Source: Ignisphaera sp.
GTDB taxonomy: Archaea > Thermoproteota > Thermoprotei_A > Sulfolobales > Ignisphaeraceae
Length of the DNA stretch: 62,605 nt
Direction: 5' to 3'
Assembly (NCBI GenBank): GCA_028275825.1
Contig: JAPWTX010000004.1
Coordinates: 1-62,605 of the forward strand
The notes under the pieces are model-generated. The model worked only from the letters and a program-made list of their open reading frames with translations. It was not told the origin of the DNA and searched no databases. A program made the position numbers and the translations under genes. Within the stretch, counting starts at the first letter, position 1, and the number at the start of each line of letters is the position of its first letter. Positions 1 through 62,605 of this stretch are shown here, one piece after another.

Positions 1-263
1 AAGTTTTTTGACTGTGAAAACGCGTAAAGCCCTTGGGGAAAGTACTCTAAGTAGTCGCATTTCCAATGAGGTTCAAGGATTTCTTCTGATTTAATTATCT
101 TAGCATATAGAGAGATCTCCCCTGTATAAATACCTATTAGCATGTCTATTTCTTTTAGCTTTCCTAATAACAAGATGCAATTATATGTCTTTTCTATCAT
201 AAACACTTTTTCGAACCCCATTTTCAAGAGGAGATCTTTCACCACTTCTACATCAATAGCCAT
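1..263 (-). CDS. unknown protein, 3' end outside the window
   Basis: An open frame starts at the ATG complementary to 261-263 and runs off the left edge, so only the first 87 residues are visible. A GGTGA ribosome binding site lies 5 bases before the ATG. The product begins MAIDVEVVKDLLLKMG, is mixed hydrophobic and charged, has no obvious signal peptide or membrane helix, and has cysteines near residues 29 and 68. It is transcribed divergently from the DUF2070 gene, and the 86-base gap must hold both promoters. I do not recognise the family; the C-terminal part would be needed to assign a function. Confidence 0.6.
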   Translation of the reverse strand, partial: MAIDVEVVKDLLLKMGFEKVFMIEKTYNCILLLGKLKEIDMLIGIYTGEISLYAKIIKSEEILEPHWKCDYLEYFPQGLYAFSQSKN

Positions 264-349
264 AGTTTCACCACTTTGGTTATTATAGGAAACACTTTAA
301 TATTTCTTTACATCTCTCTTAACATGCATTTCAATGAGATGACCTAAAC

Positions 350-2065
350 ATGCTTAGCGGTATTGCACTGAAGTATTATAGGATGCTGAGAATCCCCGCT
401 ACTACTTCTCGGAAGTATCACATTTTGTACCCAACAATCTTTCTTTTAATCATCATAGCTGATGCATATCCTATGCTAGTCTCACGCCACATTGAATTGA
501 TGGAACTAGCAGAGCTCGTTTTCCTACACTTTGTTGCTATATCAATTCTTTTACTATCATTAAGAGCCGGTATAAGGTACATGAAACTTAGGCAAATAGC
601 CAATGCGATATTCTTTTTAATTGCTCCTGGCATACCTTTAGAGTTTATTTCTTCAGCACTTAAGATCTATGGCATTGTATATGCCGCAATTCCTATTATT
701 GGAACAATAACATTAATCAATTTTATGGGTTTCTATAGAGGAACTGCATATACAGTAGCATTGTCTCTTCTAATTCAAGTACTTTTTGCACTTAAAGACA
801 GCCTTATGTTTGTTACTATATTGAGATTTGTAGCTGTAGTAATTTTGTTCTTGTCCTCTTTCTTATTTGTAAATTCTATAAAGAGATATGCAGACATAAA
901 TGTTTTTGAAATATCGAATTCATGGATAAAGTTCATGTTTACAGGAAATAATGCTGAATTTGAAGAGATGCTTGATAGAATAGGTGAAGAACGTGATCTT
1001 AGTATCAGAGTGCTGTTCTTTGATAGAAGTAAGGATAGTATTGCTTTAATTGTACCAACAATACATTTTGGTCCTTATAAAACACTTGGAAGCACATACT
1101 TTCCATACATGTTAGAAGAAACACTTGAAACACATTCTATAAAGGCATTTATATTGCATGGCACAGGCTCACACGAATCTAACTTAACTAGGAAGATATA
1201 TGGTGATTATCTAGCTAAGGAAATTTTACAAAAACTAACTAGTATAAAAGTTAATGAGAATTCTGATTTGGAGCAGCTTTATGAACCTTTCAGAGCCTTT
1301 AGTTCTTTAAGAGAGGCTCTATGCTTGCACACGGAATCCGCTGCCTTCTTAATAATATCTTCTCCTGTCATGGGGGGCGATGACCTGCCTTACGAGCTCC
1401 AGTTAGAGGCCGAAAAAATTGCTAACATATATGGCTTTAAGGATGTTGCAGTAATAGATGCGCATAACGTTGAAGGGAGAAGAGAGCTTCAGACCCGGGC
1501 ATTTGAGCCCCTTATCAAGGCAGCTCTTTCTGAAAGGGGTTCTATCTGTAAAGAGCTCAAAGTAGGTTATGGAGAGGAAAATATTGAGGAGTTAGTTAGA
1601 GGTATTTGCACGAGAAGAGTAAAGGTATTGACAATAAAATGCAATGATAATCTCTATGCCTTAATATACATATATGGCAATAACGCTAAACCTGGTGTTA
1701 GAGATTCCTTGAGGAAGATTGCTCTTATGAGAGGATTTAAAGATGCTGAGGTTGTGACGCTAGATGACCATACATGTGCAGGAGTTGTATTCGATACACC
1801 TTACTATACTGTAGAGCTTAATGATGCCTTGCTGAAATCTGTAGAAAAAGCCTTGATAAAATCCGTACAGGATTTAAGAACGGCGAAGGTTAAGGTCTTG
1901 CGCTATAATTTTAGAATGCGAGTAGCAAGTGAGAAAATCTTTAGATTGCTGGAAATAGCGACAGGAATAGGTTCAGCGATTTTAGGTTATTTAAAAACTG
2001 TGATACCTTTGCTGTACATTTCATGGATAGCCATCACTATATTAATGAAGATATTCATACTGTGA
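350..2065 (+). CDS. DUF2070-family integral membrane protein
   Basis: 571 residues. The first 180 or so contain about six hydrophobic helices, a soluble domain fills roughly 190-540, and one more helix closes the protein (about 548-570). The soluble part has conserved-looking blocks: HFGPY near residue 239, a HGTGSHESN block, MGGDDLPYE, and an IDAHN block followed by a charged stretch. These match my memory of the archaeal DUF2070 family, whose function is unknown; the His and Asp blocks suggest a metal-binding soluble domain, which is inference. It ends 102 bases before cdvA in the same direction, but cdvA has its own TATA box, so shared function with cell division is only suggested by position. 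Confidence 0.75.
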   Translation: MLSGIALKYYRMLRIPATTSRKYHILYPTIFLLIIIADAYPMLVSRHIELMELAELVFLHFVAISILLLSLRAGIRYMKLRQIANAIFFLIAPGIPLEFISSALKIYGIVYAAIPIIGTITLINFMGFYRGTAYTVALSLLIQVLFALKDSLMFVTILRFVAVVILFLSSFLFVNSIKRYADINVFEISNSWIKFMFTGNNAEFEEMLDRIGEERDLSIRVLFFDRSKDSIALIVPTIHFGPYKTLGSTYFPYMLEETLETHSIKAFILHGTGSHESNLTRKIYGDYLAKEILQKLTSIKVNENSDLEQLYEPFRAFSSLREALCLHTESAAFLIISSPVMGGDDLPYELQLEAEKIANIYGFKDVAVIDAHNVEGRRELQTRAFEPLIKAALSERGSICKELKVGYGEENIEELVRGICTRRVKVLTIKCNDNLYALIYIYGNNAKPGVRDSLRKIALMRGFKDAEVVTLDDHTCAGVVFDTPYYTVELNDALLKSVEKALIKSVQDLRTAKVKVLRYNFRMRVASEKIFRLLEIATGIGSAILGYLKTVIPLLYISWIAITILMKIFIL

Positions 2066-2122
2066 ACTTTAATACCCAATTTGTTTGCTATATGCATTTG
2101 CTTACAAAATGAATGTTATACC

Positions 2123-2132
2123 TTATATAAAT
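2123..2132 (+). promoter_or_regulatory. TATA box of cdvA
   Basis: TTATATAAAT lies about 36-45 bases before the cdvA ATG at 2168. This predicts transcription starting near 2150 and a leader of about 18 bases. It argues against the longer reading frame that opens at 2081 upstream of the TATA box. Confidence 0.7.
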
Positions 2133-2167
2133 TAGTTCTCGGCAAGAATATTAAAGGGATTAAGATT

Positions 2168-2875
2168 ATGAGTATATCCATAGAGAGTGTAGCTCCTGTT
2201 ATAGGTCAAACAATAACTGATGTCTATGGGAGAAAAGCAGGTGTTTTAGTAGGTATTTATAGTGATATTGATGGCAAGGTAACGGCTATAGAAATTATGA
2301 TAAATGATTCTCAGTATGAGACTCTGCCTAGTGAACGCCTTGAGTATGGAGTTGATGGGCTCAAAATTTTGCCTGAGTGGCTTGTAGAAGCTAAGAAACT
2401 TGAAAGAAAGCTTGACATCTTAAAAAAGAGGTTTAAAGCTACTGAAGAGCTTTACAAGAAGAATCAAATACCTGCACATGCTTATCGAGAACTTAAAGAC
2501 AAGTTCTCAAAAGAGGTTGAGAAAGCTAAAGTTGAAATAAAGAATATCAAGGATGCATTGCGTAAAAGAGTATATGAAATTGAAAACTTTGTTATTCACA
2601 TAGAGAAGGCTATGACCCATCTTATGGTGAATTATACTGCTGGTGAGATACCGGAAAACGGCTTCAAGATCTCTGCAGATCTCATGAGATTTGCTAAACA
2701 GTCTACTCTTGAGGAGAAGAAAGACATAGAGAAACATGTAGCTCTAATCGAGAAACTTGAGCAGGAATTAACCTCAGTTACAGCTAGTGGTGTAGAAGAA
2801 CAAACACTTGTTCCACCAGCACAAGCTGCAGCACCAACCCCTGCTACTCCACTATCAGTTAAGGTTGTTAGCTAA
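2168..2875 (+). CDS. cdvA: CdvA, archaeal cell division protein
   Basis: 235 residues. Residues 1-70 form a PRC-barrel-like beta domain with the typical opening MSISIESVAPVIGQTI. Residues 75-200 are charged and predicted coiled coil, and the C-terminal tail (about 215-235) is rich in Ala and Pro and ends VKVVS. In Sulfolobales CdvA is the membrane-associated scaffold that binds DNA and recruits CdvB through a short C-terminal ESCRT-III-binding peptide; the tail here fits that role, though the exact motif cannot be confirmed by eye. The start at 2168 is chosen because the TATA box at 2123 leaves no room for the longer frame. cdvB follows after 26 bases. Confidence 0.9.
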   Translation: MSISIESVAPVIGQTITDVYGRKAGVLVGIYSDIDGKVTAIEIMINDSQYETLPSERLEYGVDGLKILPEWLVEAKKLERKLDILKKRFKATEELYKKNQIPAHAYRELKDKFSKEVEKAKVEIKNIKDALRKRVYEIENFVIHIEKAMTHLMVNYTAGEIPENGFKISADLMRFAKQSTLEEKKDIEKHVALIEKLEQELTSVTASGVEEQTLVPPAQAAAPTPATPLSVKVVS

Positions 2876-2901
2876 CATCCAAAGCAGCATAGTGATGCTA
2901 G

Positions 2902-3783
2902 ATGGCAATAGCACCCGCTGGAATTCTTGATCACTTCGCAAAAATACTTTCATTATCATCTCGTAAAGATCCTCAGAAAGGTGCTTTGATATACATAGTT
3001 TCTTCACTATCAGATCTTAAGATAAAGCTGGAAGAGATTAGAAAAAGACTTAAGGAGAGAGACGACGAGCTTTTGTCGAATGCTGTTAAGGCATTGAATG
3101 TAAATGATAGAGAAAGGGCAGCTATATATGCATCTGAAATAGCCGAAGTCAGAAGGTTGATAAAATATGTTCAGATGGCTCTACTTGCTGTGGAGAGATT
3201 GCTAGAGCGCATGAAGACAATGAATATAGTGAATGATATAAGAGTGCTTACCACAACAATTGGTGTATTGAACCAGCTTAAAACAATGTTTGCCAATACC
3301 ATGCCAGAACTTGCAGCTACTCTTGACACAATTGTAACGAATGTGAATGCTATAGTGGCACAGACACAAACACCAGAATTGAATGTGAATGTTGCTAACG
3401 TATCTAAGGAGGTTGAGGATATACTGAGGGAGATAGAGCATCAAGCTGATGAAAAGATAAAACACAGTCTATCGCCCATACCTGTTCAACTAGAAAACGT
3501 TATGTCACAGCAGGTAACACGAGATGTTTTAAATCATGGCAAAGTCGTGGAGAACATGACATCAGTTGGCATAACCATGCCCACATCATATGCAAAAACT
3601 TATAAGCCAGGGGTTGCTGTCTTTGATAGTGGCATCGAATATCAGATATATAACTATATTGTTGCTAATAGAGGTCTAATTAAAGTTGATGAATGTGCCA
3701 CAATTTTTGGACTCTCAAAAGAGGACATCATAGCTATATTAAAGCGTCTTGAACAGAAGGGTCTGATAAAACTAGTCACATAA
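2902..3783 (+). CDS. cdvB: CdvB, ESCRT-III-like cell division protein
   Basis: 293 residues. Residues 1-180 are helical and charged, as in the Snf7/ESCRT-III core. A proline-containing LSPIPVQLE segment near 190-200 is a candidate MIM2-type ligand for the MIT domain of CdvC. Residues 240-293 form a winged-helix domain (SGIEYQIYNYIVANRGLIKV onward), the part known in Sulfolobus to contact the CdvA tail. The presence of this winged helix marks it as the full-length CdvB rather than one of the short B1-B3 paralogues, none of which is in the window. It lies between cdvA and cdvC in the canonical order. Confidence 0.92.
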   Translation: MAIAPAGILDHFAKILSLSSRKDPQKGALIYIVSSLSDLKIKLEEIRKRLKERDDELLSNAVKALNVNDRERAAIYASEIAEVRRLIKYVQMALLAVERLLERMKTMNIVNDIRVLTTTIGVLNQLKTMFANTMPELAATLDTIVTNVNAIVAQTQTPELNVNVANVSKEVEDILREIEHQADEKIKHSLSPIPVQLENVMSQQVTRDVLNHGKVVENMTSVGITMPTSYAKTYKPGVAVFDSGIEYQIYNYIVANRGLIKVDECATIFGLSKEDIIAILKRLEQKGLIKLVT

Positions 3784-3816
3784 TTTTTCTCAATTTAGAC
3801 ACTTGAACATTATTTA

Positions 3817-4977
3817 TTGGTGGATGATGTGAGTGGAGGTCGTGAATATTTAGAGGCCTTAGCGAGAAAGTATGTTCATGAGGCTATGATTAATGAGAAA
3901 GTTGGTAATAAAGTTGATGCAGCTAAGAATTACAGAAAAGCTGCTGAAATCATTATGATGCTGATAAATAATTACAAAAACGATCCTATGGTCTACATAT
4001 ATAAGAATGTAGTTGAAGGATATATTAGAAAGGCTAAGGAGTTGGAGGAGGAATCAAAAATCTCAATATCTGTTGGAGGCGAGAAAGAGGAGAGAGAGGA
4101 GACTGATGAAGCAATTGTAAAGAACTATATACTTATTGAAAAACCTCCAGTTAGATTTGAGGATGTAATAGGGTTAGATGAGGCAAAGCAGGCTATAATT
4201 GATGCTGTGGTTTATCCAACGAAAAGACCAGATCTCTTTCCATTGGGTTGGCCCAGGAATATATTATTATATGGTCCTCCAGGCTGTGGCAAAACATTGC
4301 TTGCAGCTGCAGTAGCCAATGAAATTGATGCTGTTTTCATGCAGATTGACGCTGCAAACCTAATGTCTAAATGGCTTGGTGAAGCAGAGAGAAAAGTAGC
4401 TGCAATTTTTAGGTATGCAAGAAATGTGGGTGTCTCAAAGCCTGTAATAATGTTTATTGATGAGGCTGATAGCCTTCTTGGCGTTTATGAACATGAAATA
4501 GGGGGAGAAGCCAGGGTAAGGAATCAGTTTTTAAAGGAGCTTGATGGTCTTGGTGATAAAGGGAAAAACTACTTCATATACGTTATAGCAGCTACAAATA
4601 AGCCATGGAGGCTGGATATAGGATTCTTAAGAAGATTTAATAAGCGCATCTACATACCACCACCAAATAAAGAGTCTCGAAAAAGCCTATTTGAATACTA
4701 TTCCAAGCACTTTAAAATTGCTTCAGATGTGAATTTTGATGAACTTGCTGCGCGAACCGAAGGCTACTCAGCTAGCGATATTAGAGATATTGTTCTAGAG
4801 GCGTATTTAAGAACCGTCAGAGAGTTATTCAAATCAAATAAGGTAGACGAAAATCCAAGACCAGTAACAATGGAAGATTTCTTACAAGTTCTTCAGCGCA
4901 GAAAGCCTAGCATTAGCAATGAGATGATCAAGCTTTATGATGAGTGGGGCAAGAATTTTGGCTCAACAATTGCATAA
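3817..4977 (+). CDS. cdvC: CdvC, Vps4-type AAA ATPase
   Basis: 386 residues. An N-terminal MIT domain (about 8-80) is followed by a linker and one AAA module: Walker A GPPGCGKT at 153-160, Walker B VIMFIDEAD with the catalytic Glu at 216, and an arginine-rich second region (LRRFNKR). The family disassembles ESCRT-III (CdvB) polymers during division. The start is uncertain: TTG at 3817 gives the longest form, whereas GTG at 3829 sits five bases after a GGTGG ribosome binding site and leaves the MIT domain intact. The gap to cdvB is 33 bases with a T-rich run, so partial termination between them is possible. Confidence 0.93.
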   Translation: MVDDVSGGREYLEALARKYVHEAMINEKVGNKVDAAKNYRKAAEIIMMLINNYKNDPMVYIYKNVVEGYIRKAKELEEESKISISVGGEKEEREETDEAIVKNYILIEKPPVRFEDVIGLDEAKQAIIDAVVYPTKRPDLFPLGWPRNILLYGPPGCGKTLLAAAVANEIDAVFMQIDAANLMSKWLGEAERKVAAIFRYARNVGVSKPVIMFIDEADSLLGVYEHEIGGEARVRNQFLKELDGLGDKGKNYFIYVIAATNKPWRLDIGFLRRFNKRIYIPPPNKESRKSLFEYYSKHFKIASDVNFDELAARTEGYSASDIRDIVLEAYLRTVRELFKSNKVDENPRPVTMEDFLQVLQRRKPSISNEMIKLYDEWGKNFGSTIA

Positions 4978-5327
4978 TATTTAGAAACTTTGTTTGAAGA
5001 CATGAAGCCTTGCTTTGACCTCCTCATGTTATTCATCAAATTCGCTATAGGAGACAATTTCATTAATTGTGAAGGTTTATGGTTATTTGAATCCTTTTAT
5101 AACATAAGAGCTATAAGTGTGTAAAGAGCTCATAAATTGTTAGAGCCTATGTTGCTGTTTTGAAAGAGTGGAAGACTTGAAATAGCTCATGGCAGCTTTT
5201 AAGGATTCTATGCTATCTTAAGCAATTGTTCTTGAGCAATGATTCTCTCATTTAGAGCAATTCTAAATAACATAAAATCGTGCCTATATGAAGCTTAAAA
5301 CAGAGTTCGAGAAACGCTTGTAGTTTT
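4978..5327. other. gene-free stretch between convergent cdvC and the CBS gene
   Basis: 350 bases with stops in all frames and no tRNA, C/D-box or clear promoter motif. The only notable item is a 17-base string AAGCTTAAAACAGAGTT at about 5289-5305 that recurs exactly at about 37221-37237 inside one of the structured elements. One exact 17-mer in 62 kb of AT-rich DNA can be chance. Otherwise I see nothing here. Confidence 0.5.
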
Positions 5328-5735
5328 CTATCTATGTATTTCCATATATTCTAGTAGTTCGGGTACATACTTCAGCACATCATCAATAGTAACGATTCCT
5401 AGGACCTTACCTGTCTTGTTAATAACTGGTATATGGCCGTGGCCCGTGCCTATCATTAGATTTATCACATCTTTGAGAAGTACATTAGGTTCTACTGCTG
5501 TTACAGGTCGAGATAGTATTTCTGTGACTTTTACATTATTTGGATCCAATCCTTTAGCTAAAACCTTTATTACAATGTCTTTTGCAGTTATGACGCCAAA
5601 TACAATACCATTCTCGTCTACAACAATGAGGGATGCTATGTTATGCTTCTCCATCATCTTAATGGCTTCATACACAGTAGCATTTGTTGCTATGCATATT
5701 GGGTTTGGCACCATTATGTCAGAGACTTTTAACAT
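5328..5735 (-). CDS. two-CBS-domain protein
   Basis: 135 residues made of two tandem CBS repeats: the first is about 5-60 (SDIMVPNPICIATNATVYEA), the second about 70-128 (VTEILSRPVTAVEPNVLLKD). Each ends in the usual GVIT/GIVT plus DDV or KDI signature. Stand-alone CBS pairs bind adenine nucleotides and act as energy or ligand sensors; no catalytic domain is attached. Its start overlaps the end of the upstream NFACT gene by 7 bases, so the two are almost certainly co-transcribed and translationally coupled. The ligand is unknown. Confidence 0.9.
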   Translation of the reverse strand: MLKVSDIMVPNPICIATNATVYEAIKMMEKHNIASLIVVDENGIVFGVITAKDIVIKVLAKGLDPNNVKVTEILSRPVTAVEPNVLLKDVINLMIGTGHGHIPVINKTGKVLGIVTIDDVLKYVPELLEYMEIHR

Positions 5736-7723
5736 TCTTCAAGCACCTTTTTGATTTCTTCACTTACAACTATTTTAGCTATTCTGCTCTTCCCTGGTAT
5801 TTTAGCTCTTAATTCATTGACATCAAGAGCCTTTGCAACTACGTCTAATCCTCTTTTGCTCAATTCACTCAGAAACCTCTCTACAATCTCATCTATCTTC
5901 ATATCTCCAGGTTTAATCACAAAATATGCCCCACATTTCTTTGCAATAGAGTCTTGAGACCCTACCACAATTCTGATAGTACAGCCTATCTCAGGCTTCA
6001 GTACTTCTATACCTACAGCAAGTTCCAAAATAACATCATGTATGTAATTCTTCTTTCCATATACCATAAATCCTCCACGTGGAAGATACTGGCCAGGAGG
6101 TGGAGAAAGTGATACTTGTGAGCCCTGCACCCAAAATACATCAACTACCTGTAGCCCTAATTTCCATGCTTTGCTATAGCATGCTGCAAGCAAAGCTGCC
6201 TCCCTTAATGATACTTCATCCACCTCTCTTCCACCAGTCTTAATGATTACAGCACTACCCCCATGTATATCTGCATGAAGTACTATATCCTTTTCCTCTA
6301 AAAACTTCCTGATTAAGTGAACATTTTGCTGTGAATCTCTTCCACCAAGAATTAAAAATCCTCTAGGGGTTATTGCCCAGTGAAACTTCTCATACCACTC
6401 CCTCGATCTATGTAACATCATTTCAATTGACTTCTTCTCTACATCAATCATTGACATCTTTTTATCTATTTCTTCCTTTAATCTCATCATTTCACCTTCA
6501 ATTCTTTTTATATCCTTATTTACATCACTAAACTCTTTTCTATAACTATTGTACACGTCTATTAAGTTCATTTTAACATCAAGTTCAAGATCTGTATTCT
6601 CTATAACTACATGATACTTGCCACTAGACTTATCAAAGGTACTAATAAGATTACTGCACAAATCTAATTTGTCCCATCCTCGTTGTTTCACAACCTTCTG
6701 TACGCACTTATGTATATCCTCTAGTTCGAGATAGTGCTCTTCAAAAACCTTTAAGGCTTTTGACAAAAACGCACATTTATCTTTGTACTCTTGCAACCTC
6801 TTATCCATATCTTGTAACGTATGTTTTAGCTTTTCAATGCTATTGATTATGGAGCCTGTTCTTTCCCTCTGCATCAGTTCTTCAATACCATGAGCAAAGT
6901 ATCTGTCAATGGCTTCATTAAATGATTGAAAAAATTTTATTTCGACGCCACTATATTTAGCAAGATGTGATGGTTTAAATGGGTAAAAACCTATTGGCGT
7001 ATTTTGTAAATATGCAATGCAAGGCTCTGGTCTTTCAACTACATCTTTTAGTAATTTCTTCACATTTGCAGTAAGGCATTCTATCATATGTTTGTCTACA
7101 TTTTCATCATAACTACTCTTCACACCACATAGATACAGAGCTGCTTCCACAACTTCAGGTGGAAGCCCTAAAATCTTTACAAAATATGACACTACATTCT
7201 GCCTCTTCTCAATAACGTCCTTTATAACCTTCTCTACATCTACACTCTCTATATCTGCCTCCCATAGCTTTGGTGGAAATTGATATTTTTGCTTAGGGGC
7301 TATAACCCTGTCTTTCATTCTCTTGTTTTCCAATGCAATTATTATCTCCATATCAGAATTCGTTAACACTATTGTCCCTCTTGGAAGAAGCTCAACAATC
7401 AATTTTTTCTCTACATTACCACATCTCAATGTAAAAATAACTACTCTTTCTTTATCATATTGACTAATATCAGCTACTCTGCAATCCCTAACATGCCTTC
7501 TCCAAATATCCATTACACCTTTTAATACGCTGAGACTTACTTGCATATCTGTCAAAGAGATTCTCTTCCCAGGTTCTACAATGAGGTGATTAATCTGCTT
7601 CCCACTTTTCTTAAGTCTTAGCACTACCAATTTTTTTGAATACATATATACATTGTCAATAAATGACCCTACAATGTTGCTTCTTTGTTCATTGAGCCAC
7701 ACGCTTATATCTAGCCAACTCAT
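5729..7723 (-). CDS. NFACT/Rqc2 (NEMF)-family ribosome quality-control protein
   Basis: About 664 residues from the chosen start MSWLDISVWLNEQ. The N-terminal NFACT-N domain is followed by a central coiled coil (about 290-440) and the NFACT-R domain, recognisable from GGRDSQQNVHLIRKFL and HADIHGGSAV. This is the layout of archaeal Rqc2/RqcH homologues, which bind the 50S subunit with stalled peptidyl-tRNA and in studied cases add alanine tails to nascent chains. The frame is open up to 7780, but that would run through the start of the divergent gene at 7747, and the conserved N-terminus begins at 7723. It is followed by an overlapping CBS gene. Confidence 0.88.
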   Translation of the reverse strand: MSWLDISVWLNEQRSNIVGSFIDNVYMYSKKLVVLRLKKSGKQINHLIVEPGKRISLTDMQVSLSVLKGVMDIWRRHVRDCRVADISQYDKERVVIFTLRCGNVEKKLIVELLPRGTIVLTNSDMEIIIALENKRMKDRVIAPKQKYQFPPKLWEADIESVDVEKVIKDVIEKRQNVVSYFVKILGLPPEVVEAALYLCGVKSSYDENVDKHMIECLTANVKKLLKDVVERPEPCIAYLQNTPIGFYPFKPSHLAKYSGVEIKFFQSFNEAIDRYFAHGIEELMQRERTGSIINSIEKLKHTLQDMDKRLQEYKDKCAFLSKALKVFEEHYLELEDIHKCVQKVVKQRGWDKLDLCSNLISTFDKSSGKYHVVIENTDLELDVKMNLIDVYNSYRKEFSDVNKDIKRIEGEMMRLKEEIDKKMSMIDVEKKSIEMMLHRSREWYEKFHWAITPRGFLILGGRDSQQNVHLIRKFLEEKDIVLHADIHGGSAVIIKTGGREVDEVSLREAALLAACYSKAWKLGLQVVDVFWVQGSQVSLSPPPGQYLPRGGFMVYGKKNYIHDVILELAVGIEVLKPEIGCTIRIVVGSQDSIAKKCGAYFVIKPGDMKIDEIVERFLSELSKRGLDVVAKALDVNELRAKIPGKSRIAKIVVSEEIKKVLEEC

Positions 7724-7746
7724 AGACTTCTTCTGGCGAGTACTTA

Positions 7747-8073
7747 ATGAATCTTCAGCAGAGCCAGGCCATTGACTCATTAGAGCTCGACCTGCGCCTT
7801 AAACTCATAGCTATAAGAGGTCTATACGGCCTTTTTACAGCTATATTAGTGCATATTACATCAGTACATATGTTGTACCAATCTCTCTTAATATATTTAA
7901 TGGGCTCTGCTCTAGCACCTTACTTTACATGGACACTAGTATTTCTTTTTTACATCCCCAGCATTATAATTGCTAAGATGCTTAAAGCTAAAAAAGGCTT
8001 TGATCTGTATTTCAGGGGGCTTTCAGTATACTTTGTTTTATTCGTCTTGACACATATTCTGATCTCTAGCTAA
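7747..8073 (+). CDS. small polytopic membrane protein, unknown family
   Basis: 108 residues with three or four hydrophobic segments (about 22-42, 44-60, 62-80 and 88-107) and a short charged N-terminus. A TATA-like GCTTATATC at about 7704-7712, inside the start of the divergent NFACT gene, would place transcription close to the ATG. The last 36 bases overlap the 3' end of the convergent SPOUT methyltransferase gene. Size and topology recall small membrane chaperone or insertase partners, but I recognise no family and assign no function. Confidence 0.65.
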   Translation: MNLQQSQAIDSLELDLRLKLIAIRGLYGLFTAILVHITSVHMLYQSLLIYLMGSALAPYFTWTLVFLFYIPSIIIAKMLKAKKGFDLYFRGLSVYFVLFVLTHILISS

Positions 8074-8676
8074 AACCTTAGTCTCATATACAGGAGTGTG
8101 CTCAACAATTATTTTGAAATATTCTTCGGGAAGCAGTATTTTACCTTCATCATTTATAGGAAATGCGTAAGGTAATTCTATCTCTAACTCAACGGAGGAA
8201 CCCATTTCCCTCCTAATCTTCAAACCAAATACATACTTCACATCACTCACTTCTTTTCCACACTCAATAAGTTTTAGAACATATACTGCTCCTGCTATTG
8301 TATACTGAAGTTTTCCTATGTTCCTTGCAAGTGCATTTGGCAATCTTGAAGTTATAAACCTTTGTGTTCTCCCGCCAGGTGGATGAGACCCCATTATACC
8401 GCCTATAATAACATATCCGGCTTTCTTCAATTCATCTGGTTTAAGTGGGGTGCTTGCTTTAGGATCCAAAACTATGACATCTGTTCTATCCCTCAATAGC
8501 TCTGTTGCAGATTCTTTAATCACTATGCCAAACCTTTTTAATGTTAGCTCATGCTTTTGCTTTTTCACATTAGTGAACATAACTCTTCCTTCATATAATT
8601 TTGATGCAATTTCATATTCTTTCAAAAGCCACTTATTTAAGCAAGGCTCTAAATGTTCTATAATGAGCATAAACAT
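8038..8676 (-). CDS. SPOUT-fold SAM methyltransferase, DUF431/Sfm1-like
   Basis: 212 residues. The order of motifs fits the archaeal DUF431 (COG2428) family: DVIVLDPKASTPL, YVIIGGIMGSHPPGGRTQ and a C-terminal LARNIGKLQYTIAGAVYVL helix, where SPOUT enzymes form the knotted SAM site. The yeast relative Sfm1 methylates an arginine of ribosomal protein uS3; the archaeal substrate is not known to me. Two ATG codons at 8676 and 8670 are possible starts. The gene overlaps the small membrane-protein gene tail to tail by 36 bases. Confidence 0.8.
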   Translation of the reverse strand: MFMLIIEHLEPCLNKWLLKEYEIASKLYEGRVMFTNVKKQKHELTLKRFGIVIKESATELLRDRTDVIVLDPKASTPLKPDELKKAGYVIIGGIMGSHPPGGRTQRFITSRLPNALARNIGKLQYTIAGAVYVLKLIECGKEVSDVKYVFGLKIRREMGSSVELEIELPYAFPINDEGKILLPEEYFKIIVEHTPVYETKVLARDQNMCQDE

Positions 8677-8714
8677 CTGTTATATCCTCATTCTTATAAG
8701 TTTCATCATAAAAA

Positions 8715-8724
8715 CTTTTAAATT
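8715..8724 (+). promoter_or_regulatory. TATA box of the SmAP gene
   Basis: CTTTTAAATT lies 37-46 bases before the ATG at 8761, predicting a leader of roughly 12 bases. It sits in the 84-base divergent gap shared with the SPOUT methyltransferase gene. Confidence 0.55.
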
Positions 8725-8760
8725 GTAATTAGATAGTGTGAAGCTGTAAGGCTGAACACA

Positions 8761-9042
8761 ATGGTTGTAGCACAGCAGAGAATAACATTAACACCTCTAA
8801 AGGTATTGAGGGGCGCTATGAATAAAACAGTTCTAGTTAAGGTCAAGGAAAATACTGAATTTGTTGGAAAACTCATTATGACAGACCCAACAATGAACGT
8901 TGTCTTGGAAGAGGCAACAGAGTACAAAGATGGAGGTGCAGAGGTGGTTGCAAAGTATGGCAAGATACTGGTTAGGGGAAGTCAAATACTATATATATGT
9001 GTAGACTATACAGAGGCGCAGCTAAGGCAAGCCTCAACATAG
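8761..9042 (+). CDS. Sm-like archaeal protein (SmAP/Lsm)
   Basis: 93 residues with the two Sm motifs: Sm1 at about 12-50 (LRGAMNKTVLVKVKENTEFVG, then MTDPTMNVVLEEA) and Sm2 at about 68-80 (KYGKILVRGSQILYI). Archaeal SmAPs form heptameric rings that bind U-rich RNA and associate with RNA-processing factors. A 52-residue Cys-containing ORF begins 10 bases downstream and is probably co-transcribed. In other archaea this position often holds ribosomal protein L37e, which is absent here. Confidence 0.92.
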   Translation: MVVAQQRITLTPLKVLRGAMNKTVLVKVKENTEFVGKLIMTDPTMNVVLEEATEYKDGGAEVVAKYGKILVRGSQILYICVDYTEAQLRQAST

Positions 9043-9051
9043 TGAAGTGCT

Positions 9052-9210
9052 ATGAAAAGGTTGCGGTTGCCTAGCACTTGCCCAATAAACTTTGAGTTCT
9101 CGGTTGATAATATCGATTGCAAAGTGTGTAAATATTTTGATGTTTGCTTCAACATTTTTACAAAAGCTGAGAGGCTAAGTAAGAATATTGGCAGTAGAAA
9201 AGGTAAGTAA
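9052..9210 (+). CDS. 52-residue four-cysteine protein downstream of SmAP
   Basis: An ATG 10 bases after the SmAP stop opens a 52-codon frame. The product has four cysteines: one in the N-terminal STCPIN segment and three in DCKVCKYFDVC, giving a C-x2-C-x5-C cluster that could bind zinc or an iron-sulfur centre. It ends in a basic tail. The close spacing and cysteine pattern argue for a real gene, but its codons have not been scored and I do not recognise the family. It resembles the cysteine part of some small archaeal UPF proteins only loosely. Confidence 0.55.
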   Translation: MKRLRLPSTCPINFEFSVDNIDCKVCKYFDVCFNIFTKAERLSKNIGSRKGK

Positions 9211-9290
9211 TAAAAAATGTTTTAGCATCATTACTAATTCCTTTCCATGGTATGAATTAGTTCAGATCAAAGGTAAATATAAGAATATAA

Positions 9291-9299
9291 GTATATAAG
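9291..9299 (+). promoter_or_regulatory. TATA box of the SAM synthetase gene
   Basis: GTATATAAG sits 47-55 bases before the ATG at 9346. A strong ribosome binding site GGAGAGGGG follows at 9335-9343. Together they favour ATG 9346 over the upstream TTG at 9331. Confidence 0.65.
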
Positions 9300-9345
9300 C
9301 CGCAACATAAGTTAAAATGGCTAAAGATAGTTGTGGAGAGGGGTT

Positions 9346-10560
9346 ATGACAAATATTAGCGTGTCTGAGTACAGATGGGTAGGTGTTGAGAATCTTGATG
9401 TTGAAATTGTTGAGAGAAAGGGTGTTGGACATCCGGACTACATGGCCGATGGAATTGCTGAGGCTGTAAGTAGGGAACTAAGTAAGTATTACATTAAAAG
9501 GTTTAATACAATACTTCATCACAATGTGGATAAAGTTCTTATCGTTGGAGGACAAGCTCACCCCACATTTGGTGGAGGAGAGGTTCTGCAACCAATATAC
9601 ATAGTTGTATCAGGCAGAGCATCATCATATATTAAAACAAGAGATGGTTTAGAATTCATACCAATTGGAACTTTAGTACTAAAAGCTGCTAAGAATTGGA
9701 TTAGAGAAAACTTTAGATTTTTAGATCCCGAAGAACACGTGGTCGTAGATTATAAAATTGGGCATGGAAGTGTGGACCTAGTTAGTCTCTTTGAATTGGG
9801 TTTGAAGAGAGCTCCACTATCAAATGACACTAGTTTTGGCACTGGTTTTGCACCGCTATCTACTTTAGAAAGCACTGTATATGGTGTTGAGAAGTTTTTG
9901 AATTCAAAAGAATTGAAAAGTATATTGCCTGTTGTAGGTGAAGATGTAAAGGTTATGGGACTTAGGGTAGGTAAGAAGATTAGACTTACTATAGCCATAG
10001 CCATGGTATCCAGATTTGTTAGAGATAGAGATGAATATTTATCGCTTAAGGACGCTATAAAGGATAGAATACTTGATTATATGGCAAAGAGGGTTTCTGA
10101 TCATGATGTGGAGGTGTATATCAATGCAGCTGATAAGCCCGAGGAAGGCATATTCTATCTCACCGTAACGGGTACTTCTGCCGAACATGGAGATGATGGT
10201 GCTACAGGAAGAGGTAATAGAGCAAACGGACTTATAACACCGATGAGGCCTATGAGCTTAGAGGCCACGGCAGGTAAAAATCCTGTAAGCCATGTTGGTA
10301 AGTTGTACAATGTTATAGCAAATATCATTGCCAATAGAATTTATACTGAGGTTAAAGGCGTTAAGGAGGTTTATGTAAATGTATTAAGCCAAATTGGTAA
10401 GCCTATAAATGAGCCTCAAATCATTGATATAAAGATAGCGCCGCTGGAGAATCTTACATCTAACATGGTTAATGAGGCTAAATCTATAGCTGAAGAAACC
10501 ATTAATAAAGTCCATGAACTAACATATGATATTATAGAGAATAGAATTCAGCTCTTTTGA
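9346..10560 (+). CDS. mat: archaeal S-adenosylmethionine synthetase
   Basis: 404 residues, the usual size of the archaeal MAT family. Diagnostic blocks are [20 protein letters not shown] near the N-terminus, the [12 protein letters not shown] segment, and the phosphate-binding [18 protein letters not shown] region near 285. It makes SAM from ATP and methionine. In this window it supplies the many SAM-dependent enzymes present (Trm1, Trm5, TrmG10, fibrillarin, SPOUT, radical SAM), with AdoHcy hydrolase at 28 kb recycling the by-product. The 3' end overlaps the convergent DUF460 gene by 13 bases. Confidence 0.96.
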
Positions 10561-12554
10561 AGTAGCTCTTTATATAAATTCCTTCTGTAATCCTCAATTA
10601 TTTCCCTCATCCTCTTTAAGTTGATAGACTCCTTTTCGCGCTTCTTATGCATATACTCAATTAGTTCATGTAACGCTTTTGCCACGACGTCTACAACCTC
10701 ATTTTTATTGAATATTGCTATATCTTTGAATATTGCTAAGGGTTGAAGCTTTCCACATATAGTGCCAACTCCAAGCTCCAATAATTTGCTATTCATTTCC
10801 TCTGAACATTCACTTAATATCAGTATCAAAGGTCTTTCCATTTTTTTCAACTTATCTAATTCGATAAAATTTTTTAGTGTAAAGATGACGTTTGCTTCTC
10901 CTATGCGAACAGCTTCGTAGAATTCCATGTCCTTAGCCACAGGTATTAGAACTAGTTCTCCACTTGCAATACCTTTAAGAAATTCGCTTACATTTTCTCT
11001 CTCCTTAATATATTCCCTCAATTTATCTTCAAGTGTTGATATATATGTACGTAGTTGTTTGATCTGCTCCCTTAGTTCATTGATTGTTCTATCTCTTATA
11101 ACTTCAATATCAACTGTGTTTCTAAATTCAAATCTTCTCTCAAATTCTAGATCTTGAAGCCTGTCTTCCAACTCAGCTATACGTTTCTTTAAAAGCTCCC
11201 TCTCTTTAATTAATTCACTTAATTTCTCTTCCAATAACTTTACCTTATCATTATAGTCAATAGTGTTGGTAATGTTGCGAAGCAGGGTTGTTCCAGGAGT
11301 TGTATCTGTAGAGTAGTAAATGTTTTTCAAATGTTCTTCAATTGCATACTCTATGGCTTCATTAACTGTCTTTCCCTTTAATATCTGCAATTTAATGTCG
11401 TCTACATCTACATCTAAGCCTAGCTCACTAATCTTCCTCTCAACTTCAATAAGCTTTTTCTCAAATGCTTTGTATGCTCTTAGTGCAGCTGCTAATGCAT
11501 CTCTTTCATGTGTAGTTCTAATCTCTATTGTTAAACCTCTTTTAAGAATCCAGTTTATTAACTCTTCTTTATCTTCAACTGCCAAGCTTTTTTGTGGTGC
11601 ATATAGCTGTAATCCAAGTATGGATGCTATTTTCTTGACGCTATCAGGTGGGGGATTTTTATCTGTAGCAATGAGAATAGGCGTTCCTATTGCATACACT
11701 TTATTTATTATGGATAGTTTATCGAACTCCTTCGATGAAAATGTATAGCATTGCTTAAGCGAAAGATCTACTACTGCTATGCCTGTTTCTATGCCAGGAT
11801 CTATGCCTACTATAACGGGTTTTTTAGCCTGCTCCTTGTCAACAAATTGTACTGTTGTAAATTCAGGTTTTATAAGAATCCTTATATCGTTGCCATGAAA
11901 CGGCTTTACAAATCTCTTAACTGTTGTAATGTCTGCGTAAGCCACCAACACTGCACCTTCTAATCCCCCTCTACCCCTCTTAAGAATTATATCATAAAAT
12001 ATCTGAGCTTCGTCAAGCCTCTTTCTAATCTCCTTTACAGCCCTAAGTATAGCTGTCCTCATTCCACGGGCAAAGATGTTAGCCCTGCTTCCACCTGATC
12101 CTGGAGACCTAGCCCTAGACACTAAAATCTTGGTCTTAGTTCCCACACCTCTAACAATAGTGCCCACATTGTTAAGTGCAAGCACAGCACAAATGTATGC
12201 TGTTTGTAAAGGCTTTGGCTTTGAGCTTACACTTATCCCAACTTTTTCTGCTTGTTTCAGTAAATCTGCATATCTTCCATTTTCTAGCGTAACTTGGTAT
12301 ATTAGTGCATTTTGCGGAAAGAGCTCAAAAATTTTACCTAGATACTTCTTTGTAGGTGCAAGCTCAAAGATGTTATCTATCCCTATCTTATCAACCTTAA
12401 ACTCCCATGCTATTCTAATAAGACCCTTCAGAGGAACTTCAATAGATTCATAAAGAACGTCTAGGTTTTCATTAATTATTACAGTTGCATAAAGTGGTGG
12501 ATTGGATTGTGAAAGTGGGCTTCCCTTAACTATATCTATACCCATTACCTTCAT
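10548..12554 (-). CDS. DUF460 (COG2433) RNase H-fold protein with coiled coil
   Basis: 668 residues. The N-terminal half opens MKVMGIDIVKGSP, then contains an RNase H-like core (PVIVGIDPGIETGIAVVDL near 245-265 and an acidic HERDALAAALRAY helix near 355). Residues 430-530 are a long coiled coil. This order matches the archaeal DUF460 family, predicted nucleases of unknown role. Asp residues in GIDPG and RDALAAA are candidate metal ligands. Its 5' end is 13 bases downstream of the rio2 stop on the same strand, so they form a transcription unit. Confidence 0.85.
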   Translation of the reverse strand: MKVMGIDIVKGSPLSQSNPPLYATVIINENLDVLYESIEVPLKGLIRIAWEFKVDKIGIDNIFELAPTKKYLGKIFELFPQNALIYQVTLENGRYADLLKQAEKVGISVSSKPKPLQTAYICAVLALNNVGTIVRGVGTKTKILVSRARSPGSGGSRANIFARGMRTAILRAVKEIRKRLDEAQIFYDIILKRGRGGLEGAVLVAYADITTVKRFVKPFHGNDIRILIKPEFTTVQFVDKEQAKKPVIVGIDPGIETGIAVVDLSLKQCYTFSSKEFDKLSIINKVYAIGTPILIATDKNPPPDSVKKIASILGLQLYAPQKSLAVEDKEELINWILKRGLTIEIRTTHERDALAAALRAYKAFEKKLIEVERKISELGLDVDVDDIKLQILKGKTVNEAIEYAIEEHLKNIYYSTDTTPGTTLLRNITNTIDYNDKVKLLEEKLSELIKERELLKKRIAELEDRLQDLEFERRFEFRNTVDIEVIRDRTINELREQIKQLRTYISTLEDKLREYIKERENVSEFLKGIASGELVLIPVAKDMEFYEAVRIGEANVIFTLKNFIELDKLKKMERPLILILSECSEEMNSKLLELGVGTICGKLQPLAIFKDIAIFNKNEVVDVVAKALHELIEYMHKKREKESINLKRMREIIEDYRRNLYKELLQKS

Positions 12555-12567
12555 AATATCACTATAC

Positions 12568-13551
12568 TTAGCTTGAAGTACTCTTTCCCTCTACTATGTA
12601 TTTTATAACTTCATTTAAATCCTTATCTACTCTAAATTTTCTTCTGAAAAATTTCAAAACGTTTTCAACATCTCTCCTGAGAACTTCGTATGCCTTGGGC
12701 TCTGCTGTTGAAACATATTGAGGCCAGTCTATTATGTAGCTCTTCATGTCCTCTAAATCTATCACAACATTGTACTCACTAAGATCGCCATGAACAATGT
12801 TTGCCTTGATATAAGCCTCTTTAATGATGTCTATTATTTGTTGCAATATTTCTTCAGGATTATCAAACTGTGTTACAGCATACAAGTCTCTCCCAGGTAT
12901 ATACTCTATAACGACCGCATGCAGAGCCCCTCCATAAAGTTTTGGAACACCGTCCACAGAGTGCTTATTTAGTATTGTTAGTGCTTCTCTTTCCCTCCTA
13001 CCAGATACTATGCTCTTCACTAGCCATGTTACACCTCCAACATCATTACCATAACTCCTCATCTTACTTATATTTCTAAAGCTTTTCCAAATTCTATAAA
13101 ACTTTACAACTACGATACTATCATCTTCAGAAATGCCAATATATAACTTGCTTTCTTTGCCAGTTCCAATTTCGTCTCCTATTGCTTTAATAACATCTTT
13201 TGTCACTAACCTATGGAGAGCGGCACAGTCTAAACCTAGAAAACGTAATTTATATGCCTCTGTAATTGGATGGCGCTCTATCAACTTCATCTTAGCAAGC
13301 TTTTTGACTCGTGCTACAATTTCCTTTTCTGTAAACCTTTTTTTAAAATGTTTAACGATAACTTCTAATGGTATGTACTCAAACTTCTTTAAATTAGAAA
13401 TAAAGTGTTCTAATAATTGAAAATCATCATTAGTAAGCTTCTTGTATACTGTACCAATACTCGTGTTGTCAACACCCCGTATTGTATTATTGTCCGTGGC
13501 GGCCGCGTTTCTCTTCATCTTTTGATCAAGAGCGCGGGACTCTTCATCCAT
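12568..13551 (-). CDS. rio2: Rio2-type atypical protein kinase
   Basis: 327 residues. An N-terminal winged helix (about 35-110) precedes the kinase domain. The nucleotide loop is EIGTGKESKLYIG, the catalytic loop is VHGDLSEYNVV and the metal-binding motif is IIDWPQ. Rio2 acts as an ATPase switch in late maturation of the small ribosomal subunit. The first 30 residues are polar and unlike the conserved start, so a downstream ATG (residue 12) is also possible. It shares a divergent promoter region with the 13614 gene. Confidence 0.94.
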   Translation of the reverse strand: MDEESRALDQKMKRNAAATDNNTIRGVDNTSIGTVYKKLTNDDFQLLEHFISNLKKFEYIPLEVIVKHFKKRFTEKEIVARVKKLAKMKLIERHPITEAYKLRFLGLDCAALHRLVTKDVIKAIGDEIGTGKESKLYIGISEDDSIVVVKFYRIWKSFRNISKMRSYGNDVGGVTWLVKSIVSGRREREALTILNKHSVDGVPKLYGGALHAVVIEYIPGRDLYAVTQFDNPEEILQQIIDIIKEAYIKANIVHGDLSEYNVVIDLEDMKSYIIDWPQYVSTAEPKAYEVLRRDVENVLKFFRRKFRVDKDLNEVIKYIVEGKSTSS

Positions 13552-13613
13552 AAATTAACAGTAGTGTAACAAATTTTAAATTTGTTAAGAAAATTATAAG
13601 CTAAGGGTTTCCT

Positions 13614-14084
13614 ATGGTTATGAAGCTTAGAAATCCCCCGAGAATAAAAGTCTTAGAGGCTCTTGGCTGTATAGCTGACAGAAGGATAATTATTTTGGAT
13701 GATAACCGCGCTAAGGTAGTTTCATCAGATGGTAGTAGAGAATATCATGTTTACGTGGATCTACAGAGAAGCGCTGTTTATAGTGATGATAATGGAACTA
13801 AACTTAGAGGTTATGTGGGTTACCCTATAATAGCCTTCCTCATGATTAAAGGGGTGTTGCCATATGATGAAATTTTAGCTAAAGCACTTACAGGAATACC
13901 ATGGAAAAAGCTTAATGAAGAATACAAGAGTTATTCTGTTGTTGAAACTATGGTTAAGAATACTATAAAACAACGTGGTGCAGATCTCAAGCTTTTAGAT
14001 CCTTTTGTCAATAATGTAATGATGCGATTATCAAAACTTTCACTAATCTATGATCCATCACTAGAAAAAGTTGTTCATAGTTAA
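13614..14084 (+). CDS. conserved crenarchaeal protein of unknown function
   Basis: 156 residues with a basic opening (MVMKLRNPPRIKVLEALGCIADRRI) and a compact alpha-beta composition. There is no signal peptide, helix bundle or recognisable catalytic motif. I recall similar crenarchaeal proteins near Rio2 but know no function. ATG 13614 and ATG 13620 are both possible starts; neither has a clear ribosome binding site, which fits leaderless transcription from the 62-base divergent gap. Confidence 0.7.
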   Translation: MVMKLRNPPRIKVLEALGCIADRRIIILDDNRAKVVSSDGSREYHVYVDLQRSAVYSDDNGTKLRGYVGYPIIAFLMIKGVLPYDEILAKALTGIPWKKLNEEYKSYSVVETMVKNTIKQRGADLKLLDPFVNNVMMRLSKLSLIYDPSLEKVVHS

Positions 14085-14155
14085 AGGCAAAAACCTAGAA
14101 TGCTTTATCTTTTGAAGGTTATACCAGCATCCAAATAATAAAATTCATTATAGCT

Positions 14156-14380
14156 TCATGTTTTAGAGGCTGTTGTAAGACTTTGTGACTTGGTCTTTCT
14201 AGGCACAGATGATGGTGGAATTACTGTAGGTACAGGAAGTCCTTGGGCTTTTCTCTGTCTAATCCAATACTCACGTCTATTTCTTATTCTGGGTGTGAGA
14301 TTTCTCTTTGGCTTAGGAGATATTTTTGGTGTTTGGCTTCTCACTTTCCCTGCTTTTGTCAGTGAACCGTGTGATGGCAT
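14156..14380 (-). CDS. rps30e: ribosomal protein S30e
   Basis: 74 residues starting [20 protein letters not shown], which is the S30e signature, followed by the basic RIRNRREYW block. S30e is a small-subunit protein shared by archaea and eukaryotes. Archaeal versions I remember are about 50-60 residues, so the C-terminal Pro/Ser/Thr-rich tail (about 47-74) is an extension. A GGTGATGATATATG context gives a clear ribosome binding site. It is divergent from nop5. Confidence 0.93.
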
Positions 14381-14493
14381 ATATCATCACCTTAGTATTT
14401 AGAGTTTTATTCTTGCTTACCAAAGTTTTTAGCTGCTGAGTCTTATAAAGCTTTTCTATAATGCTTATATGATCTTCAGCAACTTTATAATTA

Positions 14494-14504
14494 ACTTATA
14501 TATT
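14494..14504 (+). promoter_or_regulatory. TATA box upstream of nop5-flpA
   Basis: ACTTATATATT lies about 41-51 bases before the nop5 ATG, placing the expected transcript start near 14528. It probably drives both nop5 and the fibrillarin gene. Confidence 0.55.
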
Positions 14505-14544
14505 TCTCTGTAGGATATGATACCTGCTGATATGGTGAAAAGTG

Positions 14545-15768
14545 ATGAGTGAGAGAATATATGTTGTGGATACTCCTATAGGCATTTTCGCGGTGCACGA
14601 ATCAGGTGATATAATTGACAAAGTATTGTACCCTAAGGATTTAGGTAAGGTTATTGAAGAACTATTGCTGCTAAGTGAAAATAAGGAGTGCAATTCATTG
14701 CTTCAGCTATTGGAGTCCTTAAAGAATAAGATGAATTTAAGTACCATAACATTGGTGTTTGAAGACTCAGAGTTATCAAGAAGGATAAGTGAGAGGGGTT
14801 TTAATGCTACTGCTGAAGCTGGGAACATTATTGCTAAGAGAATGCGCAAGGAACTGCCATTACTAGCAGTTAAGCTGGGGCTTTTTGGATCTGAAGATGA
14901 GTATAGGGAATTCATTCATACAATGTCACTAGAACTTACCAGGAGGAAGCTTAGGAAGTTTGCTCAGAAAAGAGACCTGCTAGCTGTTCAAGCAATAAGA
15001 GCTATAGATGACATAGACAAAACACTGAATCTACTTGTTGCAAGGCTAAGAGAGTGGTATAGTATCCATTTCCCAGAATTAGACGACCTTGCCAAGGAGC
15101 ATGAAGAGTACTTAAAGGTGGTAGCTGAATTAGGGTTTAGAGATAATATAACTGTTGAAGCACTTACAAAGCTTGGTTTTAGTGAGGGAAGGGCTAAGAG
15201 AATAATGGAGGCAGCTAAAAAGAGTATAGGAGCGGAGCTTTCAGAAATGGACTTATCCATGGTGCAAACTGTTGCAAACATATGGCTTGAGTTGCTTGAG
15301 CTAAGGCAGAAACTTACAGATTATATAACGCAAGTTATGAAAGAAGTAGCGCCAAATTTGTCAGCACTTGTAGGACCGTTACTAGGTGCAAGGCTTTTGA
15401 GCCTTGCAGGTAGTTTAGAAGAACTTGCAAAGCTACCTGCAAGCACAGTTCAAGTTCTTGGAGCTGAGAAAGCGCTATTCAGAGCTCTGCGAACAGGTGG
15501 AAGACCGCCAAAGCATGGTGTTATATTTCAGTTTCCAGAGATTAGGAAGGCGCCAAAGTGGCAGAGAGGCAAGATAGCTAGGGCACTAGCAACAAAGCTA
15601 AGCATAGCAGCAAGAATAGATTACTTCACAGGTAGATATGTAGGTGACGAGCTTAAGCAAAAGTTAATTGAGAGGATTGAGGAGATAAAGAAGCTCTATC
15701 CAAAGCCGCCAAAGAAGGAAGTGAAGAAAGAAGAAAGACACAGACCTAGAAAAGAGAGAAGGCAATAA
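14545..15768 (+). CDS. nop5: Nop5 (Nop56/58), C/D-box RNP core protein
   Basis: 407 residues. The N-terminal fibrillarin-binding domain, the coiled coil (about 115-250) and the C-terminal NOP domain are all present; the last contains the conserved ALVGPLLGARLLSLAGSLEE block and the GGRPPKHGVIFQ segment. It ends in a Lys/Arg-rich tail. Nop5 bridges two C/D-box RNA-L7Ae units and fibrillarin for 2'-O-methylation. GTG 14542 is also open, but ATG 14545 after GGTGAAAAGTG fits better. Fibrillarin follows in 44 bases, and two candidate C/D-box RNAs are at 44.4 and 50.9 kb. Confidence 0.96.
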   Translation: MSERIYVVDTPIGIFAVHESGDIIDKVLYPKDLGKVIEELLLLSENKECNSLLQLLESLKNKMNLSTITLVFEDSELSRRISERGFNATAEAGNIIAKRMRKELPLLAVKLGLFGSEDEYREFIHTMSLELTRRKLRKFAQKRDLLAVQAIRAIDDIDKTLNLLVARLREWYSIHFPELDDLAKEHEEYLKVVAELGFRDNITVEALTKLGFSEGRAKRIMEAAKKSIGAELSEMDLSMVQTVANIWLELLELRQKLTDYITQVMKEVAPNLSALVGPLLGARLLSLAGSLEELAKLPASTVQVLGAEKALFRALRTGGRPPKHGVIFQFPEIRKAPKWQRGKIARALATKLSIAARIDYFTGRYVGDELKQKLIERIEEIKKLYPKPPKKEVKKEERHRPRKERRQ

Positions 15769-15812
15769 AAATTTAAGTCTTGATCGTATAAAATGAATAT
15801 GGTGCAGTGTAA

Positions 15813-16520
15813 ATGTCGCACTTATTGCCTGTAAATATATATGAACATCAAAAGTATCACAATGTATATGTTGTAGAACTTGAGGATGGTAGCAGTAGAC
15901 TTGCAACAAAGAACCTTGTGCCAGGGAAGAAGGTATATGGAGAGCACTTATTTAAATGGAAAGATGAGGAGTATAGGGAGTGGAACGCATATAGAAGCAA
16001 GCTGGCAGGGGCCCTCATTAAAGGATTAAAAGAGTTGCCCATAAAAGAGGGGCAGAAAATCCTATACCTAGGTGCAGGCTCCGGTACTACAGCAAGTCAC
16101 ATATCAGATCTGATAGGACGTAAAGGTATGATATATGCTGTTGAATTTGCTCCACGAGTAATGAGAGAACTCATTGTGGTGGCTGATGACAGACCTAACA
16201 TTGTGCCAATATTAGAAGATGCTAGGTTTCCAACTAGGTACAGGGTTATGGTGGAAGAAGTTGAAGGCATTTATGCTGATGTTGCACAACCTGAACAGGC
16301 AAGTATTGTTGCAGATAATGCTGATACGTTTTTGAAGAGCAGTGGATGGCTTTTGCTGGCGATAAAAGCTAGGAGCATAGATGTCACAGCAGAGCCTAGT
16401 GAGGTTTATAGAAGGGAGATAGATACATTAATTAATAGAGGGTTTGAAATAGTTGATGTTGTACATCTAGAGCCTTTTGATAAAGATCATGCAATGGTTT
16501 ACGCGATATATAAGAAGTAG
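15813..16520 (+). CDS. flpA: fibrillarin, 2'-O-methyltransferase
   Basis: 235 residues. The SAM site is LGAGSGTTASH (about 85-95), followed by an acidic EFAPRVMRE strand and the YADVAQPEQ block with the catalytic Asp. This is the methyltransferase of archaeal C/D-box RNPs and works with Nop5 encoded immediately upstream. The length and the N-terminal beta domain are typical. Confidence 0.97.
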   Translation: MSHLLPVNIYEHQKYHNVYVVELEDGSSRLATKNLVPGKKVYGEHLFKWKDEEYREWNAYRSKLAGALIKGLKELPIKEGQKILYLGAGSGTTASHISDLIGRKGMIYAVEFAPRVMRELIVVADDRPNIVPILEDARFPTRYRVMVEEVEGIYADVAQPEQASIVADNADTFLKSSGWLLLAIKARSIDVTAEPSEVYRREIDTLINRGFEIVDVVHLEPFDKDHAMVYAIYKK

Positions 16521-16590
16521 CCTCATAAGAGGGTTACGAGGAACATAACATTTTTAATTTCCTTAGTAGAATAATAGTTAGGGTATTTCT

Positions 16591-17592
16591 GTGTCGAGCA
16601 AGCCCAGTACAGATGATAAGTCAGATAATGAGCTTATGGATGAATTGGTCAGGGGTAGGGGTATTAAGGTACTTCATGGCATAATGTATCCTCCTGAAGA
16701 AAGAGCTGTGGATTATGTTGTGGAATACATGAATAAGAAGGCTTTAGTAAAGTTCTTTAAGTCACTCTCTTCAAGAAGTAAATTGTATCAGGAGCTCAAG
16801 AAGCTATCAGAAGAGCTTAAAGTAAGTTCTCTAATAATCGCAGATAGATTTAATGACAGGGAGCTACTACATGACATTATATACATTAGGAATCGTATAG
16901 GCATAGTATCGAGAATTACATTAAAACGTTATATCAATAATGAAAAGGTGTTTATATATGAATTCAATGGAATGTTCTATATAAAGATAGATAACAAGAA
17001 ACTAAAGGAGTTAAGAGAGAAGAAGAGGTATAGAACACATGAATTAGCTAACATGATCGGAATTTCTGCAAAAACGTTGAGAGAGTATGAAGAAGGAAAC
17101 ATAGATATGAGTATAGAAAAAGCGTACAGATTTCTAGAAGTTCTAGGAAGAGAATTCGAAGATGTGGTGAGAGAGATTGATATATTTAGCGATAGGATTA
17201 TTCAAAGAGATAAGGAGCGCGAAACCTCGATGCCTAGAAAGATGTATAGGAAGGTTGATGTCGATAAGCGCTATAAAATCGCTGAAAAATTAAAGGAATA
17301 TGGCTTAGATGTGACTCTGTACAACGCAATTCCATCAGATGCTATCTTAAGTAGTAGACAGCCAAGGTTTTTCATATCTTATCTAGGTAAAAATTTAAAT
17401 AGTTATGAAATAGAGGTGAAATGTAGAGAGAATTACATGTTTGCAAAAATATTTGAGGGAAATCCTATAGTTATAGCTGATGAAGATGTGGATCGAGCGG
17501 TATTAAGTCAAGCTGAAGAGTATGGAATTACTAAGAAGATTACTGATCTGGAAGAGCTGGCTAAGGAGATTATCGAAGAGTTTAGGAGATGA
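16591..17592 (+). CDS. COG1395-type archaeal HTH transcriptional regulator
   Basis: 333 residues from a GTG start. A central Xre-type helix-turn-helix (about 137-190; KLKELREKKRYRTHELANMI, then GISAKTLREYEEG) lies between an N-terminal alpha-beta domain and a C-terminal alpha-beta domain (about 225-333). This layout matches the archaeal putative HTH regulators of COG1395. The regulated genes are unknown. THEP1 starts 3 bases after its stop, indicating co-transcription. Confidence 0.88.
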   Translation: MSSKPSTDDKSDNELMDELVRGRGIKVLHGIMYPPEERAVDYVVEYMNKKALVKFFKSLSSRSKLYQELKKLSEELKVSSLIIADRFNDRELLHDIIYIRNRIGIVSRITLKRYINNEKVFIYEFNGMFYIKIDNKKLKELREKKRYRTHELANMIGISAKTLREYEEGNIDMSIEKAYRFLEVLGREFEDVVREIDIFSDRIIQRDKERETSMPRKMYRKVDVDKRYKIAEKLKEYGLDVTLYNAIPSDAILSSRQPRFFISYLGKNLNSYEIEVKCRENYMFAKIFEGNPIVIADEDVDRAVLSQAEEYGITKKITDLEELAKEIIEEFRR

Positions 17593-17595
17593 CGT

Positions 17596-18165
17596 GTGAT
17601 TGCCTTAGCAATAACAGGTGATCCAGGAGTAGGCAAAACAACGCTGTTAATGAAAATAGTAGAGTTTATGAGATCAAGGAGTATATATGTTTATGGCTTT
17701 TATTGTCCAGAGGTCAGGGAGATAGGGAAAAGGATAGGTTTTAAAATAGTTGACATAGCCAGAGGTACACAAGGATGGCTTGCTGTCATTCCTGAGAAAG
17801 CAATTGAACTAGGTTACGATATAAATAACATGAAGAGAGTTGGAAAGTATGTTACGATAGAAGGAGAGGCAGAGAGAATAGGAAGAGAATCATTAATACG
17901 ACAACAGAAAGGGGTATTAGTAATAGATGAAATAGGCCCTATGGAGCTATCTATAGCAGGCTTACGCAAAGCTATTATTCAAGCACTTTATGAGGCTACC
18001 GACATCCTAGTTGCTATCCATAGAAATATGAAAGATTTTGAAATTATTAACGCATTGAATAAAAAAGGTGTCCAGATATTGACGCTAACTAAGTTAAATA
18101 GAAATAGAATTTATGAAGAGGTTTTGAATAAGGTAAAGAGTGAAATACTAGCGACAAAGAACTGA
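17596..18165 (+). CDS. THEP1-type nucleoside triphosphatase
   Basis: 189 residues from GTG. Walker A is GDPGVGKT (8-15), Walker B is VLVIDEIGPMEL (about 108-119), and a C-terminal Asn/Lys-containing TKLNRNR follows. This is the archaeal NTPase (THEP1, COG1618) family, which hydrolyses ATP and GTP in vitro and whose physiological role is unsettled. It is coupled to the upstream HTH regulator. The structured element (copy A) lies downstream on the other strand. Confidence 0.92.
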   Translation: MIALAITGDPGVGKTTLLMKIVEFMRSRSIYVYGFYCPEVREIGKRIGFKIVDIARGTQGWLAVIPEKAIELGYDINNMKRVGKYVTIEGEAERIGRESLIRQQKGVLVIDEIGPMELSIAGLRKAIIQALYEATDILVAIHRNMKDFEIINALNKKGVQILTLTKLNRNRIYEEVLNKVKSEILATKN

Positions 18166-18216
18166 AATACTTTCACATGTAACAGTCATAACAATGCACA
18201 AAAGAGTGCAAATGCT

Positions 18217-18457
18217 ATTTGTCCTTAGATGCCCATCATTTCATGCTTATTTGTCGCATCTAGGGGCTTTCACCTTGCCCACCTCTTCATAAATAGCACA
18301 GTTACCTCTAGAGAGGGTTCAATGAGCATTGAGACTAGCGGCACAAGTCCTTGAGAGTTGTTATACTGATTTATCAGGGCACAGCTCTTCATCAGCATAG
18401 ATATATAAAACCATAGGTCATAAACCCAGCTTCTAGTCATTAACACTGAAACAGTCT
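18217..18457 (-). ncRNA. structured non-coding element, copy A
   Basis: Read on the minus strand it starts with a GACTGTTTCAGTG block, a TATA-like GGTTTATGAC block, then a hairpin-rich body ending with the family 3' module: GGTGGGCAAGGTGAAAGCCCC, a long hairpin with arms near CCCTAGATGC and GCATCTAAGG, and ACAAAT. It aligns by eye with copies B, C and D over most of its length. It fills the 414-base gap between THEP1 and trm1. Whether it is an RNA gene or a miniature element is not settled by sequence alone. Confidence 0.6.
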
Positions 18458-18579
18458 CATATTTTTAATAAATAGGTTGCTCTGATAATAATAACAATGT
18501 AATTCTATACTTTATTTATACGCTCTAGTTTTAAACGTTATGAAATGATTTAATACCAATTACTGCATAAGGTGATGTC

Positions 18580-19818
18580 ATGAGGGAATCGTGTCCTGAT
18601 GGATTTAACTTAGTAATTGAAGGGTTAGCTAGGTTTTGTGCTCCAGATGAGAATTTGTATAGAAGACCTGATGGCACTTACGAACCTTCACTAGCACCTG
18701 TATTCTATAATCCTGAAATGGTTGAAAATAGAGACATAACAATGTCTTTGTTAAAGGCTATATTAATTTCATGGGGGAAAGAATTCAATTTTTTAGATCC
18801 CATGGCAGCAACAGGAGTTAGGGGAATTAGATTTGCTTTAGAGGTTGCAAACCAAAGTGGTAAAGATGTGAACTTGTTCATGGGCGATATATCTCCTATT
18901 GCTGTAGAATTGATGAAGCATAACTTAAGAGTTAGTGGTGTAGATTCTATACATAATATATCTATACAAGTGAATCATATGGAGGCAAATGAACAAATGT
19001 ACCATTTGCGAAGATCAGGCGTGGCCTTGAATTATATTGATATAGATCCCTTTGGAACGCCTGCGCCATATATCCACGCAGCCTTGCAATCTGTGAATAA
19101 TGGGGGTATTGTGGGAATTACAGCTACGGATATTGCTGTACTTGAGGGAAAATACCCTAATACCTTATTCAGAAGATATGGTGTAAGAGGGGTGAAAAGC
19201 CTTATATCAAAGGAGGTTGCAATAAGGGTGTTACTATCATTTGTATTAAGAGCTGCCGCTATATATGATAGATATGTAGATCCCCTTCTCTCTTATCATA
19301 TAAAGCACTATGTTAGAGTTTTTGTCAAGGTTTTCGATGGAGCCTTAAAATCTAGCATTTATCTAGATAAGTGCATTGGTAAAATGTGGCATTGTCCTAA
19401 TTGTAGTTTTAGCTATTTCGAAAAACTTGACTACACTTCTCAAAAAGAGATGAAATGTCCGTTATGTGGTGGGGATATGACTATTATAAGTCCTCTATGG
19501 ATATGTGATCTAGTTGATGCTAAGTATGTTAAGGAGACACTAAATATTGTAGAAAAAATGCCTTGGTTAGCAAAAAGCTCTCTAAATTTAATCACAATGC
19601 TAAGCAATACAATTACTTCAGCTCCTGTTATTAGAATGACATATTTAGCCAGAAGATTTAAAATGAGTACACCACCAAGAAATAGAGTAATAGAATGTAT
19701 AAAGAGCTACGGTTATGAAGCAACTTTGAATATGTGCTATAATGACGGGATTAATACCAATGCCCCAACTGATATAGTAACCATATGCATCTCTAAGAGG
19801 GGGTCAGCCTCTACATAA
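18580..19818 (+). CDS. trm1: tRNA (guanine-26) dimethyltransferase Trm1
   Basis: 412 residues. The N-terminal Rossmann methyltransferase has LDPMAATGVRGIRFALE (SAM loop) and the catalytic YIDIDPFGTPAPY motif. A zinc site CPNC...CPLC (about 270-300) and a C-terminal winged-helix-like domain follow. The enzyme adds one or two methyl groups to N2 of G26 in tRNA. A GGTGATGTC ribosome binding site precedes ATG 18580, and a TTTATACGC promoter-like block lies about 60 bases further up. Confidence 0.95.
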   Translation: MRESCPDGFNLVIEGLARFCAPDENLYRRPDGTYEPSLAPVFYNPEMVENRDITMSLLKAILISWGKEFNFLDPMAATGVRGIRFALEVANQSGKDVNLFMGDISPIAVELMKHNLRVSGVDSIHNISIQVNHMEANEQMYHLRRSGVALNYIDIDPFGTPAPYIHAALQSVNNGGIVGITATDIAVLEGKYPNTLFRRYGVRGVKSLISKEVAIRVLLSFVLRAAAIYDRYVDPLLSYHIKHYVRVFVKVFDGALKSSIYLDKCIGKMWHCPNCSFSYFEKLDYTSQKEMKCPLCGGDMTIISPLWICDLVDAKYVKETLNIVEKMPWLAKSSLNLITMLSNTITSAPVIRMTYLARRFKMSTPPRNRVIECIKSYGYEATLNMCYNDGINTNAPTDIVTICISKRGSAST

Positions 19819-20064
19819 GTTCACGACACTACTTTATACTCATTACCTCAGGAAAGTTTTCAACTGGTTTATGAGTTTCAGTTTCTGAGCTATTTTATTC
19901 CTCTATACCATAAAGAACGAGTATTCCCGCTAATATAAGGAGGTTTGGAATTACATCTTTGAGAGTTCAATCCCTAGATCAGATAGTCTATTCATTTGTG
20001 ATCAAATTTTATGGCAATAAGCATGAATTTAATGAGGTTTAAGGTAGTTGACGTAACATAAATT

Positions 20065-20475
20065 TTAGTGTTTATTCCTTTGATTGGTGCTATCAAAAGA
20101 TTTAAAAGTTTTTGAAATCAGGTATTTTGTTAAAAGATTGCATTTACTTGAACTATGTAGTCTACTAGTACCACAGATAGTTATATATTTACATGTCAAG
20201 CAAGGAATTTCGATTATGTCATCTATAGATAATTTTATTGTAAAAGCCTCCTTACTCTCTACTGGTTTTTCTAATACTGCAACTGCTTGCAGAAGATACG
20301 ATGTTTTTCCGTTATTTGGTACCTTCAGCCTTCTTACTAGTTTCATTTTAATAAGCCTTTTCACTATGTGTTGCAGTTGCCTTGGTTTAATGCTCTTTAA
20401 CTCCTCTATCTCCTTTAATTTTCTCTGCATAACTCCTCCATTAATCTCAGTCTCCCTCAGTATAACTTCATACAC
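20065..20475 (-). CDS. RPC34-like winged-helix protein with C-terminal cysteine cluster
   Basis: 136 residues from GTG 20475. A winged helix (about 1-60: ELKSIKPRQLQHIVKRLIKM) is followed by a C-terminal PCLTCKYITIC...KCNLLTKYL pattern that mirrors the iron-sulfur tail of eukaryotic RPC39/RPC34. Archaeal orthologues of this Pol III subunit are known in crenarchaea. The GTG start would cut off the first helix: the frame continues upstream for 15 sense codons without ATG, GTG or TTG, and an ATT at about 20512 sits six bases after a GGTGA. Start and family are both somewhat uncertain. Confidence 0.6.
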   Translation of the reverse strand: MYEVILRETEINGGVMQRKLKEIEELKSIKPRQLQHIVKRLIKMKLVRRLKVPNNGKTSYLLQAVAVLEKPVESKEAFTIKLSIDDIIEIPCLTCKYITICGTSRLHSSSKCNLLTKYLISKTFKSFDSTNQRNKH

Positions 20476-20764
20476 AGTTTTCTCTACATCATTAAGATTA
20501 GCCGATGAAATTTCTACTCACCTAATCTCCTCTTATATATTTGTAAAGCGGTTTAATAAACGCATAACTTTAAGTACAATGAATTTCACAGCATAATTCT
20601 AAACCACAAGGTAAATGCAACAACTTTAACCATACACCTCTAGTTCTCTACACCACACGTACATTCTGCATAGTTTCTTATTTTCATTCTATTCAAATAT
20701 TTGATTATTTCCACAGATATAAGGATTAAAACAAGAAAGCTGAGATGCGATTTCGATTGAACTG

Positions 20765-21628
20765 CTACAGGTAAATTGTTATATTCAACTTGTCGATGAT
20801 ATCTCTATAGCGGTTTCTGATAGTGACCTCCGTTACATTGGCGGCTTCAGCTACCTGCTTCTGAGTCTTCTTTTCATCGGTTAATATGGAGGCTATGTAA
20901 ACGCAGGCTGCAGCTATTCCAGCAGGGTCCTTTCCTTCAGTCAAGCCTTCCTTTCTCATTATTTCTATCATTTTTGCTGCAAGCAAGTATGCTTTTTGCG
21001 ATAGGTTCAAATTAGCTATTATTGATGGCAGATATTTGCGGGGGTCTATATAAGCTTTGAATTCACTGATATTTACCTTGAAATATATATCGGATATAAA
21101 TTTCCAGTACTCCTCCTCATCAACATTGAATTTTGCCAGTAGTTCTCTAATTCTCACCGGGATTTCATGTTTCCTAGCCGCAATAACTAGTGATGCTAAG
21201 GCTAGGGTCTTCAATTTGTCAGTACGTGGCTGAATAGCATTGAATATTTTTTTGAGAATTATTGCTGCTGTTTCAATGACTCTGTTAGGGAGAGTAGTTA
21301 ATGCGGCCATTTGATTAAGATACGTTAATGCTTCAACGATTTTTCTCTCAGTCTTATCTACACGTGTCTTCCTCTGTAGAAGAGCAAGCTTCCTACTCTT
21401 TATAGCTTCACGGTATTTCTTAACAGATATATCAATCTCTGTAGATAGCCCAGAATCATGAACTTTATGCGTTATAGTACTTGCGTGAGCCTTCTGAGAC
21501 CACTCCTCAGGTGTGTAAGCACGCCACTCAGGACTGAGAACAATGCTATTCTCTTCAATAACTTCACCAGTATCGAGACATATTAACGTGCCTCTTTCAT
21601 TATCAAAAATCACATTAGTGCAGTTCAT
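20765..21628 (-). CDS. tfb: transcription factor B with a degenerate zinc ribbon
   Basis: 287 residues. The B-reader/linker region (SPEWRAY, then KVHDSGLSTEID) and two cyclin folds (about 100-190 and 195-287, the second ending with a KTQKQVAEAANVTEVTIRNRY helix) are intact. The N-terminal ribbon is not: instead of two CxxC knuckles it has one Cys at residue 3 and one at 17 (ICLDTGEVIEE, where a second Cys is expected). No Cys codon lies upstream in frame. TFB recruits RNA polymerase to TBP-bound promoters through this ribbon. The gene overlaps gar1 by 14 bases, the usual archaeal gar1-tfb arrangement. Confidence 0.92.
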   Translation of the reverse strand: MNCTNVIFDNERGTLICLDTGEVIEENSIVLSPEWRAYTPEEWSQKAHASTITHKVHDSGLSTEIDISVKKYREAIKSRKLALLQRKTRVDKTERKIVEALTYLNQMAALTTLPNRVIETAAIILKKIFNAIQPRTDKLKTLALASLVIAARKHEIPVRIRELLAKFNVDEEEYWKFISDIYFKVNISEFKAYIDPRKYLPSIIANLNLSQKAYLLAAKMIEIMRKEGLTEGKDPAGIAAACVYIASILTDEKKTQKQVAEAANVTEVTIRNRYRDIIDKLNITIYL

Positions 21629-21902
21629 ACCTCTTTCCCTTCCTATTGCTTCTTCTAGGTAATCTATAGAATAGAAATGTTGATGATTTGAGAAGCGATG
21701 TTATAGCAGGTTTCGCAGGCTTTATCACAGCAAAGGGTTGCGCAACAGGGCCTATTATATCAATGAGCTTGCCGATGACCTCATTATTTGCATCAACAAC
21801 ATCTACACCTATACGGGGCAATTCGTTGCTCTTAGATATTTTTACAATAATATAATTTGATCTAGTTACATGTACCACACTTCCCAAGGGCTTTAAACTC
21901 AA
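21615..21902 (-). CDS. gar1: Gar1, H/ACA RNP protein
   Basis: 95 residues forming the small beta barrel of Gar1 (LGSVVHVTRSNYIIVK, then VVDANNEVIGKLIDIIGPV, then PFAVIKP). It is a core protein of H/ACA RNPs for pseudouridylation, binding Cbf5. The basic C-terminus RLPRRSNRKGKRYELH overlaps the start of tfb by 14 bases, so translation is coupled. Confidence 0.9.
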   Translation of the reverse strand: MSLKPLGSVVHVTRSNYIIVKISKSNELPRIGVDVVDANNEVIGKLIDIIGPVAQPFAVIKPAKPAITSLLKSSTFLFYRLPRRSNRKGKRYELH

Positions 21903-22118
21903 CAGAGTAACACCATATAAGCACTAATGCTATGACGAATTTTTAAAATATTAGTCAAATACTACTAGCTCATGTCGCATGCAAAAACATAACTCTTTAA
22001 GCATGGCAAACTAATTGAAACTCAGAGACAAAATTTAGCATAATTTGTGGAGACAATACCTGTCAAACACTTTGAATTCTTGTACTTTGGATTATCATAG
22101 AAAAGTAATTGAATCAAT

Positions 22119-22421
22119 TCAAGTCGATGTTTTACTTCTTCGCCTCTTTAACATGATCACAGCGATTTTTTTGAGTAACTGATATTTTTTCTCAGCAGTA
22201 TGTGCTAAGATCATGCCACTTAATTTATACCAGATGCGGGGATATTTTTTATTCTCTAGGTACTCACAGGATATCCCAATTTCTTTGCAAGCATCTAAAA
22301 TTTCATCAGGCTTAGGTCTCTCGATACACAGGTGCTTTGGCAGTTTTCGCCCTAGTCTCCTTGGTAATGAACAATCGAAGTAATGCATCCATAATATCTT
22401 TACATCCATAATTGCATCCAT
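22119..22421 (-). CDS. srp19: SRP19, signal recognition particle protein
   Basis: 100 residues. Key blocks are PRRLGRKLPK, the E-x-C-K-E-I-G helix, the KKYPRIWYKLSG strand and a basic tail (LKRRRSKTST). SRP19 binds helices 6 and 8 of SRP RNA and helps SRP54 bind. The ATG at residue 6 (MDVKILW) is an equally likely start. It is followed downstream by a 216-base gap with no visible feature before gar1. Confidence 0.9.
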   Translation of the reverse strand: MDAIMDVKILWMHYFDCSLPRRLGRKLPKHLCIERPKPDEILDACKEIGISCEYLENKKYPRIWYKLSGMILAHTAEKKYQLLKKIAVIMLKRRRSKTST

Positions 22422-22475
22422 TACAATAATATAGCTTTAGCTTAAATCATTTATCATAACGTTGTTCACGAATTG

Positions 22476-22874
22476 TTAAGAGGATTTTACTTCTTCAATT
22501 AGTATCGCATTCACAACGCCTTCCTGAGAAGGTCTTGACACAACCTTTGCTTTTCCCAACTCAGTAGCTATAATAGCTCCCTTTGTAATTATACCACGTC
22601 TTGCCAGCTCCCTATTAGCAGGGGTTTCAATAACACTAAGTATTTTAACTTTTGAACTTTGCTTTGTTTTTGGATTGTAAATGTTTGCGAAAGCCGCATA
22701 CTTTAAGCGAACCTTTATATTACCTCCATAGACCTTTTCAGATACCCGCACATCTCTATCATATAGCTTTGTTTCAATGGGATACCCACCAATCTCATAT
22801 TTTCTAGGCTTTCTATATGGTCTTTTTCGGCCTCCTGAAATCTTTTTGAGGTCATTTCCTTGATAAAAACCCAT
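22476..22874 (-). CDS. rps8e: ribosomal protein S8e
   Basis: 132 residues beginning MGFYQGNDLKK, the conserved S8e start. The rest (SGGRKRPYRKPRKYEIGG, then RGIITKGAIIATELGKA) is typical of archaeal S8e. The frame opens at GTG 22886, but ATG 22874 is preceded by GGTGA with 8-base spacing and gives the conserved N-terminus. It is followed by srp19 after 54 bases on the same strand. Confidence 0.95.
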   Translation of the reverse strand: MGFYQGNDLKKISGGRKRPYRKPRKYEIGGYPIETKLYDRDVRVSEKVYGGNIKVRLKYAAFANIYNPKTKQSSKVKILSVIETPANRELARRGIITKGAIIATELGKAKVVSRPSQEGVVNAILIEEVKSS

Positions 22875-23025
22875 TAGGTCTGTCACCTAAGATGTGATCT
22901 GCTAGCGACTTTTTGAACCATTTTTGTTGTTGTACTCTTGTTCAGCTTTTTAAGCTTTAATACCTTCCTTGCTATTGAGCTAGTTACCGGTATAGGAGAA
23001 CAACTTGTGATATTTGTGATATTCC

Positions 23026-23895
23026 ATGAATGTTGGGAAAGCTGGAAAGAGCTTTTATGAAGTGGTGATTGACAAGATTTTTGACTTGTTACTAAAGCCT
23101 CAGACGCAAAAATTCTTACAGCCATTTATGGACATGCTTTACTCTATTTATGAACGCTATTTATATAAACAGATACTAAAAGGTCCAATGCCACAGCATA
23201 TTGCTATAATTCCTGATGGAAATAGGAGGTGGGCTAAGGAACATGGTTTAGATCCAAAAGAAGGGCATAGGTATGGCTATGAAAAGATGAAGGAAGTGCT
23301 CCAGGAGTTATACAATATGGGGGTAAAGGTGGTGACAATATATGCAATGTCTTACGAAAACTGCTTATATAGAGATGAAGCTGAGAAAGACAATCTTTTC
23401 AATATAATTAAAATTGGTTTACAGACGCTACTAGATGATGGGATAATTCAGAGGCATAAAATCAATGTTAAGGTATTTGGAAAGCTGGAATTAGCTAAGA
23501 AAGATGTTGTAGAGCTTGTATTAGAGATAGAGAAGCTTTCGTCTAAGTTCAATGAGAGATTTCTCAACATAGCTCTTTGTTATGGTGGTAGGCAGGAGAT
23601 AATCGATGCTATAAAATCAATTGTAAAAGATTCTCTACTAGGCAAGTTAAGTATAGAGGACATTAATGAGGATCTAGTGCAAAAATATATCTTTACTTCG
23701 CACCTAGAACATCTCTCAGAGCCAGACCTTGTAATTAGAACTTCAGGCGAGATGAGAATAAGTAACTTCCTTCTCTGGCAAATAGCCTATAGCGAACTAT
23801 ACTTCTGCGATATTTATTGGCCAGATTTTAGAAAAATAGACCTATACAGAGCCATAAGATCATACCAACAAAGAGAAAGAAGATTTGGAAGATAG
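23026..23895 (+). CDS. uppS: cis-polyprenyl diphosphate synthase (UppS family)
   Basis: 289 residues. The catalytic Asp motif HIAIIPDGNRRWA (about 57-69), the GYGGRQEI-type block (LCYGGRQEIIDA), and the C-terminal RTSGEMRISNFLLWQ and SELYF motifs are all present. The enzyme extends farnesyl or geranylgeranyl diphosphate in cis, giving the long dolichyl-type carriers used in glycan assembly. The N-terminal 55 residues before the conserved core are longer than in bacterial UppS and partly amphipathic. Confidence 0.95.
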   Translation: MNVGKAGKSFYEVVIDKIFDLLLKPQTQKFLQPFMDMLYSIYERYLYKQILKGPMPQHIAIIPDGNRRWAKEHGLDPKEGHRYGYEKMKEVLQELYNMGVKVVTIYAMSYENCLYRDEAEKDNLFNIIKIGLQTLLDDGIIQRHKINVKVFGKLELAKKDVVELVLEIEKLSSKFNERFLNIALCYGGRQEIIDAIKSIVKDSLLGKLSIEDINEDLVQKYIFTSHLEHLSEPDLVIRTSGEMRISNFLLWQIAYSELYFCDIYWPDFRKIDLYRAIRSYQQRERRFGR

Positions 23896-24107
23896 AAATA
23901 TAAAGCTTGCAATATGGTTAGGATCTCAATAATCAATTAGCAGAAATTTTAAATCAAAGCACTCTTACAACAAAAATAGCTCACCACAATGCAAATATAA
24001 ATACCTGTTAATAATCATTAGCTGAGCTACAATCTTAATAGCACTCTTATAAAGTGCCTGACTTGGAAAATAAATTGTTTTCTTTATTTTAAGAAAATAA
24101 ACTAATT

Positions 24108-25034
24108 CTATGAATAATCATTCTCATTTTCATTTGCTTCTGATCCATACGCTATATAGAGATCATATATTGTTACCCTTTCACCCTTATTTATTCTCTC
24201 CATTACATGCTCTTTCTTCTCTTTTAGAACCTTATATTGCTCTTTTCTTTTGCTTTCTTCTCTTAATCTCCTTAATTCCTTTACTATCTCTTGATATTGA
24301 AATCTTTTTTCTCTGATTGTATTATTTATAGATGTGAGTTGCGTTTTAAGTTCATTGCGTTCATTTTTAAGCTGTTTTATGTTGTCTATTAGTGCTACAA
24401 TTTCGCTTTTTATTTTACCTCTACTCTCCTTTAAACTAGTTAATTGCTTTAATAATTCATTTAAGTGTTCTTTCTCTTTATTGATATGTTCTCTCAATTC
24501 ATTTAGTTCCCTTCTGCTTTTTTCATAGTCTTCTACAACTTTGCTGTACCTTAATTGTTGTGAGATTAATGTCTTCAACTTCTGTTCAAGCTTAGAAATT
24601 TCATTCACAATTTGTTTCTCTTTTTCAATACTAATATTAGGTGTTGTAATTAGGCTCCATTCTAGTCCTTCTATTCTTTGTCTAAGTTCATCTATGGCCA
24701 TATTATAGCTACTACTTCTTGTTATTGCCCTTAGCTCAGATGATGCTTGCCTAAAATTATTTAAAGCATTTGTGAACTTTTCCTTCAGAGCCTTCATATT
24801 GTTTTTTGCTTTTGTAATCTCCTCTCTTACCAAAGTCAGTCTTGACCTTACATCAGCTAGCTCATTTTTCTTTTTTCTCAATTCATCTCTTTTGTTGTTG
24901 AGCTCTTCCCTTATCCTATGCAAAGCTGTTCTTAGTTCTTCCTTCTTCAACATTAAATTTTGGAGTTCTTCTCGCAGAGAACCGAGTTCTGTTAAAAGTT
25001 TTTCCTCATTAAGCTGTGTCAAGATTCCACCCAC
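24108..25034 (-). CDS. long coiled-coil protein, COG1340-like
   Basis: 308 residues, almost entirely charged heptad-like helix (about 5-285), interrupted near 105-135 by SSSYNMAIDELRQRIEGLEW and SLITTPNISIE. This interruption is characteristic of the archaeal COG1340 coiled-coil family, whose function is unknown and which is sometimes mislabelled phosphoserine phosphatase. The C-terminus has a short conserved-looking GERVTIYDLYIAYGS block. It lies 11 bases downstream of the GPN GTPase gene, an association that suggests a shared role in RNA or ribosome biology (inference). Confidence 0.8.
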   Translation of the reverse strand: MGGILTQLNEEKLLTELGSLREELQNLMLKKEELRTALHRIREELNNKRDELRKKKNELADVRSRLTLVREEITKAKNNMKALKEKFTNALNNFRQASSELRAITRSSSYNMAIDELRQRIEGLEWSLITTPNISIEKEKQIVNEISKLEQKLKTLISQQLRYSKVVEDYEKSRRELNELREHINKEKEHLNELLKQLTSLKESRGKIKSEIVALIDNIKQLKNERNELKTQLTSINNTIREKRFQYQEIVKELRRLREESKRKEQYKVLKEKKEHVMERINKGERVTIYDLYIAYGSEANENENDYS

Positions 25035-25045
25035 AACTACTTCTT

Positions 25046-25840
25046 CTATAAAGCTTCACTAGGTTCTTCAGTATAAAAGTCTTCACCTCCAGCTAAAATT
25101 CTTTGGATGCTAGCATAAAGTTCATCAATACCTTGACCAATTATAGCTGATACTAAAACAGCTTCTTCTAAGGTGTTCCTAATAGCAGTTTCAATTATTG
25201 CCATGATCCCATCAGAAGGCGTCTCACTTATAGCAAAGAATTCGCGTTCTTTGAGTATTGTCAAAGTGTCTAGCGGGTTCTCTAACAATTTAGTTAGCAG
25301 CATGCTTTCTTCTTTCGACAGGAGATCGGATTTTGTTATAACAGTTATTTGAGGCTTTTTATGCGATAATGATGTTGCTAATGATAGTACTGAGAGTGGT
25401 ATAAGTGTTGAAGGCTTTAAGAGAGAATAGGATTCCAGTAAGAATAGCACAACTGTTTTGAAGTTCTTAGACAAGGAATCTATCATTATAGATCCCGCCT
25501 TTCTAAATGCAAATACCTCAAGCTGCCCTGGTGTATCCACTATTACATAGTTTGGTCTCATTTCATCTATTTCATCTACAAGCTCTTTAATATAGTTTAT
25601 TGAAAGGTCAACTGCTGTCACAAGAGCGCCATTGGGGCCTAGGTTATACCTCTTCATAACATCCTCAACTGTTATATAGCTTCTTATATCAACATCAGGT
25701 GTGTAAGGCAGCCAATCAGCCGCTGGATCTAGATTCAATGTTGCTACAGATATTCCATGTTCTTCTAGCCAATCATGAAACACTGCAGTTAAGAGACTTT
25801 TGCCAGAACCTGCAGGACCCAGTAAGAACACATAGTACAT
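25046..25840 (-). CDS. GPN-loop GTPase
   Basis: 264 residues. Walker A is GPAGSGKS (8-15), the family-defining GPN motif is at 68-70 (NLGPNGALV), DTPGQLEVF is the switch II region and TKSD is the guanine-specificity motif. GPN GTPases are homodimers in archaea; eukaryotic relatives assemble RNA polymerases. ATG 25840 follows a GTGATG context. The gene leads a two-gene unit with the coiled-coil protein. Confidence 0.94.
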   Translation of the reverse strand: MYYVFLLGPAGSGKSLLTAVFHDWLEEHGISVATLNLDPAADWLPYTPDVDIRSYITVEDVMKRYNLGPNGALVTAVDLSINYIKELVDEIDEMRPNYVIVDTPGQLEVFAFRKAGSIMIDSLSKNFKTVVLFLLESYSLLKPSTLIPLSVLSLATSLSHKKPQITVITKSDLLSKEESMLLTKLLENPLDTLTILKEREFFAISETPSDGIMAIIETAIRNTLEEAVLVSAIIGQGIDELYASIQRILAGGEDFYTEEPSEAL

Positions 25841-26002
25841 AGCATTTCATCACTGCTTATAACAGAGATTAAACGTCATAATAAGTCTTATGTAAACCGA
25901 GGGAATTATTTAACATGATTCAGCTTAGAGTTCTAAATATCATTTAAATCTTGGCGTTCTGAATTCTTTTAATATTTCATAGCTTCAATAACATAGAATA
26001 GA

Positions 26003-26596
26003 CTATTTATCGAAAGACTTAAACTTCATCCTTCCAAGTAGAGAAGCTGTTTTATCTGCAACATGAAGTGGGTAAGGATATATATAGAATTTGCATAGAG
26101 CTTTCAATATACTTTCTGCTCTACTTGTAGAAAGCCCTATAGAGGTATATCTAAACCTTGAGTTATCGATAAACATTTCATGTGACAATGTATAAACCTG
26201 TTTAATAATGGAATATCTATATGCATAATCATTGAAGTGCTTTTTTAGAGCAGCAAGGATCTTATCTAATTCAAGGTTATGTCTAAAGATTGTTATTACA
26301 GGTATTTCTAGAATGTTAAAGATTTTGAATGGATTAACTATGTTAAAGCCAGCATAGGTAACACCATCGAGAAATACTGCATTGATTGCGTATAAAGGTA
26401 ACGCATTTTCAATTATTTTTAAAGCCTTTTTTGTCCCTTCAAGCCCATCTATTGTTATTGTATCGATGAGTACATCTCTGATGATCCAAGGACATGTTAC
26501 AACACCTACAAGATATGTCTCTCCTTTATGCTCAAGCCTTTTAAAAGCAATATCAAAGTAGCCATCATCTAAGCCCAGAAAGCAGTTGCGATACAT
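26003..26596 (-). CDS. DUF99 (UPF0215) endonuclease V-like protein
   Basis: About 197 residues from ATG 26596 (GTG 26608 is also open). It has the DUF99 blocks [27 protein letters not shown] and [17 protein letters not shown]99 is structurally related to endonuclease V, and the Asp residues in DDG and LDG correspond to possible metal ligands. No archaeal role is established. The start lies inside the last 32 or so bases of cdc6, so translation is coupled. Confidence 0.85.
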
Positions 26597-27785
26597 ATGG
26601 ATCTTCACTTAATGCTTTTAGTATTGCACCTTCTGGAACTGCCAATGATATTACTCTAGTTTTTCCATATCTTCCTCTACTTATAACTCTAGCTGTTATT
26701 ATACCTGCCATATCTAGCTCTCCTACAATGTCACTAACTCTTCTTTGGGTCACATTTTCAATTCCAAGTTTTGAGCACAGAGTTTTATAATGTATATATA
26801 CCTCCCCTGTAGTTGTCTTACCCTCATTACTTTTTACAAGGTTTAGTATTGCCAGCAATACTAGTTTGCTATGCAAAGGCATTGTGGCAATAACCTCACT
26901 AGCTCTATCAGCTTCTATTTCCCTTAAAGCCTTATATACATGTTCTGTTAAAACTTTTTCAACTCCTTCCCTCTCAGCAATTTCACCTGCAACTCTTAGC
27001 AGATCAAGTGCGCGTCTTGCATCACCATGTTCACGAGCAGCTAGAGCGGCACACAAGCTAATAATAGATTTATCCACTACTCCAGGGTTAAAGGCAATTT
27101 TAGCTCTTCTCATCAATATATCTTCTAGTTGAACAGCATTATATGGTGGAAAAACAAGCTCTATTTCACCTAGACTGCTTCTAACTCTAGGATCTAGATC
27201 TTCAACGAGCTTTAAATCATTTGTGATACCTATTATTGTTACTTTTGATGATGATAAATCATCGCTGCTTCTGGTTAACCTATATAGAATTTCATCTCCA
27301 GCTCTTCTAATAAGAAAGTCTATTTCATCAAGCACTGTTAGCATTATAGCTGATTTAGAGTCTAAGATCTTTATGAACCTTCTATACGCTTCTGAAGTTG
27401 AGATGCCCGTAAATGGAAGCCTCAGCCCAATACACTCACTCAACTTTAATAAAACCCTGTAAGTTGTGTCATCCTGCCTAGTATTAATATAACATGGAAT
27501 TATATCGATTCCCAATTCAAATGCCTTGGCATAAAGCCTTTTAAGTACATACTTTGTAACAGCTGTCTTGCCAGTACCTGTGAGCCCATATATGAATATA
27601 TTACTAGGCTTAGCCCCTTTCAATGCAGGTGCAAGAATAGAGCCAAGTTTTGTTATCTGATCCTCTCTATGTGGAAGCTCATCAGGTATATAATCTGGTC
27701 TAAGAACATCTCTATTGACAAAAATTTTGGATTTCAAGGTATTGGCAAATATTTCATCCAGCATATCAATGGTGCCCGACTGCAT
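26565..27785 (-). CDS. cdc6: Orc1/Cdc6 replication initiator
   Basis: 406 residues. Walker A is GLTGTGKT (67-74), Walker B is [10 protein letters not shown], sensor 1 is in IIGITND, an AAA lid with [13 protein letters not shown] follows, and a C-terminal winged helix occupies about 310-395. The HREDQI N-terminal block is typical of Orc1-type initiators. No ORB-like repeats (G-rich, with dyad) are visible in the 139 bases before the gene or in the flanks of the tRNA-Ala gene, so the cognate origin is probably not beside it. Confidence 0.95.
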
Positions 27786-27879
27786 AGCTATTGCAACCCA
27801 GCAATACTATAATTCAATTTATGGATATGTTATAATCTCTCAATAACATAAAGTAGTAGAAAAGCGAACAACTAAAACA

Positions 27880-27887
27880 GATTTAAG
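27880..27887 (+). promoter_or_regulatory. TATA-like box of tRNA-Ala
   Basis: GATTTAAG lies about 38-45 bases before the mature 5' end of the tRNA, the usual archaeal spacing for a short tRNA leader. Confidence 0.4.
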
Positions 27888-27924
27888 CTGAAAGTAATGA
27901 ATACTGTTCTACGGATGTCTAAGT

Positions 27925-27997
27925 GGGCCGGTAGCTCAGCTGGAAGAGCGCTCGGTTCGCACCCGAGAGGCCCCGGGTTCAAATCCCGGCCGGTCCA
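27925..27997 (+). tRNA. tRNA-Ala (anticodon CGC)
   Basis: A full cloverleaf: acceptor GGGCCGG pairs CCGGTCC with a G3-U70 wobble, the universal alanine identity element. The D arm is GCTC...GAGC, the anticodon stem is CTCGG/CCGAG with loop TTCGCAC (anticodon CGC, codon GCG), and the T arm is CCGGG TTCAAAT CCCGG. The discriminator is A and the 3' CCA is not encoded. No intron. Confidence 0.97.
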
Positions 27998-28148
27998 TCA
28001 ATATATTCACTACCTAAAAATGTAATTAAATCATGCATTTTAATATCGTAGCAACGCTTTATAGAGTTCATCATTTAGTGAAATTTCATCCTTTAAAAAG
28101 CTATGGTTTTAAGAAATCTTTTGGCTCCATAAATTTTATGGAGAGATG

Positions 28149-29414
28149 CTAGATCCAGCTCTCTAAGTACTTTCTCTGCTCTTCAGTTAGAGAATCTATC
28201 TCTATGCCCATGGACTTCAATTTCAGTTCTGCAATATGCATGTCGACTTCTCTAGGCACCTCATAAACCTTTTTTTGAAGCATATTTCTATTCCTTACTA
28301 TGTATTTTGCTGCGAGAGCCTGATTCGCAAAGCTCATGTCCATGACTTCGCTTGGATGCCCCTCAGCACAAACAAGGTTTACAAGCCTTCCTTTACCAAG
28401 TAAGTAAAGCTTCTTTCCATTTGGTAGCATGTATTCGGTTATGCACTCCCTCACATCCTTCTTTGACACAGCCATTTCCTCGAGATCTCTCACGCTAACC
28501 TCCACATCAAAATGACCTGCGTTTGCAAGTATAGCTCCATCCTTCATTTTCTCAAAATGCCTCCTTGTTATTACATTGATATTGCCTGTAGCTGTTATGA
28601 AAATGTCTCCTATTTCACATGCCCTATCCATTTTCATAACCTCAAAACCATCCATTACGGCTTCTAAGGCTCTTATTGGGTTCACTTCAGTTACTATAAC
28701 TCTTGCACCCATCCCCCTAGCTCTCAATGCAATACCTCTGCCAACCCAACCATATCCGGCTACTACAACAATTTTTCCAGATAGAAGTATATTAGTAGCC
28801 CTCAAAACACCATCTAATGTACTTTGTCCAGTACCATACCTATTATCAAACATAAACTTTGTCAGAGCATTATTGACAGCTATAACAGGGTATCGCAAAA
28901 CACCTTGCCTCTCCATTGCACGAAGCCTTGTAATACCTGTTGTAGTCTCTTCAGTGCCTCCATAAACTTTTTCAGCTATTTCCAAGGCCGAAGAATGAAG
29001 ATAAGCATGAAAGTCTCCCCCATCATCTATTACTATATGTGGTTCAGATCTTGCTATCGTCTTTATGGCATCAAAATATTCCTCCAGAGTCTCACCTCTC
29101 CAGGCATAAACATGAACATCTTCAGCTGCTAGCGCAGCAGCAACATCATCTTGTGTAGACATTGGATTGCTAGCAGCAAGCCAAACCTCCGCACCACCAC
29201 TAACCAACGTTTTAACTAGAACAGCTGTTTCCTTGGTCACGTGCAGAACTGCAGCAACTCTCACTCCCTTCAAAGGTCTTTCTTCAGAAAATTCCTTGGA
29301 GATCAAATTTAAAACAGGCATATGCTTGCTAGCCCACGCAATTTGCATCTTACCTCTCTCAGCTAGTGACAAATCTTTTACTCTGTAACTCAAGCCTGTT
29401 CTCACCAATTTCAT
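28149..29414 (-). CDS. ahcY: S-adenosylhomocysteine hydrolase
   Basis: 421 residues from the ATG at 29414 ([21 protein letters not shown]). The NAD-binding motif GYGWVGRG, the [10 protein letters not shown] block with the substrate lysine/asparagine region, and the C-terminal tail are canonical; it lacks the extra loop of some bacterial forms. It converts AdoHcy to adenosine and homocysteine. The frame is open for 207 more codons upstream, but those are antisense to the UPF0200 gene and encode nothing conserved. A TTTATTTATATTC block upstream supplies a promoter. Confidence 0.97.
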
Positions 29415-29490
29415 AAAAATGTGAGATATCGAATATAAATAAAAATGCTTGAGTATATTATAATAACTGTTGTTAGATGTGATGAGATCT

Positions 29491-30060
29491 ATGTGCAGGA
29501 CCATCATATTGCTAACTGGAATGCCTGGTGCTGGCAAGAGCGTTTTTGCAGATGTTGCTAGGAAAAAGGGTATACCAGTAATATCACTTGGTGATGTTGT
29601 TAGAGAGGAGATTATTAAAAGAGGATTGGAGCCAACACTTACTAATCTCTTGAGTGTAGCAAATGAATTGAGAAGGACACTGGGCAAAGATGCTATAGCT
29701 AAGCTTGCCATTAATAAAATAATGAACACTTGTTTAAGTAGTTGTATAGTTATTGTTGATGGCATACGTAACCTGGAAGAGGTAGAGATACTTGAGAAGA
29801 ACATTGAAGCACATTTCACAATTTTAGCAATCCATGCATCGCCAAAAACCAGGTTTACAAGAATTGTGATCAGGGGTAGACAGGGGGATCCAAAGAGTTT
29901 TGAAGAATTCAAGAAGAGGGATTTTGAAGAACTCTCATGGGGTATAGGAAATGTTATTGCATTGGCTGATATCATTATTGTAAATGAGAACACTCTTGAA
30001 CGATTTATAACTGAGATAGAGAACTTTTTACTCAAGGTGACAAGAGATTGGTGTACATAA
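29491..30060 (+). CDS. UPF0200-family P-loop kinase-like protein
   Basis: About 189 residues. The P-loop is [11 protein letters not shown], followed by [10 protein letters not shown] and a [11 protein letters not shown] block, as in dephospho-CoA or adenylate kinase-like proteins; this matches the archaeal UPF0200 family of unproven substrate. Possible starts are TTG 29470, ATG 29482 and ATG 29491; the last has a GTGA eight bases upstream. It overlaps the UPF0201 gene by 13 bases. In Archaeoglobus, as I remember, the two families are fused in one protein, which supports a joint function. Confidence 0.85.
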
Positions 30061-30488
30061 GAATAGAAACAGAGGTCAGGCCTACAGAAGACTTTGAGAA
30101 GGTGCTTAAAGCACTAAAAAATCTATTCATTTTCAAGAATATTAAGACAGAAGACCTCGGAAGCGAAAGAAAGCTAATAATCATTGAAGAAACTAGCTTA
30201 GAAACATTGAGAAAAATGTATAACGCTATGAGAAGACAGAGGATACTTGATACAGCTAGAAGCATATTTTTGAAGAATTTAAAAGGTGAAACCATTGAAG
30301 TTAAATTAAATAAACAGGCTGCATATCAAGGTATTGTAAGCTTTGTTGATTCAGATTCTGAAAGCCCCCTAGGACCCATATCAGTTGTCATTTCTAGTAA
30401 AAATATTAATGCAATAATTGATTGGATAACGCCAAAAACATCCCGTGGAAGACCATTATGGGAATCCCCCCCACCAGAAGATGCATAG
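30048..30488 (+). CDS. UPF0201/DUF54 RNA-binding-like protein
   Basis: 146 residues. An alpha-beta fold starting [20 protein letters not shown], with [19 protein letters not shown]-like sheet and the closing GPISVVISS...IDWITP block, fits the archaeal PF01877 family of predicted RNA-binding proteins. The start is TTG 30048 (seven bases after GGTGA) or GTG 30051. The gene overlaps the upstream UPF0200 frame. It ends with a Pro-rich [13 protein letters not shown] tail. Structured element copy B begins 21 bases after the stop. Confidence 0.8.
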
Positions 30489-30509
30489 ACAAATCATACT
30501 TTCAGCAAA

Positions 30510-30733
30510 GGGCTGTTTCGTAGCTGATGTTTAAGAGTTGAGTTTATAAGCTCTGGTTCTATCTATTGCTACTGTTTAGAGCCTGCCTAGGTGATGGGAG
30601 CCACATTCCGCTTGGCTCGACAGCCACCCATGAACCCACAGTGATCGCTAGAGCCCTGTGGGTGAGGTGGAAGCCCTTAGATGCAACGAATAAACATAAA
30701 TAAATGAGAGTGAGCATCTAGGGGCAAACGGTG
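30510..30733 (+). ncRNA. structured non-coding element, copy B
   Basis: The clearest member of the family. It has a promoter-like block (TTTATAAGC at 30543), a nested hairpin (ATGGG 30594-30598 with CCCAT 30627-30631, enclosing AGCC 30599-30602 with GGCT 30614-30617 and an asymmetric CGACAGCCA loop), a second stem (CCCACAG 30635-30641 with CTGTGGG 30656-30662), the GAGGTGGAAGCCC string, and a 12-bp terminal hairpin (30673-30684 with 30714-30725) followed by AAACGGTG. Copies A, C and D share these parts with changes that keep pairing. It has no coding potential. Confidence 0.65.
30543..30551 (+). promoter_or_regulatory. TATA-like box of element copy B
   Basis: TTTATAAGC, with the flanking GAGTTG and CTCTGG, is shared in modified form with copies A and D at the same distance from the hairpins. 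It predicts an RNA 5' end near 30572-30577, just before the first stem. Confidence 0.45.
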
Positions 30734-31047
30734 GTCTAACCTCTTTCCCACCTAAGTAGTGGGTTCTTGCAGAGATGGAGAGGTTTAGGATTATATCTCC
30801 CTACTTTAGGAATTCAATTCCAAGCCGGGTCTCCAACCTATAATTCCTATCCATTGGGCTCAGGGTTATGGGTATGCTGTTGATCATTGCCAACTGCTCA
30901 CAAAACCTGACATTCATTACTAGCAATTAAAACAAAGATAGCCCATAAACTTTCTTCAGCATCCCTACCATAAATAGCAAAGCTTTCAATTGTAACCTGA
31001 ACTCTGCTTTATTAAGAGCGTTTGTTCTTTGAAGATGGAGACCAGAT
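30734..31047. other. gene-free stretch with a nested hairpin
   Basis: Directly after copy B, AACCTCT (30738-30744) can pair with AGAGGTT (30779-30785), enclosing CCCAC (30747-30751) and GTGGG (30759-30763). A GGAATTCAATTCC palindrome follows near 30811. These could be the 3' part of a longer transcript from copy B. The remaining bases up to RNase Z show no ORF, tRNA or C/D motif. Confidence 0.4.
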
Positions 31048-31857
31048 CTATACGCACCATAATTTATCTAGCCATAATGTGGATAGATCAGAAGCTATGA
31101 ATATGTCCCCCTGAAATATCCTACTAGCTCTTGATAGAAAATCTCTGAGATCGTCATTACGATACCTATTGCTTATATGTGTAAGGATGAGTATCTTTGC
31201 ATCAACTTCTAGGGCAAGTTTTGCTGCGTCAGCTACTGTTGCATGAAACTTTTCCCTAGCTTTTATTACATCGTCATGGTAATCTAGAAATGAGGCGTCA
31301 TGAATTATAATGCAGGGCTTAGCTTTCTTGAGGAATTTCATGCACTCTTCTGAACATAATCCATCACCTGAATAAAAGAGGTCTGCCTTGCGCTTTGCAT
31401 TACTTTCACTAGTTATGTAAATTCCAAGGGCATCTATATTTCCGTGAAGCATGGGAAGGGGCTTGAATTTAAATTCCCCTATTTCAATAAAGCCATTATT
31501 AATTTGAGGGGATATTTCATGACATTTGATGATCTCTGTAAAGTGCTGGTTATTTGAATTACAGAGACCCCTAGGTGCATAAATATGGAGTTTCTTTTCT
31601 CTGATTCTCTGGCTAAGCACCTTCATTGTAAAACTATCGATAAGTGGCATAAGCCCGTAAATGTGGTCTCCATGTATATGTGTTATCACAACATAACTTA
31701 TTCTTAGCACATCAATTCCTGCTTCCTGTAATCTTATCTGGACCCCTTCCCCACAGTCAAGTAACATGCAATCTCTTGCTGCACATACAGCTATACTAGG
31801 TGTATAACGTGTTTGTGAAGGAGTTGTAGCTCCAGTACCTAGGAACACTATTTTCAT
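31048..31857 (-). CDS. rnz: ribonuclease Z-type metallo-hydrolase
   Basis: 269 residues. The metal site HIHGDH is at 60-65, and GTGATTPSQTRY, LLDCGEGVQ, YSGDG, IIHDASF and LTHISNRY match RNase Z motifs (the last corresponds to the LTHxSxRY motif). The enzyme cuts tRNA precursors 3' of the discriminator, needed here for tRNA-Ala, which has no encoded CCA. It is shorter than many RNase Z proteins, with a compact insertion in place of a long flexible arm. ATG overlaps the stop of the TrmG10-like gene by 4 bases. Confidence 0.85.
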   Translation of the reverse strand: MKIVFLGTGATTPSQTRYTPSIAVCAARDCMLLDCGEGVQIRLQEAGIDVLRISYVVITHIHGDHIYGLMPLIDSFTMKVLSQRIREKKLHIYAPRGLCNSNNQHFTEIIKCHEISPQINNGFIEIGEFKFKPLPMLHGNIDALGIYITSESNAKRKADLFYSGDGLCSEECMKFLKKAKPCIIIHDASFLDYHDDVIKAREKFHATVADAAKLALEVDAKILILTHISNRYRNDDLRDFLSRASRIFQGDIFIASDLSTLWLDKLWCV

Positions 31858-32876
31858 AGCCTTACAGCTACGTAAATCACTCTAGTTAAAGATCCGTGAA
31901 CCATATTTAAATGTTTTTCCTCAATTTCAAATCCATAGTTTGTCAGCAGTTTATCGACCTTTACCTCAAGTTCTATTGGCACTGCAAAAACCATGTATCT
32001 TCCACTTTTTATTACATCCGATGATATAGCGATGAATTCTTTAACTAGATTAACAAGTGAAGTACCTACAGGTATGCTTTGTATTCCATATGGAGGATCT
32101 GTAACAATGGCATCGGCAGTGTACCCTCTGAGACCGTTTCTCGTCGCATCAGCTATTAATATATCAACCTTGTTGTCACAGTAAAAATGCTCAATATTTT
32201 TCTTTGCACAGAGACACATTTTCACATCCAAATCACTGCATAGAGCAGGGATGTTCATAGAGCAGGCCTCCAAAACTATTCCTCCAACACCACAAAAGGG
32301 GTCTAGTAACAAGTGTTTTAATCTTGGTGAAACTCTAGAGAGATTAACTAAGGTTCTCGCTAACTGGGGTTTCATAGTTCCTGGTCTGTAACATGGTCTT
32401 TTCTGAGGCTCTCTTTCTTCGAATTTCAGCTGTCTTCTTCTGTATAAAACCTCATACACTATAGCTATGCCATTTACGAAAGAGATCTTTAGTGATTTAC
32501 TACATCTCCTCCATAGCTTGTGCCTAAGGTTGTACGCATTCAAGAACTGCTTTATATACTCCTTTCCAAAGCCTCTAACTGAATCAAGAAATATGCATAT
32601 ATCAACTTCATGTTGCAGATCTTTAACTACTCTTATAATCTCTGCCACGTCACTCTCATCAACTATGTCGATGAGGGGCCCCATTTCAATGACGAGCGAA
32701 GCTCTATCACATATGTTGAGCGCTGTTTTAGTATCTGTATATATAAATAAAAACTCATCTATTCTATCACCAATCTTTAATTCCATTGCATCAGATAATA
32801 GAATAGCCTTCAGCTCAGAAAGTGCAAGAGAGAAAAGTTCATTGCTTAATCTAAATACAAAGATGTTTCTATTCAT
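31854..32876 (-). CDS. TrmG10-type tRNA (guanine-10 N2) methyltransferase
   Basis: About 340 residues. A THUMP-like N-terminal region (about 1-150) is followed by a Rossmann methyltransferase with LLLDPFCGVGGIVLEA and the catalytic VTDPPYGIQS motif, as in archaeal TrmG10/Trm11. The family makes m2G or m2,2G at position 10 of tRNA. The GTG at 32885 overlaps the PRPP synthetase stop and is an alternative start. Three genes (PRPP synthetase, this one, RNase Z) overlap head to tail. Confidence 0.88.
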   Translation of the reverse strand: MNRNIFVFRLSNELFSLALSELKAILLSDAMELKIGDRIDEFLFIYTDTKTALNICDRASLVIEMGPLIDIVDESDVAEIIRVVKDLQHEVDICIFLDSVRGFGKEYIKQFLNAYNLRHKLWRRCSKSLKISFVNGIAIVYEVLYRRRQLKFEEREPQKRPCYRPGTMKPQLARTLVNLSRVSPRLKHLLLDPFCGVGGIVLEACSMNIPALCSDLDVKMCLCAKKNIEHFYCDNKVDILIADATRNGLRGYTADAIVTDPPYGIQSIPVGTSLVNLVKEFIAISSDVIKSGRYMVFAVPIELEVKVDKLLTNYGFEIEEKHLNMVHGSLTRVIYVAVRL

Positions 32877-32881
32877 AGGTG

Positions 32882-33769
32882 TCACAGACTCTTTAGCTCA
32901 CTGCACAGAAGTTCACCCACATCAGTAACTTGTATCCACTTAGGCAGCGCCTCAGGATGCAAAATACTGTTTGTAGTGATGAGCATATCCAATCCTGATG
33001 CGCTTAAAGTTTGGATTGTTTTCTCAGATATCAGCGCATGTGTAACAACAGCATATACTTTGCTTGCTCCTAAATCATAAAGTATTTGAGCAGCCTTAGC
33101 AAGAGTGCCACCTGTACTAACTATGTCATCTACTATTGCTATGCGTAAGTTTTTTACATCTAGTTCTCGTATGGAGACATTTATTTCACCAGTAATTCTA
33201 TCTCTATATTTCTCTAAATAGTCAAATGGTTTGCCAATGTTTTCAGCCAGTATCCGAGCTCTATGTAGAGCACCTTTATCTGGTGCTAAGATGAAATCCA
33301 CCTCAATACCTACTTTTTTGACCATATATGTATGGGGAAGAATATTTTGGATAGCAAGCCCTATAACTTCAGGTATTTTGGGGGAATGAAGATCTAAAGC
33401 TAGTATCTTACGCAGATTGAATAGACGTAGAGGCATATACACAGCTTTTACACTCATAGGTTCCCCAGCTAAAAATCTCTTGTCCTGCCTAGAATAAGCC
33501 ATGTAAGGAATGACAAGCTCAACATCTGTCAAATTCAATCCCTCTAAGGCTTCTAATGCTAGGTAAAGCTCTACTAGCTTACTATCCTGTTCAGGATAGA
33601 GCGATTGTACAACGATGATTATCTTATTTCTCATATCAGATGTTATTCTAATGTACTGTTCACCATCTGGAAACCTCTTATGTAGTTTCTCAGCTAGAGA
33701 TAAATTGCAATAGTTTCTCAAACTATTCACTAAGGATTGTGGCGTTCCAGAGAGGGGTAGTAAGAACAT
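32882..33769 (-). CDS. prs: ribose-phosphate pyrophosphokinase
   Basis: 295 residues from ATG 33769 (MFLLPLSGTPQSL), after GGTG with 7-base spacing. RFPDGEQYIRI, PYMAYSRQDKRF, LDLHSPKIPEV and the PRPP-binding VDDIVSTGGTL are diagnostic. It makes PRPP from ribose 5-phosphate and ATP. The frame extends to 33847, but the extra 26 residues are not conserved in the family and precede the ribosome binding site. Confidence 0.95.
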   Translation of the reverse strand: MFLLPLSGTPQSLVNSLRNYCNLSLAEKLHKRFPDGEQYIRITSDMRNKIIIVVQSLYPEQDSKLVELYLALEALEGLNLTDVELVIPYMAYSRQDKRFLAGEPMSVKAVYMPLRLFNLRKILALDLHSPKIPEVIGLAIQNILPHTYMVKKVGIEVDFILAPDKGALHRARILAENIGKPFDYLEKYRDRITGEINVSIRELDVKNLRIAIVDDIVSTGGTLAKAAQILYDLGASKVYAVVTHALISEKTIQTLSASGLDMLITTNSILHPEALPKWIQVTDVGELLCSELKSL

Positions 33770-33866
33770 GTAATTACACCATATCAAAATTTGTTTCAAG
33801 AAGGATATAAATTTATGAATTAGTTTCATCACATCATTACTAAGCATATTTTGGTGTTTTAGATAA

Positions 33867-34739
33867 ATGGTTTATTCACTCTCTTCAGTAACATTAACAA
33901 ATGTAGAGAAAGTACCATTATCGTTTTGTTGCAGTGGTGGTATAGCTTTAAATCTCAACTTTGTGGAATGCCCACTTTCATGCAATGCATGTCCTTGGGA
34001 AGCTAATTTGAGTCAAAGGAGTGCAGAGTTGTTGAATGTAAGGCACGCTGAAATCGTAGAGATTATAGATAGGTATTCACCCGATATTGTTATGCTCCAT
34101 GGTGGCGAACCATATACTGTAAAAGGAGTGGATAAGCTCTTAGAGGAGATTCGTGGTAGTTACAAGGGGTTTATCGGCATAAAGGCAAACATTTTTCATG
34201 CTATTTCAGCAAAAGAACGCTTTAATGAGCTCTTGCATTACAGTGATTTAGTATTAGCAGAGTTTGTAGATGTACATTTCTGCCAGATTAATCAACAAGT
34301 TGTAAATGATGTTAACTACTTCTTACATTCAATATTTTCTCAGCATAAGGGCATTGAGGTAATAGCAGTAGCAACTACAAGAAGTTGTACTGAAAACCTA
34401 ATCAACGTTATAATCATATTGAAAGAGTTCTTTAAAAACTCATCAACGCCATTAAACTGGATATTTCTAGAGGCAACTTCTTTGAATTACAAGCTAGGCA
34501 TTCTTGATAGATTTAGAGAGCTTGGTATAATTGCTCAAGCACCACTTGAGGACTCTGTTGAAATTGCTTCAACGTTTTGCAAGGCATGTAGAAATCCTAT
34601 TATTTTGAGGCAGGGGGGCCAATTAATTAGACTGAGCATGGATCGTAATGGGGTTTGTAAGTATTGTGGTTATAGGTATGAGAATTTCAAATATGCAAAA
34701 AGAATTGTAAGAAATCCTATTGAAATTCAAATCTTATAA
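33867..34739 (+). CDS. radical SAM protein with C-terminal zinc-ribbon
   Basis: 290 residues. A CX3CX2C cluster (C35, C39, C42 in VECPLSCNACPWE) marks radical SAM, supported by the MLHGGEPYT segment that resembles the GGEP motif. C238, C241, C264 and C267 form two CxxC pairs, a probable zinc ribbon or second metal site. The middle is less conserved than in PflA-type activases. The gene stands alone between divergent prs and convergent hppA, so context gives no substrate. A family of unknown role; an activating or tRNA-modifying enzyme is possible. Confidence 0.8.
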   Translation: MVYSLSSVTLTNVEKVPLSFCCSGGIALNLNFVECPLSCNACPWEANLSQRSAELLNVRHAEIVEIIDRYSPDIVMLHGGEPYTVKGVDKLLEEIRGSYKGFIGIKANIFHAISAKERFNELLHYSDLVLAEFVDVHFCQINQQVVNDVNYFLHSIFSQHKGIEVIAVATTRSCTENLINVIIILKEFFKNSSTPLNWIFLEATSLNYKLGILDRFRELGIIAQAPLEDSVEIASTFCKACRNPIILRQGGQLIRLSMDRNGVCKYCGYRYENFKYAKRIVRNPIEIQIL

Positions 34740-34773
34740 AGTTGTCGCAATAAAGATTATTAAAAAATGGAAT

Positions 34774-36915
34774 TCAGATTCCGAACAATATTATGGGTAT
34801 TATTACTGAGGAGGATACTGCCATTACTTTGATCATAATGTTTATTGCAGGACCTGCAGAATCTTTTAGTGGATCACCTACAGTGTCGCCAACTACTGCT
34901 GCTTTATGGGTTTCAGTTCCCTTTCCACCAAAATTGCCTGCTTCAATAAACTTCTTCGCATTATCCCATGTATTACCTACATTTCCTTGGAAAAGCCCTA
35001 GCAATAGACCTGAACCTATAGAGCCTGTTAGTAGTCCTCCTAATAATGCACCGGCTTTACCCCAATCCCCTGTAATGGGTCCTACAAGTGCTATTACTAT
35101 TGGGGTCAGCAAGGCTAGAACACCTGGTGTTATTAATCTTCTAAGGGCATAGAATGTGACTATCTGTACAGCTCTTTCATATTCTGGTCTCTCCTTCCAC
35201 TCCAGTATTCCAGGCTTTTCCCTAAATTGCCTTCTTATCTCATCTACAAGCCTTCCTGCTGCAGCTGTAACGCCTTGGATTACCATAGCTACAAAGAGTG
35301 CAACTACCACAACACCTATCATAATGCCGCTGATGAAATAAGCGCCATATTCAGGATGCCCCGCATTAAATATTGTTTGCATTACTGTATCAACCCTTAA
35401 GCTACTTCTGCTCGCAAGCACACTTGCGAAACTGAATAGCAGAGCTAGCGCTGTAAGTGCAGCCGAGCCTATGGCATAACCCTTTGATATGGACTTCATG
35501 GTATTCCCTGCAGAGTCCAGCATATCTGTAAGAGACCTAACATTCTCTTCATACCCAGCCTGCTCTGCTAGGCCAGCTGCATTGTCGACTATCGGGCCAT
35601 AGGCATCGGCTGATACAACTATTGGTGCAACAGCAAGCATTCCTGTACCAGCTAACGCAGCTGAGTATATCCCTGTCAACAGCTTTTCTGTGGCACTCAG
35701 TGTTGAGCCTATGGCATAGGAGCCTAGAGCTGCGAGAGCTATTGCAACACTTGGTATGAATGTGCTGTAAAAGCCCATTGATAAGCCACTAAGTATTGTT
35801 AAAGCAGGTCCAAACTGCGAGTTTTTTGCAACAGTTTTAACAGGTATGTACTGTGGCGATGTAAAGTAGTCTGAGGTGAAACCTACAACAGCTCCTGCAA
35901 TGAGTCCTAGAATGCCAGCTATGAGTGCTGGAGCTATTGTGGGTGCTAGGATGTATGTTGCAATACCATTAACTATTGCTGCCGCTACTATTGAAAATAT
36001 TGATGTTGCTGTAAGATTTCTCCCAGGCTGTTTGAATGGCGATAGTGCTACAAATTGTGCTGTAATTATTGAGGTGAGAAGTGCTATGGCTGAAAATAGC
36101 ACAGGGTATGCTACGAGGTCCGGATGACCCAAAACAGCTGCTATTGCCATGGGCGCGATCATGCCTTCGACATAGGATTCAAATAGGTCTGCTCCCATCC
36201 CAGCGCAGTCACCAACATTATCGCCAACGTTATCTGCTATAACACCTGGATTCCTTGGATCGTCTTCAGGTATCCCTACCTCGACTTTACCTACAAGGTC
36301 TGCACCTATATCAGCCGCTTTAGTGTATATTCCTCCTCCAACTCTAGCAAATAATGCTGCTGTGCTTGCACCAAAAGCATAGCCAAGGAGTATTTGCGTA
36401 ACAGATATGGGATCTGAAAAGCCGTTTAATGCTATGAATAGCCCTGCCGTTCCTAGAAGTCCTATTCCGCCAACGAGAAAGCCTGTCACGGAGCCCCCTC
36501 TGAATGCCAGAGATAGTGCACTCCTCAAACCTTTTTTAGTTATTGTGTTGAGTACTCTAATGTTGCTGAGAACCCCCATCAACATACCAACTATGCTTAC
36601 AGTTGCTGAGCTTAATCCGCCAAGTAGGTAAGAAACTCCTGTCCACAGCACCAGGGAGCTTTGTGTTGCTATGCCTATCGCAATCAAAATTACAGAGATG
36701 ATCGATATTATGGATAGAATAATGGTGTACTGAGCTTTGATATAAGCTATAGATGCGCTCCTTATGTATTCATGAATCTGATGCGCGCGCTTAGCTTCCT
36801 CACTACCTGTATCTATCTTGATTCCCGTTATGTGAAATATTAAGCTCACTACATATACTACTCCCACAACACCCGAAAACAAACCCAGCCACATACTGAG
36901 TTCTAGCAGGCTCAT
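34774..36915 (-). CDS. hppA: membrane-bound proton-translocating pyrophosphatase
   Basis: 713 residues with about 15-16 membrane helices. The substrate site is clear: ADLVGKVEVGIPEDDPRNP, then VIADNVGDNVGDCAGMGADL, and the closing KAAVVGDTVGDPLKDSAG. The GNTMKSISKGYAIGSA segment carries Lys where K+-dependent enzymes have Ala, indicating the K+-independent class. The enzyme couples PPi hydrolysis to proton pumping. It is monocistronic. Confidence 0.96.
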   Translation of the reverse strand: MSLLELSMWLGLFSGVVGVVYVVSLIFHITGIKIDTGSEEAKRAHQIHEYIRSASIAYIKAQYTIILSIISIISVILIAIGIATQSSLVLWTGVSYLLGGLSSATVSIVGMLMGVLSNIRVLNTITKKGLRSALSLAFRGGSVTGFLVGGIGLLGTAGLFIALNGFSDPISVTQILLGYAFGASTAALFARVGGGIYTKAADIGADLVGKVEVGIPEDDPRNPGVIADNVGDNVGDCAGMGADLFESYVEGMIAPMAIAAVLGHPDLVAYPVLFSAIALLTSIITAQFVALSPFKQPGRNLTATSIFSIVAAAIVNGIATYILAPTIAPALIAGILGLIAGAVVGFTSDYFTSPQYIPVKTVAKNSQFGPALTILSGLSMGFYSTFIPSVAIALAALGSYAIGSTLSATEKLLTGIYSAALAGTGMLAVAPIVVSADAYGPIVDNAAGLAEQAGYEENVRSLTDMLDSAGNTMKSISKGYAIGSAALTALALLFSFASVLASRSSLRVDTVMQTIFNAGHPEYGAYFISGIMIGVVVVALFVAMVIQGVTAAAGRLVDEIRRQFREKPGILEWKERPEYERAVQIVTFYALRRLITPGVLALLTPIVIALVGPITGDWGKAGALLGGLLTGSIGSGLLLGLFQGNVGNTWDNAKKFIEAGNFGGKGTETHKAAVVGDTVGDPLKDSAGPAINIMIKVMAVSSSVIIPIILFGI

Positions 36916-37067
36916 TTATTATACACCATACACTAATATTACCCTCAGCATCACACAACTCTCTATAACCTTATAAAAAGCTTTTTTATACATAAAAATA
37001 AGATATGAGTATAAAAGAACAATAGTATAATGGGCAGAAATTTGTGAAAAACGCTTACACAAGTTTC

Positions 37068-37250
37068 CATTTGTGTCTCTAGATGCTCATCCCCATTGAT
37101 TCATGTCTATTCATGCATCTAGCGGCTTCCACCCCACCCACAGAGCTCTTAAGACCGTTATGGGCTCGCACAGCTGTTGAATCCAGCGACAGAAGGTTTC
37201 TATACACCTTCAACTCACCCAAGCTTAAAACAGAGTTGTCATCACCTAGA
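37068..37250 (-). ncRNA. structured non-coding element, copy C
   Basis: On the minus strand it opens with TCTAGGTGATGACAAC, has hairpins CAACTC/GAGTTG and GAAGGT/ACCTTC, then the family 3' module: CTGTGGGTGGGGTGGAAGCC and a terminal hairpin (CTAGATGC with GCATCTAG, loop of about 28 bases), ending AGACACAAAT. The upstream block differs from copies A, B and D, but a TATTTTATAGATATAC sequence about 35-60 bases before it could serve as promoter. It is transcribed away from the divergent relative and tRNA-Arg. Confidence 0.55.
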
Positions 37251-37379
37251 TGGATTGTTACAAGTTTGAAATAACTTGTATATAGCTATGTATATCTATA
37301 AAATACATATCCTCTTATCCTCATAAAAATTAAATAATTTTACTACAAACATCTTTGTATGATCCGCACTGCAGTGACA

Positions 37380-37540
37380 TAAGAGCGCAGATGGGGGGGC
37401 CTCATGGTGTTGAGCTCGACGGGCGCCCATGATGATGTAGGTGAAGTTAATGAACCTACGCAGAGGAGCAACTACAAACAGAACTACAGATATTTGCAGA
37501 TACCATTGAGTAGCGTTAGCAGGGAAATGCTAACGGCTCT
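37380..37540 (+). ncRNA. divergent relative of the structured element, upstream of tRNA-Arg
   Basis: Shares the layout rather than long identity. ATGGG (37392-37396) pairs CCCAT (37427-37431) around a CTCGAC (37416-37421) internal string also found in copies B and D; GTAGGT (37438-37443) pairs ACCTAC (37455-37460), with a TGA...TGA loop like a K-loop; and a perfect 8-bp hairpin CGTTAGCA/TGCTAACG (37514-37521, 37528-37535) ends 18 bases before tRNA-Arg. It could be an independent RNA or a tRNA leader. GC content is clearly above the neighbouring spacers. Confidence 0.35.
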
Positions 37541-37553
37541 CATCATATTCTCT

Positions 37554-37631
<78 letters not shown>

Positions 37632-37757
37632 CACAATTGAATGGTGATGGAACTCATCTTCAATTTCTTATCGTTAAACTGATTTCATATTGCATGTGAT
37701 GAGTATCAGATATGCAATGGAGAAACCCATTGATTCTACCCATTGTCCTGAAGTATG

Positions 37758-38114
37758 TTACTTGCGAGTTTTTTGCATATGAGAGGAGTAGACAATCTGT
37801 TGTAACTTCTCTAGGTATCTTGGGTAGTGTTCGTCAGCTTCACTCAATAGATCCTCATATCGAGCTTCATAGGTCTTTAGCTTGTTAAGTACTGTATAAA
37901 CCTTGCGACTTCACGTGACATTACCTGCTCTAGGATCCTCCAAGATGCCTTGCGCATTGTTTTAGGGCTTATACTTGAAAGATGCCTAAGACCTTCCCAT
38001 GGTATACAAGTGGTCAAGACCTTCAACTTTAGCGAAGTAGTTGAAATACTTAGCATTGGAAACGACTAAGAGGGCTCTAAAACCAAGTGCTCTTGAAGAA
38101 CTTGTCAAGAGATT
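37758..38114 (-). pseudogene. decayed archaeal tyrosine integrase fragment
   Basis: Three minus-strand pieces in different frames read as one C-terminal integrase domain: RALGFRALLVVSNAKYF..., then LRHLSSISPKTMRKASWR and ILEQVMSREVARFIQ, then KVYTVLNKLKTYEARY and EDLLSEADEHYPRYLEKL, ending at the stop 37758-37760. The KTMRK...EVARFIQ...YEARY-x-DLL...AD-x-YYPRY-like order recalls SSV/pTN3-type archaeal integrases, whose catalytic Tyr lies in the YEARY region. At least two frameshifts separate the pieces, and no N-terminal half is visible up to 38328. Position beside the 3' end of tRNA-Arg supports the call. Confidence 0.6.
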
Positions 38115-38328
38115 GAAGTTATGTCAAGTTTCTCGCTAGTGTTGTGTACTAAAGGTTCCATCCTTTGGAGTGAGGATTAGAGGCGACTTTCTTGAAGTAA
38201 AGTTGTTCTGAGTGTAGTATACTAGTTATGTAGCTATATCTCAATAATAATCATATTGTATTCTTTTATTTGATTCACTTCTTAAAATTGCGTTATTCGA
38301 GTAGGTAATTCTTTGGGATGCTGCTATC

Positions 38329-39894
38329 ATGCAGAAGAGCATAGTTAGTGTTACTATGGAAATAGCCTTAGAGGGATCTGCTAACTATGCAGGAGGTTTA
38401 GGGGTTTTAGAGGCTGACAAGTTTTATGGTGCTTCAAGACTGGGCTTACCTTATATTGTTGTATCGCCTTTCTATCCTAGTGGTTATGTTGATTGGGATT
38501 ACACTAATAGAGTTAGATTTATCGAAACTAGACATAGACATAGCCTGGCATTTTTAAGTAGGTTGCGTTTCTTGAGAAGCATTGAGGTGAAGAGAAGTGA
38601 TGGCAGGCTTTTAGCTGAAGCAGATGTATTTGAATATCCTCATGGTTCTGCTAGGGCTATTCTGTATAGAATCAGAAAACCCATATCTGTTGCTAGGCTT
38701 TTTAGATATCTCTATAGGCATCATAGTGACGAATGCACATACTATGTTGTTGCAGCAGCTGTGGCAAGTGAAATCATAAGGAGGCTTGCTAGTGATGAAG
38801 GGGTTTATGTTGTGGATGTGCAGGAAGCACACTTAGCTCTAGTGCCTTATCTCTTGCCAAAGGATATTAGAACAAGGTTTGTTACCCATACACCTGGTCC
38901 CTGGGGTCATCCAAAGCTATGTAAAGAAGCTGAAGAGATTTTAGGAATTTCGCTACCAAATGTAAAGACAATGACTGAAGTTGCTATGGAGGTAGTTGAA
39001 AAGGTTTTTACAGTATCGAGAAAACACTTTGAGATTACAAAGACCTTCTTTCCTAAGTATATCAATAAGATGAGCTATGTTACAAACGCTATAGATGTTG
39101 AGAGATGGCAAAGAGTGAAGAGAGACCCAGGATCTGCAAAAGAGTTTGCAGAGGTTCATGAAGGTTTAAAGAATGAGTTTAGCTCCATTATCAAAGCCCT
39201 TACAGGAAAAAATATAGGTAGTAGAATGCTAGTGTCATGGGTTAGAAGAATAGTAAAGTATAAGAGGCCCTACTTTATTGAATGGCTTGTTGAGGAAAAC
39301 AGTGATTTGAAAGACAGGATATTTATAGTTACTGCAGGTAAGCCTCATCCAAGTGACGCGTGGGGTAAAGAGATGGCAACAATATTTGCTAGGTTTAGTA
39401 GAACTCTTAGCAACTTCTTTTATTATCCAAGCTATGGAACAGACTTTGCCTATTACGCATTATCAGCCTCGGATCTCCTCCTATTTACACCATTTAGCTG
39501 CTGGGAAGCTAGTGGAACGAGTATGATGAAGGCAGGGGCAAATGGTGTACCAACGCTCTCCTCAAGAGATGGCGCAAGCTTAGAACTCATAGAGGATGGA
39601 TTTAATGGCTGGTTCTTCGGCAGAGAATTGAATCAAATCATAGACCTTGAAAGTGAAGATGCTGGAAAAATTGATGAAGAGGAGTATACAGATTTTGTAA
39701 AGAGACTTGAATCAATAATCGACTTATATGAAAGAGATAGGGAAAAATTCTATGAAATTGCTTACAACAGCTATAAAACCTTTACACAAATGGTAGACAT
39801 AACAAGGCTTCTAAAACAATATTATGGCGAATATTTGTCAAAGTTAGGCACAGGAAAGAATTCAAAAGAAGTTGAACAACCTAGTAATATCTGA
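38329..39894 (+). CDS. alpha-glucan phosphorylase-like GT-B enzyme
   Basis: 521 residues. YAGGLGVLEADKF near the N-terminus, FIVTAGKPHPSDAWGKEM, and the WEASGTSMMKAGANGVPTLS block with the putative PLP lysine, then DGFNGWFFG, match the short archaeal glycogen phosphorylase group (GT35) more than glycogen synthase. The reaction would release glucose 1-phosphate from storage glucan. The stop codon TGA (39892-39894) falls within the first bases of the IS200/IS605-like element, so the last residues may have been altered by that insertion. GalT and GalK downstream also feed hexose 1-phosphates. Confidence 0.75.
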   Translation: MQKSIVSVTMEIALEGSANYAGGLGVLEADKFYGASRLGLPYIVVSPFYPSGYVDWDYTNRVRFIETRHRHSLAFLSRLRFLRSIEVKRSDGRLLAEADVFEYPHGSARAILYRIRKPISVARLFRYLYRHHSDECTYYVVAAAVASEIIRRLASDEGVYVVDVQEAHLALVPYLLPKDIRTRFVTHTPGPWGHPKLCKEAEEILGISLPNVKTMTEVAMEVVEKVFTVSRKHFEITKTFFPKYINKMSYVTNAIDVERWQRVKRDPGSAKEFAEVHEGLKNEFSSIIKALTGKNIGSRMLVSWVRRIVKYKRPYFIEWLVEENSDLKDRIFIVTAGKPHPSDAWGKEMATIFARFSRTLSNFFYYPSYGTDFAYYALSASDLLLFTPFSCWEASGTSMMKAGANGVPTLSSRDGASLELIEDGFNGWFFGRELNQIIDLESEDAGKIDEEEYTDFVKRLESIIDLYERDREKFYEIAYNSYKTFTQMVDITRLLKQYYGEYLSKLGTGKNSKEVEQPSNI

Positions 39895-40208
39895 CCTCCT
39901 CCCCACCCTAAAAGGTGAGAACACTTTACATCTATCCAGGTTTACAACCGAAAGCCTCGCCTTTTAAGGCGGGGATGGGTAGAAAAGCTTATAAACTCTC
40001 TCTATCTAATTGCCCTCAGTGATGAGTATTAAACTCTTTGAGCCATTGACGATGATAAACAGCCTACTCATAACCCCGAGTCCCAAGAGGGATAGGGGTA
40101 ATGGGCCGGAGACCAGGCCCGGGATTAAACCCTCAGGAAGAGGGAATGTAATCCCAAACCTCCTCGCTCTAGGGGAACCCCCGCTCTTCAGGGCGGGGAG
40201 GAGGTCAG
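39891..40208 (+). mobile_element. IS200/IS605-related miniature element without transposase
   Basis: 318 bases bounded by perfect 14-bp inverted ends, CTGACCTCCTCCCC and GGGGAGGAGGTCAG, extending imperfectly to 19 bp. Each end is a hairpin of the type seen at right ends of archaeal TnpB elements (CCCGC...GCGGG, and the mirror ACC...GGT). No tnpA or tnpB frame survives. An internal GCCTCGCCTTTTAAGGCGGGG hairpin at about 39954 resembles another subterminal hairpin. The left end overlaps the phosphorylase stop codon. Confidence 0.65.
40022..40208 (+). ncRNA. candidate solitary omega-RNA-like scaffold
   Basis: The right part of the element is GC-rich and hairpin-dense: paired CCGAG/..., GGGCCGG...CCAGGCCC, GGGATT...AATCCC and the terminal CCCCCGC/GCGGGG hairpin followed by AGGAGGTCAG. 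This is the arrangement I recall for reRNA/omega-RNA at the 3' end of crenarchaeal tnpB genes, where the sequence after the terminal hairpin acts as guide. The apparent 73-residue ORF across it is a translation of this RNA and not a protein gene. Confidence 0.5.
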
Positions 40209-40330
40209 ATCTACGAGCATTCAGGGAGTAATTTCCAAAAACGTTTTGCAGTTTTTCATGTTCAAAACTGATTCATTTGGTTTATTGCTTAAATAAAATA
40301 TATTGTTCGAGAATTAGATTTGAGAACGCG

Positions 40331-40975
40331 ATGACGCTTCTAGAAAAACTTTATTTGGATTATCTTCATGAGATCTTTGGTCATGACATTGCACATATTA
40401 TGGGCATAAGGCCAGGTGTTATAGCCTTAAAAAATTCTTCTGTGAATCTATTTGAGCACAAGCATGTTGCTTATTGGCACAGCTTTCTAATTAATATATT
40501 CAACTCTATGTTGACTGAAAAACCTTGTGCACTGATCTTACCTTGTAGCAGTATAAAGCCATACAGGCTCTCGCCTATACATAAAATAGTTGATGAGGGG
40601 ATAGAGCTTGCAAATGCGGATAATATCATTCAAATTTATGTGCTTTCAGAACCAATGTTGCTGGTTCCCAGAGAACTCGATATATATTATCCATTTGCAA
40701 ATTACGACTATCCTGTTCATGAATTGAATGAAGAATACAAAACTACATTTATTAACATGCTTTCAAAGATTTTGCCTAAACTTGCATATCACAAATATGT
40801 AGCAGCCATTTTACCTAAACATCATCGTGAAATACTAGTAAAGGCAATTAAACTATGCAACAATTGCATAACAGTAGAAATTTTTGAATATGGGAAAAAA
40901 GCATTTCGAAACACAAAAGTGGCAACTAGTAAGGCTATAGAGAAATGTTACCAATCTCTTCACATTAGAGAATAA
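40331..40975 (+). CDS. stand-alone DUF5591 (archaeosine synthase C-terminal-like) protein
   Basis: 214 residues from ATG 40331 (MTLLEKLYLDYLHEIFGH). The signature is LPCSSIKPYRLSPIHK (about 80-95), the cysteine motif of the domain found at the C-terminal side of archaeosine synthase ArcS. Here it occurs alone, without the TGT-like or PUA domains. The frame opens at 40277, but an AAATAAAATATATTG promoter-like block lies within that part, so the later ATG is preferred. The role is unknown; tRNA archaeosine chemistry is a family-based guess. Confidence 0.7.
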   Translation: MTLLEKLYLDYLHEIFGHDIAHIMGIRPGVIALKNSSVNLFEHKHVAYWHSFLINIFNSMLTEKPCALILPCSSIKPYRLSPIHKIVDEGIELANADNIIQIYVLSEPMLLVPRELDIYYPFANYDYPVHELNEEYKTTFINMLSKILPKLAYHKYVAAILPKHHREILVKAIKLCNNCITVEIFEYGKKAFRNTKVATSKAIEKCYQSLHIRE

Positions 40976-41676
40976 AACTATGTCTGTAGAACATTCCATA
41001 GACACGGATTGCGCTGACCTTGACAACAATTTTAAATACTTGCAACCACTCGAAAATCAGTAATGGAGAAACAGCCTCCCAGCAAATATTAAAGCATTTT
41101 CTAATGCAGATTCATGTTAGATGTTATTGCCCTGACGACCTAATCATCTTTTCCCACATCAAATGCCATGCTTGCTTAAAACTTTATCATAGTCATAATA
41201 AACACATCTAATACCGAAAAACGCACTTCACTTACCCAAATTCCTCGACACTCATAGAAATATATCACCTAGCTTGTTATAGACAAGATTTAGAACTTTG
41301 AATAAATACCATGCCGGGAAAGAGCTGCACAAAATGTTCTATTAAAGAGATGCTGCATTTCAGAAATTTACAACTAAAAGCCTCACCATTTATGGCAAAA
41401 TGAAGAGAACACCTATAAATTTCCTCGACATGGTTCTTCCTAGGATGAATACTAAGGGCTTTGCAGCCCTGTAAATAATTAGAAAGTGTTTGTTGTAAGC
41501 ATTGCTGGTCTAGTAGGAATGTGGATAAGGATATTCTCATAAAATCTCTATGTTTGTATACTAACATGCTTATGAGGATTAAAGCCTTTTAATCAATAAA
41601 CTTACAGCTTATAATCTTTGACGATTTGTACCTTAGTATATTGTTAGTGTTAAAAGTGACTTAGATGTGATGAGAT
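40976..41676. other. 701-base gene-free region with an element relic
   Basis: No credible ORF on either strand; the longest minus-strand frame (41277-41567) shows no recognisable motif. At 41366-41400 a string TTTACAACTAAAAGCCTCAC and following TTTATGGC resembles 39941-39970 of the IS605-like element (TTTACAACCGAAAGCCTCGC...TTAAGGC), suggesting an older, eroded copy of the same hairpin. The galT promoter must lie near the right end. Confidence 0.45.
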
Positions 41677-42657
41677 ATGGATGATGACAAAAAGTTTGTT
41701 ATAGAGCTCCGATGGGATCCTACGTTAGGAGAATGGGTTATGGTGTCAAATGTTAGAAGTGCAAGGCCGTGGCAACCTACATCTTTTTGCCCATTTTGTC
41801 CAGGTAATGAGGAGACAGGGTATGGATGGAGGGCTTTAATACTAGAGAATAGGTTTCCTATGTTAATGGAGTTGCCTCCAGAGCCCTCCACACACAGATT
41901 CTATAAAACTGCAAAGTCTTATGGAAAGTGTTATGTTGTTGTGGAAACTCCGGAGCACAGTATTGATGATCTTAGCGATCTATCTATCGACCAGATATCA
42001 TACGTAATTAATCTCATTGGTGAAAAACAGAGAGAAGAGTCAGAAAAAAGGCATGCTCAATATTTTCTATGGTTCAGAAACAAGGGTAGAGAAATAGGGG
42101 TATCCTTAACACATCCTCATAGCCAAATATATGTAACACCCTTTATTCCCATAAGAGTTTTACGAGAACTAAACAATGCTGAAAGGTATTGGCATGAAAA
42201 TAAGAGGTGCCTCTTCTGCGATATTATTGATATTGAGAAGGAAGATAAAATTAGAGTTCTTTTAGAAAATGAGTTTTGGGTCTCATTTATGCCATTCTAT
42301 GCACACTGGCCCTTCGAAGTGCATATATATCCGAAGAGACATGTACAACTCCTTACACAACTCACAAGTAAGGAAATAGAGCAATTAGCGCAAATTCTTA
42401 AATACAGCTTATGTGGATTAAAGAACCTCTTTTCAAAACCAATGCCATACATAATGGTACTACATCAAGCACCATTAAAAGGTGATCACATTTTTTATCA
42501 CTTACACATAGAAATTTATGGAATGCTTCGTGAAGAGGGCAAGCTAAAGTATGCAGCAGGGATGGAGACTGGAGGTGGAAACTTTACATATGACTCCATA
42601 CCGGAATACAACGCTATAAGGATCAAAGAAAAAATTGAAAAATGCTTAAATCACTAA
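41677..42657 (+). CDS. galT: galactose-1-phosphate uridylyltransferase
   Basis: 326 residues. The zinc/structural CPFCPGNE site, NRFPML, the catalytic THPHSQIY (HPH) and the second HIT-like domain with CLFCDI and FYHLHIEIY are all present. It exchanges UMP between UDP-glucose and galactose 1-phosphate (Leloir pathway). ATG 41677 is preceded by GTGATGAG. The partner galK is convergent, 220 bases away. Confidence 0.95.
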   Translation: MDDDKKFVIELRWDPTLGEWVMVSNVRSARPWQPTSFCPFCPGNEETGYGWRALILENRFPMLMELPPEPSTHRFYKTAKSYGKCYVVVETPEHSIDDLSDLSIDQISYVINLIGEKQREESEKRHAQYFLWFRNKGREIGVSLTHPHSQIYVTPFIPIRVLRELNNAERYWHENKRCLFCDIIDIEKEDKIRVLLENEFWVSFMPFYAHWPFEVHIYPKRHVQLLTQLTSKEIEQLAQILKYSLCGLKNLFSKPMPYIMVLHQAPLKGDHIFYHLHIEIYGMLREEGKLKYAAGMETGGGNFTYDSIPEYNAIRIKEKIEKCLNH

Positions 42658-42819
42658 GCTACTTCATTAAAGCTCTGATCTCCCTCCATGTTAAAGGACA
42701 ATAGCTTCTTTAAAGTAGCTCGATAAGCTCTATACACCTATTTATTTGATTTACAATCAATTATAGAACCATGAGAACTGAGTGAGGGGTGTTTACTCTT
42801 CAAATAATCTTACATATGA

Positions 42820-42844
42820 CATATCTGAGAAGTGGTCAGATATG
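42820..42844. repeat. perfect 9-bp inverted repeat between galT and galK
   Basis: CATATCTGA and TCAGATATG flank a 7-base loop GAAGTGG. It lies between the 3' ends of the convergent galT and galK genes, 34 bases before the galK stop, so a bidirectional RNA 3'-end signal is more likely than an operator. Confidence 0.6.
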
Positions 42845-42877
42845 AGAAGTTGGTGATTTGCTTAAATTATTTGCCCT

Positions 42878-44149
42878 TCAGGATGTAGAGGAAGCTATGC
42901 TGTGCTTTGTTACCCCACCATCTACCTTTAATACCCATGCTCTAGTTCCTAATCCTTTTGAAATAATCTTTTTAATGGCTTCCTCAGCTATAGTCTCATT
43001 TCTAAATAACGCAATTACAGTACCTCCTAATCCAGCTCCAGAAAGTTTTGCACCTAAGGCTCCATTCTCTAATAATGTGTCTACAATGTTGTCTAGCTCT
43101 GGCAAGCTTACATCATATAGCTTACTTAATAACATGTGTTGATAAGTCATGACATGGCCTATGATGTCGAGTTTACCTGCATCATATATTTCCTGCGCTT
43201 TTTTAATTTCAAGTTCTAATACCTGTGCAATATCGGCTGGCGTTACTCTGTACCCCTTCATAATATCTAGTGCAAGTATTGTTGATTTATGCGCTTTAAT
43301 CGTGTATATAATCCTGTTTCTGGCTTTTTCACTGAGTTGCATGAGATATGGTTGGAGCATCTCTAACGTTATTGAGCTCCACTTTGGCTCCCAATATCTA
43401 TATCCAAGCAATTTCTTTAAATTTAGTGGTACTGATTCCATAAGCACCTTTAACCCATTTTCAATTTCCCTCTGCCTTTGGGGATGTATTTCGGCAGTAC
43501 TATGTCTAATGCCACTATCTATTGCAACGAAAACACCTTCTAGCAATTCCAAGGTTTCAACATTATAAGGAGGTATAGTTTCAATTACAGCTATATGACC
43601 ATATGCAGCTGCGTATTGATCAAGTCTTCCACAGGGTATGTTCATAATATCGTGTTCAGCTATGTAGGCAAGCTCAGCAATATCCTTCGTCTTAAGACCA
43701 AGGTTATAAAGCTCGTTTAAAGCTGAAATAAATGCAACAAGAAGAGTACCACTACTACCTAAACCAGATGCTATGGGAACCCAGCTTCTAATCCACCCAA
43801 TAAAACCTCCAAATTTATAACCACTTTGTTTAAGAGCTATAGTAGCAGCCCTTAAATAGTTTCCAAACCACTTTGGCTTTTCTATTAGACTCAAATCAGA
43901 AACATCAAATTCGTCAACATATTCTCCACCTTCATCCATCAAATTTCCAGAAGCTACATATATACGAGTTCCTCTAACTCTTTTTAGAGCTATGTAAGTC
44001 CTTAAATTCACACCAATAGCAACAACGGGCAAACCTTTATAATCTTGATGAGTATTCAAAAAATCTAAACGACCTGGCGCAGAGCACACAACATCTGGAG
44101 ACTCTCTATATATCTTCTGAAATTCTTCAGCAACAAAGCTGGGCTGCAT
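42878..44149 (-). CDS. galK: galactokinase, GHMP family
   Basis: 423 residues from ATG 44149, after GAGGTG with 7-base spacing; the frame opens at TTG 44164. GHMP motif 1 is APGRLDFLNTHQDYKGLPV, the phosphate loop is PIASGLGSSGTL, the C-terminal motif is LSGAGLGGTVIALF, and the catalytic Asp lies in CGRLDQYAAAYG. PGRLDFLNTHQDY differs from the bacterial NLIGEHTDYN consensus, as in other archaeal galactokinases. It phosphorylates galactose at C1 and pairs with galT. Confidence 0.9.
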   Translation of the reverse strand: MQPSFVAEEFQKIYRESPDVVCSAPGRLDFLNTHQDYKGLPVVAIGVNLRTYIALKRVRGTRIYVASGNLMDEGGEYVDEFDVSDLSLIEKPKWFGNYLRAATIALKQSGYKFGGFIGWIRSWVPIASGLGSSGTLLVAFISALNELYNLGLKTKDIAELAYIAEHDIMNIPCGRLDQYAAAYGHIAVIETIPPYNVETLELLEGVFVAIDSGIRHSTAEIHPQRQREIENGLKVLMESVPLNLKKLLGYRYWEPKWSSITLEMLQPYLMQLSEKARNRIIYTIKAHKSTILALDIMKGYRVTPADIAQVLELEIKKAQEIYDAGKLDIIGHVMTYQHMLLSKLYDVSLPELDNIVDTLLENGALGAKLSGAGLGGTVIALFRNETIAEEAIKKIISKGLGTRAWVLKVDGGVTKHSIASSTS

Positions 44150-44319
44150 TACATTACACCTCAAGTATATTTAACGAATTTGAGGCAAATTTAAAACTAT
44201 AATACCAATAACAATACTAAGGCATGTTATTTACTCAATATGCGATGGGGTGCTTCAGAAATATATACACAAATAATTGAGGCTTTTACAAAGTAAATAT
44301 CCTGAGAAACCCATAAAAG

Positions 44320-44328
44320 CTTTATAAC
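44320..44328 (+). promoter_or_regulatory. TATA box of tRNA-Gln
   Basis: CTTTATAAC lies about 34-42 bases before the tRNA 5' end. A C/D-box RNA candidate follows the tRNA within 12 bases and has no TATA box of its own, so this promoter may serve both. Confidence 0.6.
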
Positions 44329-44361
44329 CTTGCATTACACTAACTGTAGCATAGCAGTAGT

Positions 44362-44437
44362 AGCCGGGTCGTCTAGCGGCCAAGGATGCGGGGCTTTGGC
44401 CCCCGTGACCGGGGTTCGAATCCCCGCCCGGCTACCA
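44362..44437 (+). tRNA. tRNA-Gln (anticodon TTG)
   Basis: Acceptor AGCCGGG pairs CCCGGCT (A1-T72), anticodon stem CGGGG/CCCCG encloses CTTTGGC (anticodon TTG, codon CAA), and the T arm is CGGGG TTCGAAT CCCCG. Discriminator A and CCA are encoded. No intron. Starting one base later would break the acceptor stem, so 44362 is the 5' end. Confidence 0.96.
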
Positions 44438-44448
44438 ATACTTGGAGG

Positions 44449-44502
44449 ATGATGACCAGAGGGTCTCATGATGTCCTTGATGAAGAGAGCCGGAAATTCT
44501 GA
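44449..44502 (+). ncRNA. candidate C/D-box guide sRNA next to tRNA-Gln
   Basis: Box C ATGATGA (44449-44455), a 12-base guide (44456-44467), a degenerate D' ATGA (44468-44471), spacer TGTCC, C' TTGATGA (44477-44483), a 15-base guide and box D CTGA (44499-44502). Size and box spacing fit archaeal 2'-O-methylation guides. The D' box is weak and the second guide slightly long. It starts 12 bases after the tRNA CCA, suggesting a joint transcript. Confidence 0.55.
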
Positions 44503-44812
44503 TGAAACTACATGAAAACATTCTATTTTAGCATTCACACTATTGACCCCTCTCAGTTTACCATAATTTAACTTTAATAACAATTTTATCAGCGAAATGT
44601 TCAATCTTTTCATAATAATGTGATAAAAAGTTGTTTCATGATTACACAACTTTATTGCTTATACATATCTTTTCCTTATTTTTATTGAGAAAATTTTTAT
44701 TTAGAATAGTAGACTTTAAATGTATGTGAGAAGCTAGTGCATAGTCTTTAAGGATAAGCACTCCTTTAGCGTGGTGAGGAAATAAGCTAAAGTAACATTA
44801 ATGGGGTGTTTA

Positions 44813-45679
44813 ATGTCTAGAGGATCTTTATTGAGAAGAATTGCCATAAAGGTTCTGGGGCCGGAATATGGCGAACTAATTTGGAAAAGGATTGAGATAT
44901 TGGGTGATGTTGCAGTAATTAGAAAATCGTTTGATTTGCCTACAGACGCTTTTAAGGCTATTGGTGAAGAACTTTTACGATCACTTCCTTACATCAAGAG
45001 CGTGTGGCTTTCAACATCACCTGTTCATGGATTTGAAAGGGTTAGGGAATATGTTCATTTGGCTGGTGAGATAAAGACAGAGGTTTTTTATAGAGAGCAT
45101 GGATGTATGTTTAAAGTTGACTTCACAAAGGTATATGTATCACCAGTCTTAGGCTTTGATCACATGAGAACAGCTAGAATGGTTAGAAAAGGGGAAAAAG
45201 TGTTAAACATGTTTGCAGGATTTGCACCGTACAGCATTATAATATCCAGATATGCGCAACCCTCCTATGTTGTCTCTATAGACTTAAACAAAATTGCAGT
45301 AAGATATGCTAGAATAAATGCGGAGCTAAACAAAGTCTCAGCCATTAATGAGATTCTGCATGGTGATGCTCTGCTACTAACAGAGTCTTTTAGTGAAAAA
45401 TTTGATAGAATCTTAATGCCATATCCAGAACTTTTTGAAAAGGCTTTGAGGGTCTCATTAGAAGCTGTGAAATTGGGAGGTTACCTACATCCACATCTCT
45501 TTGTAATTGCTGAAAATAAGAAGAATGCATTACAAAAAGCCTTTGAGATAGTAATTAATATTGCTAAGGAGGCTGGCAGTATTGTAGAGCCTATAGGGGG
45601 TCATGTAATCAGAGGTGTAGCTCCAAGAAAGTACCATGTAGTGGTAGATGTCATCGTAAAGACAAAGCAAGTTAAATAA
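44813..45679 (+). CDS. trm5: Trm5-type tRNA (guanine-37 N1) methyltransferase
   Basis: About 288 residues. It has VYVSPVLGFDHMRTARMVRKGEKV, the SAM loop NMFAGFAPYSIIISRYA, the VSIDLNKIAVRYARINAELN acidic strand and the LMPYPELFEKAL block (corresponding to the NPP motif). The family methylates N1 of G37; archaeal paralogues also feed wyosine synthesis. ATG 44801 is an alternative start; 44813 follows GGGGTG. The NPP motif reads MPYPE, so the paralogue class is uncertain. Confidence 0.85.
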   Translation: MSRGSLLRRIAIKVLGPEYGELIWKRIEILGDVAVIRKSFDLPTDAFKAIGEELLRSLPYIKSVWLSTSPVHGFERVREYVHLAGEIKTEVFYREHGCMFKVDFTKVYVSPVLGFDHMRTARMVRKGEKVLNMFAGFAPYSIIISRYAQPSYVVSIDLNKIAVRYARINAELNKVSAINEILHGDALLLTESFSEKFDRILMPYPELFEKALRVSLEAVKLGGYLHPHLFVIAENKKNALQKAFEIVINIAKEAGSIVEPIGGHVIRGVAPRKYHVVVDVIVKTKQVK

Positions 45680-45725
45680 ATCAACCAATTGCAAAATACT
45701 CAAGTAAATCAACATTATTTAAAGC

Positions 45726-47195
45726 TTGAATCATTACGGGAGACTATTGTTATTAATAAAGAAAAGCAGAGATAAACTTGTTATGAGAAACAATATTAAA
45801 GGTGCTATAAAGCAGCTCAGGTTTTTAAGAATTGAAAATATACAAGATTTGTGCTTGGAGGTTTTGAGGAGATACAATATAGGTCTAGCAGAGGTTATAA
45901 TATGTATAGACAAGCAGGGAACAGCGAGATATTTCATTAATGAGCCGCAAATAAATACAGAGCTTCGCAAATTATATGAAAGCCTCATGGAAAATCTTTA
46001 TACTTCTTATCTTAGTCTAGAGACGTTTGATGATCTTAAGAAGGCGTTAGAGGCAATAGCAAAAGAGCTAGACTTACATGATTTAATGCATAAGTATTAC
46101 GATACAATAATATATTATATACATAGAGATGTTAAGGGATATGGAATTTTAGATGTGGTACTAAGAGATGATAGTGTAGAAGATATTGAATTATCACACT
46201 GGAATAGACCCATTACAGTTGTTCACAGGGATTTTCTATCATATGAAGCACTTGTAACTAATATTCAGTTCCAAAGTGAGGAAGAAGCAAGAAATTATAT
46301 AGATAGACTTGCAATAAAATGTGGAAAATCTATATCAATAAAAAAACCAGAACTCCACGCCACATTACCTGAGGGCTTTAGAATTGCAGCTACTATTGGA
46401 GAACCAATAGGATCTAGTCCTACATTCGATATTAGGAAACTTACAGAAATACCTATAGATGTGGTGACACTAATTAAACAAGATATTGTAGATAATAGAA
46501 TTGCAGCGCTTCTATGGCTTGTTAATGATGCCAAGCTCTTTTATGTAATTATTGGTGGTAGTGGTTCTGGAAAAACAACTCTTTTAAATGCCTTTTTGCA
46601 GCTAAGTAACCCTAATTGGAAGATTATAGTAGTTCAGGATGTTCCTGAAGTAAAGCTTCCACTAAGACCCAGATTCATACAGTTCTATGGCGAGGATTCG
46701 GAAGAATTGCTTCAGAGATGCTTTACAGCACTAAGATATAGACCTGACATGCTGATAGTGGGTGAGGTGAGAGGAAAGGAAGTAATAGCTTTAGTTAGAG
46801 CTGTGGCTTCAGGATCGGGTTCAGCAACAACCTTTCATGCATCGACACCTGAAGAATATGAAATGGCTATTCGAGGGCTTCTCTCGCAGGACTTATATAC
46901 AATGCTTTCTCTAAATACAGCGTTGATGATACTTGTATCAAGAATTCGTAAGGGTTATAAAGTTGAAAGGAGGATATGGAGGATTTATGAAAGGGTTGGT
47001 GATGAATGGAAGGAAATATTTGTTCCTGAAAAGGTTGATAATATTTTAAAGAGTTATACAATGAAAAGACTTTCAAAAAGGTTGATAAGAGACGATATTG
47101 AAGCAGAGTATGAGTATAGATTAAAAGTGTTAGAGAATATGAGCCAAGGTTATGAGTCTGTGGAAAGAATTCTTAAAAGATTCTATGGCATATAA
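45726..47195 (+). CDS. type II/IV secretion (VirB11/PilT-like) ATPase
   Basis: 489 residues from TTG 45726; TTG 45747 (after GGGAG) and ATG 45783 are alternatives. An N-terminal domain is followed by the ATPase core: Walker A GGSGSGKT (about 276-283), a VVQDVPEVKL strand with the Asp box, Walker B RPDMLIVGEVRG and the His box TTFHAS. Such ATPases power archaeal pili or archaella. The usual TadC-like membrane partner is not next to it; the next gene is rpl2 on the other strand, so this is an orphan motor whose machine must be encoded elsewhere. Confidence 0.88.
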   Translation: MNHYGRLLLLIKKSRDKLVMRNNIKGAIKQLRFLRIENIQDLCLEVLRRYNIGLAEVIICIDKQGTARYFINEPQINTELRKLYESLMENLYTSYLSLETFDDLKKALEAIAKELDLHDLMHKYYDTIIYYIHRDVKGYGILDVVLRDDSVEDIELSHWNRPITVVHRDFLSYEALVTNIQFQSEEEARNYIDRLAIKCGKSISIKKPELHATLPEGFRIAATIGEPIGSSPTFDIRKLTEIPIDVVTLIKQDIVDNRIAALLWLVNDAKLFYVIIGGSGSGKTTLLNAFLQLSNPNWKIIVVQDVPEVKLPLRPRFIQFYGEDSEELLQRCFTALRYRPDMLIVGEVRGKEVIALVRAVASGSGSATTFHASTPEEYEMAIRGLLSQDLYTMLSLNTALMILVSRIRKGYKVERRIWRIYERVGDEWKEIFVPEKVDNILKSYTMKRLSKRLIRDDIEAEYEYRLKVLENMSQGYESVERILKRFYGI

Positions 47196-47209
47196 CTCAT
47201 TAATGCAAT

Positions 47210-47935
47210 TCAGTGTGCGCCTTTCTTCCTACCTGTTCTCTTCGCTGCAATATGCCCAACTTTTCTGCCTGGTGGAGCCCTTCTAGATACTGTTGTAGGT
47301 CTAGACTCGCTTTGATGAGATCCTCCTCCATGTGGATGATCAACAGCATTCATTGCAACACCTCTTACACGAGGCCATTTTCTTGCTCTCACCCTCCACT
47401 TATAATATGCATTACCTGCTTTAAGCAGAGGTTTCTCTACTCTACCACCACCTGCAACTACGCCTATAGTAGCTCTTGAGTCAAGAAATACCGCTTTTTG
47501 TTTACCACTAGGTAGTGTTATTATGGCATGTGTGGAGGTTTTGCCAGTTAAAACAGCATAAGAGCCACCACTTCTGACAAGTTTGCCACCGTCATAAGGT
47601 CTTAATTCTATGTTACATATCTTCGTACCTTCAGGAATGTTTCTGAGTGGGAGTATATTACCAATATTGGGTTCGGCATTGGATCCTATTTCAATTATTT
47701 GCCCTGATTTAAGTCCTTCAACAGCAATATTGTAGAATTCTTCACCATTCTCAAGTTTTACTAAAGCTATGGGTGCTCCTCTTCCAGGGTCATGCAAGAT
47801 GTCGACAACAATACCCTTTACTAACTTGTCAGCGGTGATGTTAGGGTATTTTACCGGGGCTGTTCTCAAATGGCTAGGACTTCTAAATGTTGAAGTCCCT
47901 CTACCCATTCTTTGAGCAAGAATTCTCTTACCCAT
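47210..47935 (-). CDS. rpl2: ribosomal protein L2
   Basis: 241 residues starting MGKRILAQRMGRGTSTFRSP. The C-terminal domain has RGVAMNAVDHPHGGGSHQ, the conserved peptidyl-transferase-proximal loop with its invariant His. It follows rps19 by 21 bases on the minus strand. Confidence 0.97.
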   Translation of the reverse strand: MGKRILAQRMGRGTSTFRSPSHLRTAPVKYPNITADKLVKGIVVDILHDPGRGAPIALVKLENGEEFYNIAVEGLKSGQIIEIGSNAEPNIGNILPLRNIPEGTKICNIELRPYDGGKLVRSGGSYAVLTGKTSTHAIITLPSGKQKAVFLDSRATIGVVAGGGRVEKPLLKAGNAYYKWRVRARKWPRVRGVAMNAVDHPHGGGSHQSESRPTTVSRRAPPGRKVGHIAAKRTGRKKGAH

Positions 47936-47956
47936 ACAGCCACACCATAAGGCAGC

Positions 47957-48394
47957 TTACTTCAGGGCTACAAAGAGGGTACTCCTTGTGGCTTTTAGAC
48001 CAGGTTCTCCATGCTTAACTTGTTTTGTTGTAGGTGCAAATTCGCCAAGGTAATGCCCTATCATTTCCGGAACAATTTTTACGGGAGCAAATTCTTTGCC
48101 ATTGTAAATAGCTATGGTCAATCCTACCATAATAGGAAGAATTATCATATCTCTTACACGTGTCTTTATCGTGACCTCTTTGCATTCGTTTACAAGTTTT
48201 TGCCGAGCTACTAAAATTTTTTCAAGGAGCCTTCTGTGCCTTGGTGAAAATCCTCTTGTTAAACTTCTGCGAGCTCTGCTAGGCAAGAGCTTTACGAGCT
48301 CGTCCATGGGCATTTCTAAGAGCTCCTCTAAGCTTTTACCTCTATATCTAAACTTCTTCCATTCAATAGGTGGCTCCCAGCACTGCTTACTCAT
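47957..48394 (-). CDS. rps19: ribosomal protein S19
   Basis: 145 residues with the S19 core ([36 protein letters not shown]). Order S19 then L2 on the minus strand is the reverse of the canonical L3-L4-L23-L2-S19 run. Confidence 0.96.
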
Positions 48395-48435
48395 AAAGTA
48401 TTCAACCTTTCTTGCTTAACTAGGTTTTTGACGAG

Positions 48436-48443
48436 CTTATAAA
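48436..48443 (-). promoter_or_regulatory. TATA box of rps19-rpl2
   Basis: ATTTATAAG on the minus strand, 42-49 bases before the rps19 start codon at 48394. Confidence 0.55.
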
Positions 48444-48607
48444 TTCGTATCAGCTCATTCCTTCCTCAAGAATATGCCTTTGCATTAGATCTTTTATTGT
48501 TATTTTCAACTCTCTATAATAGTAGATATTATGTGATGTTTCTCTACATTAATAAATGTAAATTTCGTGAATTATTATCCTAAGGGTTTAGAAAAACTTA
48601 TTAACAG

Positions 48608-48618
48608 TTTTATATATG
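48608..48618 (+). promoter_or_regulatory. TATA box of the micro-ORF-rpl3-rpl4-rpl23 unit
   Basis: TTTTATATATG lies 53-63 bases before the micro-ORF at 48671 and is the only clear TATA box before rpl3. It places the 30-residue ORF inside the operon transcript. Confidence 0.6.
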
Positions 48619-48670
48619 AAAATCAAGATGTTAATAGCAATATTGATTATTGGCATTGAGGTAGTTATTG

Positions 48671-48763
48671 ATGGGAGGTAAGCAAAAAACAACGCTATTT
48701 ATTGTAAAGAGTAGTAGTCAGCAAGAAGAGAGACCTAAGAAGCAGAAGGAGAAAAAGAGCTAA
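48671..48763 (+). CDS. 30-residue micro-ORF resembling the S25e N-terminal tail
   Basis: ATG 48671, eight bases after GAGGT, encodes a 30-residue product that opens MGGKQKTTLFIV and ends in a lysine-rich tail (RPKKQKEKKS). The MGGK plus basic tail resembles the disordered N-terminus of archaeal ribosomal protein S25e, but the S25e winged-helix domain is missing and only 33 bases separate it from rpl3. It has its own ribosome binding site and sits first in the L3 operon. It could be a truncated S25e, a leader peptide or a tiny basic ribosomal protein. Confidence 0.55.
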   Translation: MGGKQKTTLFIVKSSSQQEERPKKQKEKKS

Positions 48764-48796
48764 TATGATAAGGTGTTTTAATACAGGTGATGCAAC

Positions 48797-49819
48797 GTGG
48801 CGCATAGGAAGACTAGCGCACCTAAACGTGGAAGCCTAGGTGTTAGACCTAGAAAAAGAGCATCTGAGTTTATTCCACATATAAGAAGCTGGCCTTCACT
48901 GCAGCTGGAGAGTCCTAGAATTATAGGGTTTCTAGGCTACAAAGTTGGTATGACACATGTAATATTAGTAGATGATAGACCTGGTACACCTACACAAGGT
49001 AAGGAGATTTTTGTCCCCGTAACAATAATTGAAACTCCTCCGGTTATCCCAATAGCATTAAGAGTGTATGGTATTAATGAGTATGGAGGCTATGCTGTAC
49101 TAAAGGATATTTGGATAGAGCCTCCAAAAGAAATTGAGATTTGGAGGAGGATTCCCACATACAGACCTTCAACTAATATTAGTGAAAGAATTGAATGGAT
49201 TAAGAATCATTTACAGGATGTAAGACGCGTATCTTTGATTATGGCAGCAAATGTTAAATCTGTTGGTGGTTTAAGTAAAAAGACTCCAGACATTTTTGAA
49301 GCTGTGGTTGAGGGTGGAGATATAGCACAAAAAATAGCCTATGCCTTGGATGTACTAGGGAAAGCAATACATGTTGACAATGTCTTTACTCCTGGGCAAT
49401 TTACAGACATCATAGGTGTGACCAAAGGTAAAGGATTTCAGGGAGTGATAAAAAGATTTGGTGTAAAGGAGTTGCCTAGATGGCATAAACATAGAAAAGG
49501 TAGCAGAAGGATTGGCAGTAGGAGTCCAACAATAGGAGCAATGTCTGAAGTGCCTCAACCAGGGCAAATGGGATTTCATCGCCGTACAGAATTTAATAAG
49601 AGGATTATCGCTATGGGAGATAACGGTTATGAAATAACCCCAAGTGGAGGCTTTCCACATTATGGTGTTATTAAATCAAGGTGGCTGATGATTTGGGGTA
49701 GCTGCATAGGTGTTCCAAAAAGGCCGCTCATACTCAGATGGCCCATAAGACCTCCTAAATGGCAGCCAAATAAACCTCCGAAAATTGTTTATGTGAGTTT
49801 GCAGAGCAAAATCAGTTAG
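48797..49819 (+). CDS. rpl3: ribosomal protein L3
   Basis: 340 residues from a GTG start (AHRKTSAPKRGSLGVRPRKRA). GFLGYKVGMTHVI, RWHKHRKGSRRIGSRSPT and PGQMGFHRRTEFNKR are diagnostic. First large-subunit protein of the plus-strand cluster. Confidence 0.97.
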   Translation: MAHRKTSAPKRGSLGVRPRKRASEFIPHIRSWPSLQLESPRIIGFLGYKVGMTHVILVDDRPGTPTQGKEIFVPVTIIETPPVIPIALRVYGINEYGGYAVLKDIWIEPPKEIEIWRRIPTYRPSTNISERIEWIKNHLQDVRRVSLIMAANVKSVGGLSKKTPDIFEAVVEGGDIAQKIAYALDVLGKAIHVDNVFTPGQFTDIIGVTKGKGFQGVIKRFGVKELPRWHKHRKGSRRIGSRSPTIGAMSEVPQPGQMGFHRRTEFNKRIIAMGDNGYEITPSGGFPHYGVIKSRWLMIWGSCIGVPKRPLILRWPIRPPKWQPNKPPKIVYVSLQSKIS

Positions 49820-49831
49820 GTGAGGATGTTG

Positions 49832-50650
49832 ATGGAAACAAGATACATACTTGTATATCCTATACAAAAGAGATATGGATCGCTAGTGGATCTTAATGGG
49901 AATGTTGTAGATAGGATAGAATTACCTAATTTATTTAACTATCCAGTACGCATAGACCTAATTAGAAGAGCCGTTTTATCTGCTTTCACAGCACAAATTC
50001 AGCCAAAGGGTAGAGACCCACTTGCTGGAAAGAGAAGAGTTGGTGAGTCGTGGGGTATTGGGCACAGCGTTGCAAGAGTGCCGAGACTGAATAATGGCAG
50101 AGCTGTTTTTGTGCCAAATGCTCGTGGTGGTAGAAGGCAATTTGCACCCACACCCCTTGAGAGAGTTCGAGAAGAGATAAATAGAAAGGAGATGAGGCTA
50201 GCAATAATCTCAGCGTTAGCAGCGTTGAGCGATAAAAAGATTGTGTTGAGGAGGAACTACATAATACCGCAGGGAATAGAATTCACACCAATAATTGTGG
50301 TCAATGATTTTGAATCTTTCAATTCAACAAAAGATGTTAGAGAGTGGCTGAAGAGAATAGGGCTATGGCAAAACATAGAAAAATCGCAAGATAGTACTAG
50401 GATTAGGAGTGGAAAAGGAAAAATGAGGGGCAGGAAATACAAGGAAAGCAAAAGCATATTATTTATAGTATCTTCAGTACATGTACCAGTAGTTAACGCT
50501 ATTAAAAGCCTTCCTGGAGTTGATTACTTGACGCCTACTACAATGAACATTCTTAAGCTTGCACCTGGCGGCATGCCAGGCAGGCTTGCAATAATTACAC
50601 AAAAAGCTTTAGAAGAGTTATCAAGGATTTACATTGTTGAAAAGCCTTAA
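49832..50650 (+). CDS. rpl4: ribosomal protein L4
   Basis: 272 residues from ATG 49832, with GGTGA eight bases upstream; the frame opens at GTG 49820, directly after the rpl3 stop. The extended loop GKRRVGESWGIGHSVARVPR and FAPTPLERV block are typical of archaeal L4. Confidence 0.96.
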   Translation: METRYILVYPIQKRYGSLVDLNGNVVDRIELPNLFNYPVRIDLIRRAVLSAFTAQIQPKGRDPLAGKRRVGESWGIGHSVARVPRLNNGRAVFVPNARGGRRQFAPTPLERVREEINRKEMRLAIISALAALSDKKIVLRRNYIIPQGIEFTPIIVVNDFESFNSTKDVREWLKRIGLWQNIEKSQDSTRIRSGKGKMRGRKYKESKSILFIVSSVHVPVVNAIKSLPGVDYLTPTTMNILKLAPGGMPGRLAIITQKALEELSRIYIVEKP

Positions 50651-50672
50651 TTAATGTTGAAGGTGATTATAA

Positions 50673-50927
50673 ATGTCTAAAGATATCTTAGTAATGGTTG
50701 TAACAAGTGAGAAAGCATATCTGCTTGCTGAAAAATATAATTACTTAACGGTAAAAACATATAGGAATGCCAATAAGAAGGATATTAAAGAGTTTATTGA
50801 AAAGACCTTTAATGTTAAGGTAGTTAAAGTTAATACATTAATCGACCGCGATGGTTATAAAAAGGCGTATGTTAGGCTTGCACCAGAATATAGAGCTCTA
50901 GATATAATGGAGAGACTTTCAAGATAA
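50673..50927 (+). CDS. rpl23: ribosomal protein L23
   Basis: 84 residues with the L23 ferredoxin-like fold (VVTSEKAYLLAEKYNYLTV, FNVKVVKVNTLIDRDGYKKAYV). It sits at the tunnel exit of the large subunit. A C/D-box RNA begins 6 bases after the stop. Confidence 0.95.
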   Translation: MSKDILVMVVTSEKAYLLAEKYNYLTVKTYRNANKKDIKEFIEKTFNVKVVKVNTLIDRDGYKKAYVRLAPEYRALDIMERLSR

Positions 50928-50933
50928 TATATA

Positions 50934-50984
50934 ATGATGTGACTGCCGAGTGCTGAGTCAATGATGACAGGATCCCCTATCTGA
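50934..50984 (+). ncRNA. C/D-box guide sRNA after rpl23
   Basis: Box C ATGATGT (50934-50940, last base off consensus), a 12-base guide GACTGCCGAGTG, D' CTGA (50953-50956), spacer GTCA, a perfect C' ATGATGA (50961-50967), a 13-base guide CAGGATCCCCTAT and D CTGA (50981-50984). Box identity and spacing match archaeal double-guide sRNAs closely. Because it begins 6 bases after the rpl23 stop without a new TATA box, it is probably processed from the ribosomal operon mRNA. Confidence 0.75.
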
Positions 50985-51038
50985 ATATTGGATATGAAAT
51001 AGTTGTAATACAGTATTGGAAGAAGGAAGGGAAATGTT

Positions 51039-51320
51039 ATGTTGTCATCGAAGTATACAAAAAGATTGAACATCTTTCTGCTCCTTAATGATGAGAATAG
51101 TATAAATCTCATAAATAGTATGCTAAAAGAATTCTGTAAAGAAAATGCTTGCGTCTATAAGATACACCCTAGTAGCGTTATAAAAAGGCTTTTTTATATA
51201 GAGTGTTCTTCCACTCTTACACCTTTAGATAAACTCTATAAAAATATAGAAAATATAGTATTGAAGAGTGCATCAAATATCATATCATGGTATAAAATAG
51301 AAAGTGTTGAAATCAAGTAA
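51039..51320 (+). CDS. small protein of unknown function
   Basis: 93 residues, preceded by GAAGGGAAATG as a weak ribosome binding site. Mixed alpha-beta composition with Cys at 30, 35 and 54, no membrane helix, and no motif I recognise. It follows the C/D-box RNA and ends 15 bases before a convergent membrane-protein gene. Confidence 0.55.
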   Translation: MLSSKYTKRLNIFLLLNDENSINLINSMLKEFCKENACVYKIHPSSVIKRLFYIECSSTLTPLDKLYKNIENIVLKSASNIISWYKIESVEIK

Positions 51321-51335
51321 CCTTCTAATTCATTA

Positions 51336-51992
51336 TTAATGTTTACAAGAACTGCGCAATGCAATTAAAATTCCTAGTGGGGGAATACTCGATAAAAAGT
51401 TTTTCATTGTGTCACGTTCTCTTTCTAGGAATATCACTATGGCAGATAGAATGATATATAATAATATAGCTACTAGCGTTATGAAGTTATATAGCATTGC
51501 TTCAAATGATAGGGCAACAAGTGTTGCACCTATATGCAATAACACATCAACTAGTTTATCATAAGACAAAGCATATAGTTGTTGCATGGTTTGTTTAGCA
51601 TTGCAAATCCTATTTTTGAAGCTTACAAAAAACTGCATAACTTTGATAATAGGAATAGGTAAGACAGTTAACTCTATTAGTATAATAAAGTCTCCAGTAA
51701 ATAAGAAGAAAAGAAATGCTTCAATAAACACTTGATAGCTTTTTCCGTAGTAGAGCACAACCAAGAGCTCTATTAACAACAATGGCATCAGAATAAATGT
51801 GAATCTTAGGAAATTGTTAAGAAGAGTTAGGAGATTAATATTAATCTTGCTGAAGAAGAGCGCTGCTGATAATATATAAGTGTATATACTCAGAGAAGTG
51901 CTAAACAAGAACAGCTTATATACGTGTAAGAATAGTATGCCGTACAAAATAGAGTAGATGTTGCATAGTGATTCTATGAGGTTTTTATGCAT
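51336..51992 (-). CDS. polytopic membrane protein, unknown family
   Basis: 218 residues with six or so hydrophobic helices (about 10-30, 33-50, 58-85, 88-115, 150-170 and 172-192) and a short cytoplasmic loop with NAKQTMQQLY near 130. The frame closes right before a convergent small gene. I recognise no family. Confidence 0.6.
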   Translation of the reverse strand: MHKNLIESLCNIYSILYGILFLHVYKLFLFSTSLSIYTYILSAALFFSKININLLTLLNNFLRFTFILMPLLLIELLVVLYYGKSYQVFIEAFLFFLFTGDFIILIELTVLPIPIIKVMQFFVSFKNRICNAKQTMQQLYALSYDKLVDVLLHIGATLVALSFEAMLYNFITLVAILLYIILSAIVIFLERERDTMKNFLSSIPPLGILIALRSSCKH

Positions 51993-52026
51993 AACTTATC
52001 AGCTTCTTAAGCTATTGAATTCGATA

Positions 52027-52043
52027 CTAATGCACTGCATTAG
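52027..52043. repeat. perfect 8-bp palindrome in the divergent Lhr promoter region
   Basis: CTAATGCA and TGCATTAG separated by one base, midway in the 138-base gap between the divergent membrane-protein and Lhr genes. Its symmetry and placement suit a dimeric regulator site. Confidence 0.45.
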
Positions 52044-52130
52044 TTAATGCTAAAATATATTTTCAATTTAAAGATAATAACATTTGTTGCACTTAAAACG
52101 CCACTACCGAAAAACATTTTCCAGTAGTTT

Positions 52131-55031
52131 ATGGTACGTGTTTTTATGAGTTATGATGAGAAGGTACTAAAACACTATATAAAACTAGGCTTTACCAATC
52201 TGACTGAGATTCAAAGAGTGACTTATACCAAGATATTGAATCACGACATGGACTTAATTGTGTCAGCGCCAACAGGTTCTGGTAAAACAGAAGCAGTCAT
52301 TATACCGCTGCTCATTAAACTAGCTGAGAAAGGACTTCTACGCAGTGAAGGCATTCTGGTACTATATATAACACCCCTCAGAGCTCTAAATAGAGACCTT
52401 GGAAAAAGATTAAATAGCATTTGCAAAGTTTTTGTTTGCAATGTTGATATATGGCACAGTGACACTCCTTCTACTACAAGAAAGAAAATAATCAAAGCAC
52501 CTCCTCATATACTTTTAACAACTCCTGAGAGCCTTCAAATATTGTTAATCAAAAAGGAATTCATAAAACATTTTAGCAAATTGTATGCAGTAATTATTGA
52601 TGAGATACAGGAATTGATACAAGATGAAAGGGGTGCAGAATTACTTTTAGCTATGGAAAGACTTGACACAATGTTAGGTAGGCACATCAGAAGAATAGCA
52701 ATAACAGCTACATTAAATGAAGATAACTTGAGATTTATGGGTAAGGTTCTGTTTTCTAACAGACATTTTGATGTGGCTATAGCTGATTCTAAGAAGAGGT
52801 ATGAAGCAGATGTAATGCTATCTACAGGGAATTATCAATGGGGCTTCTTCGCGGTAGGAGATATTGTTAAGAAAATTAGTGAAATAGTTAAAAGCAAGCA
52901 ACACCGTCAGATACTAATATTTACGAACACTAGGACCTCAGCAGAAGAGCTAAGCTACTTGCTAAAATCTGAAGGAGAATTAGATGAGAATGCTATAGGA
53001 TTGCATCATGGATCGCTATCAAGAGGTGTTAGGGAAGCTATTGAAAAGAATTTTAAAGAGGGACAGATAAGGGTTGCTATTTCAACATCTAGCCTTGAAC
53101 TTGGTATTGACATAGGCGCTGTAGATCTTGTTATCCAGTATTTGTCACCTAGACAAGTAACAAAACTTTTACAAAGAATTGGTAGGGCAGGTCATAGAGA
53201 AGATGAGGTGTCGAAAGGAATAATAGTATCACCACCAATAATTTCAGAACTTGTTGAATCAATAATAATAGCTAAGAGATTAGAAAGAGGCGATTTAGAG
53301 CCGCTAAACATTCATGTAAATAGCTTAGCTGTTTTAGCACACCAACTTGTGGGTTTAGCCTTAGAAAGGGATTCAATTTTATTGACACACTTCTGGAAAA
53401 TAGCAAAAAGATCGCTTCTATTTCAAGACACAAGTTTTGACACGGTAAAGAAATTAACACAGTTTCTTAACGATATCGGACTCTTAAAATGTCATCAAGA
53501 CGAGCAGGATGTTATATGTAACGCTACAAAGAGAGGATACATATACTATGTAACAACGAACATGATACCCAATACTAATGAATATCGTGCAAAATCTATT
53601 ACAGATCATAAAGTAATAGCATTACTAGACGAAGATTTTGTTGCTCTTTGCAATCAGGATGATGTTATAGTTCTTGGTGGAAATGCCTGGCGTATCATTA
53701 ATGTAGATTATGATGAGAAATCGGTGTGGTTATCTCCTCTACTAGATGCTAGACAAGTTATTTTACCTAAATGGGTTGGCGAGAATATACCTGTACATGA
53801 AAAAGTAGCAAGGGAAACATGTTCATTTCTTAGACGTTTCTGTGCTTGCAGAGATGAAACATGTGTCGACAGGCTTTTCAATTCTTATAAAATCAATGAG
53901 TCGGTAAGAGTGTTCCTAGTTGCAAATAAAGACAATTTATGCAAAGTTTATCCAAGTGATAATATACTTACAATAGAGCTGCATAGAATCCCTAAAGAAG
54001 ATAAGTCACTCATAGCTGTGTATCACTGTTTAGGTTCAAGAGGTTCTGAAGCTTTTTCATTGGCGTTGCTAAGAATTCTTAGAGAATACCTTAATGTAGG
54101 CGGTAGTTATAAATCTCATCAACTTGGGACAGTAATTTTAACGAACAGATCCTTATCTATTGACGAGCTTAAAAAGGCTCTTACAACCTTAATTCAACTT
54201 CATAAAAAGAATTTGCTGAAAGGTATTATAATAGATGAATTGAAAAAATCATCTTTATTTAAAAGACGTGTTATTGAAGTTGCCAAGAAAATGGGTATAA
54301 TAGCTAAGGATAGTAGTATAGAAGAGGTAAGGAAAGTGCTTAGTGCATTACTTGACATGGAGCTAATAGTGGATGAAGCTATTAGAGAGCTTCTTGTAGA
54401 AAATATTGACATAAATGTAGTTGAGGAACTTTTACAGAAGGTTGTGGAAAGCAAAAAAGTTAAGATTGTTATGACAAAGACTGCATCACCATTCTTACAA
54501 GAAATATCACAATTAGGTTCATTACGATATATTATCAGGAGCTCTACATTGCCAAGAAACCTAGTTATTGAAATAACAAAGCAGAGATTGCTAAACAAGA
54601 GGTCTAAGCTAATTTGCCTCGTATGTGGTAATGTGTTCGAGATTAATATAGGTGAATACCTTGCAGAGAAGTGTGTGGAGAAAAACCCATTCAAGTGCTT
54701 CATCTCATGCCCTTATTGTACATCCAAAGCATTAACTGTTTTAGAGAATGATAATGAATTACAAGAGTTTAAGGACATGTTAATTAAATTAAAGAAGAGA
54801 GGGTTTTCAAAAACAGATATAGGTGAATATGAAAATATGGAAAGAGCTTCAAAAGTAGCAAATCTCATAATGGAGTACGGATTAGCGGCTCTTATAGCTC
54901 TTCAAGGTATTGGCATTGGCATTGAATTTGCGAAAAGGGTTTTAGCAAAGTCACATAACTGGGATTCTCTCATATCTAATATATTAGAATATGAAGAGAA
55001 TTACCTTAGAACACGGAAATACTGGGATTAA
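52131..55031 (+). CDS. lhr: Lhr-type superfamily 2 DNA helicase
   Basis: 966 residues. Walker A is APTGSGKT (46-53), motif II is DEIQ rather than DEVH, motif III is ITAT, and motif VI is QRIGRAGHR; the Lhr winged-helix and core follow, and a C-terminal zinc knuckle CLVCGN...CPYC lies near 825-865. Lhr helicases unwind forked DNA and RNA-DNA hybrids in repair. MSYDEK at 52146 is an alternative start. The 3' end runs 53 bases short of the ced gene, with the ced TATA box just beyond the stop. Confidence 0.93.
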   Translation: MVRVFMSYDEKVLKHYIKLGFTNLTEIQRVTYTKILNHDMDLIVSAPTGSGKTEAVIIPLLIKLAEKGLLRSEGILVLYITPLRALNRDLGKRLNSICKVFVCNVDIWHSDTPSTTRKKIIKAPPHILLTTPESLQILLIKKEFIKHFSKLYAVIIDEIQELIQDERGAELLLAMERLDTMLGRHIRRIAITATLNEDNLRFMGKVLFSNRHFDVAIADSKKRYEADVMLSTGNYQWGFFAVGDIVKKISEIVKSKQHRQILIFTNTRTSAEELSYLLKSEGELDENAIGLHHGSLSRGVREAIEKNFKEGQIRVAISTSSLELGIDIGAVDLVIQYLSPRQVTKLLQRIGRAGHREDEVSKGIIVSPPIISELVESIIIAKRLERGDLEPLNIHVNSLAVLAHQLVGLALERDSILLTHFWKIAKRSLLFQDTSFDTVKKLTQFLNDIGLLKCHQDEQDVICNATKRGYIYYVTTNMIPNTNEYRAKSITDHKVIALLDEDFVALCNQDDVIVLGGNAWRIINVDYDEKSVWLSPLLDARQVILPKWVGENIPVHEKVARETCSFLRRFCACRDETCVDRLFNSYKINESVRVFLVANKDNLCKVYPSDNILTIELHRIPKEDKSLIAVYHCLGSRGSEAFSLALLRILREYLNVGGSYKSHQLGTVILTNRSLSIDELKKALTTLIQLHKKNLLKGIIIDELKKSSLFKRRVIEVAKKMGIIAKDSSIEEVRKVLSALLDMELIVDEAIRELLVENIDINVVEELLQKVVESKKVKIVMTKTASPFLQEISQLGSLRYIIRSSTLPRNLVIEITKQRLLNKRSKLICLVCGNVFEINIGEYLAEKCVEKNPFKCFISCPYCTSKALTVLENDNELQEFKDMLIKLKKRGFSKTDIGEYENMERASKVANLIMEYGLAALIALQGIGIGIEFAKRVLAKSHNWDSLISNILEYEENYLRTRKYWD

Positions 55032-55050
55032 GATACTCATAGTTGAAACA

Positions 55051-55060
55051 TTTTATAAAT
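55051..55060 (+). promoter_or_regulatory. TATA box of the ced cluster
   Basis: TTTTATAAAT lies 24-33 bases before the ATG at 55084, implying a nearly leaderless transcript. It rules out the longer frame that opens at 54991 inside lhr. Confidence 0.6.
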
Positions 55061-55083
55061 ACGAGAAGTTTTGGGAGATAAAG

Positions 55084-55356
55084 ATGGATATAGTATCGCT
55101 GATAAAAGACTTAATAAGCAAAACAGTTATGATTGCGTGGCTATTATTTTTCCTTTCATGGATTATAGGATGGGCCATAAAAGGAGCGCCAATACCTATG
55201 GGTAGAGCTAGAAAGTTAGGACAAAGCCTGGTTGAAGATGCTGTATGGGGTGCTTTTTGGATTGCTGTTGGAACAACAATATTTTGGTTTATCACTTACA
55301 TATCATCTTATTTGGGTAATGCACTTCCATCACCACCTACACCACAAGTACCATAA
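55084..55356 (+). CDS. cedA1: CedA1-like small membrane protein (DNA-import pilin)
   Basis: 90 residues with two hydrophobic helices (about 12-32 and 52-78) joined by a basic polar loop GAPIPMGRARKLGQSLVEDA, and a Pro-rich C-terminus. This layout, together with the following CedA-like and CedA2-like genes, matches the crenarchaeal Ced system that imports DNA; CedA1-type proteins have been described as the pilin subunit. ATG 55084 is preceded by GGGAGAT. Confidence 0.7.
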   Translation: MDIVSLIKDLISKTVMIAWLLFFLSWIIGWAIKGAPIPMGRARKLGQSLVEDAVWGAFWIAVGTTIFWFITYISSYLGNALPSPPTPQVP

Positions 55357-55417
55357 ACCAATAGCCTTGACTAAAGTCAGGCTCATTAGCATTTAACAGC
55401 AATTGTATGTGATAAAC

Positions 55418-56800
55418 ATGTATATGTTTTTAGTTACGTATTACCTAACCATCCTAACCTTCTACTTAGGAGTGCTGATATACTCTTTGCCAATACCACT
55501 TAGTGGTTTAAAGCGATGGGCGCCAAGACTAATAGCAGATGCCTTTTATATTATGACGTTATTGTTCAGCATGTCATCAGTGGTGAGTTTTTCAGAGATT
55601 CTTCAAGGGTTGTTGGGCGGGAATTGGAATTTTTTCTTATCATATATGAAGGCTTCGATATTTTTTAGATCACAATTATTAGTGTTTTTAGGTTCTATAA
55701 ATGGTATTCTATCCAATCTCAAATTCTTATCGGGTTTTACAAGGATAATTTCAATGATTATGGGGAGCATTTCTGCTTCGCTCTATGCTTTTACAATAAT
55801 GTACGCAATTGCAACCCTAGTTAGATACTCTTTCTGGACGCTCATAATGATAGGCTTGGCATTAATGGCCATACCATTCAGAATATCTCGTGGAGCTGGC
55901 GCCTTCCTCATAGCATTTGCTCTAGTTTTCAATACTGCATTACCATTGTATATACAGTTTGCAAAAATGCTCATAATTTCTGAAGATAAGGAGCTCAGCA
56001 CTCCAATAATTTTTGGTAACGTCATTAACATGGCTAGACAACCTTTGTATACTGGCTATATAGGATTGGAGTATCCTAGTGGATATATAGGACCTCTACC
56101 AGTATATTCATCTGTATACATTATTTCTGCTACAGGATTCCTGCAACAAAATTTAACCATGTATTATGATGTTTGTGGTCATCAGTTCTATACAAACATT
56201 TCTAGAGCGTCTATGGCAAGTCTCTGTAAAAGCATGTTACAAACTAATGCACCTCTATGCAGAGTCGATATAATGGTGTATGGCTTAATAGTGTATAGAG
56301 AAGGAATAGCATTGCATGCTATGCCATTTCCAAAATCAGTAAATATAACAACTTTTACCTCAACTTATATAGAAGTTTATACAGATTCTGATACTGAATA
56401 CAGTTTCTACATATCTATAGTAGATAGCTACACAATTAAATCGCTGAAAATTGATGGCAAGAGCATTAGCGATGTAAACAGCGTTTTTAAATACAAATGG
56501 TACTGGTATAATCTGAACGGCAAAACATATGAAATTTCCATACCGCCAGGAGTTCACCGAATAGAAATTGAATTAGACAAAGATGCAAGCTCAAATATTG
56601 AGCCAGATGAAACATATGTATATGAAGCGCAATTGGCACTAATGGATTATAGTAATGCCCCTGGATTACTTGATGAAATAACGCGAATTATGTACATAGA
56701 TGTAGTGGGGGCAGCACTCTATACATCATTACTCTTATCGATAAGTGTTGGTCTTGCAAAATTATTAGGAGGTGTTTCAAGGATTAGAGTAATACCGTGA
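55418..56800 (+). CDS. cedA: CedA-like polytopic DNA-import membrane protein
   Basis: 460 residues. The N-terminal half (about 1-205) has six hydrophobic helices and contains SLPIPLSGLKRWAPRLIADA, related in its loop to the CedA1 loop. A soluble domain (about 215-425) with four or so Cys follows, then a last helix (about 430-450). Size, position and the shared loop fit CedA, the presumed membrane channel. Starts at 55403 (TTG) and 55424 are also possible. The ATPase CedB is not in the window. Confidence 0.7.
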   Translation: MYMFLVTYYLTILTFYLGVLIYSLPIPLSGLKRWAPRLIADAFYIMTLLFSMSSVVSFSEILQGLLGGNWNFFLSYMKASIFFRSQLLVFLGSINGILSNLKFLSGFTRIISMIMGSISASLYAFTIMYAIATLVRYSFWTLIMIGLALMAIPFRISRGAGAFLIAFALVFNTALPLYIQFAKMLIISEDKELSTPIIFGNVINMARQPLYTGYIGLEYPSGYIGPLPVYSSVYIISATGFLQQNLTMYYDVCGHQFYTNISRASMASLCKSMLQTNAPLCRVDIMVYGLIVYREGIALHAMPFPKSVNITTFTSTYIEVYTDSDTEYSFYISIVDSYTIKSLKIDGKSISDVNSVFKYKWYWYNLNGKTYEISIPPGVHRIEIELDKDASSNIEPDETYVYEAQLALMDYSNAPGLLDEITRIMYIDVVGAALYTSLLLSISVGLAKLLGGVSRIRVIP

Positions 56801-56827
56801 TGTTAAAACAGATTTTACTCTTCTAAG

Positions 56828-57013
56828 ATGGGGAAAGTCTCCTTGGAGGATGAGCTTATTAAAAAGATAATACTATTTAACCTATTTGCGATTATAACAT
56901 TACTCATGCTTTACAGAAATATTGATTTAACAGTAGTGTTGATTTCAATTGTTTTTATATTAGTAACTACAATTATCATGATATACCAGCATAGCCGCAT
57001 GATGAAATCATAA
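56828..57013 (+). CDS. cedA2: CedA2-like two-helix membrane protein
   Basis: 61 residues with two hydrophobic helices (about 12-28 and 32-52) and a basic tail. Sequence support is weak at this length; the call rests on position as third gene after CedA1 and CedA, and on topology. It starts 27 bases after cedA. Confidence 0.5.
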   Translation: MGKVSLEDELIKKIILFNLFAIITLLMLYRNIDLTVVLISIVFILVTTIIMIYQHSRMMKS

Positions 57014-57091
57014 ACGAGGGAGCAAATACAATAATTGAAATATAGCATATTAGCTCTCCAACAATGAAAACAATATAAAAGCTTTTAACAT

Positions 57092-57100
57092 CTTATAAAT
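57092..57100 (+). promoter_or_regulatory. TATA box of rpo13
   Basis: CTTATAAAT lies 30-38 bases before the TTG start at 57130. A second candidate, ATATAAAAG, lies at about 57073. Confidence 0.55.
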
Positions 57101-57129
57101 GATAAAACCAAAGAGTTTGGGATATTAAG

Positions 57130-57411
57130 TTGAGTGAAGAAGAAGTCAGCGAATCATTAGCTCAAGAGGAAAAGCAAGCAATGGAAGAAGTCAGCGAATC
57201 GTATTATGAAGAAGCAGAAGTAGAATACATAGCATTTTCGCCTCAAGAACTTGAGCAATTCTTAACACGTTCAGAAACATGGGATAGAATTGCTAAAGGA
57301 GAGATATCGCTAAATGAAGCAAAAAGCATCTTGGAATCACAGCAAAAAAGTGCAGGTCAGAGAAAGGCAACGCCAAGTAGAGGTAAAAAGAGGCGTAGAA
57401 GAAGTTCGTAA
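57130..57411 (+). CDS. rpo13: RNA polymerase subunit Rpo13
   Basis: 93 residues from a TTG start. An acidic N-terminus is followed by a helix-turn-helix block SETWDRIAKGEISLNEAKSI (about 48-67) close to the Sulfolobus Rpo13 IWDNLLNGKISVDEAK region as I remember it, and a Lys/Arg-rich C-terminus (RGKKRRRRSS). Rpo13 binds downstream DNA at the polymerase cleft and occurs in a subset of crenarchaea. Confidence 0.85.
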   Translation: MSEEEVSESLAQEEKQAMEEVSESYYEEAEVEYIAFSPQELEQFLTRSETWDRIAKGEISLNEAKSILESQQKSAGQRKATPSRGKKRRRRSS

Positions 57412-57459
57412 AGTATAAGAATAGGATTGCCCTTCTAAGATTAAAGCAATTATTTTGAG

Positions 57460-57828
57460 CTATGCGACTTCATAACCTAACTCAATTAGAGCTTTTTCAA
57501 CGAGATCTCTATTGAGTGATTTATCAAAAACTATTACAACAACTTTCTTATCATCTTTTTTAATAAGTTTAATCTTATCCACCAGAACATTTCCACGTAA
57601 TAATTCACTTATGTTTTTCTTTGGCGTTAGAAAATCTTTGAACTTTCTTTGAATTAAGGAATAGAAGGTATCAAAGTGTAACACCATTCTTATACTATCT
57701 TCTACATCTTCTCCTCCTTTACCCAAAGCTTTCTGCATTTTTCTTAATAATTCTATCGAGGTGCCTGCCTCCACCTCAATAGCAACATAATCGCCAAGCA
57801 TTGTAAACAACTTAACTCTCTGAGCCAA
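57460..57828 (-). CDS. conserved small protein of unknown function
   Basis: 122 residues, alpha-beta, with a GGEDVEDS loop and a C-terminal KDDKKVVVIVFDKSLNRDLV block. No membrane helix or metal site. It is convergent with rpo13 and divergent from the PCNA gene. I do not recognise the family. Confidence 0.6.
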   Translation of the reverse strand: MAQRVKLFTMLGDYVAIEVEAGTSIELLRKMQKALGKGGEDVEDSIRMVLHFDTFYSLIQRKFKDFLTPKKNISELLRGNVLVDKIKLIKKDDKKVVVIVFDKSLNRDLVEKALIELGYEVA

Positions 57829-57924
57829 TTCACCTCACTAAGGGATTATTATTGCACTTTCAAGTTTTTAAGCCGATAATTTTTTAGATTTGAGTAGAGC
57901 AAAAGTTTTCTCCGGGTTTGAAGC

Positions 57925-58686
57925 ATGAGTGCTAGATTAACGTATCCTGTTGGATCTGTATTGAAAAATGTATCACAAGTATTGAAGCGCATTGTAGATC
58001 AGGTGCCGATAGTAATAAGCTTAGATCAATTTTCTATAGAGGCATTCTCACCAGATAAAGTTTCTATGATAGTTGTGTCAATACCTTCAACAGCGTTTGA
58101 GGAGTATAACTTAAGTGGTGAGATAAGCATTGTCGCTGATAGGGACGAACTCGCAAGAGCGTTAAAGAGGGCTACTAAGAGAGATAAGGTAACCCTGGAA
58201 TATACGGAGGGTACTAGGGAGCTCAAGGTTAAGGTATTCAATGTTAGAGCAAATTTAGAAAGAGAATATAGCGTATCTCTATCTGAAGTAGGTTTTGAAA
58301 GAGTGGGTGAAATAGATATACAACTCGAAGTCTCAGCTAGCATACCTTCACCAGAATTTATAGCTGTAATCAAGGATGCTGACGTAGTAAGTGAGGAGAT
58401 TACATTTATGTATTCTTCTGAGTTAAATGGTATAAAGGTTTCGGCCCACGGAGATGTAGGATCTTATGAAACAGTATTAAAGCAATTCCAGCCCTTAACA
58501 TACCTAGAATCCTCTGTGAGCAATGTCTTAGCAAGGTATAGTGTCGAGCATTTGAAAGCTGTTGCAAAGCTTCTGGATTTAGCAGATGAATGTAGCATTT
58601 CATTTGGTTCTGACAAACCATTAAAAATATCTTTTGATGTATTGGGTGGAGGAAAAGTTGCAATATGGATTGCTCCAAGATCTTAA
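57925..58686 (+). CDS. pcn: PCNA sliding clamp, first paralogue
   Basis: 253 residues with two clamp folds: VLKRIVDQVPIVISLDQFSI and an MIVVSIPSTAFEEY block in the first, FIAVIKDADVVSEEITFM in the second, ending with VAIWIAPRS. Crenarchaeal clamps are often heterotrimers; a second paralogue lies 455 bases downstream. The SP-AbrB gene follows in 13 bases. Confidence 0.93.
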   Translation: MSARLTYPVGSVLKNVSQVLKRIVDQVPIVISLDQFSIEAFSPDKVSMIVVSIPSTAFEEYNLSGEISIVADRDELARALKRATKRDKVTLEYTEGTRELKVKVFNVRANLEREYSVSLSEVGFERVGEIDIQLEVSASIPSPEFIAVIKDADVVSEEITFMYSSELNGIKVSAHGDVGSYETVLKQFQPLTYLESSVSNVLARYSVEHLKAVAKLLDLADECSISFGSDKPLKISFDVLGGGKVAIWIAPRS

Positions 58687-58699
58687 GAGGATATGATGT

Positions 58700-59053
58700 A
58701 TGTATAGTGATATTGTAAAGGTTGATTCGAAGGGAAGAATAACAATACCATCAGCAATAAGGTTGCTTTTTGGTGTAGAGGAGGGAGATAAACTAATTCT
58801 ATTGATTGATGAAGAAGAGCAGAAAATTGAGTTACGCAATATCAAGACAAGCAACCTAGTTATTTGTAGGATGGTAGATAATCCAGGGAATGTTATAGAA
58901 TTGCTTAGTAAAATAAGTGGCAATGTAATCGCTTTTAATTGCAGATGCTATGATGCTTCTTGTAGCAAATTTAAATGTAGATTCATTGTAGAAGAGAAGA
59001 TCTTGAGAAGTTTAAGCAATAGTAATTTGCATTGTTTCTCTACAAATCCATAA
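58700..59053 (+). CDS. AbrB-type DNA-binding protein with a cysteine-rich tail
   Basis: 117 residues. Residues 1-48 are a swapped-hairpin AbrB domain (VKVDSKGRITIPSAIRLLFG, then EGDKLILLI). The rest is unusual: cysteines at 56, 81, 83, 88, 93 and 112, with CRCYDASCSKFKC resembling a metal-binding cluster. Its position between two clamp genes suggests it may regulate this replication unit, which is inference. Confidence 0.75.
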   Translation: MYSDIVKVDSKGRITIPSAIRLLFGVEEGDKLILLIDEEEQKIELRNIKTSNLVICRMVDNPGNVIELLSKISGNVIAFNCRCYDASCSKFKCRFIVEEKILRSLSNSNLHCFSTNP

Positions 59054-59140
59054 TACTAACGTTTTTAACGTCTTTGACGAGGTGCTATACTTTATTAGTT
59101 TCCTAAACTATTAACATGTGTAGTAGTGTGGTGTGTTAGC

Positions 59141-59908
59141 ATGAGTTCAACAATAAGATTTGTGTTTGCAGATGCTAGGATTTGGAGATATGTATTGAGA
59201 ATCCTAGCAGACTACTTAGAAGTTGTAGGAATGAAAATAAGCCCAGGTGAAGGAGTTAGGATAAAAGCTATGGATCCTAGTAGAGTCATGCTATTAGATT
59301 TCAGTATACCAACAACAGCTTTCGAAGAGTTTGTCGTTGAAAAGGATGAGACACTATTCCTCAATTTAGAAAATGTCTCAAAGATATTGAGAAGAGCTGC
59401 TAAAACAGATAAGTTTGCGCTTTCTAGTGATGGTACAAAACTCACCATAGCTTTAATATCTAAGGGGGGTACGCAAAGGAGCTTTACATTACCCCTCATA
59501 TCTTCAACTTATGAAGAAATCCCAGAGCTTTCATTAGAATTCAAAGTTACGGCTAAGGTTATTGGACCTGTATTTGCTACTGCTATATCGGTTCTAGAAG
59601 AGGTGGGTGAAGCAATAAAATTTAAAGCTTTACATGAAGGTCTTGCTATATCCTCCTCATCAGAATTAGGTGAAACAGAGTTTCTTTTCACTACTACTTC
59701 GGGTACTTTAATAGATTATCAAATAGCTGATGAAACTCAGGAATTCTCTAACACTTATTCAATGGAATACATATCTATGTTATCGCAAATATCAAAACTT
59801 GCAGAAACAATTTCTGTAAAGCTTGTTCCAGAGGCGCCTTGTGAAATAGCATTGGATATAACTAGTGGTGCTCAGTTAAAGGTGTATGTTGCACCAAGAA
59901 TTGAATGA
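59141..59908 (+). CDS. pcn: PCNA sliding clamp, second paralogue
   Basis: 255 residues from ATG 59141, seven bases after GGTG; the frame opens earlier. The clamp pattern ADYLEVVGMKISPGEGVRIKAMDPSRVMLLDFSIP and the closing QLKVYVAPRIE are clear. It differs widely from the first paralogue, as in heterotrimeric clamps. It leads directly into priS (15-base gap). Confidence 0.93.
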   Translation: MSSTIRFVFADARIWRYVLRILADYLEVVGMKISPGEGVRIKAMDPSRVMLLDFSIPTTAFEEFVVEKDETLFLNLENVSKILRRAAKTDKFALSSDGTKLTIALISKGGTQRSFTLPLISSTYEEIPELSLEFKVTAKVIGPVFATAISVLEEVGEAIKFKALHEGLAISSSSELGETEFLFTTTSGTLIDYQIADETQEFSNTYSMEYISMLSQISKLAETISVKLVPEAPCEIALDITSGAQLKVYVAPRIE

Positions 59909-59923
59909 GGAGTTGCCATAATA

Positions 59924-61129
59924 ATGGAGAGCGAAAAGAATTATAATGATAAGCTAGTTTTTGGGCAACTGTTTAAGAAGTATTATAAGCAAGCATGGCT
60001 TGAAATACCACAAGATTTGCCACTTAGGGAGATAGCTTTACAGCCTATTGATGGGGATTACTATATACGGCACTTAGTTTTTGAATCGAGGAAGCAACTA
60101 ACGGATTACATTACAGAGGTTCATATACCAAGGCATCTCTATTATTCATCTGCTAAATATAGAGACCCTGGTAATCAGATTATGAATGAAAAAGGATGGA
60201 TAGGAAGTGATCTTGTTTTCGATATAGATGCAAATGAAATTCTGCAATGTAAGGATAAAGTTATAGAAATCAGGTTCTGCAGGAAATGTGGTTATATAGC
60301 TCCAATGGAAAGCAGCGAAAAAAAGTGTCCTTTGTGTGATGGTGAACTAACGAAATTTGAGCATGTTGAGCCTGAGTGCATAAAGCTTGCATTTGAGTAT
60401 TTGAGAAATCTTGTAGATATTATCGAAAATGACTTTGGCTTTGATAATTATAAGATGAGCTTTTCAGGTAATAGAGGGTTTCATCTAGTAGTAGAGTTAT
60501 CTAGTCCTTATGATGCAATGGATTCAGAAAGCAGGAGGGAATTAGTATCATACATTGTGCTCACTGATGCCTATAAAAAGGTTATCAAGAATATGTATGT
60601 GGCTGATAGAAGCAAAAAGAACTTAATATATCCATTGCCAAGAATGGGTAATGGGGGAATAAAGAGGAGGATAGCAAAGTCATTGCTCAAGAAAGTAGCA
60701 GATATAAAGCTTAGAGAGTTTTTAATGAATCGCTTAGATGAAATTGAAAGTGATAGACTTATGCAACTTGTAAAGATCTTAACAGACAATATTGATGAAA
60801 TTCTAGATGATCTGAGTATACCGATAGATTCTAAAGTAACCATAGATACAACTCATTTAGTAAGAGTGCCCAATAGCTTGAATGGAAAAACAGGTTGGAA
60901 AGCGTTTTTGATAAAGGATTTGACATACTTTGAATTAAGTCATTATGAGGTTTCAATAGAGGGCTTAGACGAACTTTTTAAGATTAGAATAGCTGTAGAT
61001 CTACCAGCGATTACGATCATTGATAGAGCTTTCAAACTAAGACGAGGAGACATTGTGAAGCTAGAGTATGCCTATGCCTCGTACCTCATTTTTAAAGGTG
61101 TTGCTGAATTCATATCTATAGCAAGGTAA
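59924..61129 (+). CDS. priS: DNA primase catalytic (small) subunit PriS
   Basis: 401 residues. The catalytic aspartates are D100 and D102 in LVFDIDAN, the zinc site has CRKC (119-122) and CPLC (135-138), and SFSGNRGFHLVVE is the second conserved motif. With PriL it makes RNA/DNA primers. It follows the second PCNA gene by 15 bases and precedes the GINS-like gene. Confidence 0.95.
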   Translation: MESEKNYNDKLVFGQLFKKYYKQAWLEIPQDLPLREIALQPIDGDYYIRHLVFESRKQLTDYITEVHIPRHLYYSSAKYRDPGNQIMNEKGWIGSDLVFDIDANEILQCKDKVIEIRFCRKCGYIAPMESSEKKCPLCDGELTKFEHVEPECIKLAFEYLRNLVDIIENDFGFDNYKMSFSGNRGFHLVVELSSPYDAMDSESRRELVSYIVLTDAYKKVIKNMYVADRSKKNLIYPLPRMGNGGIKRRIAKSLLKKVADIKLREFLMNRLDEIESDRLMQLVKILTDNIDEILDDLSIPIDSKVTIDTTHLVRVPNSLNGKTGWKAFLIKDLTYFELSHYEVSIEGLDELFKIRIAVDLPAITIIDRAFKLRRGDIVKLEYAYASYLIFKGVAEFISIAR

Positions 61130-61165
61130 TCTATAGCAAACTAAATGAGTTAAGGTAGATAATTG

Positions 61166-61657
61166 ATGTCTGTTGAGGTATATGAGAGACTCAAAAAGAT
61201 TTTTGAAGAATGTATTGAAAATGAGAAAATAGAGTCAAAAGAAATATACGCAGCTATAGAAACAATAAATAGAGAAGCTCTGATTATGAAAGCATGGTGC
61301 TTAGAGAATGCAAGCAAGGGATTTGAAAAACTCTGCAACGATTATGAGGCCTCGAAGTCCTCAATAACAAGGATTTTAATTCAACTTGCTTTAAGTAAGG
61401 CTGTCATAGGACAGGCAAACATCGGTGAAGATGAGGCAGGTTTGATATTAAAGAACGTGCTAAAGGTTATTGAGGGATTTTGGAGCCTTACTCAAAAAAG
61501 TCTTTTACTAATTGACAGAGGAACCTTGTGCAGGGTACTAAAACCGTTTCAGGCAAGATATACTATAGCATCACCCGGTTATGTTACTTACTTGCCACTT
61601 TCCATAGCTTTACATCTTTCTGCCATAGGATTCGTAGAAATTATTGAAGTTTTTTAG
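61166..61657 (+). CDS. GINS subunit, Gins15/51-like
   Basis: 163 residues from ATG 61166 (TTG 61163 is also open). Residues 1-120 are helical; 125-163 hold RVLKPFQARYTI, SPGYVTYLPLSIALHLSAIG and FVEIIE, reminiscent of the small beta domain of GINS (LP-x3-A-x2-L-x3-G-x-x-E-x-I pattern). Gins15 genes are often next to primase and PCNA genes in archaea, which agrees. GINS joins MCM in the replicative helicase; MCM and Gins23 are not in the window. The primase subunit PriX is an alternative. Confidence 0.65.
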   Translation: MSVEVYERLKKIFEECIENEKIESKEIYAAIETINREALIMKAWCLENASKGFEKLCNDYEASKSSITRILIQLALSKAVIGQANIGEDEAGLILKNVLKVIEGFWSLTQKSLLLIDRGTLCRVLKPFQARYTIASPGYVTYLPLSIALHLSAIGFVEIIEVF

Positions 61658-61992
61658 CAATAATGCTCAGATGCGCTATTGGATTTAGAACTTTGGCTCG
61701 GCAAATAAGAGCGTGAGTGTGGCTCCAGTTTTCATAAAGCGTTTGCCACTCGCCATGCTTTGAAATTAGCTATGATTATATGGTAAGCAACCCATCACAC
61801 TACCCTCAAGCCTGCTCACCACAGAGGCCCACCACTAGTTACCTAGTTGTTCATCGCCCTGCATATCTCGGGCTTGGAGTAGCCATGAGGTATATTAAGC
61901 TTTATTATTTACAAGTTTTGCTTGGCTATAAACTCTAGAGAGCATAAAGAAGTTGTATAGAGGTATAGACTAGACAAACACATAGCATCAGC
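61658..61992. other. gene-free region with raised GC content
   Basis: No ORF, tRNA or C/D box. 61745-61885 is visibly richer in G and C than neighbouring spacers, with potential pairings such as CTAGTTACCTAG and GCCTCT...; on the plus strand an AGCAACCCAT string resembles one in copy D. It may be a structured RNA or part of a larger copy-D element, but I cannot assign it. Confidence 0.35.
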
Positions 61993-62250
61993 ACACCGTT
62001 TGCCCCTAATGCTCATTCTCATTTGTTTATGTTTATTCGTTGCCTCTAGAGGGCTTCCACCTCGCCCACACCTCACTGCAATTGGTGTGAGTTCAATGGG
62101 TTGCTGTCGAGCCCAACGAAACAGGGCTCCCATTTATGTTTGGCTCGCTAAGGCTTGGAGCAGAGCTCCCATCACCTAAACAGTCCAGGGGATATAAACA
62201 GGGTCAAAGCTTACAAATCTAACTCCTAATCATCAACTCAGAAACAGCCC
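61993..62250 (-). ncRNA. structured non-coding element, copy D
   Basis: On the minus strand it starts GGGCTGTTTCTGAG, has GTTAGATTTGTAAGC at the TATA position, GGAGC-TCT-GCTCC, then a nested hairpin (AATGGG 62095-62100 on the plus strand against CCCATT 62129-62134, enclosing GAGCCC/GGGCTC with a CGACAGCAA loop), a CACACC/GGTGTG stem, GAGGTGGAAGCCC, a terminal hairpin GCCCTCTAGAGGC/GCATTAGGGGC and CAAACGGTG. Closest to copy B, with an extra inserted hairpin near the start. Confidence 0.65.
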
Positions 62251-62362
62251 ACAGCTTTAAGAAGTATCTAGACAGCTGTACACAAATAACTTCAAATCTA
62301 CAACAGCCGTAGCCAGGTCTATATCAACTGTGAATACCTATGAATAGTTGCAAATACGTAGC

Positions 62363-62509
62363 TTAATCACTTTCTATAACTACTAACACCTTGACTCTTT
62401 TCCCATGGAACTTCCTGAGCTTTAGTTGGTAGTCTTTTGGTGGGTATATAACATACCTATCACCAGATATCTTAACTACACTAGCTTCAAACATATAAAC
62501 AATGCTCAT
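62363..62509 (-). CDS. 48-residue AbrB-like or small beta protein
   Basis: 48 residues from ATG 62509, after GGTGG. The frame opens at 62560, but a TATA box at 62541-62548 lies inside that part. The sequence EASVVKISGDRYVIYPPKDY followed by QLKLRKFHGKRVKVLVVIE resembles small archaeal swapped-hairpin proteins with a PP-x-x-Y motif. It lies downstream of the GINS gene on the other strand and next to copy D. Confidence 0.6.
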   Translation of the reverse strand: MSIVYMFEASVVKISGDRYVIYPPKDYQLKLRKFHGKRVKVLVVIESD

Positions 62510-62540
62510 GAAACCACCAGAACTATAGAAGTCAACAAAA

Positions 62541-62548
62541 TTTATAAG
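62541..62548 (-). promoter_or_regulatory. TATA box of the 48-residue gene
   Basis: GCTTATAAA on the minus strand lies about 32-39 bases before the ATG at 62509 and fixes the start. Confidence 0.55.
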
Positions 62549-62605
62549 CATTGTTAGCAAATTTTCTACTTGCTGTGAACGCCAATGAGCCTCTCTATGA
62601 GGGTT

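Follow-up and report, generated by a model that had tools for sequence, protein, structure and literature searches.

A gene-less IS605-type element family with an omega-RNA scaffold in Ignisphaera, one copy of which is nested in an older tnpB-element remnant

The window analysed here, a 62.6-kb stretch of DNA from an Ignisphaera genome, contains a mobile unit of 263 bp (39946-40208, plus strand) that carries an omega-RNA scaffold, has a TTAC target before its left end and is inserted in the remnant of an older element of opposite orientation. Very probably, this unit is a non-autonomous, PATE-like MITE that derives from a parent with tnpA and tnpB, was presumably mobilised in trans to reach some 30 copies and, in the window, became nested in an older HgcC-like element. 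The original prediction had instead taken 39891-40208 for a single, solitary omega-RNA-like IS605 element of 318 bp without tnpB and with mirror-image right ends. The parts of both elements are the following:

39891-39945, minus strand: right end and partial scaffold of the older tnpB-family element (HgcC-like, family B), from the family-B alignment and profile score
39942-39945, plus strand: TTAC target tetranucleotide, which precedes most full-length copies although their flanks are otherwise unrelated
39946-40208, plus strand: non-autonomous IS200/IS605 element (PATE-like) with the omega-RNA scaffold inside; copies in the same genome and in two congeners
39955-39974, plus strand: left-end hairpin CCTCGCC-TTTTAA-GGCGGGG, common to tnpA+tnpB and tnpB-only elements
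39982-39994, plus strand: archaeal BRE/TATA-like box GAAAAGCTTATAA, conserved in the copies and in parental left ends
39997-40064, plus strand: spacer of 68 bp, with GTGATGA...TTGA...ACGATGA inside, seen in copies of the 263-bp element only
40065-40208, plus strand: tnpB-element 3' end (terminal tnpB codons, omega-RNA scaffold and right end), with 88-91% DNA identity to the parents L200, L201 and L202
40178-40198, plus strand: right-end hairpin, within an nhmmer right-end match at 40177-40208
40209-40226, plus strand: guide position ATCTACGAGCATTCAGGG, from its place relative to the right end; the sequence is that of the interrupted older element
40209-40228, minus strand: continuation of the older element past the insertion (CTCCCTGAATGCTCGTAGAT), from the joined-flank profile score

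A search of the Ignisphaera genome to which the window belongs (G000, from a hot spring; a draft assembly of 1.81 Mb in 86 contigs, 98% complete) retrieved 53 matches to the region, and the full-length copies run from about 39941, that is, target bases followed by the element, to 40208. The predicted start at 39891 did not hold, because copies elsewhere begin at 39946, after TTAC, and the left 55 bp of the predicted unit belong to the older element. Most full-length copies consist of [N]TTAC followed by AACTGAAAGCCTCGCC... and ending in ...GGGCGGGGAGGAGGTCAG, with unrelated flanks on both sides and no target duplication, a pattern characteristic of IS200/IS605 elements that insert 3' of TTAC. 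A cognate TnpB would recognise this same tetranucleotide as its transposon-adjacent motif. In all, there are around 30 copies or remnants at unrelated sites, counted, as for all family-wide figures, from the search hits and 236 kb of genome sequence rather than from the whole genome; the census of left and right ends covers these same stretches. The original prediction was right in describing a solitary, omega-RNA-like IS605 element devoid of tnpB; the element is not unique. Identity to the window copy ranges from 96% downwards, with a median of 77% between copies, and the two youngest copies are 96.7% identical, indicating that transposition took place not very long ago. The family is present in three genomes of one genus (G000, G001 and G010). 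A second, decayed left-end remnant (TTTACAACTAAAAGCCTCACCATTTATGGC...) lies 1.2 kb downstream of the element, at 41367-41468, and no right end was found for it.

There is no transposase or accessory gene within the 263 bp, where only C-terminal codons of tnpB are left. The hairpins near both termini resemble the palindromes of IS605-type transposons, and both recur in tnpA+tnpB and tnpB-only elements; the left one falls within an nhmmer left-end match (39941-39979), and the right one is followed by the tail GGAGGAGGTCAG, which ends at 40208. The TATA-like box of the left end is a putative promoter. In the window as well as in other copies, the spacer shows a C box (GTGATGA), a D' box (CTGA/TTGA) and a C'-like box (GCGATGA) with a spacing like that of C/D sRNAs. 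It was nevertheless rejected as a captured C/D-box sRNA: it has no D box, Rfam lends no support (SNORD26, E-value 0.45), no copy of it occurs outside the 263-bp element in 41 genomes, and its conservation does not exceed that of the rest of the element.

The parental transposon was identified in two congeners (G001 and G002), in which a full IS605 element of 1.79 kb, with both tnpA and tnpB, bears matching ends. The similarity of the window copy to the parents extends over the 144 bp of the 3' end (88-91% identity) and over 53 bp of the left end (ca. 90% identity). The 144-bp block includes the last ca. 45 codons of tnpB, and 40055-40183 matches residues 376-418 of TnpB with 67% identity. Unlike its parent, which contains both genes, the 263-bp element is gene-less, and the parent itself was not found in G000. 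A search for tnpB elements with matching ends, proposed along with the original prediction, retrieved related full elements from the congeners. G000 contains ca. 20 tnpB genes, all of them of other subfamilies and all recognised by PF07282 and none by PF01385, and lacks a cognate full-length TnpB, the longest matches being only ca. 29% identical. Likewise, Y1 TnpA is present in G001 and G002 but was not found in G000, either by a Pfam search, for which the controls worked, or by a search with the congener TnpA. With neither a Y1 tnpA nor a TnpB of the parental subfamily in G000, the parent is missing, at least from the assembly; given the draft state of the genome (86 contigs) and the breaking of contigs at repeats, the lack of a tnpA could be confined to the assembly.

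On the minus strand, the left piece reads GTAAACCTGGATAGATGTAAAGTGTTCTCACCTTTTAGGGTGGGGAGGAGGTCAG and is similar to the 3' end of another tnpB lineage, termed family B (for instance, L053 at C42:34389-35820), whose scaffold contains CCCCTGAATGCCCCTCAGATGACAGATGTAAACCCGAATAGATG. Past the 263-bp element, the minus strand of 40209-40228 (CTCCCTGAATGCTCGTAGAT) carries on this same motif. With a family-B profile cleared of family-A members, the joined flanks reach 29.6 bits, compared to 19.5 bits for the left flank alone and 21.0 bits for the left flank followed by the left end of the element; a profile including family-A members separated less (24.2 vs. 22.9 bits). When random 60-mers were attached to the left flank instead, one out of 300 attained 29.6 bits. 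The join is supported at ca. 0.3-1% against random sequence, although the decayed state of the older remnant leaves some doubt. The continuation of the family-B match across the flanks indicates that the 263-bp element inserted, at GGTTTAC^ATCT, in an older remnant of opposite orientation, whose 3' end would have read, before the insertion, as the uninterrupted GCTCGTAGATGTAAACCTGG. The TGA stop codon of the upstream glycogen synthase gene (39892-39894) is supplied by the right end of this remnant, and neither insertion is present in the orthologous locus of G010, the closest congener with the gene (82% amino acid identity).

Quite unlikely, in our view, is that the left arm is a separate single-hairpin (terminal-only) element of 43 bp, or a stray right end, that merely sits beside the MITE without having been interrupted by it. 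G000 has many such elements, one of which lies 6 bp from another copy of the family (C33:2614-2654); however, the 5' half of the remnant is unlike that type and fits the family-B scaffold (GTAAACC.GATAGATG), and the family-B match runs on across the insertion point.

HgcC (Rfam RF00062), an RNA of hyperthermophilic archaea that ends in the same GGAGGAGGUCAG tail, is matched by the older remnant as well as by family-B tnpB elements. The match of the remnant (minus strand, 39878-39955) has an E-value of 0.0013 and 24.1 bits, under the gathering score of 50, and the intact family-B element L053, with 48.0 bits, is also below this threshold. The 263-bp element differs in having a sot0042-like scaffold and matches HgcC weakly (35.3 bits vs. 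the gathering score of 50). HgcC and sot0042 (RF02656) each represent the 3' end of one of two tnpB lineages that coexist and have the same right-end tail. Additionally, G000 contains short family-B pieces on the minus strand (C25:27982, C72:3948 and C70:20980) with homology starting from TTTAC (for example, TTTAC followed by ATGACAGATGTA... and the right end), which gives the impression that an internal, cryptic TTAC had become a new left boundary.

As for the scaffold of the 263-bp element, 40068-40199 matches Rfam family sot0042 with an E-value of 7.8e-10 and 42.4 bits, found with a relaxed threshold and under the gathering score of 88; the congener parent L200 yields 48.1 bits (E-value 1.2e-9). 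The GC-rich scaffold resembling the 3' part of tnpB loci, as originally described, is therefore present, since it is supported both by this match and by the identity of the 144-bp block to the parents. Family sot0042 occupies the same place as the window scaffold, the 3' end of tnpB plus the right end, although in the window it is detached from any tnpB and its 42 bits fall short of the gathering score of 88. The sotRNAs are held to be archaeal omega-RNAs (PMC12558985). The window RNA folds with a z-score of -5.0, with helices as in the structure of tnpB-linked relatives, and compensatory changes support this structure in a set of 12 relatives, from congeners and other genera and for the most part tnpB-linked (12 pairs, 28 cells; none of 500 shuffles as high). 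The scaffold hence combines the location of an omega-RNA, at the 3' end of tnpB up to the right end, with a conserved structure. In contrast, covariation does not exceed that of shuffles among 25 copies in the element's own genome (90.0% paired vs. 89.4% shuffled), the scaffold, at 0.84, is no better conserved than the spacer, at 0.82, and we found no sign in these 25 solitary copies that the structure is under selection. The simplest reading is that the omega-RNA is functional in the parents and that the copies here are decaying; a lack of covariation is what would be expected among stranded, decaying copies.

In omega-RNAs, the guide lies 3' of the right end (PMC10278001), and the string past 40208 indeed occupies, as originally proposed, the place of a guide. 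Nevertheless, its sole genomic match with up to three mismatches is its own locus, which is preceded by GTCAG, and we found no target with a TTTAC motif for it in the same genome at up to three mismatches.

We regard as very unlikely that the copies are dedicated solitary guide-RNA genes, kept because their omega-RNAs direct one of the ca. 20 other TnpB proteins in trans. Such a role would agree with the good folding of the scaffold (z-score -5.0), the retention of the TATA-like box and the abundance of tnpB genes in the genome, and there is a precedent in Thermococcus kodakarensis, which expresses HgcC RNAs not tied to transposase genes (PMC4247193). However, it is at odds with a covariation that is strong in tnpB-linked relatives and not above shuffles in the 25 copies, with a scaffold no more conserved than the spacer, with the guide having no target in the genome and with the available tnpB genes belonging to other subfamilies, with full-length TnpB products only ca. 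29% identical.

The nested insertion that we favour also removes the apparent oddity of an IS605 element with symmetric ends. The inverted pair (39889-39912 and 40187-40210) spans 24 nt with 92% complementarity and a perfect core of 16 bp, which contains the 14-bp perfect inverted ends noticed originally, and both arms are, as was also noticed, of the right-end type. Allowing up to three mismatches, GGCGGGGAGGAGGTCAG occurs at only two sites in the 62.6-kb window, both of them in the inverted arms, when 0.07 are expected by chance. The two right ends face outward because both lineages share the right-end sequence, so that what looked like the mirror-image ends of one element is explained by one insertion into another. 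That 39891-40208 is after all one element bounded by two right ends is hardly credible despite the 16-bp perfect arms, because no other full-length copy opens with a mirrored right end, all of them lacking the left arm and having a normal left end after TTAC, and because the left piece resumes beyond the insertion as a different element. With a normal left-end hairpin at its real left end (from 39946 onward), the 263-bp element is as asymmetric as other IS605 members.

Gene-less IS605 derivatives, or PATEs, are known from Haloquadratum walsbyi, where one type includes part of the tnpB C-terminal region, 52-bp terminal-only forms exist and PATEs also insert into one another (PMC3119063). The 263-bp element shares with them a short size, the lack of genes, near-terminal IS605-type palindromes, a tetra- or pentanucleotide target, a copy number in the tens, the insertion of one element into another and the existence of single-hairpin, "terminal-only" forms, as well as, with type HqIRS71, a portion of the tnpB C-terminal region; having all these main features in common with PATEs, it belongs to an already known kind. 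It differs in its crenarchaeal host (Ignisphaera), in its sequence, in the extra spacer between left end and scaffold, and in that parent and transposase are missing from the Ignisphaera genome. A PATE-like element of Halanaerobium hydrogeniformans likewise joins a left-end hairpin, the last 58 nt of tnpB and a full right end (PMC7290912), although it is bacterial, single-copy and without a described extra spacer.

The single-hairpin elements of Ignisphaera, which recall the terminal-only PATEs of 52 bp in Haloquadratum, consist of TTAC plus ca. 39 nt (AACTGAAAGCCTCGCCCTTTAGGGCGGGGAGGAGGTCAG), with the 5' flank of the left end fused to the right-end tail. They occur at ca. 14 unrelated sites in the same genome (e.g. 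G000:C22:7264-7307, C36:11109-11152, C25:34089-34132 and C51:30309-30352), and their exact pattern was found at 30 sites in GTDB genomes (L171-L199), mostly in Desulfurococcales MAGs, and on one viral contig (IMG/VR L233:5456-5498). They may be either core deletions or independently mobile.

The family most likely originated from an IS605 parent that lost tnpA and most of tnpB, so that what remained was a left end containing the TATA-like box and, from the tnpB element, the final 144 bp. A Y1 transposase made elsewhere would then have moved this unit in trans, by single-strand excision and insertion 3' of TTAC, and amplified it to ca. 30 copies. Single-stranded DNA transposition by TnpA to target sites is established for IS608 and ISDra2. 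For the window copy, the landing site was the 3' end of an older, HgcC-like tnpB element that lies behind the glycogen synthase gene and has the opposite orientation. A young copy, if transcribed from the left-end TATA-like box, could yield an omega-RNA with the flank as guide, and a cognate TnpB loaded with such an omega-RNA might cut the empty site, helping to retain or restore the insertion. With the partners missing and the copies diverging without structural constraint, the family in its present state is most likely a fossil that still includes some young members. It is unlikely that the 263-bp family represents an omega-RNA gene of minimal size with its own promoter, spreading as a parasite on TnpA/TnpB elements, with each insertion taking a new guide from its flank and relying on a TnpB encoded elsewhere, possibly a diverged one of the same genome.

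Our analysis links sot0042 and HgcC, both of them long-standing archaeal RNA families in Rfam, to two tnpB lineages that coexist in this organism. It also reveals a crenarchaeal family of gene-less elements that retains a promoter-like box, a guide-RNA scaffold and a right end after the parent transposon has gone, thereby providing a natural setting for asking whether orphan omega-RNAs work in trans.
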